This document shows positions 1 to 52,561 of a stretch of 52,561 bases of DNA, in pieces. Numbering within the stretch: the stretch's first letter is position 1; each line of letters begins with the position of its first letter. A program made the position numbers and the translations under genes. The notes beneath the pieces were generated by a model that searched no databases, was not told the origin of the DNA, and saw only the letters and a program-made list of their open reading frames with translations. This DNA is from a virus, in IMG/VR virus record IMGVR_UViG_3300045738_001973, positions 1-52,561 of that record. One strand, written 5' to 3'.

Positions 1-240
1 CCAAGAAGCATCAACGAAAATGAAAACACATTGGCAATTGCCATTAAGTTGAAACTTCGTTAGAGTAGCCGCCCTTAAAACCAGCTCCACAATGGTTTTA
101 AGTAAAGATTTTGGTGAGGTGTCCGAGTGGCTGATTCGGAGGCCTTGCCGGAGAAAACGCCCCTAGGGCGATAACGAGCACGCAGGCGTGTGATCCTGAC
201 GCTCGTAAAACCATCTAAAAAGCGCACAAAAAACGATTTT
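1..240. other. Leader region with no complete gene
   Basis: No complete gene is seen here. Frame +1 is open from the window edge to a TAG at 61-63 (20 codons), so it may be the tail of a gene lying outside the window. A perfect 8-bp inverted repeat (TAAAACCA/TGGTTTTA, about 77-101) could fold in RNA, but no T-run follows it. A broken copy of the 5' end of tRNA-Ser starts at 113 and has its own entry. Confidence 0.4.
107..150 (+). pseudogene. 5' fragment of a tRNA-Ser gene
   Basis: The 28 bases at 107-134 (GATTTT plus the first 22 bases of tRNA-Ser) are identical to 235-262, the start of the intact tRNA-Ser. After position 134 the two copies diverge, and no T-arm or CCA end follows, so this copy cannot make a functional tRNA. 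It is either the remnant of a tandem tRNA duplication or of an earlier integration/deletion event at this hot spot. The boundary at 150 is arbitrary; only the first 28 bases are certain. Confidence 0.6.
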
Positions 241-330
241 GGTGAGGTGTCCGAGTGGCTGAAGGAGCACGCCTGGAAAGCGTGTAACGGGTTAAACTGT
301 TCGAGGGTTCGAATCCCTCCCTCACCGCCA
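241..330 (+). tRNA. tRNA-Ser(GGA)
   Basis: Acceptor stem GGTGAGG pairs with CCTCACC, followed by discriminator G and an encoded CCA. The anticodon stem CACGC/GCGTG encloses the loop CTGGAAA, giving anticodon GGA (reads UCC and UCU). There is a long class-II variable arm and a standard T-arm around TTCGAAT. The prophage uses the 3' end of this gene as its attachment site, and its core restores the complete tRNA at the left end, so the gene should still be functional. Confidence 0.97.
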
Positions 331-333
331 TTT
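304..333 (+). other. attL: attL core of the prophage
   Basis: Thirty bases covering the T-arm, acceptor strand and CCA of tRNA-Ser plus TTT are repeated exactly at 41350-41379. Direct repeats of a tRNA 3' end bounding an integrase gene are the classic signature of tyrosine-integrase insertion. The integrase gene begins 75 bp inside this copy. Confidence 0.93.
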
Positions 334-407
334 AAACGATTGATAGTAAAGGGATTTATTTATAGCGGTATCGGTTTGGGTCTGTTTTGGGACTAAATCG
401 GGGACTG

Positions 408-1571
408 TTAAAGGCCTAAGAGCTTGTTGGCTAGGTCTGCTTTGCTGATTCTTTCGTCTTCTCTTATATATTTTGAATACTTCCTGCGCAGCATTGCTTC
501 GGAGGTGTGCCCCATTTGGTCCATGATCCACGACAAATCTAATCCGGCTGTTAATGCTTGCGAGGCGAATGTGTGTCGGCAATTCACTGGGCCGCGAAAC
601 CTTACCTCTGCTTTTGCCAAATGACGTACCCAGAACCCCTGCCTATATAGCTGAATGTCGGTATACGGGCTGCCCGTTCTGGTGTTGATGAATACCGGCC
701 TAAATTGCTCTTTTCGCGTGGTGCGGTTGTCGCGCTGCAGCACGTCTATTGTTATGGGAGCCAAGTGGCCGGTAATTTGATATTGGCTGCGCAGGGCTTC
801 AAGTGCTGGCTTTAGCAAGTCGATTTTGCGTTTAGAGCGCTTGGTTTTGGTGGCTTTGTATTGCCCGGCCACTATGGCGCGTTGCAGTAATGCGTGAGCG
901 TTGTCTAGGTCTACATCATCCCAGCCCAGCGCCATAGATTCAGAAGGCCTTGGGCCGCTCCACATCGAAAACGCCGCAAAGTTAATTTCGCCCTGTCGGC
1001 TGGTTTTGGTTTTTAGAATGGCGTCGATCTCGGCGCGGGTGAACGGGTCTGGGTCTTCGTCGTCTGGCAGCGAAACCTTAATGCCCTCTACCGGGTTAAA
1101 CGCCGTTTTATTGCGCTGGCGGTAAAGGGTAAATACCTGGTTCATTAACGACACAATCTCTTTAATCGATTTGTTGGACAAGTGCTTCAAATCGTTAGCG
1201 ATCCAGTCTTCTACGTGAATAGAGTCTATTTTGTCGGCTTGGCTGTTGCCCCAGCGCGGCCGAATATGGCCATTTACCCAACGGCGGTAATTTAAAATGG
1301 TACTGGGCGCCACCTGTCTGGCTTTAATCTGCAGCCACGTATCTAGCCATACCGCAACCGTATTGCCTTTAAGCTTGGCGCTATTGGGAAAACGACGGGA
1401 ATAGTCGAAAGTACCGGCCTTAATCTCGTGCTTTATTGTGGCTACCAAACCCTCGGCATAGCGCTTATTCTCGGCCGTTGGGTCAATACCCAGCGATTCG
1501 CGGCACTTTTCGCCATTGAAGTAAAAATACACCCGCAGCGTACCGCCGTGGACTTCCCAACCCTTCGCCAT
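408..1571 (-). CDS. int: Phage tyrosine-recombinase integrase
   Basis: This protein catalyses site-specific insertion and excision of the prophage at tRNA-Ser. The 387 residues start with an Arm DNA-binding domain of the DUF3596 type (about 1-60), then a core-binding SAM-like domain (about 70-165) and a C-terminal catalytic domain. Visible catalytic residues are Arg in GPRPSES, Arg in NCRHTFAS, His in MGHTSE and the Tyr in RRKYSKY. The position that is His in the canonical HxxR box is Val here (VNCR), a change also found in other integrases of this Arm type. The gene reads toward attL and its start is ATG at 1571. Repeated GGGACT motifs beside both att cores are possible arm sites. Confidence 0.95.
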   Translation of the reverse strand: MAKGWEVHGGTLRVYFYFNGEKCRESLGIDPTAENKRYAEGLVATIKHEIKAGTFDYSRRFPNSAKLKGNTVAVWLDTWLQIKARQVAPSTILNYRRWVNGHIRPRWGNSQADKIDSIHVEDWIANDLKHLSNKSIKEIVSLMNQVFTLYRQRNKTAFNPVEGIKVSLPDDEDPDPFTRAEIDAILKTKTSRQGEINFAAFSMWSGPRPSESMALGWDDVDLDNAHALLQRAIVAGQYKATKTKRSKRKIDLLKPALEALRSQYQITGHLAPITIDVLQRDNRTTRKEQFRPVFINTRTGSPYTDIQLYRQGFWVRHLAKAEVRFRGPVNCRHTFASQALTAGLDLSWIMDQMGHTSEAMLRRKYSKYIREDERISKADLANKLLGL

Positions 1572-1663
1572 TAATATCGCCCGTTAATCAAACCGAGTGT
1601 CCAAGGTGATACACCTGCCCTACCCGGTCAAGAAATGCCAATCACAGAACAGGGAGTTCGCCC

Positions 1664-2017
1664 ATGCGCCGCGCCATATTGTTATTTATATCTACCGTGA
1701 TAATTGCTTGCTCTGGCTCCTACGATGACCAGCTCGACGTTATAAACTACGCCTACGCAGAGCACGTACCCAACGCCAAAGGTGCTTGGTGCACCCACAA
1801 AACCATTAATAACCGCGAATACATTGGCTGCCCCTATCAAGTGTCAAAATACAAAAAAACTGCACTATGGATACTCCAAGGCAGCACGTATTACGCAGTA
1901 AACGGAACGGCCCGAGGCGACCGCGAAACAATTGGCACCTACACCGACTTTAAAGATATGCCCTTACCGCTGCCGGCCGATATCGACATACCGGCGGCGA
2001 TAAAAGCGTTTAATTGA
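1664..2017 (+). CDS. Predicted lipoprotein, phage moron
   Basis: The 117-residue product starts with a basic n-region, a hydrophobic stretch and a lipobox ending IIAC, so it should be lipidated at Cys16 and exported to the envelope. A good Shine-Dalgarno sequence (AGGGAG) precedes the ATG. It is the only plus-strand gene between the integrase and the early operon, a typical place for an independently expressed moron. Small phage lipoproteins often block superinfection at a receptor (as T5 Llp does), but that role is an inference; I do not recognise the family. Two Cys in the mature part (WCTH and IGCP) could form a disulphide. Confidence 0.7.
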   Translation: MRRAILLFISTVIIACSGSYDDQLDVINYAYAEHVPNAKGAWCTHKTINNREYIGCPYQVSKYKKTALWILQGSTYYAVNGTARGDRETIGTYTDFKDMPLPLPADIDIPAAIKAFN

Positions 2018-2062
2018 TAACACTTGCATTGCGCGGGACCTAGCGGCCCGCGAATAGCGGCG

Positions 2063-2497
2063 TTAAATTTTGCGCCCGCGAGTGCCCCGAGCTTCGTTGA
2101 TAGCCATCTTGCGCAGTAGCTGGGCTTCGATGTCGATCCCCTGGGTTACGGTCAGGTCGAGTACTCGCAAGATAATGTCTGCCAGTTCTTCTCCCAGCTT
2201 GTCAGTGGGGTGGTCGCCTCGGCATTCGTTCACGGCTTCGCCCACTTCGCTAGCAATTAATGCAAGGGCTTCCAGCACGGTTTTGTTGTGCCAGCCCATG
2301 CGCTCCACCCAGTCATGTTGAGCATGGGCAATGCCAGAAATTGTCTGTGGCGGGGTGTCGCTGCTGACCTTGCTGGCACCTCTAAGGGCACCATCAAAGT
2401 TGTGCATCACTTCTGGAAAATCGTCATCTACTGGCGCGGTTTGGCGCAGAGCCATGCCTGTTCTGTAAACTTCTCTAAGTGCTTCAAGTTCGCTCAT
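2063..2497 (-). CDS. MazG-like nucleotide pyrophosphohydrolase
   Basis: Probable all-alpha NTP pyrophosphohydrolase that converts (d)NTPs to monophosphates. The C-terminal half carries the MazG acidic pattern: SEVGEAVNE followed by GEELADIILRVLD, matching the EExxE...ExxD metal site. The N-terminal 60 residues are unassigned. The ATG at 2497 is chosen over the upstream in-frame TTG at 2509 because GGAGG lies 7 bases before it. It is the last gene of the long minus-strand early operon. Phage MazG proteins are thought to adjust nucleotide pools or alarmone levels during infection; which applies here is unknown. Confidence 0.8.
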   Translation of the reverse strand: MSELEALREVYRTGMALRQTAPVDDDFPEVMHNFDGALRGASKVSSDTPPQTISGIAHAQHDWVERMGWHNKTVLEALALIASEVGEAVNECRGDHPTDKLGEELADIILRVLDLTVTQGIDIEAQLLRKMAINEARGTRGRKI

Positions 2498-2553
2498 TTG
2501 AGCCTCCAAAATTTAACAGTTCACGGCAGCGGATAAACCGCTGCATATTTGGG

Positions 2554-2889
2554 TTAAACGTCATACGATCGTAATTTCACCGACTGCCCCGATTGCATTT
2601 TTTTATGACAACCAGGGCAGGTGTAGTTTGATCCAATGGAACCATCACTGTGTATAAAATCTGCCGGATACGGTGCCTGCCACCACCCCGCCGCTAGCCG
2701 CCATAAAGGCGGCTCTCCATCTTCATCGGGGAGCACGGCTAGTGACTTTTTCCCGCAGCATTCGCAAATAGCTCTCACTTTCCCGTTGCTGGTTTTCGCG
2801 TAATTTATATATTCGCTGGGCACAACAATAGATCCGATGCTGGGCTTAAACTCACACAAATACTGCGTTTCAAATTCTTTTGGGGTCAT
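2554..2889 (-). CDS. Hypothetical protein with two CxxC zinc-knuckle pairs
   Basis: An unrecognised 111-residue protein. It has two cysteine pairs, CECC (about residue 42) and CPGC (about residue 91), with a Trp-rich segment between them. A single zinc ribbon formed by the two pairs is likely, suggesting nucleic-acid or protein binding. The start overlaps the stop of the upstream gene in an ATGA arrangement (2886-2889), so translation is probably coupled. Confidence 0.65.
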   Translation of the reverse strand: MTPKEFETQYLCEFKPSIGSIVVPSEYINYAKTSNGKVRAICECCGKKSLAVLPDEDGEPPLWRLAAGWWQAPYPADFIHSDGSIGSNYTCPGCHKKMQSGQSVKLRSYDV

Positions 2890-3140
2890 GACAGCAACTC
2901 CCGCTGGTAATGTTCAAGCAACTGTTCAGCGCTATTCATATAGCAATCATTGTTTGACTCTATACCTAGCGAGTAAAGAAATTGGCGCTCCCACGAACCG
3001 GGACGCCTTGCGCCGTCGATAATGCTGCTTACAAGGTATTGAACTAATCGTTGTGAATCGGGGTAACCGCTAAATTCAGCGAGCTTGTCTAGCACCTGCT
3101 GATTTACTTCGCTTACCTTTATTTCTAATGTATCTGGCAT
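2886..3140 (-). CDS. Hypothetical small early protein
   Basis: 84 residues, unrecognised. The N-terminal part (LEIKVSEVNQQVLDKLAEF) looks like a short beta strand followed by helices, a layout seen in ribbon-helix-helix or antitoxin-like proteins, but no specific family can be claimed. A strong SD (TAAGGAGAT) precedes the ATG. It is coupled to the next gene by a 4-base overlap and follows the duplicated gene remnant at 3153-3240. Confidence 0.6.
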   Translation of the reverse strand: MPDTLEIKVSEVNQQVLDKLAEFSGYPDSQRLVQYLVSSIIDGARRPGSWERQFLYSLGIESNNDCYMNSAEQLLEHYQRELLS

Positions 3141-3152
3141 GGCTGTATCTCC

Positions 3153-3240
3153 TTAAGCCTTAAATTTCTGAAAATTGACGTTAATTTTGTTAAACATCGC
3201 CGCCGCTGCTTTGTTGTGGTCCAGTTCAGCGCGGCTTTTT
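3153..3240 (-). pseudogene. Duplicated 3' end of the 85-aa gene
   Basis: Read on the minus strand this stretch encodes KSRAELDHNKAAAAMFNKIN followed by VNFQKFKA and a stop. That is nearly the C-terminus of the intact 85-residue gene at 3706-3963. The DNA match to 3713-3800 is also obvious. No start codon or N-terminal part is present, so it is a remnant. The arrangement (intact gene, zinc-ribbon gene, remnant) suggests that the zinc-ribbon gene entered together with, or was captured by, a tandem duplication. Confidence 0.7.
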
Positions 3241-3709
3241 ACTTCTTGGTTCGCAATATTGCTGCTAGCCGGTCGGCGGCTTGGTCTGTATCGGGCTGGT
3301 CGCTTCCGTTACAAATCACGCCGTAACCACATATAAGGCAGCCAAAAAGCTCTTGTTTTCCTACATTAAGGTGCCAAGGCCCAAGCGGCAGGCTGCACCG
3401 TGGACACTCACGTCCATCGAAAGCAAACCATCCAAACTCTTTCTTCTTTAACTCAGGATCTAAATCAGTAAACATCCCCGCCCTAGTACTTACGGCGACA
3501 TCTATCCGCACATTCTTTGCCCACGAGGTGCCATTAATCGCCATACTGGTAATAAAATAGCGGTTCTTTTTCTTGTTAACGATAATTTCTTCTCGGTCGG
3601 TTCCGGGGTTCAAAACCTGCTTTACGAGATATTTAACCGGCTTATCTTCGTATTCGCAGTAAACGGTATAGCCGACTTTAATTTGTCCGGCTGCAGTTAA
3701 ATTCTTCAT
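3239..3709 (-). CDS. Hypothetical protein with C-terminal zinc ribbon
   Basis: 156 residues. The N-terminal 90 residues look like a small beta-barrel (IKVGYTVYCEYEDKPVKYLV), and a zinc ribbon follows with CPRC (about 103) and CLIC (about 125). Such proteins often bind nucleic acid, but no function is recognised. The start overlaps the stop of the upstream 85-residue gene by 4 bases (3706-3709), indicating translational coupling in the early operon. Confidence 0.65.
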   Translation of the reverse strand: MKNLTAAGQIKVGYTVYCEYEDKPVKYLVKQVLNPGTDREEIIVNKKKNRYFITSMAINGTSWAKNVRIDVAVSTRAGMFTDLDPELKKKEFGWFAFDGRECPRCSLPLGPWHLNVGKQELFGCLICGYGVICNGSDQPDTDQAADRLAAILRTKK

Positions 3710-3963
3710 AATTGCCCCTTAAATTTCTGAAAATTAATATTGATCTTGTTAAACATCGCCGCCGCTTCGGGTTTGTGGTCCAGTTCAGCGCGGCTTTGTA
3801 CTTTGCAGGCATCCAAAAAGAAGTCGCGGGCGTCTTCTTCAGTATGGGTGCCGTCGGGTATGTCTATTGGGTATTTGGCGTTGCGCATGCGGTCTAGCCA
3901 AAGCCGAAACTTTGGGTTTTGGCAGAGCATGGCAGCGCGGCGCGAAAGCGCCCCGCCCTTCAT
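3706..3963 (-). CDS. Hypothetical 85-aa early protein
   Basis: An unrecognised, basic, probably helical protein. Its N-terminus (about 1-35) is rich in Arg and Lys. The C-terminal 27 residues recur as a pseudogene fragment at 3153-3240. Overlaps of 4 bases link it to the small membrane-protein gene upstream (3960-3963) and to the zinc-ribbon gene downstream, so four consecutive genes here appear translationally coupled. Confidence 0.65.
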   Translation of the reverse strand: MKGGALSRRAAMLCQNPKFRLWLDRMRNAKYPIDIPDGTHTEEDARDFFLDACKVQSRAELDHKPEAAAMFNKININFQKFKGQL

Positions 3964-4055
3964 GGCTTGCGACCTTGTTTAGCAATGCGGTGCCGATAGA
4001 TTAATACCAATAAAATCAGTAATACCTCGACAATAAGTAGCCACCAGCCATTCAT
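3960..4055 (-). CDS. 31-aa single-pass membrane protein
   Basis: A short ORF starting MNGWWLLIVEVLL, with one hydrophobic helix of about 18 residues followed by a basic tail (RHRIAKQGRK). It fits exactly between two genes: its ATG overlaps the methyltransferase stop by 4 bases (ATGA, 4052-4055), and its TGA overlaps the next ATG by 4 bases (3960-3963). That double coupling is the main evidence that it is real. The predicted topology is N-out or periplasmic start with basic residues inside. Function unknown. Confidence 0.6.
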   Translation of the reverse strand: MNGWWLLIVEVLLILLVLIYRHRIAKQGRKP

Positions 4056-5524
4056 GCTGCACTCGCCTTGCGCAGCGCCTGCGCCATATTTACCCCCACT
4101 AAAGCAGCGGCAACCGGTGGGCAAACGCTATTCCCACATTTCGCTATTTGCTGAGTTTTAGTTACCGGTTTGCCACTCGCGTCGCGGTTAAATATGTAAT
4201 TAACCGGAAAGCCTTGGGCCGCGAATAGCTCGTGGGGTTGGAGCATACGCATACCAATATCAACGATCTGATATTGCTCACCGCGAACGGTAACCAGCCC
4301 AAAGCGATCGCGGGTTGAAATGGTATGGAGTGGATCGTCAAGGCTCATACCGTCTCGATCATTGCCGTAATACTTCAAAAGGAAGGCTCTCACCTCGCCG
4401 ACATGGTTTCCGCCAGAGGTAAGCGTAGGTATCGGGTCGGTAACGGCTTGGCCAAACTGGGTGTTGCGCAGCTTGACTAGGTGGCTAGTTACCAAGCTGT
4501 GGTGGTCTTGCTGGGTAATGGTGCCAATCGCCTGCTCTACCCCGTGGCCGGTAACGCCGCCGTAGTGCTTAGCCAAAAATGCCGACACCAAACCGATTGG
4601 GGCAGAACCACCGGGTCTTTGTACGTAGCTGGAAGCGGTTACGGTATGTAGTGGGCTTGCTATATCGTGGCCAATAGAACCACTACGAAATTTGGTAACG
4701 TGCGGCGATATCGCCAATGGATCTGCGCCGTTAACAATAAAGGGCTTAGGGTTATCGATGACAAAACGCTGCAAACCCTTAGCAATCCTTCTAAGGGTGT
4801 TCTCTGCCAAGGGCTTTTTACGGCCGAAAATACTTGGGCATGGCAATGTCCAATCGATAATGTCGGCGGCGGTACGGTACTTTTTTAAACCTGGGCCATG
4901 AGTTGGTTTTGGCCACAGAATGGGCTGGCCATCACACCGCGCCACCATAAAAAGGCGCTTTCTTATGGTTGGGGCTCCATAGTCGCAGGCCCGCAATGTT
5001 TTAAATTCCACCTTGTAGCCTTGCCGCCCCAGAGCATTTTTAAAGCTTTGAAACGTTTGCCCTTTGCGTTTAGGGCAGGGTCTTAGGTCGCCATTTTCAT
5101 CAGATATCAGAGGCCCCCACGTTGTGAATTCCTCTACATTTTCCAGCATGATCACACGGGGCTTTACCGTGGCCGCCCAGCGCAACACAACCCACGCCAG
5201 CCCTCGTACTCGAGGCGAAACCGGTGCGCCGCCTTTGGCTTTTGAGAAATGGCGACAATCCGGACTAAACCATGCCAGACCAACCGGCTGCCCTTGGCAG
5301 GCCTCGCGGGGGTCAACCTCCCACACGCTTTCGCAATAATGCTTAGTGCAAGGATGGTTGACCGTGTGCATGCTAATGGCTTGGGGGTCGTGGTTAATCG
5401 CGATATCTACTGGCCGCCCTAGCGCCATTTCAATCCCGGTAGACGCCCCGCCGCCACCGGCAAAGCTATCAATTAGTAGCTCGCCCATATTTAAACGGAG
5501 CTGTGGCACGGTTCGGTAATTCAT
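4052..5524 (-). CDS. C5 cytosine DNA methyltransferase
   Basis: 490-residue Dcm-type enzyme that transfers a methyl group from SAM to cytosine C5 in DNA. Visible motifs are I (DSFAGGGGAS, about 18-27), IV with the catalytic Cys (SPDCRHFSKAKGG; SPDC replaces the common PPC), VI (ENVEEF), VIII (RKRLF) and X near the C-terminus (AKCGNSVCPPVAAAL). The target-recognition region between VIII and X is long. No restriction partner is nearby, so it is an orphan phage methyltransferase that probably protects phage DNA from host restriction or alters regulation. Its start overlaps the upstream gene by 4 bases. Confidence 0.93.
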   Translation of the reverse strand: MNYRTVPQLRLNMGELLIDSFAGGGGASTGIEMALGRPVDIAINHDPQAISMHTVNHPCTKHYCESVWEVDPREACQGQPVGLAWFSPDCRHFSKAKGGAPVSPRVRGLAWVVLRWAATVKPRVIMLENVEEFTTWGPLISDENGDLRPCPKRKGQTFQSFKNALGRQGYKVEFKTLRACDYGAPTIRKRLFMVARCDGQPILWPKPTHGPGLKKYRTAADIIDWTLPCPSIFGRKKPLAENTLRRIAKGLQRFVIDNPKPFIVNGADPLAISPHVTKFRSGSIGHDIASPLHTVTASSYVQRPGGSAPIGLVSAFLAKHYGGVTGHGVEQAIGTITQQDHHSLVTSHLVKLRNTQFGQAVTDPIPTLTSGGNHVGEVRAFLLKYYGNDRDGMSLDDPLHTISTRDRFGLVTVRGEQYQIVDIGMRMLQPHELFAAQGFPVNYIFNRDASGKPVTKTQQIAKCGNSVCPPVAAALVGVNMAQALRKASAA

Positions 5525-5994
5525 ACGCCCACCCCTTTCTCAGCAAAAACCAGCGCATTGCGCGCTACGCGGCCGCGGTCTTCCATTGCGTGCGTGGCAT
5601 CGCCGGTTTGCCAGCTGCTTTTGTAGCTGGCTTGGGCTGCGTAAAAGTGCACGGCCTGGGCTAATGCGGTGAGTTTGTGCTGTAGGCCTTCGGGCAGGCG
5701 GCGGGCTTCGGCTTTAACGAGACGCAGTTCGGCTGCGGTGATCAGTACCGGCATGTCGCTGCTCATTGAGTCGATGGGGTCGTTGCCGTTGCCCTGCCAA
5801 AACCACACAGGCGTGTCGCGGTCGCCGCGCAGGTGGTTGGCGAGTTCTTCCGACTTGGCCAGGCGACGCAGTAAATACTGGTTGGTTTCCTGCAGGCGTT
5901 GAATTTCGCCCAGGTAATCGGCCAGTTTGTCTTGTATTGGTTTAGTGGTAGCCTTGGCTGCGCTGCTGCTTTGGCGAGTGAGTGCTGTTTGCAT
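5521..5994 (-). CDS. Hypothetical coiled-coil protein
   Basis: 157 residues. A heptad-like helical stretch at about 22-58 (LADYLGEIQRLQETNQYLL) predicts a coiled coil. The remainder (ITAAELRLVKAEARRLPEG and onward) is also helical. No family is recognised. SD AAGGAG precedes the ATG, and the stop overlaps the methyltransferase start (5521-5524), so it may be co-translated with that enzyme. Confidence 0.65.
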   Translation of the reverse strand: MQTALTRQSSSAAKATTKPIQDKLADYLGEIQRLQETNQYLLRRLAKSEELANHLRGDRDTPVWFWQGNGNDPIDSMSSDMPVLITAAELRLVKAEARRLPEGLQHKLTALAQAVHFYAAQASYKSSWQTGDATHAMEDRGRVARNALVFAEKGVGV

Positions 5995-6065
5995 GGTCTT
6001 TCTCCTTGAGTAGTGGCAGGCATCGGAAAGTTGGCGCTTTCCGGTGCCACATATAAAACATGTTG

Positions 6066-6296
6066 CTAGCTGTCTAATTTCTCCACTGTGATGCGATATT
6101 CAATTTTTCCAGTGTTGCCGTTCCGTATCTCAACTGGCTTGCCAAAAATTTCAACGTGCTGAGCAACGGCAACCAATGCCTGAATAGTCACGTCTTGTTT
6201 ATTTGCCGCCCAGGTCCGACCATCTTTAAGCACCCCGCCAGCAAAAATAGTGTTCGTTAATGGGCTGGTGCCAACGTGTAATTTTTTATTCATCAT
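6066..6296 (-). CDS. DUF7446-like small phage protein
   Basis: 76 residues of a phage family recognisable by the opening [16 protein letters not shown] and the following [14 protein letters not shown]. The family is common in phage early regions and has no known activity. Its ATG overlaps the csrA stop (6293-6296), so it is probably translated from the same message. The two Met codons at the start (MMN) leave the exact start uncertain by one codon. Confidence 0.7.
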
Positions 6297-6517
6297 AACG
6301 ACACTAAGCGCTGGCGCTTGTCGGTCATGGTGGCCACGTTGCTGCGCTGGGCTTGCTTGCGGCGGTAGATTTCTTCGCGGTCTACAGCTACATCGTTTTC
6401 TGCGGTTATGCCCAATCGCACTTGGTTGCCTTTAACGCCCAGCACGGTGACTTCGGTTAGTTTGCCGTTGTCGTCTACCATTAGGGTTTCGCCTATCCGT
6501 CTCGTTAATATCAGCAT
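6293..6517 (-). CDS. csrA: Phage-encoded CsrA/RsmA RNA-binding regulator
   Basis: A 74-residue homologue of the post-transcriptional regulator CsrA, which binds GGA motifs in mRNA leaders and changes translation or stability. The diagnostic start [14 protein letters not shown], then [15 protein letters not shown] and [11 protein letters not shown], cover the whole fold; Arg44-type and Leu4-type RNA-contact positions are preserved. The start is the ATG at 6517, preceded by AAGGAG; the 21 upstream codons of the open frame are not CsrA-like. The C-terminus has an extra basic tail ([18 protein letters not shown]). Being phage-borne, it could compete with host CsrA or time phage translation. Confidence 0.92.
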
Positions 6518-6545
6518 GGTGTTGCTCCTTGGTTTGTGTCGTCGT

Positions 6546-6686
6546 TTAAAAGGTAACGACGTAGGTAAGCCCTGCGGCAAATAGCCAGTAGAGCCCTTTT
6601 CGCCAGTCGCCAGACATCAAGTAAGGCATTGATGCTGCCGCCTGAATTACCAGCATGGTGGCTGGCAAAATCTTTTCTGCGCCCAT
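6546..6686 (-). CDS. 46-aa phage membrane protein
   Basis: A short ORF reading [20 protein letters not shown], then [19 protein letters not shown]. Two hydrophobic segments separated by a charged turn predict a hairpin membrane protein. It overlaps the upstream gene's stop in a TAATG arrangement, which supports expression. Similar tiny two-helix proteins are common in phage early operons. Function unknown; a role in membrane modification or superinfection exclusion would be speculation. Confidence 0.6.
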
Positions 6687-6925
6687 TAGTTGGCCGCCTC
6701 GCTAGGTATTGGATCGCGCAGGTCGTGTGCCTGGGCAAATGCGGTGCGGTCGAGTAGCGCTTTCCAGTCGGCCAGCGGTTTTGCCTCGATGGGCATGCCG
6801 CCGTCGGCTGGGCAATCGGTTTTTGCTAAAAACACCACGTCGAGTAAGGCGGCGGCTAAGGCATTGCCGCCCGCGATTAACTCTTCATAGGTGGCCATGC
6901 CGGGGTCTTCTTTAAATTCGCTCAC
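6686..6925 (-). CDS. Hypothetical 79-aa early protein
   Basis: Unrecognised, mostly helical, acidic at the N-terminus. ATG at 6925 overlaps the stop of the upstream gene (ATGA at 6922-6925). An internal Met at codon 10 (MATYEEL) is an alternative start. It is part of a run of overlapping early genes between the primase and csrA. Confidence 0.6.
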   Translation of the reverse strand: MSEFKEDPGMATYEELIAGGNALAAALLDVVFLAKTDCPADGGMPIEAKPLADWKALLDRTAFAQAHDLRDPIPSEAAN

Positions 6926-7152
6926 TGTGCATTCTCCTTTCTATACCAGCCCATTTGGTTCATATCGTCATCACTTAACGAGGTGATTGATTCGCCCGGT
7001 TTCATAAAAACAAACAAAGTTCCTTCGGGGTATTTGCTTGCTAATTCTTTAACCGCGCGCCGGTCAAAATCACGGTTGGTTCGAATCAGCACCACGCTAT
7101 GGTCTTTTCCGGCGGCCATATCCACGCCAATAATTTCTGGTTCTTCGGTCAC
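6922..7152 (-). CDS. Hypothetical 76-aa early protein
   Basis: Opens with EIIGVDMAAGKDHSVVLIR, which resembles the first strand pair of an RNase H/RuvC-like fold (IGVDxA then a hydrophobic strand). The protein is too short for a complete nuclease and no other catalytic residues are visible, so it is called hypothetical. It overlaps the primase-helicase stop by 4 bases (7149-7152) and is probably co-translated with it. Confidence 0.6.
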   Translation of the reverse strand: MTEEPEIIGVDMAAGKDHSVVLIRTNRDFDRRAVKELASKYPEGTLFVFMKPGESITSLSDDDMNQMGWYRKENAQ

Positions 7153-9803
7153 GCTTTGCGCTCCTTGTTTTCAAATATCCAGCAGCGCACAGATTTGCCG
7201 CTGCCGTTTTCGCCATGAATGGCCGAATTAACGGTTTTGTAGTCGAGGTATTTGTAGCGACGGCTGGCTTTTAGCAGGCGCTTTAGGTCGGCCAGCGGCG
7301 GTACTTGCTGGCGGTGGTCGGCAGCGATTTCTATGTAATGGTTTAGGTTAATGGCAATTTGGCCGGGGTCTTTGCTGTGATTTAGTTTTTGGTTAAATTC
7401 GTCGCCATTTAAGAAGTCGTACTGCTCCCAAAATTCTTGAACTATGGGGTGGTCGGCACTAATGGCCACTTGGCGCTCTGCGGCCATAGCCAAAAGCTCT
7501 AATTGGGTTGCCTTTATCTGCTCTTTGGTTATGGGTAATACCAGTTCCAAGGCGCTTACCAGCGCGCAGAGCAAACCGTGGTTTTTAGCGATACGCACAT
7601 TTTTAATGGCTTCTTGAGCCATTAGGCGTTTTTCAAATTCGGGGGTTTTATCGGCAATAAAGGCCAGAATCTCCTTTTCTTTTTTGGCGGCCTCCACAAT
7701 AAAACTGCTTACATGCTCAAGGGGCATGTGCTCCAGTTCATTAGCCAGCACCTTGCTTTCGTCGGTGTGGGCTGCGCGGGTAAAGCGCAGGTGCACTATG
7801 CGCTGCAGTACGGCTTCACTGGCTTGCACCGCGGCGTTTTGGCTAATGGCAATGGCGCCCCTAAATGGCGGTTCGTAGGTTTCGTTGCCGCCGTTTTTCA
7901 TACCACGGCTACGCACTGAGCGGCCGTTGTAGGCGGTCTTTAGTTCGTCCCAATCAAATTTTTTACCGTTGGCGGTGTCTTCGTCGCGGTCGCCCTCAAT
8001 AAGCACCACCGGCATATTGGAAACCTGCCCCATGTTGCGAGCGCGGGCGGCGGCGGTAGATTTACTGGGGTCGAAACCTTCATAGTCGCGGCGGCCCAGA
8101 AGCTTCCACAAAAATTCGATAAGGGTAGTTTTACCCGCACCCGGCTCGCCGATTACCTCAATAAACGGGAATGACTTTTGCGCATCGCGGATCTGCTCGG
8201 CAAACAGCGAACCAAACCAAAACGCCAATGCCACCACACCGCGCTCACCAAAACAGGTGTGAATGTGGTTTATCCAGTCGTTGCGGTAGTTGTCGGCGTC
8301 TTTGGCAATGGTGAGGTGCACAGACTGGCCTAAGCTCTTAATGGCCAGTTTGCCAGTGTCGAAATAGTCTTCATCATTTAGCGCATAGGTGCGGCCATCT
8401 TTAATGGCAATGTCGTTAAGCACGTACACGCCAAACTCTTTGCTGTAGCCAATGTAGTCGATGGTGTTAACGGTTTTAATGTTATAGAGCTGGTGGCGCG
8501 CTATGGCGTCTAAATGCTGGCTGGTGCCGGTGAACACGCTACCCGCTGCCACCGACAGCAGGCGCTTTTTAAATTCGCTGGCGCTCGAAAGCTGGCCGCC
8601 GGTAAAGGTGTTTTTAACCGCTGCACCGCTGTGCGGAAAGGTAATGCGGGCGTAATACCAGCTTTCGTCCGTTATCGTGTTGGCCTGAAAATACAAAAAC
8701 TGAAAATAGCAGTTGGCAATTTCGATAATGCTGCCTGATTGCTTTAGCGCTTCGTCGCGGCGCTCTTTGTAGGTCATGCCCTCGGCTTCTAATAAGGTTT
8801 GGTAGGCCTTTTCGTATTTGTCTAAATTAAGGCTGAACCAATACAGGCGGTTTTTATATTCAAAATTAAATTCACGGCGGTTGGTTTTGTTGTAAATCAG
8901 CAATGACTTTTCGCTGGCGCTCTCGGCAATTAACAAGCTGCCGTGGTAGCGGTATTGCTCAAAATCTTTGTCGGTTAAACGGCCCTGCATGTGCAGGTCA
9001 TTCCAGTCGTTTTTGTATTTACCGCTCTGTTTGATGGTAACGGCAGCCGATTTTAAGCCCGCCTCTTTGGCGCGCTCGTGGTGCTTTATGGTCCATTTTC
9101 GGCCTGCGGTGTCGCCGTCTAGGCCCCACACCCAATTCACATTCTTAGCGTTGTGCTCGTCAAAAAATTTGGCTGGGTAGTTGGTACAGCCCAGTAGCGC
9201 GGCCGATTTATAGCCGTTTAAATAAAGGGCAATGGCATCAAGTATGCCCTCTACCAGAATTACCTCGTCGCCCGCCTCGACATCAACACCAGGGGGAAAC
9301 CACGCAAGGCCTTTGTAGTCGCCATTAAAATGGGCTTTGCGTTTTTTCTTTTCGCCGTTGTCGTTAATCCATAGCTCTTCTACAAAACGGTCGAAGTAAA
9401 CGCCGGGGGCGATCATAAACCGCACGGTGGCGGTGCCCGAGGCGCCAATACACTGTTGGCTCCACCAGCGGTCTTGCTCATACCAGCCAGCAATACGGGC
9501 AATATCAAAGCCCCGCGCCTGCATTAAGTAGGCGTCTGCCGTGGCCTTGGGGTTTGTATCGGTGGGCTGGTAACGCTCGTTGAATTTTTCAAAGGCGTCG
9601 GGGTAAAGCTCTTTTACGCTCTCTGACCAGGCACAGTTATTTTCACGCCCGCAGCGCACTACCCACGGTGATTCGGCTTTAGTGTACAGCTCTTTTTTAT
9701 TGCAGCTGGGGCAGCGCCCAGCCCGCAGCCAGCCCCCGCGCTCTTTAAAGTCAAAGTCGCGCAGCAGCCGGTTGGTTATGTCTTTATGTACTGCAGGAAT
9801 CAT
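7149..9803 (-). CDS. TOPRIM primase fused to a AAA/SF3-like helicase
   Basis: 884-residue replication protein. A zinc-binding domain near the N-terminus (CPSC about 31-34, then CGRENNC) is followed by a TOPRIM primase domain (EVILVEGILDAIALYLNG and WVWGLDGDTAGRKW, the acidic metal-binding pair) and later by an ATPase with Walker A GEPGAGKTTL (about 555) and downstream acidic VLIEGDRDED. It should synthesise primers and unwind DNA at the phage origin, like the P4 alpha class of primase-helicase. P2 itself uses a nickase (gene A), which is missing here, so the replication module has been replaced. It sits in one operon with a beta-clamp gene. Confidence 0.9.
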   Translation of the reverse strand: MIPAVHKDITNRLLRDFDFKERGGWLRAGRCPSCNKKELYTKAESPWVVRCGRENNCAWSESVKELYPDAFEKFNERYQPTDTNPKATADAYLMQARGFDIARIAGWYEQDRWWSQQCIGASGTATVRFMIAPGVYFDRFVEELWINDNGEKKKRKAHFNGDYKGLAWFPPGVDVEAGDEVILVEGILDAIALYLNGYKSAALLGCTNYPAKFFDEHNAKNVNWVWGLDGDTAGRKWTIKHHERAKEAGLKSAAVTIKQSGKYKNDWNDLHMQGRLTDKDFEQYRYHGSLLIAESASEKSLLIYNKTNRREFNFEYKNRLYWFSLNLDKYEKAYQTLLEAEGMTYKERRDEALKQSGSIIEIANCYFQFLYFQANTITDESWYYARITFPHSGAAVKNTFTGGQLSSASEFKKRLLSVAAGSVFTGTSQHLDAIARHQLYNIKTVNTIDYIGYSKEFGVYVLNDIAIKDGRTYALNDEDYFDTGKLAIKSLGQSVHLTIAKDADNYRNDWINHIHTCFGERGVVALAFWFGSLFAEQIRDAQKSFPFIEVIGEPGAGKTTLIEFLWKLLGRRDYEGFDPSKSTAAARARNMGQVSNMPVVLIEGDRDEDTANGKKFDWDELKTAYNGRSVRSRGMKNGGNETYEPPFRGAIAISQNAAVQASEAVLQRIVHLRFTRAAHTDESKVLANELEHMPLEHVSSFIVEAAKKEKEILAFIADKTPEFEKRLMAQEAIKNVRIAKNHGLLCALVSALELVLPITKEQIKATQLELLAMAAERQVAISADHPIVQEFWEQYDFLNGDEFNQKLNHSKDPGQIAINLNHYIEIAADHRQQVPPLADLKRLLKASRRYKYLDYKTVNSAIHGENGSGKSVRCWIFENKERKA

Positions 9804-9813
9804 GGCGAGGCCT

Positions 9814-10143
9814 TTACAGATCGAGGTTGCGTTGAATTTGGTTGGCGCTGGCGCTTATCGATCTGGCGGCCAGATTAAAACTCTCAAAGGCGTCGCTAAT
9901 TTCATTGTTAAAGGTTTCTAGGCGGCGCAAGGCGGCGTGAATCCCTTTTTCCATGGTCTCGACCGTTTCTTTAATCTCGCAGGCTTCATAATTGATGTCG
10001 CTTTGGTCGATATCTGCGGGGGTTTCTTCAATTTCTTCTAGCACTGCGAGCACCGCCAAATGCGCGGGGCTATATGGCTCGGTAATCCACAAATGGCGCT
10101 CTAATTCGTCTGGGGTTAGGTTGCGTAACATTGCCTGATTCAT
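9814..10143 (-). CDS. Hypothetical 109-aa early protein
   Basis: Unrecognised, acidic (IEETPADIDQSDINYEACE) and predicted largely helical, with a C-terminal amphipathic stretch (FESFNLAARSISASANQI). It lies between the clamp and primase genes and so may assist replication, but there is no motif to show it. Confidence 0.6.
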   Translation of the reverse strand: MNQAMLRNLTPDELERHLWITEPYSPAHLAVLAVLEEIEETPADIDQSDINYEACEIKETVETMEKGIHAALRRLETFNNEISDAFESFNLAARSISASANQIQRNLDL

Positions 10144-10186
10144 GGTGGTGACCTCTAAAATTTTTTAATAATCCGGTTTAAGTCTG

Positions 10187-11233
10187 TTACAGCCGCATGG
10201 GTTGAATAATGTGCACAACGTCGTCGCCGCTAATAAACACTTGCTGGTTGAGGCCGCCGCTGTTTATCCATGTGAATGGCCCGCTCATGGCCGCGCACAA
10301 ATCAGCAAGGTAGGCGATGTTTAAGCCCACTTCAGGCCATTCCATGTTGATGCTGGCCGCGGCTTCGTCGGTGATTTCGTCGTTGGGGGCAATAAATAAG
10401 GTGTCTTTATTGGCAGTGACTTTTATGGCGCCAGCTTGGGTAACAAAGCTTTTTAAGCGCTGTAGCGATGGGGTGAGGTGTTCAGGCGTAATGGCGGCCT
10501 CGGCAGCACCTTGGGGCACGGTTAATAAGCGGCGGTAGTCTGGGTATTTGCCATCGACCAAGGTCGATCTAAACCGGCCCGTTGCGGTGTTAACTTGTAT
10601 AGCGCCCTCGCTGCCGACCACGGTTGCGCCGTCTTCTTTTAGCGCAGCGATTAATAATTTAATGCTGTCGGTGGGAATAATCATGGGCGGCATGTCGGCT
10701 TTAATGGTGGCGCAAGCCATGCGGTGGCCGTCGGTTGCTACTACGTCGCCCTCATTAAAATGCACTCCATTTAAATAGTATCTAACATCCATTTTGCCGC
10801 AGGCGTACTGCACGTGCTCCATGGCTTGGGCCAGTGCTCTTGGGTCGACTGCCAGCGGCGTTGGCTTGTCCATAGCACCGCAGTTTGGGTAATCGCTGGC
10901 CGCCAGCGACGGCACCACAAAGCGGCGGCGCTGTTGGCTTACCGTGGCTTTTTCGCGGTCTGCCAGCTTAATCACCACCGGCCCTACAAGCCCCATAATG
11001 GCCGCCTTTAATTTTCCAGCGTGGCAGGTAATGGCGCCCTCTTCGTCTACCCGCTCTACAGCAATAATCACCTCTAATTCGCGGGAACCGTCGCTGCTCA
11101 CAATGCTAAGCACGGGCGGGTTAGCGGTGGCCGTTAACAGTACGTGTTCAAATATATTTAAGGTGCTGCGGCGCTCGGCCAAGTTGTTTTTTAGGGCGGC
11201 AGCTAGCCCCTGTGCGTTCACAGTAATGTTCAT
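10187..11233 (-). CDS. dnaN: DNA polymerase III beta subunit (sliding clamp) homologue
   Basis: 348 residues, slightly shorter than the roughly 366 of bacterial DnaN. The family signature YYLNGVHF followed by GDVVATDGHRMA is clear in the middle domain. The C-terminus HIIQPMRL matches the usual PMRL ending that helps form the partner-binding cleft. Three tandem beta-clamp folds are expected. It would form a ring that tethers a replicative polymerase. The gene has its own ATG at 11233 just after the upstream gene. A phage-borne clamp suggests that this phage runs its own or a modified replisome rather than rolling-circle P2 replication. Confidence 0.93.
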   Translation of the reverse strand: MNITVNAQGLAAALKNNLAERRSTLNIFEHVLLTATANPPVLSIVSSDGSRELEVIIAVERVDEEGAITCHAGKLKAAIMGLVGPVVIKLADREKATVSQQRRRFVVPSLAASDYPNCGAMDKPTPLAVDPRALAQAMEHVQYACGKMDVRYYLNGVHFNEGDVVATDGHRMACATIKADMPPMIIPTDSIKLLIAALKEDGATVVGSEGAIQVNTATGRFRSTLVDGKYPDYRRLLTVPQGAAEAAITPEHLTPSLQRLKSFVTQAGAIKVTANKDTLFIAPNDEITDEAAASINMEWPEVGLNIAYLADLCAAMSGPFTWINSGGLNQQVFISGDDVVHIIQPMRL

Positions 11234-11242
11234 GGTGGGCCC

Positions 11243-11587
11243 TTATTTAAGTGAGAAAAAATCGGTGACGGCGTGCAAAATTTGGTCTGCCGACACAATA
11301 ATTTCGCGGTGGTCTTTGGTGCGCAAGGTGACGTGGTAAGCACTGGCGTTGCTAATGTCTAACCAAACATCACCGCTGTGGCTGGCTTGCGCTAATGCCA
11401 ATGCCGCCTCGCGCTGGGCGCGGTCTTGGCCAATATCAAAGGTGAGCATTAAATGGGTTGCGCAGCGGGTTTTAAGTGCCTCTGTGCCTTGCTCGTGGCT
11501 TAAATGCTCTGCGCGGTGGCGCAGCATATACACCAGCGCGGCATTGCTTACGGTGGTTTCGGGGTTAATCGGCAGTACATTGCTCAT
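11243..11587 (-). CDS. Hypothetical 114-aa early protein
   Basis: No family recognised. The product has a helical first half (EALKTRCATHLMLTFDIG) and a beta-rich C-terminal part (YHVTLRTKDHREIIVSADQ). It lies 9 bp upstream of dnaN in the same direction, so the two are likely co-transcribed. Confidence 0.6.
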   Translation of the reverse strand: MSNVLPINPETTVSNAALVYMLRHRAEHLSHEQGTEALKTRCATHLMLTFDIGQDRAQREAALALAQASHSGDVWLDISNASAYHVTLRTKDHREIIVSADQILHAVTDFFSLK

Positions 11588-11615
11588 ACATCACCTCGCG
11601 GTTGGTTGTTTTAAA

Positions 11616-11876
11616 CTAGCTGTGCACAACGGCTAAATGGCCGCTTTGCGTAATGGCTGGGCTGCTTTCTGGGTAGACGCTTTGCTGCAAAGCTAAATAA
11701 TCTTCGCGCCAGTCTTCTGCCCATGCTTCGGCTTGGTCAGCCCGCATTTGCAGTTCTTTATTTTCGGTTTGCAGCGCGTCTATTTGGGCGCTAAGGCGCG
11801 CTAATTCGGCCTGCAACTGAGGCACCGCGCACAAATCAAATTTGTTTTTTAATCGCTTTAAAATGTCCATATTCAA
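11616..11876 (-). CDS. Small coiled-coil protein
   Basis: 86 residues, with a leucine-zipper-like heptad pattern from about 18 to 50 (LQAELARLSAQIDALQTENK). It probably forms a dimer. The early position between the late activator and the clamp gives no clear clue to its role. Confidence 0.6.
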   Translation of the reverse strand: MNMDILKRLKNKFDLCAVPQLQAELARLSAQIDALQTENKELQMRADQAEAWAEDWREDYLALQQSVYPESSPAITQSGHLAVVHS

Positions 11877-11899
11877 TGCCCCAGTAAGATGATTAAAAA

Positions 11900-12127
11900 T
11901 TAGTTATCGTTTGAAAAAAGGCCCTTGGTAAACGGCAAATTCACGCTGGGGTCTGGCGTGGCAGACTCAGACAGCGTGCGCACTGCAGACAAATAGGCCA
12001 CCCATGTGTGGCCACAGTGCGGGTTTTTACAGATCAGTTTTAACTCGCGGGTGGTGCGGGTCATTTGCTCGCTGTCGCGAATGTATGACTCGCACAAGCA
12101 ATGGGGGCATGGCACTAGGCGGCTCAT
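11900..12127 (-). CDS. ogr: Ogr/Delta-type late-gene transcription activator
   Basis: 75-residue zinc-finger activator of P2-like late promoters, equivalent to P2 Ogr and P4 Delta. The cysteine pattern CPHC (7-10) and CKNPHC (33-38) plus the following GHTWVAYLSAVRTLSES agree with the family. It contacts RNA polymerase alpha and switches on head, tail and lysis genes. In P2 the ogr gene lies downstream of D; here it sits in the early operon next to the cro-like gene, so its expression would follow the lytic switch directly. Confidence 0.9.
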   Translation of the reverse strand: MSRLVPCPHCLCESYIRDSEQMTRTTRELKLICKNPHCGHTWVAYLSAVRTLSESATPDPSVNLPFTKGLFSNDN

Positions 12128-12720
12128 TGGGCACCGCCTTCGCGTAAGGCTTTTACGTGGCTTAGGGCACTGGCGGTGGCGCCTAGGGCCTCGGTTAGTT
12201 CCCGCTCGGCGCGGTCTAGCTCGCCGGGGTCAATGCCATCTAGCAAGGCCGCAAGGCTTTTGGTGGCCTCGGCTTGCTCTTGTACTAAATGCTCAAAGGC
12301 CAGCAAGGTTTGCCCGGCATCTATTTTTAAGGCCACTTGTACGCTGGCGTTAGCGTAAACATCGTTTAAATACTGCAAGCGCATATCGGCAGGCATAGAG
12401 GCCACAATGGCTTGCTCTACATACCAAAGTTTGTCTGGTGCGGGTTTAACCTCTTCGTAGGCGCCCAACCAGCGCCACAGCTTTTGGGCGTGGGCCCGCA
12501 TGTCGCCGCAAAGGTCGTCGCTGTGGGAAAACTCCACCCCTGTGCCTGCCAAAAATTCTTGCATGGCCAGCTCGTTAAATTTTTCTACTACTATCTCGGC
12601 CACAATTTGGCGGTTGTGGCGCGGCATACCAGACCAGCGATCTAAGTAACGGCGAATCAGTGCAAGGCGGTTTTGTGTGGTGGTCATTTGTTGTTTTATC
12701 CCCTGTGACTTCGGTTTCAT
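12124..12720 (-). CDS. Hypothetical early regulator-region protein
   Basis: 198 residues, helical. Related proteins occur right after the cro/cII position in many P2-like prophages (pattern RRYLDRWSGMPR, then YLNDVYANASVQVA), but I know of no assigned function. The C-terminal 55 residues form a heptad-rich helix (LDGIDPGELDRAERELTEAL). An internal Met at codon 12 (MTTTQNRLALIRR) is a plausible alternative start. It overlaps ogr by 4 bases (12124-12127), so the activator is translationally coupled to it. Confidence 0.65.
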   Translation of the reverse strand: MKPKSQGIKQQMTTTQNRLALIRRYLDRWSGMPRHNRQIVAEIVVEKFNELAMQEFLAGTGVEFSHSDDLCGDMRAHAQKLWRWLGAYEEVKPAPDKLWYVEQAIVASMPADMRLQYLNDVYANASVQVALKIDAGQTLLAFEHLVQEQAEATKSLAALLDGIDPGELDRAERELTEALGATASALSHVKALREGGAQ

Positions 12721-12745
12721 GACGGCTTACCCAAATAGCCGCACA

Positions 12746-13009
12746 CTAGGCGCCATGTTCTGAAAAAAACTTATTGAGGCCCGCAAGGGTTGGTGGATCG
12801 CTAAGCACGCGCGCTATGGCTTCGTTATAGGCCGCAACCAATTTGGGGCAGTGTTCTATAGGCACCGAACCACGGCGCCGCCAATTATCAACAGACTGGG
12901 TATTGGCGAGATTTGCAGCCAGGGCTACACCGCTACGACCCAAAATAGAAATGACTTTTTCTATATCGTTAGTGGCTTCCGAATTGGAGCAAGGCTTTTG
13001 CTGTGTCAT
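12746..13009 (-). CDS. Cro-like (YdaS-type) transcriptional regulator
   Basis: 87-residue helix-turn-helix protein. VALAANLANTQSVDNWRRRG, then VPIEHCPKL, is the YdaS/Cro recognition pattern. It heads the minus-strand early operon and is divergent from the repressor gene; the 121 bp between them carries repeated GCAAACA motifs. By position it is the Cro counterpart that keeps the repressor off once the lytic programme starts. Confidence 0.85.
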   Translation of the reverse strand: MTQQKPCSNSEATNDIEKVISILGRSGVALAANLANTQSVDNWRRRGSVPIEHCPKLVAAYNEAIARVLSDPPTLAGLNKFFSEHGA

Positions 13010-13130
13010 CTTTAAATATTCACTTTGTTTGTTTTGACGAACATATAGTTACGTGACAGCAAACAGAAAAGCAAACAAAATATTACTTTTAGCAAACAAT
13101 TTTTAGCTCACTACAAATCGGACTACAGCC
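13010..13130. promoter_or_regulatory. Divergent immunity operator/promoter region
   Basis: The spacer between the cro-like and repressor genes carries GCAAACA at 13059-13065, 13071-13077 and 13092-13098, and its complement TGTTTG around 13027-13032. The half-sites are 12 and 21 bp apart, consistent with helical phasing. These are the likely binding sites for both regulators, as is usual for YdaS-type switches. The assignment is by repetition and position, not by known consensus. Confidence 0.65.
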
Positions 13131-13886
13131 ATGATTAGCGAAGAGATCACACGGATCGAAGAGCGGCTTAAGGATTTGGGTTTAACGAAAACGGAATTTG
13201 CAATAGCGCTAGGCGCGCCAGAAGACAATGCCAGCTCCTACTACAACAACTGGCGCCATAGAGACTTACCAAAATCACGACTAAGTGCCGCGGCAGATTT
13301 TTTAAATACCACCATTGAATGGATTACTAGGGGCGAGCGCAAACTAAGTGTGGCTACCGACAGCTGCCCACGGCAAGAAATTGCTATTGAATACACCCGA
13401 CGAATACACGCCGACGGCGGTATTACTGCCTGCGTCACCGTCAATGACCGAAACTTTTTTATTGTTGGCATGCACGAAGACATGGTGCAAGTCACCCTGT
13501 CTATTGTCACCGTGGCGGGCGGCATAAAAGCGGCGGCTATTAAAGAAATGATCGAGCTCGGCGTACTGTCTAGGCGCATCAAGTTAAGCGCTAACGAATA
13601 TGATCGGTTTATCCGGGGCATGGTGTCGATCGATGATTTGTTTAAGGGCGGCCGTGAAAGTTACTGGGGCCGTATAGAAATAATCACCCACGACAGTATT
13701 TACACGCCAGAAGTGAGGGACAGAGGCGGTAATTACGTAGAGCTGCCCAGCCAAATAGGGGTGATATTAGAGCTGTTTAAAACCCAGCAAATCGATTTAG
13801 ACGACTTAATAACCTTAGAACAAATTGCCTGTCGGCTGGCGGCTAAAGCGGATTACATTGCGGCCAAAAATTTAATTTCAAAGTAA
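13131..13886 (+). CDS. Prophage repressor (CI-like) lacking a LexA-type peptidase
   Basis: 251 residues. The N-terminal 65 residues form a helix-turn-helix (LTKTEFAIALGAPEDNASSY). The rest does not show the Ser/Lys peptidase signature of S24 repressors, so classical RecA-stimulated self-cleavage is not expected; induction may instead need an antirepressor, as in P2. By position and divergence from cro it is the lysogenic repressor. No good Shine-Dalgarno sequence precedes ATG 13131, which may keep its level low. Confidence 0.8.
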   Translation: MISEEITRIEERLKDLGLTKTEFAIALGAPEDNASSYYNNWRHRDLPKSRLSAAADFLNTTIEWITRGERKLSVATDSCPRQEIAIEYTRRIHADGGITACVTVNDRNFFIVGMHEDMVQVTLSIVTVAGGIKAAAIKEMIELGVLSRRIKLSANEYDRFIRGMVSIDDLFKGGRESYWGRIEIITHDSIYTPEVRDRGGNYVELPSQIGVILELFKTQQIDLDDLITLEQIACRLAAKADYIAAKNLISK

Positions 13887-13894
13887 ATTTTCGC

Positions 13895-13922
13895 TTGCAA
13901 TAACACTCAATGAGTGTATTAT
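13895..13922 (+). promoter_or_regulatory. Promoter P1 with palindromic operator between -35 and -10
   Basis: A -35-like TTGCAA (13895-13900) and a -10-like TATTAT (13917-13922) are separated by 16 bp. The near-perfect palindrome ACACTCAATGAGTGT (13903-13917) fills the spacer. A repressor bound there would block RNA polymerase. The same element is repeated at 14530-14557. The likeliest regulator is the HTH protein encoded at 14303. Confidence 0.75.
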
Positions 13923-13981
13923 AGGAACTGTAGACAGCAATACCGCTGCTACGAAATCACGAATAGATAGGTGATAAAATG
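13903..13981 (+). repeat. Operator/leader repeat, copy 1
   Basis: 79 bp from the palindrome to the start codon of the 93-residue gene, matched by 14538-14617. The only differences are one substitution and one inserted A. The transcribed leader includes an imperfect hairpin (GTAGACAGC/GCTGCTAC around AATACC) and an AGGTGA ribosome-binding site. Preservation of the whole leader, not just the promoter, suggests that it has a function in RNA too. Confidence 0.9.
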
Positions 13982-14260
13982 ACTACTTACACAATCCCAC
14001 AAAAAATGTCTGGCACTGGCTCAATCCACGACATCGCCAGCGACATGCAAGACCGCGAAATCAAGTTTGGCAAAGGTTGCAAATACGCAGTGGTGCTGTC
14101 CAGCTACTACGGCGGCAAAGGCTACACCACCCACCAAACTGCCGAAGCGGCTGCCCGCGCAAGCCGTAAAAATAAAGACTATTCCCACGCCATTATCGAC
14201 ACAGATGGCAACCGGTACACCACTGACTATGACAATCAGCTGGTAAAGATTACCGAATAA
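13979..14260 (+). CDS. Hypothetical 93-aa protein, first gene of cassette 1
   Basis: A compact protein opening MTTYTIPQKMSGTGSIHDIA, with YYGGKGYTTHQTAEAAA in the middle and a C-terminal strand (AIIDTDGNRYTTDYDN). The function is not recognised. It is expressed from the operator-controlled promoter P1 with SD AGGTGA, directly ahead of the HTH gene. Sharing the control element with the AcrVA2-like locus makes it a reasonable anti-defence candidate, but that is guilt by association only. Confidence 0.7.
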   Translation: MTTYTIPQKMSGTGSIHDIASDMQDREIKFGKGCKYAVVLSSYYGGKGYTTHQTAEAAARASRKNKDYSHAIIDTDGNRYTTDYDNQLVKITE

Positions 14261-14268
14261 ACCACCCC

Positions 14269-14286
14269 GCCGCCCACTAGGGCGGC
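14269..14286 (+). promoter_or_regulatory. GC hairpin ahead of the HTH gene
   Basis: GCCGCCC-ACTA-GGGCGGC forms a 7-bp perfect stem. It lies between the stop of the 93-residue gene and the ATG of the HTH gene. The same hairpin recurs at 14822-14839 ahead of the AcrVA2-like gene. There is no T-run, so it is more likely an mRNA stability, attenuation or translation element than a simple terminator. Confidence 0.65.
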
Positions 14287-14302
14287 AACCACCGAGACCA
14301 CT

Positions 14303-14521
14303 ATGATCACCCAACCCACACCCGAACAAATCAAAGCCGCGCGCACTGCTGCTGGCGACTCGCAGGCCCAGGCGGCTGAGCGTATTTATGCGCCCAGCTA
14401 CCGCACTTGGCAAAATTGGGAGAAAGACGGCGCAGGGTCGCGCGCCATGCCGCTGGCCGCGTGGGAATTGTATTTAATCAAGACAGATCAAACCGATAAA
14501 ATTATTTTTCAAAAAGATTAA
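14303..14521 (+). CDS. Small XRE/HTH regulator, Aca-like candidate
   Basis: 72-residue helix-turn-helix protein. TPEQIKAARTAAGDSQAQAA is followed by RTWQNWEKDG, and the Trp-x-x-Trp-Glu pattern is shared with small autoregulators of plasmids and anti-CRISPR loci. It is transcribed from the operator-bearing promoter P1 and lies in front of a second copy of the same operator that drives the AcrVA2-like gene. It therefore plausibly plays the part of an anti-CRISPR-associated (Aca) repressor, binding ACACTCAATGAGTGT. That pairing is inferred from position. Confidence 0.8.
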   Translation: MITQPTPEQIKAARTAAGDSQAQAAERIYAPSYRTWQNWEKDGAGSRAMPLAAWELYLIKTDQTDKIIFQKD

Positions 14522-14529
14522 GAAAGGGC

Positions 14530-14557
14530 TTGTTTTTACACTCAATGAGTGTATTAT
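14530..14557 (+). promoter_or_regulatory. Promoter P2 with palindromic operator between -35 and -10
   Basis: A -35-like TTGTTT (14530-14535), a 16-bp spacer occupied by ACACTCAATGAGTGT (14538-14552) and a -10-like TATTAT (14552-14557) reproduce the geometry of P1. It should drive the 53-residue gene and the AcrVA2-like gene under the same repressor. Confidence 0.75.
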
Positions 14558-14617
14558 TGGAACTGTAGACAGCAATACCGCTGCTACGAAAATCACGAAT
14601 AGATAGGTGATAAAATG
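14538..14617 (+). repeat. Operator/leader repeat, copy 2
   Basis: 80 bp, about 97% identical to 13903-13981, and ending at the same place relative to the start codon. The hairpin and AGGTGA ribosome-binding site are identical. The repeat stops at the ATG, and the proteins that follow are unrelated. Confidence 0.9.
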
Positions 14618-14776
14618 AAAATTGAAAAAATGTACATGAACATCGAGACCGGATCAGTTGATACCCGTGACGGCTGGGACTACGAGAACGAATCTGGCGA
14701 GACTGTGAACGCGGTTGATCTTGGCGAAGTTGTCGAGGTTAAAAAGGACGACAAAGGCGAGTGGGTCGAAGCATGA
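14615..14776 (+). CDS. Acidic 53-aa protein, first gene of cassette 2
   Basis: Short ORF reading MKIEKMYMNIETGSVDTRDG, then WDYENESGETVNAVDLGEVV and an acidic tail. It has the same leader and AGGTGA ribosome-binding site as the 93-residue gene, which strongly supports translation from 14615. Its size, its acidity and its place directly upstream of an AcrVA2-like gene resemble anti-CRISPR proteins. No family with known activity is recognised. Confidence 0.7.
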   Translation: MKIEKMYMNIETGSVDTRDGWDYENESGETVNAVDLGEVVEVKKDDKGEWVEA

Positions 14777-14821
14777 CCCCAAGCGATAAATTCGAAGGCG
14801 TTTCACACCACTAACCACCTC

Positions 14822-14839
14822 GCCGCCCACCAGGGCGGC
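14822..14839 (+). promoter_or_regulatory. GC hairpin ahead of the AcrVA2-like gene
   Basis: GCCGCCC-ACCA-GGGCGGC is the same 7-bp stem as at 14269-14286, with one loop change. It lies 27 bp before the AcrVA2-like start. Its repetition in the same position of both cassettes argues that it is functional. Confidence 0.65.
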
Positions 14840-14865
14840 AACCCTCCTCACCCAAGGCCACCAAC

Positions 14866-15813
14866 ATGCAGCCCACCGAGCACCTACACGCCCTAGGCCG
14901 TCGCTACCCCAGCGCATGGCAGCAGATTAACGATCTGCGCCGGGATAGGGGCAAAGACATACCAGACTGGCCAGCGTGGTGTTTTTTGCCGATGGGCGGG
15001 TTTTACGCGATTGTCAGTGCGCAGCATCAAACACAGCAGCTTGGTTTGCAGCAGATCCCCGACGTGTCGGCGCTGGCCGCACTGGGTACGTGGCGTTATA
15101 GCCAAGGTATTTACCGCTTTGATTCGCAAGCGCAGCAGGCGCTGGCGAGCACATTACTGCACGGCGAGATGCCGACGGACGTTTTGCTACGCCTGCCGGA
15201 GTGGTGTTTGTACATCGAGACGCCGGATCAGCAGTGGTTTGGCCAGCCGCTGCACGGCTTTTGGTGTCATTTAGAGAGCGACGCTAACACGCAGCGCCGT
15301 GAGTTACGCTTTTTGCTTAACCATGGCGACAGCCTCAGCCCGCAAATTTTGCACTTGGGCGGCTGGACAGTGACCGAGGCAGTAGATAGATACATAAGCG
15401 AGGCAAAACGCCAAGGCCGCGCCGCCGGCATAACGCTACCCGCCGACGCCAGCGAGGCCGTGGAGCACATCAGCGCGCAAATACAGCCGCTACTCGCGAT
15501 GATTTTGTACTTGTGCAGCGACGAGCCAGAGATTACAGACCGCGAGCACCCCGAGCAAAGGCCAAGCCGCCCACGCCCAACACGCACAAAAAAAGGTTGG
15601 AAGCTCTTTGCGCCAAAAGCCCCAAAAATTTGGCAAGTAGGCGAGCAACTCGGCGAGGCGCTGCGCAAAGACCACGGCGCAGACCCCACCGGACGCAGGG
15701 TAAAACCACACCTACGCCGCGCCCACTGGCACGGCTTTTGGAGCGGCCCCCGCGACGGCGAGCGGCGGTTTGGGTATAAATGGCTGCCGCCGACGGTGGT
15801 AGCCGCAGACTAG
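14866..15813 (+). CDS. AcrVA2-like anti-CRISPR protein
   Basis: 315 residues, the length of AcrVA2 (about 322). From memory of that family, conserved blocks are visible: LPEWCLYIETPDQ (about 108), HGFWCHLE (about 130), ILYLCSDEPEITD (about 212), PKIWQVGEQLGEALR (about 250) and RRVKPHLRRAHWHGFWSGP (about 275). AcrVA2 of Moraxella lowers Cas12a production by recognising the nascent Cas12a N-terminus and promoting loss of its mRNA; homologues are widespread on plasmids and phages whose hosts often lack Cas12a, so the target here may differ. The gene follows a 53-residue ORF and a GC hairpin, with AAGG before the ATG. Confidence 0.85.
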   Translation: MQPTEHLHALGRRYPSAWQQINDLRRDRGKDIPDWPAWCFLPMGGFYAIVSAQHQTQQLGLQQIPDVSALAALGTWRYSQGIYRFDSQAQQALASTLLHGEMPTDVLLRLPEWCLYIETPDQQWFGQPLHGFWCHLESDANTQRRELRFLLNHGDSLSPQILHLGGWTVTEAVDRYISEAKRQGRAAGITLPADASEAVEHISAQIQPLLAMILYLCSDEPEITDREHPEQRPSRPRPTRTKKGWKLFAPKAPKIWQVGEQLGEALRKDHGADPTGRRVKPHLRRAHWHGFWSGPRDGERRFGYKWLPPTVVAAD

Positions 15814-15824
15814 ATTTTTAATTA

Positions 15825-16805
15825 TCACTTCTTGGTCACCAGCTCCACACTGGTGACCAAGCCCGCACTGCCCGCCGTATGATTTAAGTCATCAATCACC
15901 CAGTTGTGGGCGTTTATCTCTGCTTTAAATCCCGTTAATTCCACCGGTTGGCCATTGACCAGCCCCGGCATACCAGGCGCCACGCTTAGGCTCATGGTGG
16001 CGTCGCCGCGTTGTATTCTTGCCCATTCTGCTTTTGCTGCCTCGGTGGCTTGCTGCGCGTCTGGTAGTGGGTCGCGGATCTGTTTGGTGTAGCCTTCTGC
16101 GCCAGCGGTCACTTTTACGGTTTGGGCGGTGTCGGTGTTGTACCAGCTGGCGGTGGCGCCGGTGAATCGGCTATTGCGGTCGGCGGTTTTGTAGCGATGG
16201 TCTGTGCATTGGTTTTTGTTAATGCTGGCCTGTGGCAAGGCGGCGCCGCTGGCGGTGGCGCCCTGCCCCTTTGGGTAAAATAATAAATAGCCGTTTTTGC
16301 TGGTGGCCACGGCGTCGAATTGCTGGCCAATGCGGTTTAAAAAGGCGCTGTCTGATTCGGCGGTTTGGTTAAGTTGCTGCAGCGCCACGCTGGCAAGGTC
16401 TGGCGCCACTTTGGGTTTAAGTGCGTAACGCTCGGCAATGCTGGCCACTAAATTGCCAAGGGTTGTGCCCGGCTCCCAATGGGTAGAGCGCAGGGTTTTG
16501 AATTCGTCTCTAAAATTGGCGCTGCGAGCGGTAATAATCAGTTTGTCTGGGGCGCCAGAATGCTCTACATCGTCTACGGTAAAGGTGCCTTTGTTGTGCA
16601 GCCCCTGCCCCATAAAACCTAGCTGCAGGGTAAGTTTAGCGCCCTTGGGTGGAATATTTAGGCTGCCGTCGCTGTCGTCTAGCTCTAACACCAACTGGTC
16701 TGCGGTGGTGCCGCTGGCGTCGTGATAACTCACGCTTAAAATTCGCTTGTTAACCTCGCTCGCAAGGGCCACGCCGTTGGCGGTGATTTCATAAACGGGG
16801 GTCAT
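15825..16805 (-). CDS. D: Late control protein D / tail hub
   Basis: 326-residue homologue of P2 gpD, the baseplate hub that joins tail tube and spike (gp27-like fold). Recognisable pieces are the opening PVYEITANGVALASEVNKRI, the RSANFRDEFKTLRSTHWEPG block and SDSAFLNRIGQQFDAVA. It is the last gene of the minus-strand tail operon, converging on the AcrVA2-like gene with only 11 bp between stops. Its start overlaps the U stop by 4 bases. Confidence 0.93.
   Translation of the reverse strand: MTPVYEITANGVALASEVNKRILSVSYHDASGTTADQLVLELDDSDGSLNIPPKGAKLTLQLGFMGQGLHNKGTFTVDDVEHSGAPDKLIITARSANFRDEFKTLRSTHWEPGTTLGNLVASIAERYALKPKVAPDLASVALQQLNQTAESDSAFLNRIGQQFDAVATSKNGYLLFYPKGQGATASGAALPQASINKNQCTDHRYKTADRNSRFTGATASWYNTDTAQTVKVTAGAEGYTKQIRDPLPDAQQATEAAKAEWARIQRGDATMSLSVAPGMPGLVNGQPVELTGFKAEINAHNWVIDDLNHTAGSAGLVTSVELVTKK
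15831..15861. terminator. 12-bp hairpin between converging genes
   Basis: CTTGGTCACCAG and CTGGTGACCAAG form a perfect 12-bp stem with a 7-base loop. It overlaps the last codons of D and immediately follows the AcrVA2-like stop. Neither strand has a strong T-run right after the stem, so it may act as a weak bidirectional terminator or mRNA 3'-end protector. Confidence 0.5.
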
Positions 16806-17248
16806 GCTATGTTTTCCGCAAACGAGCTGTTGTTGGTGTTCATGGCTAGGTCGCCAATGGTTTCTTTTTCGCCGGTGTCGTTGCGCACCAGCACCACGCT
16901 AAATTCTATTTTGCGGGGGCTGCCGTCGGGAAAGAAATAGCTGCCAGTTTCATCTACCGAATCAATAAACCAAAATCCCTGTGGTTCGCCGTTGCCTTGC
17001 ATTAGTACCCACGCTTTACCGCTGTCGGCTAGGTCGCGTAGATCTTGCAGGCTTTGGCCGCCACCGGTTAGCTCGGGTGCCAGTGTGCCGCTTAGGGTTA
17101 TACGGTCTTCGCCGGGGCCGTTAAATTGGTGGGCAGGCAGTTGGCCTAGGCGGTTATTGGCCGCCCAGCGCCATTGGGTGCTGCGCTGTTTACGCTCAAA
17201 TGGGAGGCTGCTAATGCTAAAAACAAACATGCCTAACGACATTAACAT
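16802..17248 (-). CDS. U: Tail protein U
   Basis: 148-residue homologue of P2 gpU, needed for tail completion. It is recognised by the opening MSLGMFVFSISSLPFERKQR (Met at codon 3 is an alternative start), the central GEDRITLSGTLAPELTGG and the conserved order T-U-D. The stop overlaps the D start by 4 bases. Confidence 0.9.
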   Translation of the reverse strand: MLMSLGMFVFSISSLPFERKQRSTQWRWAANNRLGQLPAHQFNGPGEDRITLSGTLAPELTGGGQSLQDLRDLADSGKAWVLMQGNGEPQGFWFIDSVDETGSYFFPDGSPRKIEFSVVLVRNDTGEKETIGDLAMNTNNSSFAENIA

Positions 17249-17257
17249 GGTAGCTCC

Positions 17258-19801
17258 TTAGCTGTGGTCGGCATACGACGCACCGCGGCGGCGAGACTTG
17301 CGGCGGTCTATTTCGTCTATGGTTTTTTTCACAAGCTGGTCGGCATTTTCGCCGGGTTGCTGCTGCACATTTATGGTGTATTGGCTGTTGTCGGCAAAGT
17401 GATTTTGGGGCTGCGCATTAGCCGTTATCGGCGGTGTGGCTTGCACCGGCACACTACTTGTTACCAGCGGCGCAGTGGTGTTGTTTGTCACATTATTAAT
17501 GGGGCCGGCAGCGGCAGGCATAGCCACAGCTTCGCGCGTTGCGGGGAAAATATTGCTGTTTTTTGGGTTCGCAAGCGTAGCAACTTGGCTCGGCTCAGCG
17601 CTTTTATCGTTAACTTTAAGCGGTGAGTCTTTAAAAAGTGCTGCGCCTACCTTGCCACCTAGCCAGTCGCCGCCCATGCTGCCAATAATCGAACCAACCA
17701 AGCCGCCAATGGCGGTACCAATAATGGGCACAACAGAGCCAAGGGCTGCGCCAGCGGCGGCACCAGTGAGCGCACCACCAATGCCGCCCACGTCTTGCGA
17801 TATGGCTGCGCCTTTGTTTAGGTTTGCGTCGTCGCTCATCAGTGTAGAGCCAATAGACAGCGCACCAAGGCCTGCACCGATCCACCCCGCTTTACCGCCT
17901 AGGCCTTTGGCTAAACGGCCTAGCTTACCCCCTTTGCCGCCGCCAGCAACAGCGCCGCCCAGCCCACCAGCGGCATTTTGCAGGGCTGCCCGTTTAGCGC
18001 TTACGCCCAAACCAGAAATGGCCACACGCAGCGCAGCAATGGCCATAAGCACCGGCGCCACGGCCAATGCCAAAGCGCCTAAACCGCCCACCAAAATCAT
18101 GGCCACTTTAGTTGCACCAGGGAATTTGTCGGTGAGCCAGTCTAGGGCGTCAATTAATTTTATGGCCGCGCCAGACAGCCAGTTAATAACGGGCAATAGC
18201 TGTTCGCCCAACTTGGTTTGAAAAGCGTCCCAGCGCTGGGCAAGTAGTTGGGTTTTGTTGGCGGAGGTATTGGCGCGGTTTTGAAATTCGCGCTCCATAC
18301 TGCCCGCAAATTTAGAACTGTCGGCCACGGTGTCTAGGGCCTTTTTGTAAACTTCTAAATTACCCGCCAGCAAAGAGATATCGTCGGCATATTCTAGGCC
18401 AAATAGATCGGTAAGCACGCCCGCACGGTTCTGTTTATCTAGCTGGCCTAAGGTGTTTAAAAACTCATCGAGTGCGCCTTGGCCGTTCTGCGCAACCATG
18501 TATTCCATGTCGCCAGCGGATATGCCAATTTCGTCGAGGGCATCTTGAAACTTAGCGCCCTGCTTTGTGGCGGTTTGCAGTTTGTTAAGCATGGCATTAA
18601 TGGCTGTACCGGCGACCTCGGGTTTTTTGCCCAGGGCAATAAACGCATCACCCAGCGCAGCGGTTTGCACGGTAGTTAAACCAAACTGGGTGGCCGTACC
18701 GCCCACACGCATTAGCACGTCGACAATTTCTTTGGCTTTAGCGGCGGTGTTGTCTGAAAGGTGATTTACCGCGTCGCCTAAATTGGTCATTTGAGCAATG
18801 GGAATTTTATACACGTTGCTCAGCTTGGCCATTGATTCGCCCGCTTGCTCCGGCGCCATGTCAAAGGCGGTAGACATTTTGGCGGCTACTTGCACAAACT
18901 CGGGCAAGTCGCTGCGACCAATACCCAGCTGCCCGCCTTGGGCTGCAATGGCGGCCAAACCCTCTTTTACAATGGGTATGCTGCGGGTCATGTCCAGTAG
19001 CGTTAGGCTAAATTCTTTGAACTGCAGTGGCGAATCAAACTCCACCACTTTTTTAACATCGGCCATGGCCGACTCAAACGCGACCGCCTCGGCTAGTGGG
19101 TTTTTTAAGAAATTAAGCGCCTTACTGCCTACGTTACTTAAGCCCGCCGCCACAATGGTGGTGTTAGCTGCTTTTTGCAGGGTTTCATTGTGGGCAGATT
19201 GCGCCGCTGCCAGCTTGCCGTGGGCTTGCGACACCGCCTTAATTTTGGCTTGGGTGCGGGCGTAGGCTTCACCAAGCCGGTTTTGTGCCCCAGTTAAATC
19301 GCGGGTTTCTATGCCTTCGGCTTTAAGTTTGGTGCGCAGCTGTGCGGCCCGCTCAATGGCTAGGCGGCGTTGTTTGGTGGTTTTTTCTAGGGCTTTTTCG
19401 GCGCGCTCGTGCTCGCGTATAAGGGTTTTATTCTCTTTGGCTTGGGCCTTGAGGTTGTTAATGGTTTTGGCGTCTACCTTTACCCCGCTGGCTTTTAGAT
19501 CTTGCAGGGTTTTAAGGTTGGCTTGGGTGATTTTGAGCTGGTCGGCCTCCTTCTCCCGCGCTAGGCGCAGCATTTTTACTTTTTCTGCGGCTTGGCTTGA
19601 GGCGTCTTTGGCCTTTTTAGAGGTCAGTTCGTATTCTTGCAGGCGCGCAACGGCGCGGCGCTGATTACCAATATTTTTTAATTCGTTGCCGGTGGCCGAA
19701 AGCTTTTGGGCAAGCTCGTTGCTTATGCCTGCTAGTCTCTGAGCTGGACCGCTCCACTTATCAACAAGGCTGAGGGTTAGCGCTGTATTAAGATTACTCA
19801 T
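17258..19801 (-). CDS. T: Tail tape measure protein T
   Basis: 847 residues, close to P2 gpT (about 815). The N-terminal 200 residues form a long Lys/Gln-rich coiled coil. A TP901-type tape-measure core follows (about 235-460; KNPLAEAVAFESAMADVKKV), then hydrophobic membrane-active segments (VAMILVGGLGALALAVAPVL and a Gly-Ala-rich region). The protein sets tail length and probably helps DNA cross the inner membrane. It follows the E/E' frameshift pair, as in P2. Confidence 0.93.
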   Translation of the reverse strand: MSNLNTALTLSLVDKWSGPAQRLAGISNELAQKLSATGNELKNIGNQRRAVARLQEYELTSKKAKDASSQAAEKVKMLRLAREKEADQLKITQANLKTLQDLKASGVKVDAKTINNLKAQAKENKTLIREHERAEKALEKTTKQRRLAIERAAQLRTKLKAEGIETRDLTGAQNRLGEAYARTQAKIKAVSQAHGKLAAAQSAHNETLQKAANTTIVAAGLSNVGSKALNFLKNPLAEAVAFESAMADVKKVVEFDSPLQFKEFSLTLLDMTRSIPIVKEGLAAIAAQGGQLGIGRSDLPEFVQVAAKMSTAFDMAPEQAGESMAKLSNVYKIPIAQMTNLGDAVNHLSDNTAAKAKEIVDVLMRVGGTATQFGLTTVQTAALGDAFIALGKKPEVAGTAINAMLNKLQTATKQGAKFQDALDEIGISAGDMEYMVAQNGQGALDEFLNTLGQLDKQNRAGVLTDLFGLEYADDISLLAGNLEVYKKALDTVADSSKFAGSMEREFQNRANTSANKTQLLAQRWDAFQTKLGEQLLPVINWLSGAAIKLIDALDWLTDKFPGATKVAMILVGGLGALALAVAPVLMAIAALRVAISGLGVSAKRAALQNAAGGLGGAVAGGGKGGKLGRLAKGLGGKAGWIGAGLGALSIGSTLMSDDANLNKGAAISQDVGGIGGALTGAAAGAALGSVVPIIGTAIGGLVGSIIGSMGGDWLGGKVGAALFKDSPLKVNDKSAEPSQVATLANPKNSNIFPATREAVAMPAAAGPINNVTNNTTAPLVTSSVPVQATPPITANAQPQNHFADNSQYTINVQQQPGENADQLVKKTIDEIDRRKSRRRGASYADHS

Positions 19802-19816
19802 GTGCGGTACCGGGGT

Positions 19817-20253
19817 TTAGGTTGGTGGTTTGCTGCCAGATCGTTCCCGCGCTTTTTGTTCCCACATCACTAAATCAGTTAGCGCCATGGTGTTAAATTC
19901 AGAGGGTGGCCAGTGGAAGATCGTTGCAATATTGGCTATGGCGTCTTCCACTTCGTCGGGCAATGGCGCCGCGGCGCACTGCCCTATTCGGTTAAAAAAC
20001 CCACCACCTCACTGGCGCAGCTCACCAAGTCTTTTACATCCATTTGCGCTATGTCTTGCTCAGTTAGCGCGGGCTCGGTAATGCGTGGCAGCAACACCAC
20101 CAAGCTGTCTACGTCTGAATTAACCAGCATAGACAAACGACAACCGCGCAATGATCCGGTGTCTGGCTTGCGCAGTTTTAGTTCTGCAATTTCTTGCTCA
20201 CCCCGCTTAAGCGGTTTTTTAAGCGTGATTGTTGCTGATGTGTCTTGTGTCAT
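19817..20253 (-). CDS. E': E+E' tail assembly chaperone made by -1 frameshift
   Basis: The E frame ends at 19984, but just before its stop (19993-19999 on the minus strand) lies the heptamer T TTT TTA in the correct phase for a -1 slip. After the slip the frame stays open for 58 codons to the TAA at 19817, ending WEQKARERSGSKPPT. The fusion is about 145 residues, matching P2 E+E' (142). Frameshifted chaperones of this type hold the tape measure and tube protein during tail assembly. The gene order FII-E/E'-T agrees. Confidence 0.88.
19984..20253 (-). CDS. E: Tail protein E
   Basis: 89 residues, the unshifted product (P2 gpE is 91). It starts MTQDTSATITLKKPLKRGEQ and ends VVGFLTE. Together with the frameshifted form it acts as tail assembly chaperone. 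The short form should predominate, with the E+E' form as a minority product. Confidence 0.9.
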   Translation of the reverse strand: MTQDTSATITLKKPLKRGEQEIAELKLRKPDTGSLRGCRLSMLVNSDVDSLVVLLPRITEPALTEQDIAQMDVKDLVSCASEVVGFLTE

Positions 20254-20287
20254 GATTCGCCCCGTTATTGCTATTAATTAAAACCAA

Positions 20288-20800
20288 TTACAAACCCAGC
20301 GCAGCGCGTTGCTGTGCAAGGCGATCTACACCGCCCACGTTTTCGATCATGTTAATAACGTCGATCTCGATTAGGGTTTCGCCGTTTACCACGTATTTAA
20401 AATACGCGAGGCTCACATTGCAGGTCAGCATGGCGCTTTCACCGGCTTTGTAGCCGCTGGGCAGTTCTAAACCGCTGTAGCGGCCGCGCATAACTACCTC
20501 AATGGCGTCGGTAGTGCCTGCGGCGCCGTCGCTTACTGCAGCGCCTAAAAAGCGCAGTGGTACGCCGTCGATTTCGCTTATGCCAAATTTACGCAATACG
20601 ATGGCGGCCATTTCGTGCAATTTAAAAGAGGACGTGAGTTTATTCATGCCCATGTCGGTGTCGACCGGCGCATTAAACCCGCCGGGGCGGTACTCTTCCA
20701 TTTTGCGTTCTAGGTTTGGCAGAGTGATTTCGTCAACGATGCCAACAAAGTTTTCACCGTCGGCAAACAGGTTAAAATTCTTAAGCTTTTTGGGCAGCAT
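20288..20800 (-). CDS. FII: Major tail tube protein FII
   Basis: 170-residue tube subunit equivalent to P2 gpFII (172). It is recognised by MLPKKLKNFNLFADGENFVG, then VDEITLPNLERKMEEYRPGG, and later VVNGETLIEIDVIN. It polymerises around the tape measure inside the sheath. It lies directly downstream of the sheath gene. Confidence 0.95.
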   Translation of the reverse strand: MLPKKLKNFNLFADGENFVGIVDEITLPNLERKMEEYRPGGFNAPVDTDMGMNKLTSSFKLHEMAAIVLRKFGISEIDGVPLRFLGAAVSDGAAGTTDAIEVVMRGRYSGLELPSGYKAGESAMLTCNVSLAYFKYVVNGETLIEIDVINMIENVGGVDRLAQQRAALGL

Positions 20801-20855
20801 GGTGTTGCTCTCCGGTGAGGTTTAAAAGGTTTGTGCGCGCCTTAGCGCGCAGTCA

Positions 20856-22361
20856 TCACGCTACTAATTGCACCAAGTAACGGTCGGTAATGGTTTGTAT
20901 AAACGTGAGGTCTTCGAGCGGTGGCACCGGCGTGTAGTCGTAGCTAATGGTGAGTTTGCCAGCGGCTAGCGTCTCGGTGGTGTTTAGCTCTTCGTCAACG
21001 TAGGCCTGTGCATCAACAATGTAGCCGCTGGCTTTTAGGCTGCGGAATTTTGCGTTTATGCCCTCGACAATTTCTTTAATCAGCACTTTGCTCATGGGCT
21101 TGTCCATTGCCCACATGTGCGCGTCAGCAATGGTGTCGGCCAGTATGTCGCCAGTACGGGCGGCCGATTCAAAGGCAAACACGGGGTCATTAGAGCATGT
21201 GCGCGAACCCCAGAACCGAAACCCTGCATTACGAATAATGGTGGTGATTTCGTTCCCGTTTAGGTAGTTGGCGTCGGTGTTGACGTTGGTAAGGTCAAAG
21301 TGCACCGACTTAGAAATGCCGGTAACCCCGTTCACTTCTATGTTTGAGATTGTTTTGTGCCAACCCACTTCGTTGTCTGCCCGGGCGCGAACACCAAGCG
21401 CGCGGGCGGTGGCGGTAATAACCACCTCGGCATTGGCGGTGGTGCTCCAGGCAATAAATTCTGGCCACAACAACATAAGGCGTTTTGAGCCGTAGCTGTC
21501 GCGCGCGGTTACGGCGTCTTCCATGGTGGCGGCGTTAATGTAAGCGTAAGCAAAGGCGCGTAAATCATCGGCCACGCTCACCAGCGCGGGAACCACACCT
21601 GTTAGGGCGTCTAAGCCCGGCACACCTAATATGCGGGGTTTTACGCCCAGCTGGGCTTGGGCGTCTTTTAGCGCTAGCAAGCCAGTGGCTTTACCACCGG
21701 TTACGGTGCCAATCACATTGCTGGCGGTGGCTGCGTCGTCGATGCCCTCGGCCACGCGTACCACCACAACCATGGCGCCAATCTGTTCAAATATCGCGGT
21801 CATGGCAGCGGGTAATGTGCCTAAGCCTTTGCCGGTGCTGTCGAGCTTGGCGGCCTTAGTGCGGTTGCCTAACACCAGCACGGGCGTGTTGAGCGGGAAC
21901 GGTTCTGCTACGCCGCCAGTGAGCGTTACTTTGGCTTCGGCAATCATAATGCCCGAACCGTCTGAACCCGTTGCGTTGGCCGCTGTAATGAGCGTTGAGG
22001 CGTCGCTGGTGAGTATGGCAATAACGTCGGCAGCGGTGCTGCTAATGTCGCCAACGCCGTCGGTGGCTAGGGTAACGGTAATGTCGTTGCCGTCTAGGGC
22101 TACTGCTAGCGCTTCGTCTACGTCGCCGGTATCGACCAGGGTAATGGTAATGCTGTTGCCAGCGGTGCCCGCTGTAGCAGCGGTAATGGTAATGCCGGTG
22201 TCGCTGGCAATAACGCCCACTTGGCCGGTGGCGGCAACAGCCGGTGTGGAATCTGGCGCAGTGCCCACCAGACCAATCACGGCGGTATTGACTGTGCGAA
22301 TAGGCCGCGAGCCCTCGGTTTTTTCAATAATGCGGACGCCGTGGTGGTAGGTGTCTGACAT
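20856..22361 (-). CDS. FI: Tail sheath protein FI with an inserted domain
   Basis: 501-residue contractile sheath subunit; P2 gpFI is about 396. The start (YHHGVRIIEKTEGSRPIRTV) and the C-terminal half (GYIVDAQAYVDEELNTTETL) are typical. The extra length is a Thr/Ala/Asp-rich beta-type segment at about 45-155 (GITITAATAGTAGNSITITL), inserted in the N-terminal part where other sheaths also carry surface domains. It would decorate the outside of the tail. Confidence 0.93.
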   Translation of the reverse strand: MSDTYHHGVRIIEKTEGSRPIRTVNTAVIGLVGTAPDSTPAVAATGQVGVIASDTGITITAATAGTAGNSITITLVDTGDVDEALAVALDGNDITVTLATDGVGDISSTAADVIAILTSDASTLITAANATGSDGSGIMIAEAKVTLTGGVAEPFPLNTPVLVLGNRTKAAKLDSTGKGLGTLPAAMTAIFEQIGAMVVVVRVAEGIDDAATASNVIGTVTGGKATGLLALKDAQAQLGVKPRILGVPGLDALTGVVPALVSVADDLRAFAYAYINAATMEDAVTARDSYGSKRLMLLWPEFIAWSTTANAEVVITATARALGVRARADNEVGWHKTISNIEVNGVTGISKSVHFDLTNVNTDANYLNGNEITTIIRNAGFRFWGSRTCSNDPVFAFESAARTGDILADTIADAHMWAMDKPMSKVLIKEIVEGINAKFRSLKASGYIVDAQAYVDEELNTTETLAAGKLTISYDYTPVPPLEDLTFIQTITDRYLVQLVA

Positions 22362-22487
22362 GGTTACTCTCCAGCGATTTGTGTGTGCAATTTAATCCGG
22401 TGTTATACCCATTTTTGGCTTAATGCCATGCGGGTTAAAGCGAATAGCAGAGTAAAGCGGCGCTCTACAGACAGGGCCGCTGGTTGC

Positions 22488-22769
22488 TTAGGCCGAAATT
22501 AGCGCAGCCACGTCGGGGTTTTGCGCTAAAAATTCTTGCAGCTTTACAATTGGGTCTTCGGGCAAAGAAATATCTGGCGAAAGCCTTGGCGCATTAACAA
22601 GGTCCCAGCGCGATCCGTTCCAGCGCGGGTGTTTGCCCTCGGGGATTTCTGGCGGCGGCACAGTAACGCAGCGAGCGGGGATTAAATATTTGCCCGGCTC
22701 TAGCGGTGATTCGTCGGCTGTGGCCTCACCTTGGTACAGCCCTGCGGCATCGTATTGATAAACAATCAT
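22488..22769 (-). CDS. Small tail-fibre chaperone-like protein
   Basis: 93 residues immediately downstream of a fibre gene, in the place of P2 gene G. The opening (MIVYQYDAAGLYQGEATAD) and the sequence RWNGSRWDLV resemble the N-termini of phage tail-fibre assembly proteins, which fold or trimerise the fibre tip. It is shorter than P2 gpG (175), so the role is inferred from place and partial similarity. Confidence 0.7.
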   Translation of the reverse strand: MIVYQYDAAGLYQGEATADESPLEPGKYLIPARCVTVPPPEIPEGKHPRWNGSRWDLVNAPRLSPDISLPEDPIVKLQEFLAQNPDVAALISA

Positions 22770-22779
22770 GACTGACTCC

Positions 22780-24174
22780 TTAATATTTAATGCACGCGAG
22801 CAAGGCGACGTTGCGGGGGTGCCCTTCTTGAAAGCCGGAAATTGATGTTAAACCTACATTTGCAGCACCAGAAACCCCGGCTATATGCACCGCATGATCA
22901 CCACCAGTAGTGCTTAATACCGCGGGCTGGTTTGTTGCTGTGAGCGGGTTGGTTTGTGGGTTTGGTTCGCCGCTGTTGTTATTAAATGTGTAGTGCGCGT
23001 GCTCAAGTAAATGCTCTGTTTGAAATGAGCCAAATGGACGACCAACATCAACTCCACGAAAATCATTCCAGCAGCGAATAAATTCCCCCCGCAGCTCTGG
23101 CAAATTAAATGTATTGAAGCCGTCGCCAGCACCAAAGGTAGTGCCAATGGCTGCATACAAGTTGGCATAAGCTGTTCGGCTCACTTGTGCACCGTTGGCT
23201 TTTAGCCAGCCCGTTGGTGCTGTAGCGCGGGCAAAATACGCAACCATGCCCGACGGGGCTTTTTGGTCTGCCTCGGTTTTACTGTATACACCCAAGTTGG
23301 CACGCGACAGCGCAGCATCGTCTACATCTGACAAGTTCTTGCTGGCATCTAGCGGCCGCTCAACAAATCCGGTGGGCTCATTTTGTGCGCCAATAATTTT
23401 GGTGCCCGCGGGGTAGCTTTGACCAAGTATGATGCGCGCAAGGTCGTCTGGCGGGTCTGCCTTTTGCCATTGATCTGCGCCGGGGCCAGGGTAAAGTCGT
23501 TGCTTATCTACATACACAACCAATCCGTTGGTATTTACAGTGACAAAATCCACTTGGGTTTGGCTGTCGGCCAGCGTCTGCTCTTCTTCCACGGTGTTTA
23601 CCGTGACATTAGCGGTGTCGGGGTCTTCCCACTCGGCATCGCCGTCGCCATTTGATTGTTTGCGCAACACTTGGCCCGTGATGCCCCCGGGCGCAACATA
23701 GCCCAAAGTTACATTGTTTAATATCCATGTTTGTGTGGCTACCACCACGCTAGGGTCTACTTGCAGCGTTATAACAGCGGTATTTCGCACCGCAAATTCT
23801 ACCCGCACCACCGTATCCGCAAAGGCGCCGTCGGCGTCGGTAGGTTTGTAAGTGGTGGGTAAATTGCCCACCACCACCAGCCCGCCTTGGTCGTCAAAAA
23901 CCCCCACCTCGCGGAGTGTAAACCCGCCCTCTGTGGCGGGAATAATTAGCTCTACCGTATAGCGCGAGTTATCGTCTGGGTCTTGATACACGCGGTTAAC
24001 CGTGTCGCGGAAACGCTCCCGCACCAAACCGGTTTGGCCCTCTTCTGGGTAAACGTCGTTGCCGTTGCCGTCGCCTACCGCAACCTCAATTAAATTAATT
24101 GGCTCGCCGCTAGCCTCGGCAGCAGCTAAGCGCTCTAAGCCATAGGCGGTGTGAATGGTCATAAAATTGGGCAT
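22780..24174 (-). CDS. H: Tail fibre with N-terminal gpH-like and collar domains
   Basis: 464 residues. The N-terminal 160 match the P2 gpH attachment domain of the DUF3751 type (ERLAAAEASGEPINLIEVAV, then TEGGFTLREVGVFDDQGG). The C-terminal part has a tail-collar/receptor-tip module (MVAYFARATAPTGWLKANGA, FNLPELRGEFIRCW). It recognises the host surface. The N-terminal domain should plug into the baseplate via gpI. It is separated from gpI by a tailspike gene and two plus-strand morons, unlike P2, where H follows I directly. Confidence 0.9.
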   Translation of the reverse strand: MPNFMTIHTAYGLERLAAAEASGEPINLIEVAVGDGNGNDVYPEEGQTGLVRERFRDTVNRVYQDPDDNSRYTVELIIPATEGGFTLREVGVFDDQGGLVVVGNLPTTYKPTDADGAFADTVVRVEFAVRNTAVITLQVDPSVVVATQTWILNNVTLGYVAPGGITGQVLRKQSNGDGDAEWEDPDTANVTVNTVEEEQTLADSQTQVDFVTVNTNGLVVYVDKQRLYPGPGADQWQKADPPDDLARIILGQSYPAGTKIIGAQNEPTGFVERPLDASKNLSDVDDAALSRANLGVYSKTEADQKAPSGMVAYFARATAPTGWLKANGAQVSRTAYANLYAAIGTTFGAGDGFNTFNLPELRGEFIRCWNDFRGVDVGRPFGSFQTEHLLEHAHYTFNNNSGEPNPQTNPLTATNQPAVLSTTGGDHAVHIAGVSGAANVGLTSISGFQEGHPRNVALLACIKY

Positions 24175-24351
24175 GAGGTGGCCTCGGTGTAAGCGGTTTA
24201 AATGCTTGTATGGTTACACCTAGCCGCCAATCCGGTGGGGTTTTAGCAGAGTAAGTAGTGGCTTTACTGGTAAACTATGTTCACACAGCGCGGTTTGGGT
24301 GCGGGCTAACACCGCCAGCGCGGTTTATATGAAACAGGGACGACCACAAAC

Positions 24352-25014
24352 ATGCTGCTATACAAATTCAGATCACTTGAAAACTTAGAATTTGTTTTAG
24401 ATATCATCATAAACGAGCGGCTATATTGCGCACGATATAAGGATCTAAACGACCCGTTTGAAGGGCAGCTGTTGCATGCGACCGAGAATATAAAAATGCC
24501 CGGCTTATTAGGTCCAACTACAATCCGCACCACTAAAGAGCGACGGCTAATCACTGCTGATGATATTAGCCCGGTATTTGAGCCTAAGCGGGTGTGTAGT
24601 TTGTCTAGGACTGCGAACGATGTTCGCATGTGGTCGCTCTACGCCGATAGCCACAAAGGCGTTGCCATAGAAATTGATTTGGATATTGATCACGATCCGG
24701 GCGTTGTCGCTGCATTGCGCGCAGTAACCTACACCAAAACCCTAAGTGAGCGCGGGGGCATAATAGGGATTTACGACGAAGACAACCTGCTTACGATAAA
24801 AACCGACCATTGGCGCTATGAAGACGAATACCGCCTGCTGTGGCATGAGCCCTTATTTTCTATTACCGGCTGTGTAAAACGATTGGTTTTTGGGCCTAGA
24901 GCAGATCAATCTAGGATTGACCTGCTCCGCAAGATGGTGCCTGAACACATAGAATTTGTGCAGGCTAAGCTTGATTATGATGATGTGGCGGTGGTTTTTC
25001 CCTCGTGTGAATAA
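24352..25014 (+). CDS. DUF2971 protein, fibre-region moron
   Basis: 220 residues of the DUF2971 family, recognised by YKFRSLENLEFVLDIIINER, then RYKDLNDPFEGQL, CSLSRTANDVRMWSLYAD and HKGVAIEID. The biochemical function is unknown; members are scattered in mobile elements and prophages. It is transcribed against the surrounding late operon, so it likely has its own promoter and is expressed in the lysogen, which favours a host-benefit or exclusion role. Confidence 0.8.
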   Translation: MLLYKFRSLENLEFVLDIIINERLYCARYKDLNDPFEGQLLHATENIKMPGLLGPTTIRTTKERRLITADDISPVFEPKRVCSLSRTANDVRMWSLYADSHKGVAIEIDLDIDHDPGVVAALRAVTYTKTLSERGGIIGIYDEDNLLTIKTDHWRYEDEYRLLWHEPLFSITGCVKRLVFGPRADQSRIDLLRKMVPEHIEFVQAKLDYDDVAVVFPSCE

Positions 25015-25231
25015 AAATAAGTCCGCCCCCATTAATCTTATAGAAAAATTGACTGGCGAAGTCACTTTAAAAATAGAGACCGATAAGGCGCTGACGATGG
25101 ATGATATCAATCACCCCACTAATCCGCAGGATTCGAACCTGTACCGACATGCGTTCACAAGCTCGCGCCATCTTGGCCTGATGTGGTGGAAAGTGTGCAA
25201 AAGCCTCCAGCAAACGCATTGCAGCCCTTAA
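25007..25231 (+). CDS. Possible 74-aa protein overlapping the DUF2971 stop
   Basis: An open frame starting with GTG at 25007 inside the last codons of the DUF2971 gene, reading NKNKSAPINLIEKLTGEVTL and ending KSLQQTHCSP. There is no clear ribosome-binding site, so it would depend on coupling. It may also be a degraded gene end. No family is recognised. The remaining 85 bp before the next gene show nothing else. Confidence 0.3.
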   Translation: MNKNKSAPINLIEKLTGEVTLKIETDKALTMDDINHPTNPQDSNLYRHAFTSSRHLGLMWWKVCKSLQQTHCSP

Positions 25232-25316
25232 TTAGCAAGATTTAGCCGGTACGTGTTGCCATTGGCCTGCATGACACTATAATCATTCCGATAAAACTTC
25301 CACCTTAGAGATACAC

Positions 25317-26595
25317 ATGACCAAATTAGTCCTGCTGCTTTTTTTGCTTCCGTTAGCGCTTGACTATAAAACTACCGGTGGGCTGCCTCATGGCCCACAG
25401 TACATTCTTGTTGCTTTAACGACCTTAATCGGGCTCGCATCGCTCGTACCTCGCCCCAAGGCTGGCCTTAAACTTGACGCTTCCCCTGCTACACTTGTAA
25501 TTCTACTAACGATTCTAGGCAGCATAATCTCCTGTCGAATTAACGAAATCCCGCTGGATCGCTACATTCGAGTTGCTTTGCCATTCCTCCTTTTCGCGCT
25601 GGGGTATTTTGTCGCACTAAAGATAATGAAGACGCGCTACCGCGAGACGATGATTAGAACTGCAATCACGGGCTGTTTTATTTTCCTTCGCCTACGGCCT
25701 AATCACTACAGGGTCTCTGTCCGAAATGCGCTACCAAATTGTATCTCCCGTTCACCTCCTCGCCCAGTCAGCGGTGTTTTACTACTTACTCATTGAACGG
25801 CGATGGTCAAAGAGCAATATATTCATGTTGATATTTACGCTTTCAGTGACGCTGATAAGCGTTACTAGAAGTCTTTTCCTTGCCACTATGGCGATCACTT
25901 TGCTGGCGGCTTTATTACGAAAAGGAACCTTGCGGAACTTCTTAAAATCAGTCAATGGGCTAACAATAACGTCTGCGATTGCCGGCGCACTGCTAGTAAC
26001 TTACTTTGCCTTCCCGGAGGTTGCGCTACGCTGGGTTGAGAGGCTAACGATGGCCAGGTCTGATAACGGAATGGACCTTACCACCCTAACCCGTCTAGCC
26101 GAGATCGATAACCAGCTAGCCCAATGGTCGGCCAGCACAACTACGATATTTTTTGGGAAAGGGCTGGGAGCGACCTATGAATTGTCGGCACTAGCAGGCC
26201 TGGAAGGCCTGCTATCAACGGACGCATACGACGGGAGAATGGATTGGTTCGCTGGTCACAACTTTTGGGTGTATTCGCTCTTTTCGGGTGGACTGCTTTT
26301 CGGCATCGCGCTGCCATTGGCCATCCTTTATTACTTTATTCGATCTGCCTTCTTTTGCAGACGCACTCTCAGTGCAAGCTCATCATCTGAGATTAAGGAG
26401 CTTGCGCTCGGCACAATTGCAACATCCTCCATGATCCTTGCAACAATAGGGGGAAACCCTCTGGGCGCTCGCTATAGCGGTCTGCTTTACGGAGTATTCT
26501 TCGCCGTCATGGTATATCGCTATAAAACATGCTCGCGTACTCGCGACCACCGCTCCAGTGGACACCCAAACACGCTGACCGACAACCTAACCTAA
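25317..26595 (+). pseudogene. O-antigen polymerase/ligase-like gene split by a frameshift
   Basis: Two frames together encode one polytopic membrane protein of about 425 residues. 25317 onward gives several hydrophobic helices up to MIRTAITG; the second frame continues AVLFSFAYGLITTGSLSE and further helices to 26595. One extra base, most simply in the GGG run at 25670-25672, explains the break. Many transmembrane segments and a central periplasmic loop (about 26080-26260) suggest a Wzy/WaaL family protein. Between two receptor-binding proteins, such a gene suggests serotype conversion as in Pseudomonas phage D3. Inactive if the shift is real; a sequencing error is possible. Confidence 0.65.
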
Positions 26596-26626
26596 TCAGT
26601 AAAAGAGCTTACACCATTCCCTTGCA

Positions 26627-28825
26627 TTACTTCAGCATTATGGTGCCAGTAAACTCCACGTCATAAGTCACAGCCTTGTTAGCACCTGCCGATGCGACCG
26701 CAACCTGTATATTATTTCCAGACATAACGGGGGCGGTCATAGATATAGTCGGCGCATCTGTAGCTAGTGTGGTTAGTGTTAGAGTGGTTCCGTTCCATTC
26801 TACTCGCCACGTTCTCGCACCCTGCGCTACGCCGTCAACTGTTCTCGCTGTGGCGTAAAGTATACCGCTGGCGCCTTTACCTAAGTTGAAAGCGGTTGTT
26901 GCTGGCGTTGCGCCAGTGCCGTCTGCAAATAAAGTCAGCGTTGTAGATACATCCTCAACGGGGATTGGAATTATTGCGGTTGTGGTATAGTTACCACCTG
27001 CATTGGCCTCAGTCCTGTTTCCCTTGATTTTAAGTCTTGGTCGATACTGATCAATGCTTATGCCTGCACCGCCGTTGTTGTAGATTATATTCCCCTCTAT
27101 TTCTCCAGCCGACCGCTGACCAATACTAATGCCGTCGCCAACACTATCTCGAATTGTGTTTTTGTGCGCCTTGCTCAATCTTACTTTTCCGTACGTGCTA
27201 GCGTTCCAGCGTATGCCGTGTGTGCCTGACCCAACAATATCATTATTGGAGACGTTAACACCATTTGGTGATGCTACTTTTCTTGAGGCCACGGCAGTTG
27301 CTCCTGTTCCGTCACCGCTAATGGTCACGGCAGGGCTAGAAGTGTAACCACTACCGGCATTGGTAAGGGTGATTGATGTGACCTGCCCGCTAGTTACTGT
27401 GGCAGTAGCAGCAGCCCCAGTACCACCACCGCCCGAAAAACTTACTGTAGCAGACGTGTAGCCAGCACCAGCCACAAGAATATCGACGTAAGAGAGACGA
27501 CCGTACGGAGCGCCAGCTACAAGGTGTATTCCTGCGTCCGCTGCATTAAGCACCTGATTACCAGATACAACTATATCGTTGCCCCCCAAAATATGAATAC
27601 CATCATTGTCCGTCTCACTAGACGTTACTGTTCCATCAATAATATTACCCACCACAGTTACATTACTGGCGTCATCTTCGATGTGGATACCTCGCCCCCT
27701 AGTCCCACGAACAGTATTAGACGTAATAGCTACGTTTGTAGCACCAGCGACACCGATACCTAGTGATAAATCTTCGAGGGAAGCACTATCCATGTTAATA
27801 ATATTACCGTTTACAACGAAGCCTCGCCCTGCTTGAAATACAGGGAATGGTCGAGGCGTTGTGCCTAAAATTAAGTTGATAGGGAAGTTAAGCTCCACCC
27901 CATCAGCCTTGATACCGCTCATAATGTTGTTAGATATAAGTACATCTTCGGAATCGTACGCCTCTGCATTAAAAAGGACTCCGTAGAGCGCGTCGTCCAT
28001 GCGATTGCTTTCGATTCTAATCCTCTTTATGCCGAGGCGGTTGGCAGATATAGCTTGCATCCTGAAGCCAGAATCAGAGCTGATTTTGTTGCGAATAATA
28101 TCTACATCAACCGCATTGGCTGCGAGGGTTATGCCAGTACAACCTGAGGTGTGATTATTGACAATTCCTGAGCCTTCGATCCGGTTATTCCCAGTGAGTG
28201 TTATGAAATCCACAACTCCTGGCGTTGCTTTAAGGGTTGCGCCTGTGGACGCAATGCTTTTGCCAACAGGAACGCTCAAGGCGCCACATAAGTACGTTTT
28301 TGACTCATCCAGCATGTGAAGTGTGCGTACTCTTGGGTCAGCGAAAGCCTCAACTATTGCTGCTGTATCATTAGCCGCGCCATCGCCTACGCCTCCGTAC
28401 ATTTCAGGAGTAACTAGATAGTCGATTGCGCGCCACAAACTCCCTGACCATTGAAAATTCCCCACTCCGGGGACATAACGTACATCTTCAGTAGAAGTCC
28501 CAGTGATCGTGATCAACTCCGCCAGCGTCGCGACGGTTTTGATAGTCCCACTAACCGCATCAACCACCTCATCTACATCAATAATGCTGATCCGAATTCG
28601 ATAATCGCGCAGTAATGATTTAAACCTTAAGTCGTAACTCCCCGTTGGCCCGGTAAACTGCACCAAGCCATTCCCGTCTGCCTTAAACGGGTTATCAATA
28701 TCATTCCCGTCTTTGTCTTTTACGCCAGTCGCTAATGTTTCCGTACCAGCCAAATACAAGTATACGTCGCAAAATGGAATGAGTTTCTGTTCCTTTGTAA
28801 ACGCAAAATAATTTTTAACTTCCAT
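26627..28825 (-). CDS. Beta-helix tailspike
   Basis: 732 residues. The N-terminal 110 ([40 protein letters not shown]) form a virion-attachment head. A short spacer ([12 protein letters not shown]) leads to [20 protein letters not shown], the usual start of a pectate-lyase-like right-handed beta helix, with repeats such as [20 protein letters not shown]. Within it is a Gly/Thr-rich insert ([16 protein letters not shown] type, two copies). Such spikes often cleave or bind O-antigen or capsule; the active site cannot be assigned by eye. It lies right after gpI, next to the polymerase-like gene. Confidence 0.85.
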
Positions 28826-28835
28826 TGCGGGCCTC

Positions 28836-29414
28836 TTAAATCGGTATGACGAGTTCGTTTATTACAACGATGGGGTCGAGGTATTGGTCCACAGTCACTT
28901 CTGTGCCGCTGTTGCTGGCGGTGGCCATGCTGGGCTGGTTGCGGGTGGTGACGATGGGCACAATTTCTGTAAGGTGCGACCGCAGGTTTTTGGCGTTGTC
29001 GACCAGTTCTAAAATCACGGCGATGTCGTCGAATTGAATGCCGGTTTGGTCAGTTTCAAAAATCAATTTAAACGTGAATGGGTCGCCTGGTGGGTCTTGA
29101 TTGAACCACTCTTGTACTTTTACGCCTAGGCCTATGGCGGCGAGTGCGCGCTTTACTGCGCCTATGGTGCCTTTGCGCTGGTGTATGGCTAATGAGGCTT
29201 TAATAGCGCCACGCTTTTGGGCGTCGGTCCAGTCGGCCTGCCATGTGTCTACTGAGCTGGCGCTGGCCAGCCATGGCAATAGCTTGTATGGGCAGGTGTC
29301 GGGGTTCCAGACTTCGCGCACTATTACGGGCACATTGCCAATGCGGGCTGTTGTGGCTTCTAACGCCAACTCAAACGCGCTGGCGTTTTTGGGTAGTAGG
29401 CTAGTTTCAGACAC
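28836..29414 (-). CDS. I: Tail protein I
   Basis: 192-residue baseplate wedge protein equivalent to P2 gpI (176). It is recognised by [20 protein letters not shown], then [17 protein letters not shown] and [15 protein letters not shown]. It links the baseplate and tail fibre. It overlaps the J stop by 8 bases, as is usual in this operon. Confidence 0.93.
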
Positions 29415-30309
29415 TTGGGCTGCCCTCTACTGTGACGACTACGCTGGTGCAGTACGGGGCTTCGCCGTCGGTAATGCTGATATCTGCAACTGGCTGGGTA
29501 AGCGCTACCGATTGCACACCGGGCTGGTGGAGCGCGGCATACACTGCCGATAGTTTTACGTCGAAACCCAGTTTATGAATGGCATCTGCATAGGCTTGGG
29601 CGGCGGCAATGGCGTTGTCGCGCACGGTATTGGCGTCGGGCCCTGGGTAAACGGTGAGCACGGCCTCTATGGTGTAGTTGCTAATGCTGGCCGACAGTAC
29701 GTTTACGGTGTCGGTCATTGGGCGTTTGTCTTCGTCGTTTAGGGCGGTGTCTACGGTGGTTAGTAAAGGTTCGTCGGCAGTGCCGTCGCCGGTGCGGCTA
29801 AGCACATACACGGTTACCTCGCCTTCTATCGCGCTAATGGCGTCGGCGTCTTTTACCTGGGGATCGGCACTTAGGGTGAGCGCAATATAGCTGCCACGGC
29901 TACCGGCGGTGGTTAGGGCTTCGTCGGCGAGCTGTACGCGGCGGCGCAGGTCGTTGTCGGTTTCGTAAACGGCAGGCACTGGCGGTATGGCGTTGGGGTT
30001 GCCGGGGTCGAGCACAAAGCGCGTTAAGTTTTTGTTGGCGGCCAGTTGGTCTAGGTCGCTGCCGCTCGCGTAGGCCAGCATGACGGCGCGGGCGCCGTCG
30101 TTTACGCGCTGGCGAATGCCGAGTTCACGAAACGCCGCCACCTCTAAAATTTTATACGCGGGGTCGGATTCTAGTGGTGCATCAAAATTAGGGTCGCGGC
30201 TGCGAAAGTCACTTAGTATTTCTTGCAGTATGGTTTCGTAGTCCAGCGGTTCTACCACGTTGGGTGCAGGCAGTTGCGATAAGTCGATTGCGGTAAAGGT
30301 GCCGGCCAT
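29407..30309 (-). CDS. J: Baseplate protein J
   Basis: 300 residues (P2 gpJ 302). Typical features are the start TAIDLSQLPAPNVVEPLDYE, then SDPAYKILEVAAFRELGIRQRV and SGSDLDQLAA. It forms the wedge at the edge of the baseplate. The order V-W-J-I agrees with P2. Confidence 0.95.
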   Translation of the reverse strand: MAGTFTAIDLSQLPAPNVVEPLDYETILQEILSDFRSRDPNFDAPLESDPAYKILEVAAFRELGIRQRVNDGARAVMLAYASGSDLDQLAANKNLTRFVLDPGNPNAIPPVPAVYETDNDLRRRVQLADEALTTAGSRGSYIALTLSADPQVKDADAISAIEGEVTVYVLSRTGDGTADEPLLTTVDTALNDEDKRPMTDTVNVLSASISNYTIEAVLTVYPGPDANTVRDNAIAAAQAYADAIHKLGFDVKLSAVYAALHQPGVQSVALTQPVADISITDGEAPYCTSVVVTVEGSPSV

Positions 30310-30638
30310 TAGATTTTTACTCCCGTCGACACAAATTTGCCCAGTTCATCTACCCCGTTTATTTCCAGTTGGTATTTACCGGCTTCGCTTGTGCTTACTA
30401 TTGCGCGCTGCAGCGTTAGCCGCGGTTCCCACTTGGCAATGGCATGGGCGGTGGCGGCATACAAGCGCAGTTTGGTGGCGGGGTTTAGGGGTTGGTCTAT
30501 GAGCATGGGCACCAGGCTGCCGTAGTCGCGGCGCATCACCCTCGAACCCAGTGGCGTGCTAATGATGTCGGCAAGGGATTGCTGCAGGTGCGCTGCGCCT
30601 TCTAGGTGTTTGCCTGTGTTTGCGTTTACGCCCTTCAT
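30309..30638 (-). CDS. W: Baseplate protein W
   Basis: 109-residue gp25-like wedge protein (P2 gpW 115), recognised by HLQQSLADIISTPLGSRVMR, then DYGSLVPMLIDQPLN. It overlaps V by 4 bases and J by 1 base. It belongs to the lysozyme-like baseplate family without catalytic residues. Confidence 0.94.
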   Translation of the reverse strand: MKGVNANTGKHLEGAAHLQQSLADIISTPLGSRVMRRDYGSLVPMLIDQPLNPATKLRLYAATAHAIAKWEPRLTLQRAIVSTSEAGKYQLEINGVDELGKFVSTGVKI

Positions 30639-31276
30639 TGCGGTTGATTCGGTATTGCGGTATTGGGCATACCATTGGCATGGTCGTGGCCGTTGTAAAT
30701 AGTGCGGTCGCCAGCCATTGAGCGGGTGCCGTCGCTTACTTCGCCGTCGGCGTGTATGTCACCTGCTGCGGCCATGTCAGCGTCGGTGGTAATGCTGTCG
30801 GTGCTGTGGGTAGTGCCGTTTATGGTTACGTTTCCGTCTATTTCGGTGTCGCCAACAATATGCAATCCGCCGTCGGTAATAATCTCGGTGGTGGCGCCTG
30901 CGGGTAAATTAATAAGCAGTTCTTGGCTGGCGTGGTTGTAACTAAACACCGCGCCGTCGGGCATGTTCTTTACGGTAAGGTCTGGGTCTGTGCTGGGCGC
31001 TGGGTTGGCGGTGCTGTAAAACCCCAGCAAAGCGACGGCATTGCCGATAATACCCGAGGGGCACAACAGCAATACTTGTTCGCCCACGTCGGCTTGCGAC
31101 CAGTAGCTTTCTGTTGCGGCCCGGCCCGCTTGCCATTTAATGGGCGGGGTTAAATTGTTTTCGTCGCCGCCAATGGCCACGCGGCACAGCGCGCCGTCAA
31201 CCGAATGGACTGTGCCCAGGTTGATCATGTTGGCGATACGACGCTGCAGGTCGCTGATGATTTCGAGTTCGTTCAT
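30635..31276 (-). CDS. V: Baseplate spike protein V
   Basis: 213 residues (P2 gpV 211). It has an N-terminal helix and OB-fold (VHSVDGALCRVAIGGDENNL), then a triple beta-helix spike (TEIDGNVTINGTTHSTDS). The tip carries the HxH motif GHDHANG, which in P2 gpV coordinates iron at the apex of the membrane-piercing needle. Confidence 0.95.
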   Translation of the reverse strand: MNELEIISDLQRRIANMINLGTVHSVDGALCRVAIGGDENNLTPPIKWQAGRAATESYWSQADVGEQVLLLCPSGIIGNAVALLGFYSTANPAPSTDPDLTVKNMPDGAVFSYNHASQELLINLPAGATTEIITDGGLHIVGDTEIDGNVTINGTTHSTDSITTDADMAAAGDIHADGEVSDGTRSMAGDRTIYNGHDHANGMPNTAIPNQPQ

Positions 31277-31352
31277 AGCCTTGATTGTTTATTATTTCTG
31301 CGCGCGCGTAGTGGTTGTGGCGGTGTAAAGCGGGGGCTTACTGCTGGCGGGG

Positions 31353-31805
31353 CTATCGCGCCGTTAGGTGCTGGCTTACTAGGGTTTCGATTGCGCTTAG
31401 GTCGGCGTCGGACAAACCCAGCAATTCACGTTTGGCGTATTTCACCAGCGGGCCGCCCTTTTCTACTTCGGCAATTAAGCCGCGCTGGTGCACATTGGCA
31501 ATTTGCGCAATGCGACCGCTAAAGCCCACGGCGGCCTCACTTGGGCTGCTGCGGTATTTAAGGTGTTTGCGGTTGCGAATGCGGGCAAACATAGCGCGCT
31601 GACGAATGCCCTTTTGTTTTTGGCGGGGTTTTCTGGCTTCAAAGGCGCTGCCGTCGGGGTTTTGCTGGGCGGCAATGCGTTGGCCTTGGGACTTTTGCAA
31701 ATGCTGGGCAATGGCCCGAAATAAGCGGTGACGCTGTGCAGGCCCTAGGGGTGCTAGGGCCGCGTTTAACCAGTCGTTTATGCTTTGGTCGGTGTATTGC
31801 GCCAC
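31353..31805 (-). CDS. S: Tail completion protein S
   Basis: 150 residues, matching P2 gpS (150). Recognised by INDWLNAALAPLGPAQRHRL, then RRKQKGIRQ-like basic centre and LLGLSDADLSAIETLV. It acts at the head-tail joining end of the tail. It is 3 bp from R, so the two are coupled. Confidence 0.92.
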   Translation of the reverse strand: MAQYTDQSINDWLNAALAPLGPAQRHRLFRAIAQHLQKSQGQRIAAQQNPDGSAFEARKPRQKQKGIRQRAMFARIRNRKHLKYRSSPSEAAVGFSGRIAQIANVHQRGLIAEVEKGGPLVKYAKRELLGLSDADLSAIETLVSQHLTAR

Positions 31806-31808
31806 GGC

Positions 31809-32276
31809 CTACTCGCCTGACTCTAGCCAGCTTGCCACTGGGTCTGGGTCTGGGTGTATATACAGTTCCCAATTTGTTGCACTAAGCGGGCAGATATCGA
31901 TAGGTTTTACGCCGTTGTGCACTAGCTGCATGCCGCCTTCTACCAGGTTGGCGCCAACGTTTTCTTCTAGGGTTAAGATCAGCTCTACATCGGCGGTTTT
32001 GTGGTCGATTATGTCGGCATTAAACCTTATTGGGGTGGTTGCGTGGTTGGCATTATTGGCGGCCAGCCATTGCAGCACAATAAAAAACAGCATGTCGGCG
32101 TGGTCTGTGTAGTCGGTAACAATGATTTTGGCGTCGTAGCGAATACTAAAATGGCCGTTTAAGTCGCCTTGGTGGCTGGTAATTTGGCCGTCGTTGGCAA
32201 AGGTTAAAAGGTTGTCTGCCTTAATTTTTAACGGGCTGTTTAGTATGTGCTTGCGCAGCTCTGCTAGCAGTTCCAT
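31809..32276 (-). CDS. R: Tail completion protein R
   Basis: 155 residues (P2 gpR 155). It starts MELLAELRKHILNSPLKIKA and contains FIVLQWLAANNANHATTPIR, typical of the family. It completes the tail before head joining. It directly follows the lysis cassette. Confidence 0.92.
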   Translation of the reverse strand: MELLAELRKHILNSPLKIKADNLLTFANDGQITSHQGDLNGHFSIRYDAKIIVTDYTDHADMLFFIVLQWLAANNANHATTPIRFNADIIDHKTADVELILTLEENVGANLVEGGMQLVHNGVKPIDICPLSATNWELYIHPDPDPVASWLESGE

Positions 32277-32546
32277 TTATGGCCCCAACAGCTCTTTTAG
32301 GCCTTGGACAATGCCAATGCCTAGGGTCGATATAATGCCGGTCACAATGGCGCCCCACACTGCCATGCGCGTGTATTTGGCCACGGCTTCGCTGGCGCGG
32401 CGCTGGCTGTCGAGGTACAGCATGTTGCGCTGTATATCGATAGGGTTGCCGGTATCAAATCCTAATGAGGTGAGCGTGTCTTTAACCGCTTTGCTGGCCG
32501 TTTTGTCGACAAGCTCTTGCACCTCTTCTTTGGACATTTGCTGCAT
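32277..32546 (-). CDS. DUF6127-like membrane protein, possible holin
   Basis: 89 residues with one clear transmembrane helix near the C-terminus (MAVWGAIVTGIISTLGIGIV) and an amphipathic N-terminal half. It lies within the lysis cassette and resembles small holin-like DUF6127 proteins of P2-type phages. A holin or antiholin role is inferred from its place. It ends directly at the R start. Confidence 0.7.
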   Translation of the reverse strand: MQQMSKEEVQELVDKTASKAVKDTLTSLGFDTGNPIDIQRNMLYLDSQRRASEAVAKYTRMAVWGAIVTGIISTLGIGIVQGLKELLGP

Positions 32547-32554
32547 AAAAACCC

Positions 32555-33109
32555 CTATCGCATTACCGCCGCCATTTTGGCAACGGTTAAGGCGGTATTG
32601 AATATGGCGTTGAGTTGTTCCATGTCAGCCGCCCCGCTGCTTATTCGCTCGCGTAAATTATGGTACGCGGCATTGGCGGCAAGGGCTTGGCGGTTGAGGG
32701 CCATTAATTTTTGTTGCACCGGCGCGGGGTAGTCTGGCCAGTGGTCTACGGCCAAGGTGCGCAAAGTGAAATACGCAGTGTAGAGCTGCCAGTATTCGGT
32801 ATCGACATTGGCAATGGCCGACAGCAGTTTTTCGGGGTCGTCGGCCAGTGCTTGGTATTGGGCGCGCTTGGCTTCCAGTTGATGCACCACCATTTTAAAT
32901 TTGGCTTTTTCGTCGTCGGTAAAAAACGTGGCCATGGTGTCGGCACTGTTTAAGCCTTGGTCTACGGTAACAATAAACTCAGTGAGCGCGGCCACGTCGG
33001 CGGCGGTGCTTAGGGCTTTGTTACTGCTGCAGGCGGGCAAAATTAACATTACCGCCAGCGCGATAATTGAATAAAACAGGGGTTTTATGCTGATTCGGGC
33101 ATTAAACAT
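32555..33109 (-). CDS. Lysis-cassette lipoprotein
   Basis: 184 residues from the ATG at 33109, chosen because TTGGAGAA precedes it; the 19 upstream codons of the open frame are discarded. A basic start and hydrophobic helix lead to the lipobox LILPAC (Cys at about 27), so it should be an outer-membrane or inner-membrane lipoprotein. The mature part is helical. It takes the place of Rz1 or LysC-like spanin components but is longer than usual, so a spanin function is only a hypothesis. Confidence 0.7.
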   Translation of the reverse strand: MFNARISIKPLFYSIIALAVMLILPACSSNKALSTAADVAALTEFIVTVDQGLNSADTMATFFTDDEKAKFKMVVHQLEAKRAQYQALADDPEKLLSAIANVDTEYWQLYTAYFTLRTLAVDHWPDYPAPVQQKLMALNRQALAANAAYHNLRERISSGAADMEQLNAIFNTALTVAKMAAVMR

Positions 33110-33743
33110 GGGCTTTTTTCTCCAAATTATGAATATAAGTGCTAATGCTGTGGCCTTTGGCACCACTTAGTTGGGTGCGGGGCACAGTTGGGTGGTCCCA
33201 CGGCGGCGTGAATTTAATCCAGTCGCGTGGGTTGATGTAGCTAACAGTGGGAATACACAGCGTTTGAAAATAGTCGCGGCTTGTTTTTGAGCGGCTAGCA
33301 GGCTCGCCAAACATAACGAGCTGGTTAATGATTTTGCCGCGCTCGACCAGCATTTGGGCAATGTGGCTGGCTTCGGCTGCGCCTTTGCTGTGGCCGCTTA
33401 GGTAAATGGGCTTGTCTGGCAGCGCGCCACTAAAGGTGGTTACCCAGCGCAGCGCACTTAGGTAAAAGCCACGGTGCACTCGGCCACGGCGGGTTTGCAT
33501 GCGGTAAAAACGCAGGTCGCGGAATATGTCGCGCAGGTTTAAGGCCGCGCCGATCACCGCGCGCAGTGACCACGAGGCGGGCTTAAGGTCGGCTATTTCG
33601 GTTCCGCGCACAGCCAAGTGAATGGCGTGGCCAACGTCGACCATGAGCACGTCCACTTCTGAAATGCTAAACGTGGTGCGGGTGTAGCTTATTTCGCAGA
33701 GCTCGGCCACTGCCTGGTGGTTGCATGAGTTATTTACAGACAT
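33102..33743 (-). CDS. Class-3 (alpha/beta hydrolase) lipase
   Basis: 213 residues of the Lipase_3 type. Visible landmarks are the oxyanion-side RGTE (about 46-49), VHRGFYLSALRWV (about 90), the nucleophile elbow LSGHSKGAAEAS (Ser about 118), FGEPASRS and the likely acid and base in NPRDWIKF and GHSISTY. No signal peptide is present. It lies between lysozyme and lipoprotein, overlapping both, so it is made with the lysis proteins. It probably attacks membrane lipids to aid release, as proposed for a few phage lipases, but the substrate is unknown. Confidence 0.85.
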   Translation of the reverse strand: MSVNNSCNHQAVAELCEISYTRTTFSISEVDVLMVDVGHAIHLAVRGTEIADLKPASWSLRAVIGAALNLRDIFRDLRFYRMQTRRGRVHRGFYLSALRWVTTFSGALPDKPIYLSGHSKGAAEASHIAQMLVERGKIINQLVMFGEPASRSKTSRDYFQTLCIPTVSYINPRDWIKFTPPWDHPTVPRTQLSGAKGHSISTYIHNLEKKAHV

Positions 33744-34239
33744 TGGCGCCGCCCTCTACTTTAGCCATGGCAAGCGAATAGCAATCTAGGGCGCGGCCAA
33801 ACCAGCCAGCGCCAAAGCGTGGGTAGGTTTTTAAGCGGGCGTAGTGTTGTTGGCGGCTGATGGTAATAGCGCGAATTATCGGCTCGGGCCGGACCTTGCT
33901 GGCGGCTAATAATGTTTTTGAGCCTATAACCCCGTCTACTTTTACCTTGAGCGCGGCTTGCAGCCAGCGGGCGGCGTCGTCTATGCCACTGGGTATGGCT
34001 GCGTCGAATACGGCAATGTCTAGGCCGCTGGGGAGTTCTGGGCAGCGGCATTTATCCCAAAATTGAGCGCGGTAAAACTCGCGGGCTTGATCCCAACTTG
34101 GCGGGCCGTTTTGCCACATTTTGGGGTGGTAAACACTGCTAATGCCGTAACGGGTTTTACCGCCGGCGTCGGCTGGGTCGTCTGATTCGCAGCCTTCTTT
34201 TTTCATGGAAAATTCAAAGGCGGTATTAAAATTGTCCAT
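33730..34239 (-). CDS. Endolysin, GH108 N-acetylmuramidase
   Basis: 169 residues from the ATG at 34239 (an upstream ATG at 34257 gives six more residues). The GH108 domain has its catalytic Glu in MKKEGCESDDPADAGGKTRY, followed by GISSVYHP. A C-terminal peptidoglycan-binding part contains WLQAALKVKVDGVIGSKTL. It cuts glycan strands during lysis. No signal or SAR helix is seen, so it needs a holin. It overlaps the X stop region. Confidence 0.93.
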   Translation of the reverse strand: MDNFNTAFEFSMKKEGCESDDPADAGGKTRYGISSVYHPKMWQNGPPSWDQAREFYRAQFWDKCRCPELPSGLDIAVFDAAIPSGIDDAARWLQAALKVKVDGVIGSKTLLAASKVRPEPIIRAITISRQQHYARLKTYPRFGAGWFGRALDCYSLAMAKVEGGANVCK

Positions 34240-34243
34240 GGCA

Positions 34244-34450
34244 TTAATCCCACACATTGAGCGTTTTGGCGGTTTGCTGCGCGGGGATCTCGGGCAGTGT
34301 TACCAGCAAACCACTGGGCAAAATGGGGCCTAAATCGGCTAGGCGCGGGTTTAATTCAAACAGTTGCTCGGTAACGCCAGCGGTGCGGCCTAGTTCGCGA
34401 TGACAAATAAGGTCGGCGGTGTCACCTTGCACGGTGCGAATTTGGCGCAT
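34244..34450 (-). CDS. X: Tail protein X
   Basis: 68 residues (P2 gpX 67), a LysM-like small tail protein. Recognised by TVQGDTADLICHRELGRTAG, then FELNPRLADLGPILPSG. It lies between L and the lysis genes, as in P2. Confidence 0.93.
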   Translation of the reverse strand: MRQIRTVQGDTADLICHRELGRTAGVTEQLFELNPRLADLGPILPSGLLVTLPEIPAQQTAKTLNVWD

Positions 34451-34932
34451 TAGATAAGCTCCACCACGGTGCCGGCCTGCCCCATGATGGCTCGCACTGC
34501 GCGACGGGCTTCACGCTTAAAGTCGTCTATTGGCTGGCTAAGTTCGTCGGCTTTGTTGTGGCCTGCGCCGGTACTATCGAAGTTGCGCAGGTGTTCTATA
34601 ACGCGGGATTTCCCTAGGTGAAACACGGCAGATTGATAGAGTTTTTCTTGGTGGTTTACGGCGGTTTCGCCGCTGCCATACTCTATGTAGGTCGTTTCTG
34701 CCAGTGTGGCTATGCCGTCGGCCATTTGCGCCATAGCCCAATCGTTAAGGCTGCGATTAACTTCCATGAGTGATAATTGCAGCGCAAGGCGCAAGCGCTC
34801 GGTAGACACGGTTGTGTCTACATCCATGGCGCTGCGAAATTCGGCAGGCACAATGGCTGGGTAAAAATCCAGATTGGGCAGTTCAGCTTCTTCGGCTGGT
34901 GTGGCCTCGCCACTTGGGATAAAACCGCCCAT
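34450..34932 (-). CDS. L: Head completion protein L
   Basis: 160 residues from the ATG at 34932, which has AAGGAAG just before it; the longer open frame begins with a TTG at 34959. Recognised by FYPAIVPAEFRSAMDVDTTV, then SLMEVNRSLNDWAM and ETTYIEYGSGETAV. It helps seal the capsid portal end after packaging. Confidence 0.93.
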   Translation of the reverse strand: MGGFIPSGEATPAEEAELPNLDFYPAIVPAEFRSAMDVDTTVSTERLRLALQLSLMEVNRSLNDWAMAQMADGIATLAETTYIEYGSGETAVNHQEKLYQSAVFHLGKSRVIEHLRNFDSTGAGHNKADELSQPIDDFKREARRAVRAIMGQAGTVVELI

Positions 34933-35037
34933 TGGTACTTCCTTTTTAAATTTGCCCAAATCGCTTAAGAAGGCCCCGACTTTCAGCTTTGACCAATTTC
35001 AAAACCTCCAGCCGGGTCTTCCGTCGGCGGGGCGACC

Positions 35038-35688
35038 CTATTGACTGGCGGCGGCTTTAATTTCCCGCTCCAGCTTTTCAATGTCTTTTTTCACGCCAAC
35101 GGCGTTGTTTAGCTCTAAGGCGCGCTGCAATTCCGTCAATGCGGTGGACTTATCGGTTTCGCGCAGCAGGTAACCAATAGCCTTGTGCAATTTGGCCCGC
35201 ACTTGGTCTGGCATGTCTGATTCTTTGGTTAAATCAGCTACCTCCTCTAGCATTTCTAATGTTATGCCTTCGGTGCCCTTTAGGCTGTAGTCGGCAAACT
35301 CTTCGGCAATCACCGTACCCATTGTGCGCTGGTGCGCGTCTGGGGTTGGCAGCTTGTGCCGCAGGCAATAATCTGCAATCGACAAGGCGCTTTCGTAGTC
35401 GCCGGCATCGATACACCACAACAGCAAGGTGGTTACCACTTCGTCGGCGCCACCGGCATTGGCTTCTAATACGCCGCTTAAGTAGGCGGTGTATTCCGGG
35501 ATAATTTGCTTTTTAAGCTCGATCTTTTTTTCAATACTCTGAATACTTTTTAACTGGCGCTTATGCTCGGCCAGTTGCACCAACTGCCGCTCGTAAGCGG
35601 TGTGGTTTTTAGACTGCGACGGGTCGCTGTTGCGCTCTGCCTCTTGTTTTGCCGCCATGCGCTGGCGGTGCTTTTCTGCTGGTGTCAT
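35038..35688 (-). CDS. M: Terminase small subunit M
   Basis: 216 residues (P2 gpM 247). Recognised by MTPAEKHRQRMAAKQEAE and TTLLLWCIDAGDYESALSIA, then DYCLRHKLPTPDAHQRTMGT. It binds the cos site and directs the large subunit P. The gene is between N and L, the P2 order. Confidence 0.92.
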   Translation of the reverse strand: MTPAEKHRQRMAAKQEAERNSDPSQSKNHTAYERQLVQLAEHKRQLKSIQSIEKKIELKKQIIPEYTAYLSGVLEANAGGADEVVTTLLLWCIDAGDYESALSIADYCLRHKLPTPDAHQRTMGTVIAEEFADYSLKGTEGITLEMLEEVADLTKESDMPDQVRAKLHKAIGYLLRETDKSTALTELQRALELNNAVGVKKDIEKLEREIKAAASQ

Positions 35689-35734
35689 GTTCGCCCCTTG
35701 TGCTTTATTCGACTGGTGCAGGACTACTAACGCT

Positions 35735-36778
35735 TTACGCGTAAGCAGTGCCGTTCCACAGTTTGATATTTTCCACCGCGCAGAATGCGCCAGTGTCTTC
35801 TACTACGTAGTCTTCGTTGATTGACTGATAATCTTCTACGCGGTCGCGCTTGGCGTTGTCGACAATCGTGCGGCGGTTGGTGCTTTCCTGCCAGTAGATA
35901 GACAGGTTTTCAAGCGTGGTTACCACAATGCTGCGCGCGGGGAAGAATGGCACCCGCACTGCTGGTAAGCCGCCTACCCGCTTAGACGAAACAATAATGT
36001 CGCTGGCGATTTTCTCGGTGGGCGTGTTGTTGTCGTCAATGATTGGGAAGTATTTATCCGCCAACAGCTGGCGGCCCATAATGGCGACTAAGCCGGTGTC
36101 TTCGGCGTGCCACTCGTCAAGCAAATTGCCCACAATGTCGAATACTAGGGAGTCTAAATTCTGGTAGTCATAGCCAGCCTCGGTGCCAACTTTTACCGCA
36201 TCTGATGCAGGCACCACTTCGCTCATAATGCGGGCTGGGTCATTGTCGCGCACATACTGCAACCAGCCTTTGTTAACGTCTTGCAGTAGCGGGTAGGTGG
36301 CGCGGTCTGACGTGGCGGCGCGGCTGGTGCCGTTCCAGCCGATCATCAGGCGATCGCGGGCAATTTGGCGCACAATCGCGTCGCGCAAACGGGTTTGAAA
36401 ATCGGGAAATTTTGCCCACATATCCAATTTGGCATACTTAAGGTGGGTGTCGAAATTGGTTTGCTCACAGCGGTAGCCAAAGGCGTTAAGGCTGGTGGGG
36501 TCTGTGGTTGCGCGGTCTTGGGCGTCGGTGTCGGTGGTGCCCGCAACCGTCGCGCTGGTGCCTAGCCCGAGGTTTTCACCCTCTTGTTCTGTGACCGGGT
36601 AAAAGCCGATTTTTTGTAAAAACGCAGATGACTCTTGTATGCGGTCTTCCAAGGTTTGGGCAATGGTTGGCACTACAGTAAATTTTGCACCGCCGCGAAT
36701 GGTGTCTTCTGCCACACCGTTTAGCGTCGCCTGGTGGCCCAAGTAGCTGTTAAATTTGACGCGGGTTTCATTACGCAT
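35735..36778 (-). CDS. N: Major capsid protein N
   Basis: 347 residues (P2 gpN 357). It starts MRNETRVKFNSYLGHQATLN and contains FLQKIGFYPVTEQEGENLGL, then RQIARDRLMIGWNGTS, all typical. It has the HK97 fold and is probably cleaved near the N-terminus by protease O during maturation. Confidence 0.96.
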   Translation of the reverse strand: MRNETRVKFNSYLGHQATLNGVAEDTIRGGAKFTVVPTIAQTLEDRIQESSAFLQKIGFYPVTEQEGENLGLGTSATVAGTTDTDAQDRATTDPTSLNAFGYRCEQTNFDTHLKYAKLDMWAKFPDFQTRLRDAIVRQIARDRLMIGWNGTSRAATSDRATYPLLQDVNKGWLQYVRDNDPARIMSEVVPASDAVKVGTEAGYDYQNLDSLVFDIVGNLLDEWHAEDTGLVAIMGRQLLADKYFPIIDDNNTPTEKIASDIIVSSKRVGGLPAVRVPFFPARSIVVTTLENLSIYWQESTNRRTIVDNAKRDRVEDYQSINEDYVVEDTGAFCAVENIKLWNGTAYA

Positions 36779-36836
36779 GGGTGGTGCTCCTAATAAAAAT
36801 ATGCAAAACGTGCTGGTGTTTGTTCGGGTTTTGGCC

Positions 36837-37697
36837 TTAGCAGTCGGCTAAAATTTCGCCGTCGCCGCCGCTGGCGGGTGGCCGCTGGTTGTAGTTGCTC
36901 TGCCCTGCCAATGTTTTTTGCAGGGCGGTAAATTCCGCTTGCAGCGCCGTGAATTTTTCAGTGAGTTCGGTTAATTCGGTTTTGTCGTCGGTGTTGCTCA
37001 GCGTTTCAATCTGCGCAGATAGCCTTACGACTCCTTCGGCAATGAGGGTGATGGCCTTATTTTGCTCGTCGATTGCCGCGTTAAATTCGGTTTTGTTTTC
37101 TGCTTTGTCGCGCTTAAGCATGTCTTTGATTTTGGTGAAAAAACCCTCGCCAGTGGTTTTGTCGTCGGGCTTTTGCTCGCTTTCCATTTCAATTTCTGCC
37201 TCTAGGGCAGCGCTGAATAGGTTTTCTGGGCGGGCTTTGCGGCTGGCTAGCAGCTTTTCGGCGGCTGGCTTTTCCGCTGAAAATTGCAGGGCTTCGGTGC
37301 CCAAGCTGGCTGGCGAGTCGGTAATGGCTAGGCCGTACATATAGGCTTGGCCGCTGTCTGAAAACTGGGTGTCCATTTCAATAGAGGTGTAAATTTTTTG
37401 GCTCTTTTGATTAATCGCCAATAATTCTGGTGTGGGGATAATGCTGGCGTACAAGCCAAGCTTGCCTTTCAGCTCGCCGTCTTTAATTTCTTCGGCTTTC
37501 AATTCTGCTACGTCGCCCAGGGCAGGAAATGAACTGTCGGCATACAGGCCACGAATATGCTCTAGCCAAATGCGGGCGCCGTATTTTTCGGGGTTGTAGT
37601 TGGCGGCCATTTCGGCGATTTGCTCGCGGGTAATTTTGCGGCCATCAGTGGTTTGGCCTTCTACGGCAACTCGGAAAAATTTGGATTTAATTTTCAT
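36837..37697 (-). CDS. O: Capsid scaffolding protease O
   Basis: 286 residues (P2 gpO 284). The N-terminal serine protease half shows MKIKSKFFRVAVEGQTTDGR, then GARIWLEHIRGLYADSSFPA (catalytic His in LEHIRG) and later ITDSPASLGTEALQFSA (Ser). A linker with Glu/Lys and a C-terminal scaffold coiled coil follow. It directs capsid assembly and cuts itself and N. Confidence 0.95.
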   Translation of the reverse strand: MKIKSKFFRVAVEGQTTDGRKITREQIAEMAANYNPEKYGARIWLEHIRGLYADSSFPALGDVAELKAEEIKDGELKGKLGLYASIIPTPELLAINQKSQKIYTSIEMDTQFSDSGQAYMYGLAITDSPASLGTEALQFSAEKPAAEKLLASRKARPENLFSAALEAEIEMESEQKPDDKTTGEGFFTKIKDMLKRDKAENKTEFNAAIDEQNKAITLIAEGVVRLSAQIETLSNTDDKTELTELTEKFTALQAEFTALQKTLAGQSNYNQRPPASGGDGEILADC

Positions 37698-37852
37698 TTC
37701 GGCATCCGCTAGTGTGTGTTTTCGGCAATTCAGCGCTATTGATCCGTAGCGTTGCGGAATTGCTTTAGTCAGACAATGCGGTACAGGGGTAAAGAGCGTG
37801 TTTACTGTTGCGCTGATTCATGGGGGTTTGGGTTTGCACGTAATCTGGGCGC
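37698..37852. promoter_or_regulatory. Divergent late promoter region between O and P
   Basis: 155 bp separate the oppositely directed O and P genes, so both late promoters must lie here. The stretch GGTAAAGAGCG (about 37788-37798) resembles the GTAAAGCGG found upstream of FI and V on the same strand and may be part of an Ogr-responsive element. Sites were not assigned with confidence. Confidence 0.45.
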
Positions 37853-39601
37853 ATGAAAACAGCACAAGACGACAGAACAGAAGCGCGGCTACTTTACTGG
37901 CAGGGTTACCGCATACCCGAGATCACCAAGGCCCTTGGTGTGCTTGGCCCTACCCTGCACAGTTGGAAGCGTCGCGACGATTGGGACTCGGCACCGGTGG
38001 TGCAGCGGGTTGAACAATCTATCGACGCGAGACTGTGCCAGTTATTGAAGAAAAATGAAAAGACCGACCAAGATTTAAAGGAGGTTGAAGCCCTCACTAA
38101 AGCCCTTGAGCGCACTGCCCGCATTCGTCGATACAACGACGGCGGCAACGAGGCAGATTTAAACCCTAATGTGAAAAATCGCAATAGAGGCCCGCGCAAG
38201 TCTAATAAAAAAGTTAAAAACGAGATTTCACCAGAAGCCTTAGACCGTATCAAAGAAGGCTTTATGGATGAAATATTTGGCTATCAAAAAGAGTGGCTCC
38301 ACAAAAAAACACTGCACCGTATTCGCAATATTTTAAAAAGCCGCCAAATTGGGGCCACTTATTATTTCTCTAACGAGGCGTTAGTAGACGCGGCCACCAC
38401 TGGCGACAATCAAATTTTCATCTCCGCTTCTAAAGCGCAGGCCCACGTTTTTAGAAATTATGTGGTGCAGGCCGCGAAAAAGTGGGCCGACGTTGAGTTA
38501 ACCGGCGACCCTATTGTGCTGCCCAACGGCGCAGAGCTGATTTTTCTGTCGACCAACTCTAATACTGCGCAGAGCTACCACGGCCATCTGTATGTGGATG
38601 AATACTTTTGGATCCAGCGCTTTCAGAATTTACGCAAAGTGGCGTCCGGCATGGCGGCACACAAGAAGTGGCGGCAAACCTATTTTTCTACCCCCAGCAG
38701 CGTTAACCACGAGGCCTACCCCTTCTGGACCGGCTCACTGTTTAACCGTGGTCGTAAAAAAGACGACCAGATCCAGCTTGATGTAAGCCACAAAAAGCTG
38801 GCTGCAGGCCGCATGTGCGAAGACGGCCAGTGGCGGCAAATAGTGACTTTGCTGGACGCAGAGGCCAAGGGCTGCGACCTGTTCGACATTGAGCAACTAA
38901 AGCTCGAGTACAGCCCGGAAGAAATGGCAAACCTGTTTATGTGCGAGTTTGTCGACGATACCTTCTCGGTTTTCAGTTTTGCAGAGCTCACCGCCTGCAT
39001 GGTGGACAGCTGGGTGGTGTGGGACGACTACAAACCATTAGCCCCCCGCCCACTGGGCAGTCGCGAGGTTTGGATCGGCTATGATCCATCACGGACCAGC
39101 GATAATGCCAGCTGTGTGGTGGTGGCGCCGTCGCCGGTGCCGGGCGGCAAACATCGCATTCTTGAAAAGCTCAACTGGGTAGGCATGGACTTTGTAGACC
39201 AGGCGGCCCGCATGAAAACCCTCACCGAAATTTACAACGTGACCCACATAGGCATCGACAAAACATCGATAGGCTTGGGCGTTTTCGACATGGTAAAGCG
39301 GTTTTTCCCGCGCGCGGTGGGTTACGACTACAACCCCTCGATCAAATCCCAAATGGTGCTCAAGGCAAAAGACATTATCAGCCACGGCCGCCTCGAATTT
39401 GATAACGGTTGGACCGACATGGTGCACGCCATGCTGATGATCAAACGCGCCATGACCGCTGGCGGTGGCCAAATGACTTACCAAGCCGGACGCACCAACG
39501 ACGGCGGCCATGCTGATTTGGCATGGGCGCTAATGCACGCACTCGACAACGCCCCGCTTCACGAAAGCATGGCAAATACAGGAATATTGGAGATTTTCTA
39601 A
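37853..39601 (+). CDS. P: Terminase large subunit P
   Basis: 582 residues (P2 gpP 590). An N-terminal HTH (YWQGYRIPEITKALGVLGPT) precedes the ATPase, with a Walker A-like SRQIGATYYFSNEA (about 163), Walker B HLYVDEYFWI (about 245) and a C-terminal nuclease with IGYDPSRTSDNA. It cuts cos and pumps DNA into the head. The stop overlaps the Q start (TAATG). Confidence 0.96.
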   Translation: MKTAQDDRTEARLLYWQGYRIPEITKALGVLGPTLHSWKRRDDWDSAPVVQRVEQSIDARLCQLLKKNEKTDQDLKEVEALTKALERTARIRRYNDGGNEADLNPNVKNRNRGPRKSNKKVKNEISPEALDRIKEGFMDEIFGYQKEWLHKKTLHRIRNILKSRQIGATYYFSNEALVDAATTGDNQIFISASKAQAHVFRNYVVQAAKKWADVELTGDPIVLPNGAELIFLSTNSNTAQSYHGHLYVDEYFWIQRFQNLRKVASGMAAHKKWRQTYFSTPSSVNHEAYPFWTGSLFNRGRKKDDQIQLDVSHKKLAAGRMCEDGQWRQIVTLLDAEAKGCDLFDIEQLKLEYSPEEMANLFMCEFVDDTFSVFSFAELTACMVDSWVVWDDYKPLAPRPLGSREVWIGYDPSRTSDNASCVVVAPSPVPGGKHRILEKLNWVGMDFVDQAARMKTLTEIYNVTHIGIDKTSIGLGVFDMVKRFFPRAVGYDYNPSIKSQMVLKAKDIISHGRLEFDNGWTDMVHAMLMIKRAMTAGGGQMTYQAGRTNDGGHADLAWALMHALDNAPLHESMANTGILEIF

Positions 39602-40599
39602 TGACCACAAAAACCAAAAAAGCCCCAAAAACAGAGGCCTTTACCTTTGGTGAGCCTGAGCCGGTCATGGCCGCGCGCGACATTATGGGCTATGCCGAAT
39701 CGTGGTTTAGTGGCAAATGGTACGAGCCGCCTATTTCACTGCCTGGGCTAGCCAAGACCTATGGCGCCAGCCCTTACCATTCCAGCCCTATTCAGGTAAA
39801 AAAGAATATTCTGGTCAAAACCTTTAAGCCCCACCCGCTGCTTAGCCGCCAGACTTTTGCAGGGTTTGTGCTCGATGACCTTATTTTTGGCAATGCCTAT
39901 TTAGAGCGGGTAGACAATCGCCTGGGCAAACCCATGGAGCTAAAGCACAGCTTGGCCAAATACACCCGCCGCGCCAAAGAAGACAAATACTGGTTTGCTC
40001 ACAGCTACGCCAACCCCCATGAATTTAAAGCCGATTCGGTATTTCATCTTATACAGCCGGACATAAACCAAGAAATTTACGGCGTGCCCGAATACCTATC
40101 TAGCCTGCAGTCGGCATGGCTAAACGAAAGTGCCACCATATTTCGGCGCCGCTACTACGACAACGGTAGCCACGCTGGCTTTATCCTGTATATGAATGAC
40201 GCTGGCCAAAGCAGTGAAGATATCGACGCGATCCGCAAGGCCATGAAAGAAAGCAAAGGCCCCGGCAACTTCAAAAACCTGTTTATGTATGCCCCCAACG
40301 GCAAAAAAGACGGCCTGCAAATTATCCCCATTAGCGAAGTCAGCGCCAAAGACGAATTTTTCAACATTAAAAACGTCACCCGCGACGACCTAATGGCAGG
40401 CCACCGCGTACCCGCGCAAATGATGGGCATCATACCCACCAACACCACCGGCCTAGGCGACCCAGAAAAAGCCGCCCGCGTCTTCGCCGCCAACGAAATT
40501 GAACCAATGCAAGAACGCTACCGCGCCCTAAACGACTGGATGGGCGACGAAATCATCACCTTTAATAAATACGAAATCGAAGGACTGGGCACCACCTAG
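39601..40599 (+). CDS. Q: Portal protein Q
   Basis: 332 residues from the ATG at 39601 (P2 gpQ 344). The start overlaps the P stop, so it is preferred over the upstream in-frame ATG at 39523. Recognised by YEPPISLPGLAKTYGASPYH and FAGFVLDDLIFGNAYLERV, then HRVPAQMMGIIP. It is the dodecameric vertex through which DNA enters. Confidence 0.95.
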   Translation: MTTKTKKAPKTEAFTFGEPEPVMAARDIMGYAESWFSGKWYEPPISLPGLAKTYGASPYHSSPIQVKKNILVKTFKPHPLLSRQTFAGFVLDDLIFGNAYLERVDNRLGKPMELKHSLAKYTRRAKEDKYWFAHSYANPHEFKADSVFHLIQPDINQEIYGVPEYLSSLQSAWLNESATIFRRRYYDNGSHAGFILYMNDAGQSSEDIDAIRKAMKESKGPGNFKNLFMYAPNGKKDGLQIIPISEVSAKDEFFNIKNVTRDDLMAGHRVPAQMMGIIPTNTTGLGDPEKAARVFAANEIEPMQERYRALNDWMGDEIITFNKYEIEGLGTT

Positions 40600-40627
40600 C
40601 CAGCCACCAACCAGCCACCCAGTACCT

Positions 40628-40652
40628 AGCCCGCAGCCGCGGGCTTTTTTTT
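40628..40652 (+). terminator. Intrinsic terminator after Q
   Basis: AGCCCGC and GCGGGCT form a 7-bp GC stem around AGCC and are followed by a run of eight T. It lies 29 bp after the Q stop and should end the P-Q transcript. Confidence 0.9.
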
Positions 40653-40890
40653 GCACCAAAATCGACCACCCCACCCCGGCCAGCCCGCCACCACCTGGCG
40701 CGCGCAATTCGCCCCCCGCCGCGCCTGCGCGCTTTATGACATGGTTTTTTTGCGTATGCACAAACGAGCTAAGCCCAATGCCGCCACGGCTTGCGATATA
40801 GACGGTAAACCATTGATTTATTGCGGTTTTACGCGGCTTTGCAATGAAATAGCAGGGTTTGAACGGTTGCCCTACTGTCTGAGGTATAGG
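40653..40890. other. Intergenic stretch between the Q terminator and the inverted-repeat element
   Basis: No convincing gene. A 50-codon open frame from about 40757 (MHKRAKPNAATACDIDGKP) reaches into the left inverted repeat and ends GGFGK, but no ribosome-binding site is visible. The first part (40655-40735) is very C-rich. Confidence 0.35.
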
Positions 40891-41192
40891 GGGGGGTTCG
40901 GAAAATAGTAATTAGTGTAATCGATACCGCAAATACTATGTAAGCTGTTGTTTTAAAAGGGTTTAAAGATTACAAAATAGGGTAATTTTTTGTAATCGTA
41001 TTTGTAATTATTTTCTAAGCTGTTGATTTATATACTATTTATAATATCGTTAAATTACAAAATATAGTGTAATCGAATTACTCTTTAGTTACTCAATAAT
41101 TACACTTTGCAAAAACACCAAACCCTTACAGTTCGGGGCTTTCAGGGCTGTTTTAAAAATAATTACACTAATTACTATTTTCCGAACCCCCC
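40891..41192. repeat. AT-rich element bounded by 31-bp inverted repeats; candidate origin
   Basis: The left arm 40891-40921 (starting GGGGGGTTCGGAAAATAG) and the right arm 41162-41192 are perfect 31-bp inverted copies. The 240 bp between are AT-rich and contain short repeated words: AGTGTAATCGA at 40914-40924 and 41066-41076, TGTAATCG three times, TAAGCTGTTG twice, and several TTACAAAATA/TTTGTAATT relatives. No gene is encoded. Bounded AT-rich DNA with iteron-like words suits a replication origin served by the phage primase-helicase. A MITE or a structured RNA are alternatives. Confidence 0.6.
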
Positions 41193-41349
41193 ACCTATTC
41201 TGGCAAAAAGGCTCTAAATAGGCGGTTTTACACTCCCGCCCGAATGTAATGCTAATATCGTGGGACTAACCTGGGACTGAATAACAGTCCCAAATCGACA
41301 CAAAAAATACCTAAGTCATTGATTTATATAGGCGATAAGTACAGGTTGC
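41193..41349. other. attR arm region
   Basis: 157 bp without a gene. It holds GGGACT at 41262-41267 and 41273-41278 and its complement in CAGTCCC at 41285-41291. Matching GGGACT words occur beside attL at 389-394 and 401-406. They are candidate integrase arm-type sites. Confidence 0.5.
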
Positions 41350-41379
41350 AGGGTTCGAATCCCTCCCTCACCGCCATTT
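41350..41379 (+). other. attR: attR core of the prophage
   Basis: Exact 30-bp copy of the tRNA-Ser 3' end and TTT found at 304-333. Only the 3' part of the tRNA is present, as expected for the distal copy. The last codons of the serine recombinase gene lie within it on the other strand. Confidence 0.93.
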
Positions 41380-42951
41380 TGATATGAATATGGGCACTTG
41401 CAAAGAGGTGCCCATATTTCTATCTACCCTCGATATAATTGCTGCAAGGGGCAGAAGCCCTCCGCTAAACTTCAGCTTTGTCGGATAGACGACAATCTCT
41501 TTCACAATCGCGACTAATAGCGCTTTAGTAGCCTCATTGTCATCTCCTAGTAGTATATTCCTTGCCGCTTGCGCAAATAGCGAGATATGGCTTTGACCAA
41601 ATTTTTTAATTGGCAACTGCATGCGCTCCTTTAAACTTCTCGCCTCCATCTGAAGCCCATCTTGACTTCGCTTTAACCGACCAATTGTGTCTTTTGCCGT
41701 ACTGTCTAGCTCCAGCTCACCTTTTGCAATGTGCATGATTAGCTTTTCGTATTGATCCGTCACTTTCGAGGATTTAGCCTGAACAGCTAATAGACGCTGC
41801 CGATCCGCCCTAAACACTTCTTTGTGCTTCACTTTTAACGTCTGTACATACTCAGACAGGGCCTCCTCCGGCATTACTAGCTCCGCAATCAATTCTTTAA
41901 CCTTATTTTCTAGCGGTACTTTTGGAAGATTGGGGCACGTACATACGTTAATATTTTCCTTTATTCTTCGAACACATCTGTAATACCAATAATGTCCGCT
42001 TTTTCCGGAAGATAAGACAAGGTTTTTCCTACAGGAAGAACATTTAAGTAAGCCGGTCAAAATAGAGGGGCTACGGATTCCTTTTTCTTCTGTATTTTTT
42101 TGGGGGGCTCGCTGTTTAAGCTCCGCCTGAACTCTATTGAATACTTCCACATCCAAAATTTGAGGATTTTTATAATATATGGGCTTATAGTCCGCTCGTT
42201 TAATACGGCGATCAGCTGCGTATTCTCGTTGAGCGATGTAAATTGGGTCGGTGAGCACTCTATGAACCTTCATTGTCGTCCAATTCGAAACGTTTGCAGG
42301 GATCCCTGAAGTATTAAGGTAAGTCGCAATTTTTTTAACACCGTAGGGCCGCCCACAATTACCTTCAATTGCTAATCGGTAGATATCCCTTACAATTTCG
42401 GCTTGCTCACTGTTAACTACCAAGATTTTTTTGCTTTTATCCGAGTCTGGCGCAGGAACGGATTTGTACCCATAGGGGACTGCACCACCGACAAAGAAAC
42501 CTTTCTCTACCGCCTCAGCTTTACGATCTGAAACGACTTTACTATTTTGTCGGCTTTGATGCTCATTAACTGTCCCTAATAAACTTTTAACCAAATGCGC
42601 TAATGCGGGATCTGTGGGAAATGATTCCGTCACTGAAAAAAATTCAAAACCTAGGTCAGCAATTAAGCTGTCGGAAACTAACCGCTTCTGCTCATTCCGC
42701 GCGAAGCGACTAAGGGAATAGACGACTACTCCCTGGTACTCAACATCACTAGACTGAATATCACTAAGCATTTGTTCCAGCGCTGGTCGTTTCCCCTTGA
42801 AGGCTGAATATCCACCCTCAACATAATGCTTGACCACTACATGATCGTTTTGCGAAGCCCATTTTGTAATAGCCAATTTCTGGCCATCTAGGGAGTCGCT
42901 CTCTGTTGCCTGACGAGAAGTAGAAACCCTAATATAAGCTGCTAATTTCAT
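41368..42951 (-). CDS. Large serine recombinase
   Basis: 527 residues. The N-terminal resolvase domain opens MKLAAYIRVSTSRQATESDS with the nucleophile Ser10; a recombinase domain follows (about 165-290; GVKKIATYLNTSGIPANVSN), then a zinc beta-ribbon (CSSC, later CTCP) and a coiled coil near 380-450. It would integrate or excise an element at its own att site. The stop codon lies in the tRNA-Ser attR core, so its last residues (SKWR) are templated by the tRNA end. The small gene just upstream overlaps its transcription unit. Confidence 0.93.
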   Translation of the reverse strand: MKLAAYIRVSTSRQATESDSLDGQKLAITKWASQNDHVVVKHYVEGGYSAFKGKRPALEQMLSDIQSSDVEYQGVVVYSLSRFARNEQKRLVSDSLIADLGFEFFSVTESFPTDPALAHLVKSLLGTVNEHQSRQNSKVVSDRKAEAVEKGFFVGGAVPYGYKSVPAPDSDKSKKILVVNSEQAEIVRDIYRLAIEGNCGRPYGVKKIATYLNTSGIPANVSNWTTMKVHRVLTDPIYIAQREYAADRRIKRADYKPIYYKNPQILDVEVFNRVQAELKQRAPQKNTEEKGIRSPSILTGLLKCSSCRKNLVLSSGKSGHYWYYRCVRRIKENINVCTCPNLPKVPLENKVKELIAELVMPEEALSEYVQTLKVKHKEVFRADRQRLLAVQAKSSKVTDQYEKLIMHIAKGELELDSTAKDTIGRLKRSQDGLQMEARSLKERMQLPIKKFGQSHISLFAQAARNILLGDDNEATKALLVAIVKEIVVYPTKLKFSGGLLPLAAIISRVDRNMGTSLQVPIFISKWR

Positions 42952-42952
42952 C

Positions 42953-43147
42953 TCACTGCTCCTTTTTATCTTGTTTTAAGGCCAGTAAATCTTGATTTGT
43001 TCTTGCCTCAAATTGGAGACTATTAAACTCATGAACGATTGCATTGAGATTAAGATCAAGCAATTTACAGATAGTCTCGTGGGTGAAAGCCAGATGAATC
43101 TCTGCACTAACATCTTGAGCGACCCTTAAATGCACCTTTTTGTTCAT
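42953..43147 (-). CDS. Small protein co-transcribed with the serine recombinase
   Basis: 64 residues from the ATG at 43147, chosen because AGGAG lies 7 bases upstream; a GTG at 43153 is the other option. Only one base separates its stop from the recombinase start. Sequence KVHLRVAQDVSAEIHLAFTH, then helices. No family recognised; an accessory or directionality role is conceivable only from position. Confidence 0.6.
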   Translation of the reverse strand: MNKKVHLRVAQDVSAEIHLAFTHETICKLLDLNLNAIVHEFNSLQFEARTNQDLLALKQDKKEQ

Positions 43148-43477
43148 GGTCACTCTCCTGATATGAATCTGCTAACAGATGATCAAAAAGTATCCAATTA
43201 CAGAAGGTTAATCAAGGGGGGATATTAATAAATTCTTTTTAAATTCAACAAGTTAGGATCTAAAAAATAAAAACATTGCATTAACTTTCCTAAAGATCAT
43301 TAGTAATCAGAAGGTTAAACCAAGTTAATCTATTAACTGATATTACGAATGGATATAGATTTATAATTAAAATAAAGGTTGTCGGCTGTGTATATAGAAA
43401 ACTTGTATAAGAATCTATTGCTACCGCCTATATTCAAAGCCCTTTAGTGCCGATTTAAAACATTGTTGTTGCCTCGG
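43148..43477. other. AT-rich intergenic region
   Basis: About 330 bp without a gene, very AT-rich. The word CAGAAGGTTAA occurs near 43201 and 43309, each followed by a CAAG. It probably contains the promoter of the recombinase operon, but no promoter can be picked with confidence. Confidence 0.4.
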
Positions 43478-43774
43478 TTACGGCCACCAAGGGTCTCCTA
43501 CCCATTTTTGTACGACTTTCAAATACCTGCCCTCAAGACAGGAAACCGCATCAAATAGATCAAAAGTAATTCGATTTTCGTGTAGCCATACACCCACTAA
43601 AAAACATAGCATAATTCCCTCTGTCTTCGAACAAGTGTAAAGGTAGGCATCTACTCTATCGAGCAAACACTCCCGACTAGAAAGATCCCAGAATGGCAGA
43701 AATTCAGGCAGGTCGTCTTCCAGTAACACAGCAAATCTAGCCTGACCCAAGCTTAAATTAATATTTAGCTCCAC
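43478..43774 (-). CDS. Hypothetical 98-aa protein
   Basis: Unrecognised, acidic, starting MELNINLSLGQARFAVLLED, with a hydrophobic stretch (GIMLCFLVGVWLHE) that might be buried rather than membrane-spanning. It is probably in one unit with the 134-residue gene upstream (60 bp apart). Base composition is like the rest of the island. Confidence 0.55.
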   Translation of the reverse strand: MELNINLSLGQARFAVLLEDDLPEFLPFWDLSSRECLLDRVDAYLYTCSKTEGIMLCFLVGVWLHENRITFDLFDAVSCLEGRYLKVVQKWVGDPWWP

Positions 43775-43833
43775 AATGCACCTCTTTCAGGTCACTAAGA
43801 TACTGCCCAGCAGGTCGGAATTTAAAGACTTCG

Positions 43834-44238
43834 TTATCTCGTCTCGGGAAATAAAAACGTATTCATGTCTAGATCCTCTGGAGTTAATTTATAACCATCA
43901 GAAGTAAGCATGATCGTCTTACCAACTTCAATGTCATAGGACGCTGGGCGTTCACTAGAGAATCGACCTGGGCCTTGGAGTTTGTAGCAAGTATTTTGGG
44001 TCTCAACGGTTAATGTATCGATATCAAGAGATATTATCAGCGAAGACCGCATTGCAGCTCCCGGCTTCCATCGCCCTAATCTATCGTCAACAACGGAGCC
44101 AGTAAAAAATCGGGGACTAAAGCTAGAGTCTTTTTCGAGCTGTTGAACGATGAAATCTACTGGTAGGTGATCACGTACATCGTGTACACACCAGGACTCA
44201 ATTATCCCCCCAAAAGGCTTTGTGCTCTCCTGCGCCAT
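43834..44238 (-). CDS. Hypothetical 134-aa protein
   Basis: Unrecognised. The central part (RWKPGAAMRSSLIISLDIDT, then VETQNTCYKLQGPG) looks like a small beta-rich domain seen in hypothetical proteins of gammaproteobacteria. It has no signal peptide or membrane segment. The IS66 element begins about 110 bp upstream and may have separated it from its promoter. Confidence 0.55.
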   Translation of the reverse strand: MAQESTKPFGGIIESWCVHDVRDHLPVDFIVQQLEKDSSFSPRFFTGSVVDDRLGRWKPGAAMRSSLIISLDIDTLTVETQNTCYKLQGPGRFSSERPASYDIEVGKTIMLTSDGYKLTPEDLDMNTFLFPETR

Positions 44239-44349
44239 TTTTTTGACTCACGAAAATTAGTTACGAATGTTATATGCTAAAAAACCGAAAATGTCAAAAA
44301 AATGAATAAAAACAATAATTTACGGAATAATAACTCACAGCATTTACTC

Positions 44350-44357
44350 GTACCAAG
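44350..44357. repeat. IS66 target-site duplication, left copy
   Basis: GTACCAAG directly precedes the left end of the element and is repeated at 46671-46678. Eight base pairs is the standard IS66-family duplication. Confidence 0.93.
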
Positions 44358-44380
44358 GTAAGCGCTCAATTAACCACGCC

Positions 44381-45913
44381 CTATACGAGGGACACATTCC
44401 AGGGTAGCAATGCCTGCAATTCGTCATCACTGGATATGCTTGGCAGTCTTGCAAACACCTCACGCAAATACGCGTAAGGTTCAAGGCCATTCGCTTTCGC
44501 GGTTTCGATCAAGCTATAAATAGCGGCGCTGGCGTGGGCACCTCTGGGCGTCGCGCTGAACAGCCAATTTTTGCGGCCAATAACGAAGGGGCGGATGGCG
44601 TTCTCCGCAAGGTTATTGTCGATGTTGACGTCGCCGTCTTCTGTGTAGGCTACGAGCTTTTCCCAGTTCTTATTGAGATAACCCAGCGCCGTACCGAGTA
44701 GGCCTTTGGGCAAGGTGCTGTGTAGTGTTTTGTCCAGCCACTCCCTAAGGGCGCTGAAGATCGGAACACTTTTCTCTTGGCGTAGCTGGCGGCGAGTTTC
44801 GCTGCTCGCGTCTTTCGCCTGCTTTTCGATGGCGTACAGCTTGGCAATATAACTGATCGCCACATCGGCTTTGCCGATGCGGGTAGTCTTTTTGTCTTTA
44901 GATGTCCCTGCCTTTTGAGCATCAACGAATTTACGGCGTGCGTGTGCCCAGCACCCCACATGGCTAATGTCGTCTTTGCGTCCAACGGCATGGTAGCCCG
45001 CATAGTCATCGGTTTGCAGGTAACCACTAAAGTCCTTTAGTAATTTTTCCGCCACGCTGCCAGCGCGGCTCGGCGCATAATCATATAACACGATGGAGTG
45101 ATCGGGGGCGCCACTGCGCCTGACCCACATATACGATTGGCTACTTGCGGGCCTGTCCGGTTCGTTTAGCACCTGAAGCGGCGTTTCGTCGCACTGGATG
45201 ATTTTGCCGCTGCGAAGTTCGCTATCAAGCTGGGCGATAAGTGGCGCGATCAATTCACCGCTGCGCATCATCCAATTGGCGAGGGTGTTGCGGGGGATAT
45301 CAATCTCCATCCGTTTGAAGATGGCTTCTTGGCGGTGCAGTGGCAGCGCATCATGGTATTTCGCGGTAGCGATATACGCCAGTAGGCCTGCACTCGCATT
45401 GCTTTTTGGAATGGGCTGCGCCGGTAATGCGGCGGTACGTACCGTCGATTCACACGCTTTGCAGGCGTATTTCAGGCGGGCGTGTACTAAGACGTGGACG
45501 GTTGCAGGAATGATATCCAGCTGCTCGCTGGTGTCTTCGCCAATATGCGTTAACGCACAACCGCATTCACAGACTTTGTCGGCATCAGCCAGATCATGTT
45601 CGATACGAACGTGCGGCAAGTCAGCGGGTAACGATTTACGACCACGGGATTTGCGACGCTCATACTGGATTGTTTCGGTTTCGGCGTCATCCGTGTTTTC
45701 GTCAAGGTCGTCTTCGGGAACAGGCTCAGCGGCTTCGGCTTCATTAAACAGCTCGGCCTGCCCATCCGACTTCTCGCTGCTGGCCGCAAAGCGTTTATGC
45801 CTGAGTAAACGCACTTGTGCTTCGAGTAACGAGATGCGTTTATCCTTCTCCAAAAGCAAAGCTTTGAGGCTGTGGATATCGTCAGAAGAAGGGGTTGATG
45901 GTCGCGTCGTCAT
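44381..45913 (-). CDS. tnpC: IS66 transposase TnpC
   Basis: 510 residues. An N-terminal leucine-zipper helix (LLLEKDKRISLLEAQVRLLR), a zinc-finger region (CECGCALT, later CKACEST) and a DDE catalytic domain with IIQCDETPLQV, LQTDDYAGYH and a final Glu in NNLAENAIRPFVIGRKNW. It catalyses transposition of the element. Confidence 0.97.
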   Translation of the reverse strand: MTTRPSTPSSDDIHSLKALLLEKDKRISLLEAQVRLLRHKRFAASSEKSDGQAELFNEAEAAEPVPEDDLDENTDDAETETIQYERRKSRGRKSLPADLPHVRIEHDLADADKVCECGCALTHIGEDTSEQLDIIPATVHVLVHARLKYACKACESTVRTAALPAQPIPKSNASAGLLAYIATAKYHDALPLHRQEAIFKRMEIDIPRNTLANWMMRSGELIAPLIAQLDSELRSGKIIQCDETPLQVLNEPDRPASSQSYMWVRRSGAPDHSIVLYDYAPSRAGSVAEKLLKDFSGYLQTDDYAGYHAVGRKDDISHVGCWAHARRKFVDAQKAGTSKDKKTTRIGKADVAISYIAKLYAIEKQAKDASSETRRQLRQEKSVPIFSALREWLDKTLHSTLPKGLLGTALGYLNKNWEKLVAYTEDGDVNIDNNLAENAIRPFVIGRKNWLFSATPRGAHASAAIYSLIETAKANGLEPYAYLREVFARLPSISSDDELQALLPWNVSLV

Positions 45914-45937
45914 GACGCGTATTATACCAAAAGACCG

Positions 45938-46294
45938 TTAGCTAACCGAGTCAAAATACAAGGTTTCATGCGGTTTATTGCGCCAAATATCCAAGCCATC
46001 GAGCAAGAGGTTTAAGTCGCGGCCATCGCGTAATTCATAGCCTGACTCGCACTGGCGAGGCCATTTAAAGCGCTGCTTTTCTAGGCGCTTATACCAGACC
46101 ACAAAACCATTTCGCTCCCAATACAGGAGTTTGATTTTATCTCGGCCACGATTGCAAAACACAAACAAGACTTCCATCATCGGCGAGAGCGCCAGCTCGT
46201 TTTCAACCAGCGCGGCCAAGCCATTGATGGACTTGCGCATATCTACCGGGGCCATGTACAAATAGACCTCAATATTGGATGTCGGCCGCAGCAT
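45938..46294 (-). CDS. tnpB: IS66 accessory protein TnpB (Orf2)
   Basis: 118 residues from the ATG at 46294, overlapping the tnpA stop as TGATG. Recognised by VYLYMAPVDMRKSINGLAAL, then VFCNRGRDKIKLLYWERNGF and VWYKRLEK. The family is required with TnpA for IS66 movement. Confidence 0.96.
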   Translation of the reverse strand: MLRPTSNIEVYLYMAPVDMRKSINGLAALVENELALSPMMEVLFVFCNRGRDKIKLLYWERNGFVVWYKRLEKQRFKWPRQCESGYELRDGRDLNLLLDGLDIWRNKPHETLYFDSVS

Positions 46295-46593
46295 CAGTTC
46301 GATTCCCGAAGGAGTTGCAGCACGGCGGGCAACACGACAGGCAAATCGCTGGCGGATAATTCCAATCGAACGCCGAGCGGTAAATTCATTATCATACGAG
46401 ATGAGGCTGGCATGCCGCCCAGTTTTAATAATTTTGCTGAGGGCGCTTTTGCGGGGCTCAATCGATTGCGCCAATACGCGAAGTTATGAAATTTGATCTC
46501 ATGCTGCTTGCAATACGCGGCTTGGGATAGTCCGCTGCCTTGCCAGGCGGTGACATGGTCTTGCCAGAATTGGGCTTTGTTGATGGTGGTCAT
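46294..46593 (-). CDS. tnpA: IS66 accessory protein TnpA
   Basis: 99 residues with an HTH near the N-terminus (WQGSGLSQAAYCKQHEIKFH, then YWRNRL), typical of the first IS66 ORF. Its stop overlaps the tnpB start, so the two are translationally coupled. Confidence 0.95.
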   Translation of the reverse strand: MTTINKAQFWQDHVTAWQGSGLSQAAYCKQHEIKFHNFAYWRNRLSPAKAPSAKLLKLGGMPASSRMIMNLPLGVRLELSASDLPVVLPAVLQLLRESN

Positions 46594-46670
46594 GAATAGC
46601 TCCTCAGTTAAAAATTGAAGAGTAAAGCCGTAGTGGGAAGATTATTAGATGTGGTTTATTGAGCGCTTAC

Positions 46671-46678
46671 GTACCAAG
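46671..46678. repeat. IS66 target-site duplication, right copy
   Basis: GTACCAAG directly after the right inverted end, identical to 44350-44357. Confidence 0.93.
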
Positions 46679-47205
46679 GACATATTGCCAAGATTACTCG
46701 TTCCTTAAATTAGATCGGTAAAACAGAAAGATACCAAGGGGGGGAGCCTTCAAATCGGCAATCCTCCCGTGAAAGCAAAATCCATGAGATCTTAATCGCT
46801 AAATCCATGAGGTCTGAATCGCTAAATCCATAAAGACTGAAGCGAGTGCTTGCGACGCGGTGGCGTGCTTGGAGAGGGAAGTAATCCTTGAGTGTTCATA
46901 ATAGGTGTCCACTTGAAATGAGGTGGACACCAAGGCTACTAGCTTAAAATCGAATGGAAAGGTGAGTTCGCCGGACGGTTACATACTAAGTTCGGGAAGG
47001 CGTACTTTGGAGCCTGTAGGAAAAATGAACGAACCGTGTCTTTACCGACAACCTCGCAATGACACTGGTTTTTTTAGACTCAGTAATGAGCGAAATTATA
47101 GCTGAGTGTGTCTGCACAATAGCTTCTTCCGGAAGACCTAGATCTGCACTAACTAGATCAACTGTCCCTGGATTCGACCAACATGCGCTTGTAGGATTTC
47201 CAGAT
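46679..47205. other. Non-coding region with tandem repeats and an inverted repeat
   Basis: No convincing gene in 527 bp. It includes three 23-bp tandem units (separate entry) and a perfect 9-bp inverted repeat GGTGTCCAC/GTGGACACC at 46904-46912 and 46923-46931. The latter resembles an IS terminal fragment or a terminator stem, but no transposase is left beside it. Confidence 0.5.
46778..46846 (+). repeat. Three tandem 23-bp repeats
   Basis: Units at 46778-46800, 46801-46823 and 46824-46846 each begin AAATCCAT and end with ATCGCT or a variant. Units 1 and 2 differ at two positions and unit 3 is more diverged. They may be binding sites or simple expansion; nothing shows which. Confidence 0.8.
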
Positions 47206-49464
47206 TTAAGATCTATCGAAAAGATCATCGATGACGTCGGTCGCTGACCCCATACTATATTTCTGGTCTCGATATCCTTCGAAATGTTGATCTTCGTGCA
47301 TTGCCGACTTCATGTTGTATTGAATTATCTCGTCAATATCACAGCTTTCTGCTACAACTTCCACATCGACATCATCGAAGGCAACTCCGAGGTCTGCAAA
47401 CCTATCATGCACGTAATCGAATATTTCAGAGTGATCACAACTTTCACTGTGATACGCACTACTCATGACACCTTCTTCAATAACATCCCTTGTTATGTCT
47501 TCAGACAAATACTCAATGTAAATCTCTTTAAATTTTTCGGTCAAATTAGATGGAGGTACATCTACGGCAGCTACGAGATTTGAGAGTGGAACAAACTCAT
47601 CCATGTCCTTTTCGTAATCATAAACCCAACCCTTCAGCTTTTCCTTAAAGACCGGGTCACCCGAACTGATTAGACCCAATGTGAATGACCAATAAATAAA
47701 CTCGAAATAATCGATCCCATAGGAACAAGGATCAGAAGATAATGCTGACCTTATTAGGGTTTTAATATAATCAAGAACTATACCTTTTGGTGATAGTAAA
47801 AAAGCACCACAAGACAGTAGTCGAAGCTTATAACCATCTATTTCGCTTCCATTTTTTAATATAGATAACCTAGTAAGCTGCGATTCAAGAAGGTTGCAGT
47901 AATATTCTTGGTCAATTACAGAAGATACCTTCAAACTTTTTAAGTTGGAAATCGATTCAGGTGTTTTTAAACTAAAAAGTAATTCATCGATATAATTAAA
48001 GTCACTTAAATAATTAGAAATGACAAAATCTGCAATTGACGGATTAAATAGATCATATGAAATTTTATCACTGCTAAATACACTTCTGTTCAGTAGTGCG
48101 CCAACCAATAGCCTTTCGACAGAATCAAAACTTCTATTTTTAATTCCTATTAAATTACTTGACAATATCCCTGCGTAGACATCTCTTAATCTTGACTCTA
48201 ATAAAGATGTTCCATTTAGAGATACTGCGACAACAACATGCTTACATATGTCATCAACCTGAACCTCAAGAACATTCTTCCATATATCTTTAGGATTAGA
48301 TAACGTTGTGTGTATATAGTCCCAATACTCACTAGATCTTATACCCGGAAGGCGATGATGGTCAGTAATGAAAGATATAAGTCGAGGGTTGAAATTTTTG
48401 TGCTGAATGATTTTAAGGTATCTCTTTCCTTCATAGAGCTGATCTATATAGTCTTCCTCTAGATCACCGAACCAAATGTGGTTATATAGAATTTTGGCTT
48501 TATCGATATCAGTCAAAGAGGAAATTGATAATTCATATTCATTCCTATCCACCTTCTTGATATCAAAAAGATCACTAAGCCTCTTACCTTGATTCAAGAT
48601 GTTTGATCGCGACGTAAGAATAAATCTCTTCTTCTTATCTTTTTCGATTCTCTTAATGAAATTTATTACATGAGAATCTTGATGCGAACCAAGAGATAAT
48701 AAAAAATTTCTTCCTAAAAAATCATCAAAATAGAAAATCTGTTTTGACTCTTCACTATATAGTTGTTCAGCCTCATTCAATGAGTTTTCTATAAAACAAA
48801 ACTCGTACCCATTAGCCGTGTAGTACTGGCAAAGTTGATCAGCCAAGGATGTTTTACCAACACCAGGAGAGCCTGTAATTATTACAGAGTGAACTTTTTC
48901 AAGTTTTTCCATGGCTTCGGTATGACTTTTAGTTACTACATACCGATTTGATTCTTCAATGATCTCTTCTAGCTTATACTTACTTCTACCAATAATCGCA
49001 GAGCTCAATATCGTTGCAAGAACATTGGTGCTCGAAATCCATAACTTATAATGTTTTCTTTCTACTTCCATATTTTTCGATAGAATATCATTAAGATCTT
49101 CGTTTCCAAAAATATCTGATTCAATTAATATGTATGGAGATAGCAGCGTCTTAATTTTGATCTTATTTTCTCTTGATAACTCCAAAGATGTTACAAATAT
49201 ATAGCGCTTCGGACTAAGCTTTTTTACTTTTTCTAATTCGGTATTCTCTATAGACCTGATTAGCGCGGAAATCCCAGACTTTATCCAATGCTTACATTGG
49301 ATAACAACCTCTTCCCCTTCTGAAGAAAAAAAGCGTCCGTCCACGCCGCCGTCTCGTCCAACTTTAAATCGCTCAACCTTTGAACCTAAATGGCATGTCA
49401 ACAGATCTACTGAAAGATTCTCAAATTCTTTATCGTTCAAGCTACTAAAATCATAATCTGACAT
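47206..49464 (-). CDS. Mrr-type nuclease fused to a STAND-like NTPase (defence candidate)
   Basis: 752 residues. The N-terminal 115 form an Mrr-like restriction endonuclease fold (LNDKEFENLSVDLLTCHLGS; catalytic GRDGGVDGRF and VVIQCKHW giving the D...QxK pattern). The next part is a P-loop NTPase of the STAND/nSTAND3 type with Walker A ITGSPGVGKTSL (about 197), Walker B IFYFDDFLG (about 243) and FILTSRSN. The C-terminal 400 residues are helical and probably sense a trigger. Nuclease-STAND fusions include the Avs antiviral sensors, though this one is much shorter than Avs4. The cell or phage target is unknown. Confidence 0.85.
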   Translation of the reverse strand: MSDYDFSSLNDKEFENLSVDLLTCHLGSKVERFKVGRDGGVDGRFFSSEGEEVVIQCKHWIKSGISALIRSIENTELEKVKKLSPKRYIFVTSLELSRENKIKIKTLLSPYILIESDIFGNEDLNDILSKNMEVERKHYKLWISSTNVLATILSSAIIGRSKYKLEEIIEESNRYVVTKSHTEAMEKLEKVHSVIITGSPGVGKTSLADQLCQYYTANGYEFCFIENSLNEAEQLYSEESKQIFYFDDFLGRNFLLSLGSHQDSHVINFIKRIEKDKKKRFILTSRSNILNQGKRLSDLFDIKKVDRNEYELSISSLTDIDKAKILYNHIWFGDLEEDYIDQLYEGKRYLKIIQHKNFNPRLISFITDHHRLPGIRSSEYWDYIHTTLSNPKDIWKNVLEVQVDDICKHVVVAVSLNGTSLLESRLRDVYAGILSSNLIGIKNRSFDSVERLLVGALLNRSVFSSDKISYDLFNPSIADFVISNYLSDFNYIDELLFSLKTPESISNLKSLKVSSVIDQEYYCNLLESQLTRLSILKNGSEIDGYKLRLLSCGAFLLSPKGIVLDYIKTLIRSALSSDPCSYGIDYFEFIYWSFTLGLISSGDPVFKEKLKGWVYDYEKDMDEFVPLSNLVAAVDVPPSNLTEKFKEIYIEYLSEDITRDVIEEGVMSSAYHSESCDHSEIFDYVHDRFADLGVAFDDVDVEVVAESCDIDEIIQYNMKSAMHEDQHFEGYRDQKYSMGSATDVIDDLFDRS

Positions 49465-49575
49465 TGATATGCTGGCCTTAATATTGGATTATGCTTGCAA
49501 TCGAACCCGGAGCGAAAGGGCGAAGTGCACACCACGTTGCCTCGATTGCACGTTTTGTTATGTGCCGCTCTTCGC
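49465..49575. other. Inverted-repeat spacer resembling an integron attC
   Basis: Between the two defence-type genes, TGCAATCGA (49496-49504) and TCGATTGCA (49542-49550) are inverted copies, and on the minus strand ACATAACAAAACG precedes them, like the start of marine attC sites. Core-site matches are imperfect, so it may only be a terminator-like structure. Confidence 0.35.
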
Positions 49576-51468
49576 TCATGCTATAAACCTTTTAATTTCA
49601 CGAAGCCAAGTGGTTAAATCTTCATAACCACCTCGTGCTTTAATTCTTTCAATAGTCATTTTTTCAATCGCCTGAGTATTCAGGGATTTTTTCTTGTCAC
49701 TGCTCTGATCTTTTTTCTTCTCAGGAGCCAGATCATTCCAGTTATTATTTACTGCTCTGTTAGTTGCTTCTGCAACCAGCATAGGAACGTCATCTTCATC
49801 GCCAAATTCCGCTAGTTGAATGATTGTCCCATTTTCTGCGTAAGCTTCCATTATAGCTTCATGATGTAGATAGTTTTCCAGCTCCAATTTCGATGTATTA
49901 AACGCGACTTTCCTATCATTTCCTGCCGCATTTATTCGCTCCACGGCTGTACGATATGCTGCAACGTCGCTGTCATATATATGAACCTCAGGCTTGCCAA
50001 GCCCATCAAGATGTTTTTGCTCTATATAGTGCTTTAGCGCTGACCCACCAGTTATGACATAACCGACCTCAGTGGAACTCATCAAATTGATAAAATCCGA
50101 GTCATCTTCGCTTATGATTTGACTGTATCTTTTGAGAGCATTTACGTCGTGATTACCCTCTACGTACAGTAATACTTTAACGCGATCTGATGGATTTGGT
50201 AGAATACCAAGAGTAGATATCACTTTAGATATCACGCCCTCGTCAGCTTCGCCACTGATTGGATTAACACCATAATCAATTTTTATATTGTTATCATGAT
50301 CAGATGATATAAACCGTAACGATTCAACCGGAATTTCCCTGACAAGATTTGCACTATGGGTTGTAAAGAAAACTTGAACATCATCTTGCTGGCTTAACTC
50401 AGACAAGGCGTCAATAATCATGGTTTGATGATTAGGATGCTGTGATGTTTCGGGCTCTTCAATAGCGTATATTATTGAAGGAGCATTCTTTTCAACCTTC
50501 CTCTTTTCCGCTTGAGCTTGAAAAAAACTTAATACTACAAGCCTTCTTATCCCACTTCCCCTTTTGTTCAAAGGTATGTTTTGCTCGTTCAGCAACGTTA
50601 AGTCAAACACCTTGCTATAGTTGGGATCTTTGTTGAATTCAGATTTAAGTCGTTCAGATATATCTTTGTCGAACTTCTTAAGCTTCTCTATCGTTCGATC
50701 TGCTATATCTGTTGAATACTCCTTTACCTTTCTTTCTATACTTTCTAAAAGAACAAGAACTTCCGGTAAAGCAAGTGCTTCATTTATTGCTGATTGAAGA
50801 GGATCTTTGATATCTCCGTCTTTATCATCAAATGTTTTATCCGACTTAAACAGCGAGAAGATAGGAAGTAATTTTTTAAGAGCACCCCAGACAGCTTTCA
50901 AATTATCTTCATTGTCGACGTTACCGTCAACTTTTAGTATTTTAAGTGCTCTCCCTCCACCGATGTGATCTCTTATTGCAGCCCTTATTGGAGCGTTCTT
51001 ACTTTTAATAACCCCATCTAGATTTACATTAAACTCCTCTGCCGCGGCCTTAAGCGGGGTATTTTTCATGCTTAAAAGGTTTGAGAGTCGAGGGTCTGAT
51101 GGATGGTTTGCAATTAGATATACGGCTGTAGTCTTTCGGCCGGCGAAGGTGAACACCTTCATTACTTCTAATTGATTATTAGCATTTAATATACCCTCTT
51201 CGACAGGAGAAGATGCAACTGTAGTATCTAAAATCACCTCGTCAGGAATACCATCAAAATAACAAGTTAGCTCTATTGAGCTTCCGTCAGCATTATTTGA
51301 TAAATCGCTCTGATCTACAGAGTCGTTAAAAAAACCATTTATGGCCTCCAGGATTGCTGATTTCCCGATATCATTTTTTCCGATTATGGCGGTTAAATCC
51401 TCGAGAAAGAACTCCTGTTCAGCTTGGTAGCACCTGAAGTTTTTTAGCTTTATCTTTTTAAGTCTCAT
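49576..51468 (-). CDS. OLD-family ATPase/TOPRIM endonuclease
   Basis: 630 residues. An ABC-type ATPase half shows Walker A AIIGKNDIGKSAILEAI (about 29), the signature KRGSGIRRLVVLSF, Walker B IIYAIEEPETSQHPN and the switch FFTTHSANL. A TOPRIM half has VLLYVEGNHDVNAL and VHIYDSDVAAYR. Members include P2 Old and GajA of Gabija, which cut DNA in phage defence. No gajB-like helicase is next to it, so it may act alone or with the Mrr-STAND gene, which lies downstream in the same direction. Confidence 0.9.
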   Translation of the reverse strand: MRLKKIKLKNFRCYQAEQEFFLEDLTAIIGKNDIGKSAILEAINGFFNDSVDQSDLSNNADGSSIELTCYFDGIPDEVILDTTVASSPVEEGILNANNQLEVMKVFTFAGRKTTAVYLIANHPSDPRLSNLLSMKNTPLKAAAEEFNVNLDGVIKSKNAPIRAAIRDHIGGGRALKILKVDGNVDNEDNLKAVWGALKKLLPIFSLFKSDKTFDDKDGDIKDPLQSAINEALALPEVLVLLESIERKVKEYSTDIADRTIEKLKKFDKDISERLKSEFNKDPNYSKVFDLTLLNEQNIPLNKRGSGIRRLVVLSFFQAQAEKRKVEKNAPSIIYAIEEPETSQHPNHQTMIIDALSELSQQDDVQVFFTTHSANLVREIPVESLRFISSDHDNNIKIDYGVNPISGEADEGVISKVISTLGILPNPSDRVKVLLYVEGNHDVNALKRYSQIISEDDSDFINLMSSTEVGYVITGGSALKHYIEQKHLDGLGKPEVHIYDSDVAAYRTAVERINAAGNDRKVAFNTSKLELENYLHHEAIMEAYAENGTIIQLAEFGDEDDVPMLVAEATNRAVNNNWNDLAPEKKKDQSSDKKKSLNTQAIEKMTIERIKARGGYEDLTTWLREIKRFIA

Positions 51469-51931
51469 GCAAACATCCTTATTCTGATTGTTGTGCTATC
51501 TCTCAGCTTTATTTATATAAATAACATTATTAAAAAGACTCGCGCCATATATCGATTTAGCCCACCTATCAAAGAAAGGGCTTTGGCATGAGATAAAGAT
51601 ATCAGGAGGATACAATGAATTAGCTTCTTCGCCATTAGCGAGAGCCAGATAAACGAAGACCAATTCCCTTTATGTCTGTCAAATATACCTTTCCGCTGAT
51701 CATAGCGCATTTTTCATAAATTTCAATGAGTTAAGTGACTCGTAACGAAGTTAATACGAATAACCCTACAAACATACTCTAAAGTAGCGGGAGCAGCAGA
51801 AACTGCTGGGTTGATAGCTCCTTTTGCTGAGTTAATGGAGAAGCGCTTCAATACGATCAGACAGGCCCAAAATAAAACAGGATCCGTACCTTTTTTGGGT
51901 ACAAAAGCGCCTTGTACCGATAATGATACAC
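51469..51931. other. AT-rich region upstream of the XRE gene
   Basis: About 460 bp with no well-supported gene. A 49-codon frame at 51835-51984 (MEKRFNTIRQAQNKTGSVPF) continues an open stretch upstream and overlaps the XRE start, so it may be a gene remnant. GTACC words at 51886-51890 and 51914-51918, with GGTAC between, could be operator sites of the XRE protein. Confidence 0.35.
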
Positions 51932-52177
51932 ATGATCAAAACGATATCTTCAAAGAAATATCTACAGTTAGCTGCTTGGCTTAAAGATGCGCGAACGATG
52001 CGAGGCTATAGTATGCGGGATCTGGCAGATATTTTAGGTGAACCGCATAGTCTTGTTCAAAAAACAGAAAGCCTAGAGCGCAGGCTCGATATATTCGAAT
52101 ATGTCCAATACTGTAAGGCTTTGGGTATAGATCCAAAACAGGGGTTAGCTATACTCGAAAGTAAAGATAACCCATAA
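51932..52177 (+). CDS. Small XRE-family regulator
   Basis: 81 residues from the second ATG (51932; the first is at 51923). An HTH of the Cro/CI type is clear: YLQLAAWLKDARTMRGYSMR, then DLADILGEPHSLVQKTE, RRLDIFEYVQYCKALGIDP. Such single-domain regulators control neighbouring mobile or defence genes; here it is divergent from the OLD gene and may regulate it. No ribosome-binding site is obvious. Confidence 0.85.
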   Translation: MIKTISSKKYLQLAAWLKDARTMRGYSMRDLADILGEPHSLVQKTESLERRLDIFEYVQYCKALGIDPKQGLAILESKDNP

Positions 52178-52264
52178 TATTCAAAGAGCTAGCAACCAAT
52201 GAATTATACGTTTAGTGGTAAATCTAACTCAAACTCCCAGTGCCCATATTCATCCCACTCGGCC
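52178..52264. other. Right boundary region of the island
   Basis: No plus-strand gene. The minus strand is open as a short tail (AEWDEYGHWEFELDLPLNV and stop), possibly a gene remnant. The 15 bases at 52240-52254 are the inverted copy of 41384-41398 beside attR. The end CCCGCCATT also recalls the tRNA-Ser 3' end. Confidence 0.35.
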
Positions 52265-52320
52265 CGCCATTACAAAAAAAGGCCCTAGTCGCGAGACTAG
52301 GGCCTTTTTTTGTAATGGCG
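52265..52320. terminator. Perfect bidirectional intrinsic terminator
   Basis: Two 26-bp arms (52265-52290 and 52295-52320) are perfectly complementary around a GCGA loop. The GC core GGCCCTAGTC is flanked by seven A on the left and seven T on the right, so termination can occur in both directions. It insulates the island from the host gene that follows. Confidence 0.95.
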
Positions 52321-52446
52321 CGGCGGCATTTTCTTCCGCTAATACTAGCATTCAACGCCTTAACCCTTAACTTGAATATCTAGCCGCGCTACATTACACC
52401 GTCGTCGCCAACAAGCGTGACGGCACATCATAAACAGCGGTGAACA

Positions 52447-52561
52447 ATGGCGTTATTTAAAAAAATCTCTGTAGGCCAATTCACTTTTCTGCGAATTATC
52501 GCGGCCCTTGCTTTACTAACCGCCACGCAGGCCTGCCACCTTTACTGGGACATGGCCTGGG
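52447..52561 (+). CDS. Start of a host membrane or exported protein (partial)
   Basis: 38 codons are visible before the window ends, reading MALFKKISVGQFTFLRIIAA, then a hydrophobic stretch to TQACHLYWDMAW. The basic start and hydrophobic helix suggest a membrane anchor or signal sequence; the Cys context (TQAC) is a poor lipobox. Too short to name. Confidence 0.5.
   Translation, partial: MALFKKISVGQFTFLRIIAALALLTATQACHLYWDMAW

What the first reader, a model, noticed from the sequence alone, without database searches (positions are those of the whole stretch)
13895..14866. Duplicated operator-leader-ORF-hairpin cassettes feeding an HTH gene and the Acr-like gene
Two tandem units have the same order: promoter with ACACTCAATGAGTGT between -35 and -10, a leader about 97% identical over roughly 79 bp, a small ORF, a GCCGCCC hairpin, then a second gene. 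The proteins are unrelated, so only the control parts are duplicated. The leader RNA can form its own hairpin. This suggests a plug-in expression slot under one repressor. Known Aca proteins (Aca2) bind both operator DNA and leader RNA, and the same dual mode could apply here.
Basis: partly seen in the sequence, partly recalled or inferred. Interest (0 to 1): 0.82.

Follow-up and report, generated by a model that had tools for sequence, protein, structure and literature searches.

The report
Reused repressible promoter-leader in anti-CRISPR loci
A phage uses two copies of the same switchable promoter and structured RNA leader to run two different small gene sets, one encoding the likely switch protein (a relative of the repressor Aca10) and one a relative of the anti-CRISPR AcrVA2, and at least five other AcrVA2-bearing loci show the same doubled cassette with other switch sequences and other genes.

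Summary
The repeat is real. Two units (13895-14521 and 14530-15813) share promoter, palindrome, leader and a later GCCGCCC hairpin, but encode unrelated first proteins.

The 72-aa HTH protein is a homologue of the repressor Aca10 (PDB 7XI5, E=3e-9). Its palindrome TACACTCAATGAGTGTA matches the EMSA-proven Aca10 site at 15 of 17 positions. Palindromes of the form N6-CA-W-TG-N6 occur beside Aca10-like genes 28 times against 0.6 expected.

The 315-aa gene is a distant AcrVA2 homologue (7CI1, E=4e-23).

The leader carries a 5-bp hairpin that buries the Shine-Dalgarno. It recurs in other AcrVA2-bearing contigs, some found through leader DNA alone. Arms covary (98.8% paired, 0/500 shuffles). No Rfam family matches.

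Six AcrVA2-bearing loci carry the promoter-leader cassette twice before unrelated ORFs, each locus with its own palindrome. So 'plug-in slot under one repressor' is supported in architecture.

The proposed Aca2-like RNA binding by the HTH protein is not supported: the same RNA hairpin occurs with other operators and in five contigs without a detectable Aca10 homologue.

Most likely mechanism: Aca10-type repression of both promoters, plus repressor-independent translational tuning by the leader. Nothing has been tested at the bench.

The parts
13895..13922 (+). Promoter 1: -35 TTGCAA (13895-13900), N16, -10 TATTAT (13917-13922), with operator AACACTCAATGAGTGTA (13902-13918) in the spacer
   Evidence: same layout as the P. 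citronellolis aca10 operon, TTGCAA-N16-TATTCT (PMC9410881)
13929..13953 (+). Leader hairpin 1, copy 1 (GTAG-a-CAGC / GCTG-CTAC), at or very near the predicted 5' end of the mRNA
   Evidence: compensatory differences against G001 and G002
13956..13975 (+). Leader hairpin 2, copy 1: ATCAC-gaatagatag-GTGAT, with the Shine-Dalgarno AGGTGA in the 3' arm and loop edge
   Evidence: pair probabilities 0.89-0.98
13979..14260 (+). Small ORF of 93 aa, unknown function; a homologue is the gene directly before the AcrVA2 homologue in L012/L013
   Evidence: no Pfam, NCBIfam or PADLOC family; no fold match
14269..14286 (+). Intercistronic hairpin GCCGCCC-acta-GGGCGGC, no T-run
   Evidence: same arms between genes 1 and 2 in G003
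14303..14521 (+). HTH protein of 72 aa, Aca10 homologue, predicted repressor of both promoters
   Evidence: PMC9410881
14530..14557 (+). Promoter 2: weak -35 TTGTTT, N16, -10 TATTAT, with operator TACACTCAATGAGTGTA (14537-14553)
14564..14588 (+). Leader hairpin 1, copy 2
14592..14611 (+). Leader hairpin 2, copy 2 (Shine-Dalgarno sequestering)
14615..14776 (+). Small ORF of 53 aa, unknown function; homologous domain directly precedes an Aca10-like gene in L079/L080
14822..14839 (+). Intercistronic hairpin GCCGCCC-acca-GGGCGGC
14866..15813 (+). AcrVA2 homologue of 315 aa (phrog_6160)

Best explanation
This is an acr-aca type locus split into two parallel operons. The 72-aa Aca10 homologue binds as a dimer to the 17-bp palindrome in the spacer of both promoters. 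It represses its own operon (93-aa gene, then the aca10-like gene) and, through the second copy of the same cassette, the operon of the 53-aa gene and the acrVA2-like gene. Early after infection, with no repressor present, both promoters fire; as repressor accumulates both shut down together. Each mRNA begins with a hairpin at or near its 5' end, which may protect or insulate it, followed by a small hairpin that partly buries the Shine-Dalgarno and so tunes translation of the first gene whatever ORF follows. The promoter-operator-leader block is thus a modular 5' part, duplicated and reused before unrelated genes. Shown by sequence: homologies, duplication, operator match, covarying Shine-Dalgarno hairpin, recurrence. 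Inferred: repression, timing, translational effect, anti-defence function of the cargo.
For: Aca10 homology by sequence to 7XI5; the R44, Q22, Q37 and R34 residues discussed in PMC9410881 are kept as R47, Q21, Q37 and R34. The operator differs from the EMSA-minimal Aca10 site only at one symmetric position per half-site of the 17-bp core, besides the A/T centre. TACGCTCAWTGAGCGTA occurs without mismatch 5' of Aca10-like genes in about 16 loci; N6-CAWTG-N6 palindromes 28 against 0.6 expected, with recognition-helix residues tending to change with the half-site. AcrVA2 homology. Aca10-like plus AcrVA2 genes side by side in L028, L049, L053/L056 and plasmid CP157006. Doubled cassette in six AcrVA2-bearing loci with different palindromes and unrelated ORFs. 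Shine-Dalgarno hairpin: 98.8% of cells paired, 7 cells with changes on both sides, covariation score 0.297 against 0.083, 0/500 shuffles, no slid version close; leader-pattern matches in contigs with AcrVA2 pair 8/8 at the free position against 3/12 in the contigs without AcrVA2.
Against: No expression or binding data. The window HTH protein has a 3-residue insertion in the loop before the critical arginine and is only about half identical to Aca10. Promoter 2 has a poor -35. The AcrVA2 match is distant (the matched stretch starts at residue 67) and no Cas12a host is known. The small-hairpin argument rests on few phages: only two of five pairs show compensatory change, several instances were found with a pattern that fixed the loop and most of the stem, and one copy (L028 copy 1) keeps only 3 of 5 pairs. 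Stem changes are confounded with the change between the Shine-Dalgarno variants AGGTGAT and AGGAGAT, though the opposite arm follows each variant.
Confidence: 0.7

Rival explanations
1. Aca2-like dual control: the Aca10-like protein represses the promoters as DNA and also binds the leader hairpins to block the ribosome.
For: Precedent for Aca2 (own knowledge; that paper is not in the held library). Structured leader with a hairpin over the Shine-Dalgarno.
Against: The same hairpin occurs with unrelated operators and in five contigs without a detectable Aca10-like gene; where the HTH protein and its operator change (L049 against the window) the hairpin does not; no operator half-site in the leader RNA.
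Confidence: 0.1
2. The leader is only a strong, structurally insulated 5' UTR (5' hairpin for stability, standard Shine-Dalgarno); the small hairpin is a by-product of Shine-Dalgarno variants and shared ancestry, with no regulatory role. Duplication is recent and neutral, kept by recombination.
For: Hairpin 1 lies at or near the predicted transcript start, as in known mRNA-stabilising stem-loops (own knowledge); short stem; few independent lineages.
Against: The 5' arm, which is not part of the Shine-Dalgarno, follows the Shine-Dalgarno variant (ATCAC/GTGAT, ATCTC/GAGAT, TTCAC/GTGAA). The doubled cassette recurs in six loci with different operators, which one neutral duplication does not explain.
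Confidence: 0.25
3. Chance or assembly artefact (collapsed repeat, chimaera).
For: Metagenome-type virus record.
Against: The copies differ at several positions and flank different genes; the same layout occurs in independent records, including an isolate genome (L028), and as a single copy on a complete plasmid.
Confidence: 0.01

Closest known systems
Aca10 and the acrIC7-acrIC6-aca10 operon of Pseudomonas citronellolis (PMC9410881)
   Same: Repressor family, operator core, TTGCAA-N16 promoter with the palindrome in the spacer, small genes before the aca gene
   Different: Here two promoters share the operator, the acr-like gene sits in the second operon with another small ORF, and a Shine-Dalgarno hairpin leader is present
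AcrVA2 of Moraxella bovoculi (7CI1; PMC13131331)
   Same: Sequence homology over residues 67-312, similar length
   Different: Distant; no Cas12a context known; embedded in a doubled Aca10-type control cassette
Aca2, DNA- and RNA-binding autorepressor (own knowledge)
   Same: HTH autorepressor of an acr operon, structured leader near the ribosome site
   Different: Different Aca family; the leader element here is not tied to the repressor
Other Aca families with inverted repeats in core promoters (PMC9410906)
   Same: One or two inverted repeats in or beside the core promoter, constitutive promoter, repression by Aca
   Different: Second repeats reported there lie in the same promoter region; here the whole promoter-leader is duplicated before a second operon

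Membership tests
Aca10 family | Sequence homology to Aca10 over the HTH domain | tested here: met
   7XI5, E=3.1e-9, residues 4-62; 51% identity in the small alignment
Aca10 family | DNA-contact residues Q22, R34, Q37 and critical R44 | tested here: met
   Q21, R34, Q37, R47 in the alignment; numbering from PMC9410881
Aca10 family | Palindromic operator ATACGCTCATTGAGCGTAT-like, in the promoter spacer | tested here: met
   TACACTCAATGAGTGTA in promoter 2 and AACACTCAATGAGTGTA in promoter 1
Aca10 family | Dimer that binds DNA and represses | not testable with these tools
   needs EMSA and reporters
acr-aca operon | Aca gene next to a verified anti-CRISPR gene under a shared repressed promoter | tested here: inconclusive
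   The acr-like gene is an unverified AcrVA2 homologue and lies in a second operon with the same operator
AcrVA2 | Homology to AcrVA2 | tested here: met
   7CI1, E=3.6e-23; phrog_6160 E=1.7e-63
AcrVA2 | Lowers Cas12a mRNA through its nascent N-terminus | not testable with these tools
   function described in PMC13131331; not assayed here
Aca2-like RNA-binding control | Leader RNA bound by the cognate Aca | tested here: inconclusive
   Indirect evidence against: leader shared across different operators and contigs without Aca10
Known Rfam leader or riboswitch | Match to an Rfam 15 family | tested here: not met
   No match up to E=1 in 13700-15000

The most novel reading that the evidence does not exclude
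The Shine-Dalgarno hairpin leader is an undescribed RNA control element of AcrVA2-type loci, recognised by a trans-acting factor (the conserved GANNNGATAG loop being the contact) that sets translation of every cassette in the locus independently of the transcriptional repressor; phages build new operons by copying this promoter-leader part in front of new anti-defence genes.
Probability: 0.25. Interest if true: 0.8.

Novelty: new variant of a known kind. Interest (0 to 1): 0.62.

Why it matters
It links the Aca10 repressor family to AcrVA2-like genes in several independent contexts, gives a short family rule for Aca10-type operators (CA-W-TG core with variable half-sites), and shows a recurring way in which mobile elements add accessory genes under one control part: copying the promoter-leader, not the gene. 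The leader (covariance model of 33 positions, no unexpected match in 453 kb) is a DNA-level handle for finding AcrVA2-type loci and their unknown small genes, which are candidates for anti-defence tests.

Tried and rejected
Exact operator plus spacer in viral contigs: no match. BLAST of unit 1 in phage records: none. Rfam: none for the leaders. Leader pattern in 369 genomes of the Azoarcus class: none, so the element is rare. GCCGCCC hairpin as terminator: rejected, no T-run on the coding strand. The M23 peptidase hint for the 53-aa protein (E=0.02) and the Xer-activation-factor hint for the HTH protein (24 bits, cut-off 70) were rejected as below cut-off. The predicted fold of the 93-aa protein (pLDDT 72) has no PDB match at E<=0.001. 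Major capsid search in the related contigs: no match, so the locus appears to sit in different backgrounds; but no positive control lay in that search.

Full report
OBSERVATION. The two units are present as described. The palindrome ACACTCAATGAGTGT occurs exactly twice in the 52,561-base record. The last 90 bases before the two start codons match at 81 of 91 aligned columns; further upstream the similarity falls to background, and the encoded 93- and 53-aa proteins are unrelated. So the control part alone is duplicated. The leader RNA folds into two hairpins far better than shuffles.

WHAT THE GENES ARE. The 72-aa protein matches the solved repressor Aca10 (7XI5, E=3e-9; the identity of 7XI5 is from PMC9410881). 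Residues shown there to matter for DNA binding (Q22, Q37, R44) and R34 are kept. The published minimal Aca10 site is ATACGCTCATTGAGCGTAT; the window site TACACTCA-A-TGAGTGTA differs in the 17-bp core only at the symmetric fourth base (the A/T centre is strand-equivalent). The 315-aa protein matches AcrVA2 (7CI1, E=4e-23) and phrog_6160. The 93- and 53-aa proteins have relatives but no named family.

OPERATOR FAMILY. Among 96 fetched loci with an Aca10-like gene, about 16 carry TACGCTCAWTGAGCGTA with no mismatch, always 5' of the gene. A general scan for N6-CA-W-TG-N6 palindromes gave 28 sites against 0.6 in shuffles. The half-site tends to change with the residues before the conserved tryptophan of the recognition helix: mostly LRxWQQ with CGCTCA; LLAWQR with TATCCA; MTAWQK with CAGACA; PRNWQQ with CGAACA. 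This supports that the window protein reads the window palindrome.

RECURRENCE. AcrVA2 relatives in viral contigs and the Aca10-like set were checked for neighbours. Aca10-like and AcrVA2-like genes lie together in L028 (Azoarcus indigens), L049 and L053/L056, and on the Methylomonas plasmid CP157006. Six AcrVA2-bearing loci, the window included, contain the promoter-palindrome-leader block twice, 70-82 of about 90 columns identical within a locus, in front of unrelated ORFs, each locus with its own palindrome: window, G002 (L049), L028, G007 (L012), G001 (L133) and G004 (L149). In L028 the order of the units is the same as in the window; in G002 the AcrVA2 unit comes first. In G001 the cassettes lie about 4.5 kb from the AcrVA2 gene.

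THE LEADER. The second hairpin, ATCAC-GAATAGATAG-GTGAT, buries much of the Shine-Dalgarno. A pattern for it in IMG/VR gave 19 stretches; rough arithmetic says chance alone could give a similar number, so matches were sorted by an outside criterion. Contigs with an AcrVA2 homologue (five independent ones) have all eight exact matches properly paired and 3-5 bases before the ATG of an ORF. The twelve others have no AcrVA2 homologue and pair in only 3 of 12 (P=0.001 by match, 0.03 by distinct contig). Three of the AcrVA2-bearing records (G001, G004, G008) and the Methylomonas plasmid were reached through leader DNA alone. On 16 instances 98.8% of cells pair, with changes on both sides at two pairs and no shuffle reaching the observed score. 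The covariance model finds only these loci among 453 kb, at E<=7e-5, and nothing else up to E=1. Hairpin 1 also shows compensatory differences between G001 copies, G002 and the window (arms were defined by hand). More distant AcrVA2 loci (L054, L055, L057-L061) and L056 lack the element.

WHO READS THE LEADER. The hairpin is unchanged where the operator and HTH protein differ, and it is present in five contigs without any detected Aca10-like gene (G001, G003, G004, G007, G008). The leader has no operator half-site. An Aca2-like RNA role of this HTH protein is therefore not supported, though only a binding test can exclude it.

MECHANISM. Shown: homologies, duplication, operator match, recurrence, covariation. 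Inferred: joint repression of both operons by the Aca10-like protein; Shine-Dalgarno masking that tunes translation; possible 5'-end protection by hairpin 1; anti-defence role of the cargo. The GCCGCCC hairpins between genes lack T-runs; an identical-armed hairpin sits between genes 1 and 2 in G003. Their role is open (RNA processing or partial attenuation).

LIMITS. Few independent phages; several instances were found with a pattern that fixes most of the stem and loop; the record is a virus contig with no known host, and some compared contigs may be fragments, so absence of an Aca10-like gene in them is not proof; nothing was tested at the bench. Papers on Aca2 RNA binding and on AcrVA2 mRNA decay are not in the held library; the first is cited from own knowledge, the second through the review PMC13131331.

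Noticed in passing
L020, L032, L042, L096, L012, L056 leaders: Another recurrent leader hairpin, GCCTC-N6-9-GGGGC, lies just 5' of the Shine-Dalgarno of first genes in Aca10- and AcrVA2-type loci.
   Followed up: partly
L023, L025-L027, L029-L031: Aca10-like genes in Thiobacillus-type and related genomes share one perfect operator 143-149 bases before the HTH match, as in simple autoregulation.
   Followed up: no
L068, L070, L079: The 53-aa protein also occurs as the C-terminal part of longer ORFs, once directly before an Aca10-like gene.
   Followed up: partly
window 408-1571 (-), 41368-42951 (-), 44381-45913 (-): P2-like element with a phrog_1 integrase, a second integrase with DNA-invertase similarity, and a transposase in the same record.
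   Followed up: no
L003 665-840: A relative of the HTH gene is preceded by three imperfect TACAC..GGTGTA repeats.
   Followed up: no
L139 2150 (G001 34466): A third copy of the Shine-Dalgarno hairpin leader lies far from the AcrVA2 gene with a different palindrome, before a 142-aa ORF.
   Followed up: partly
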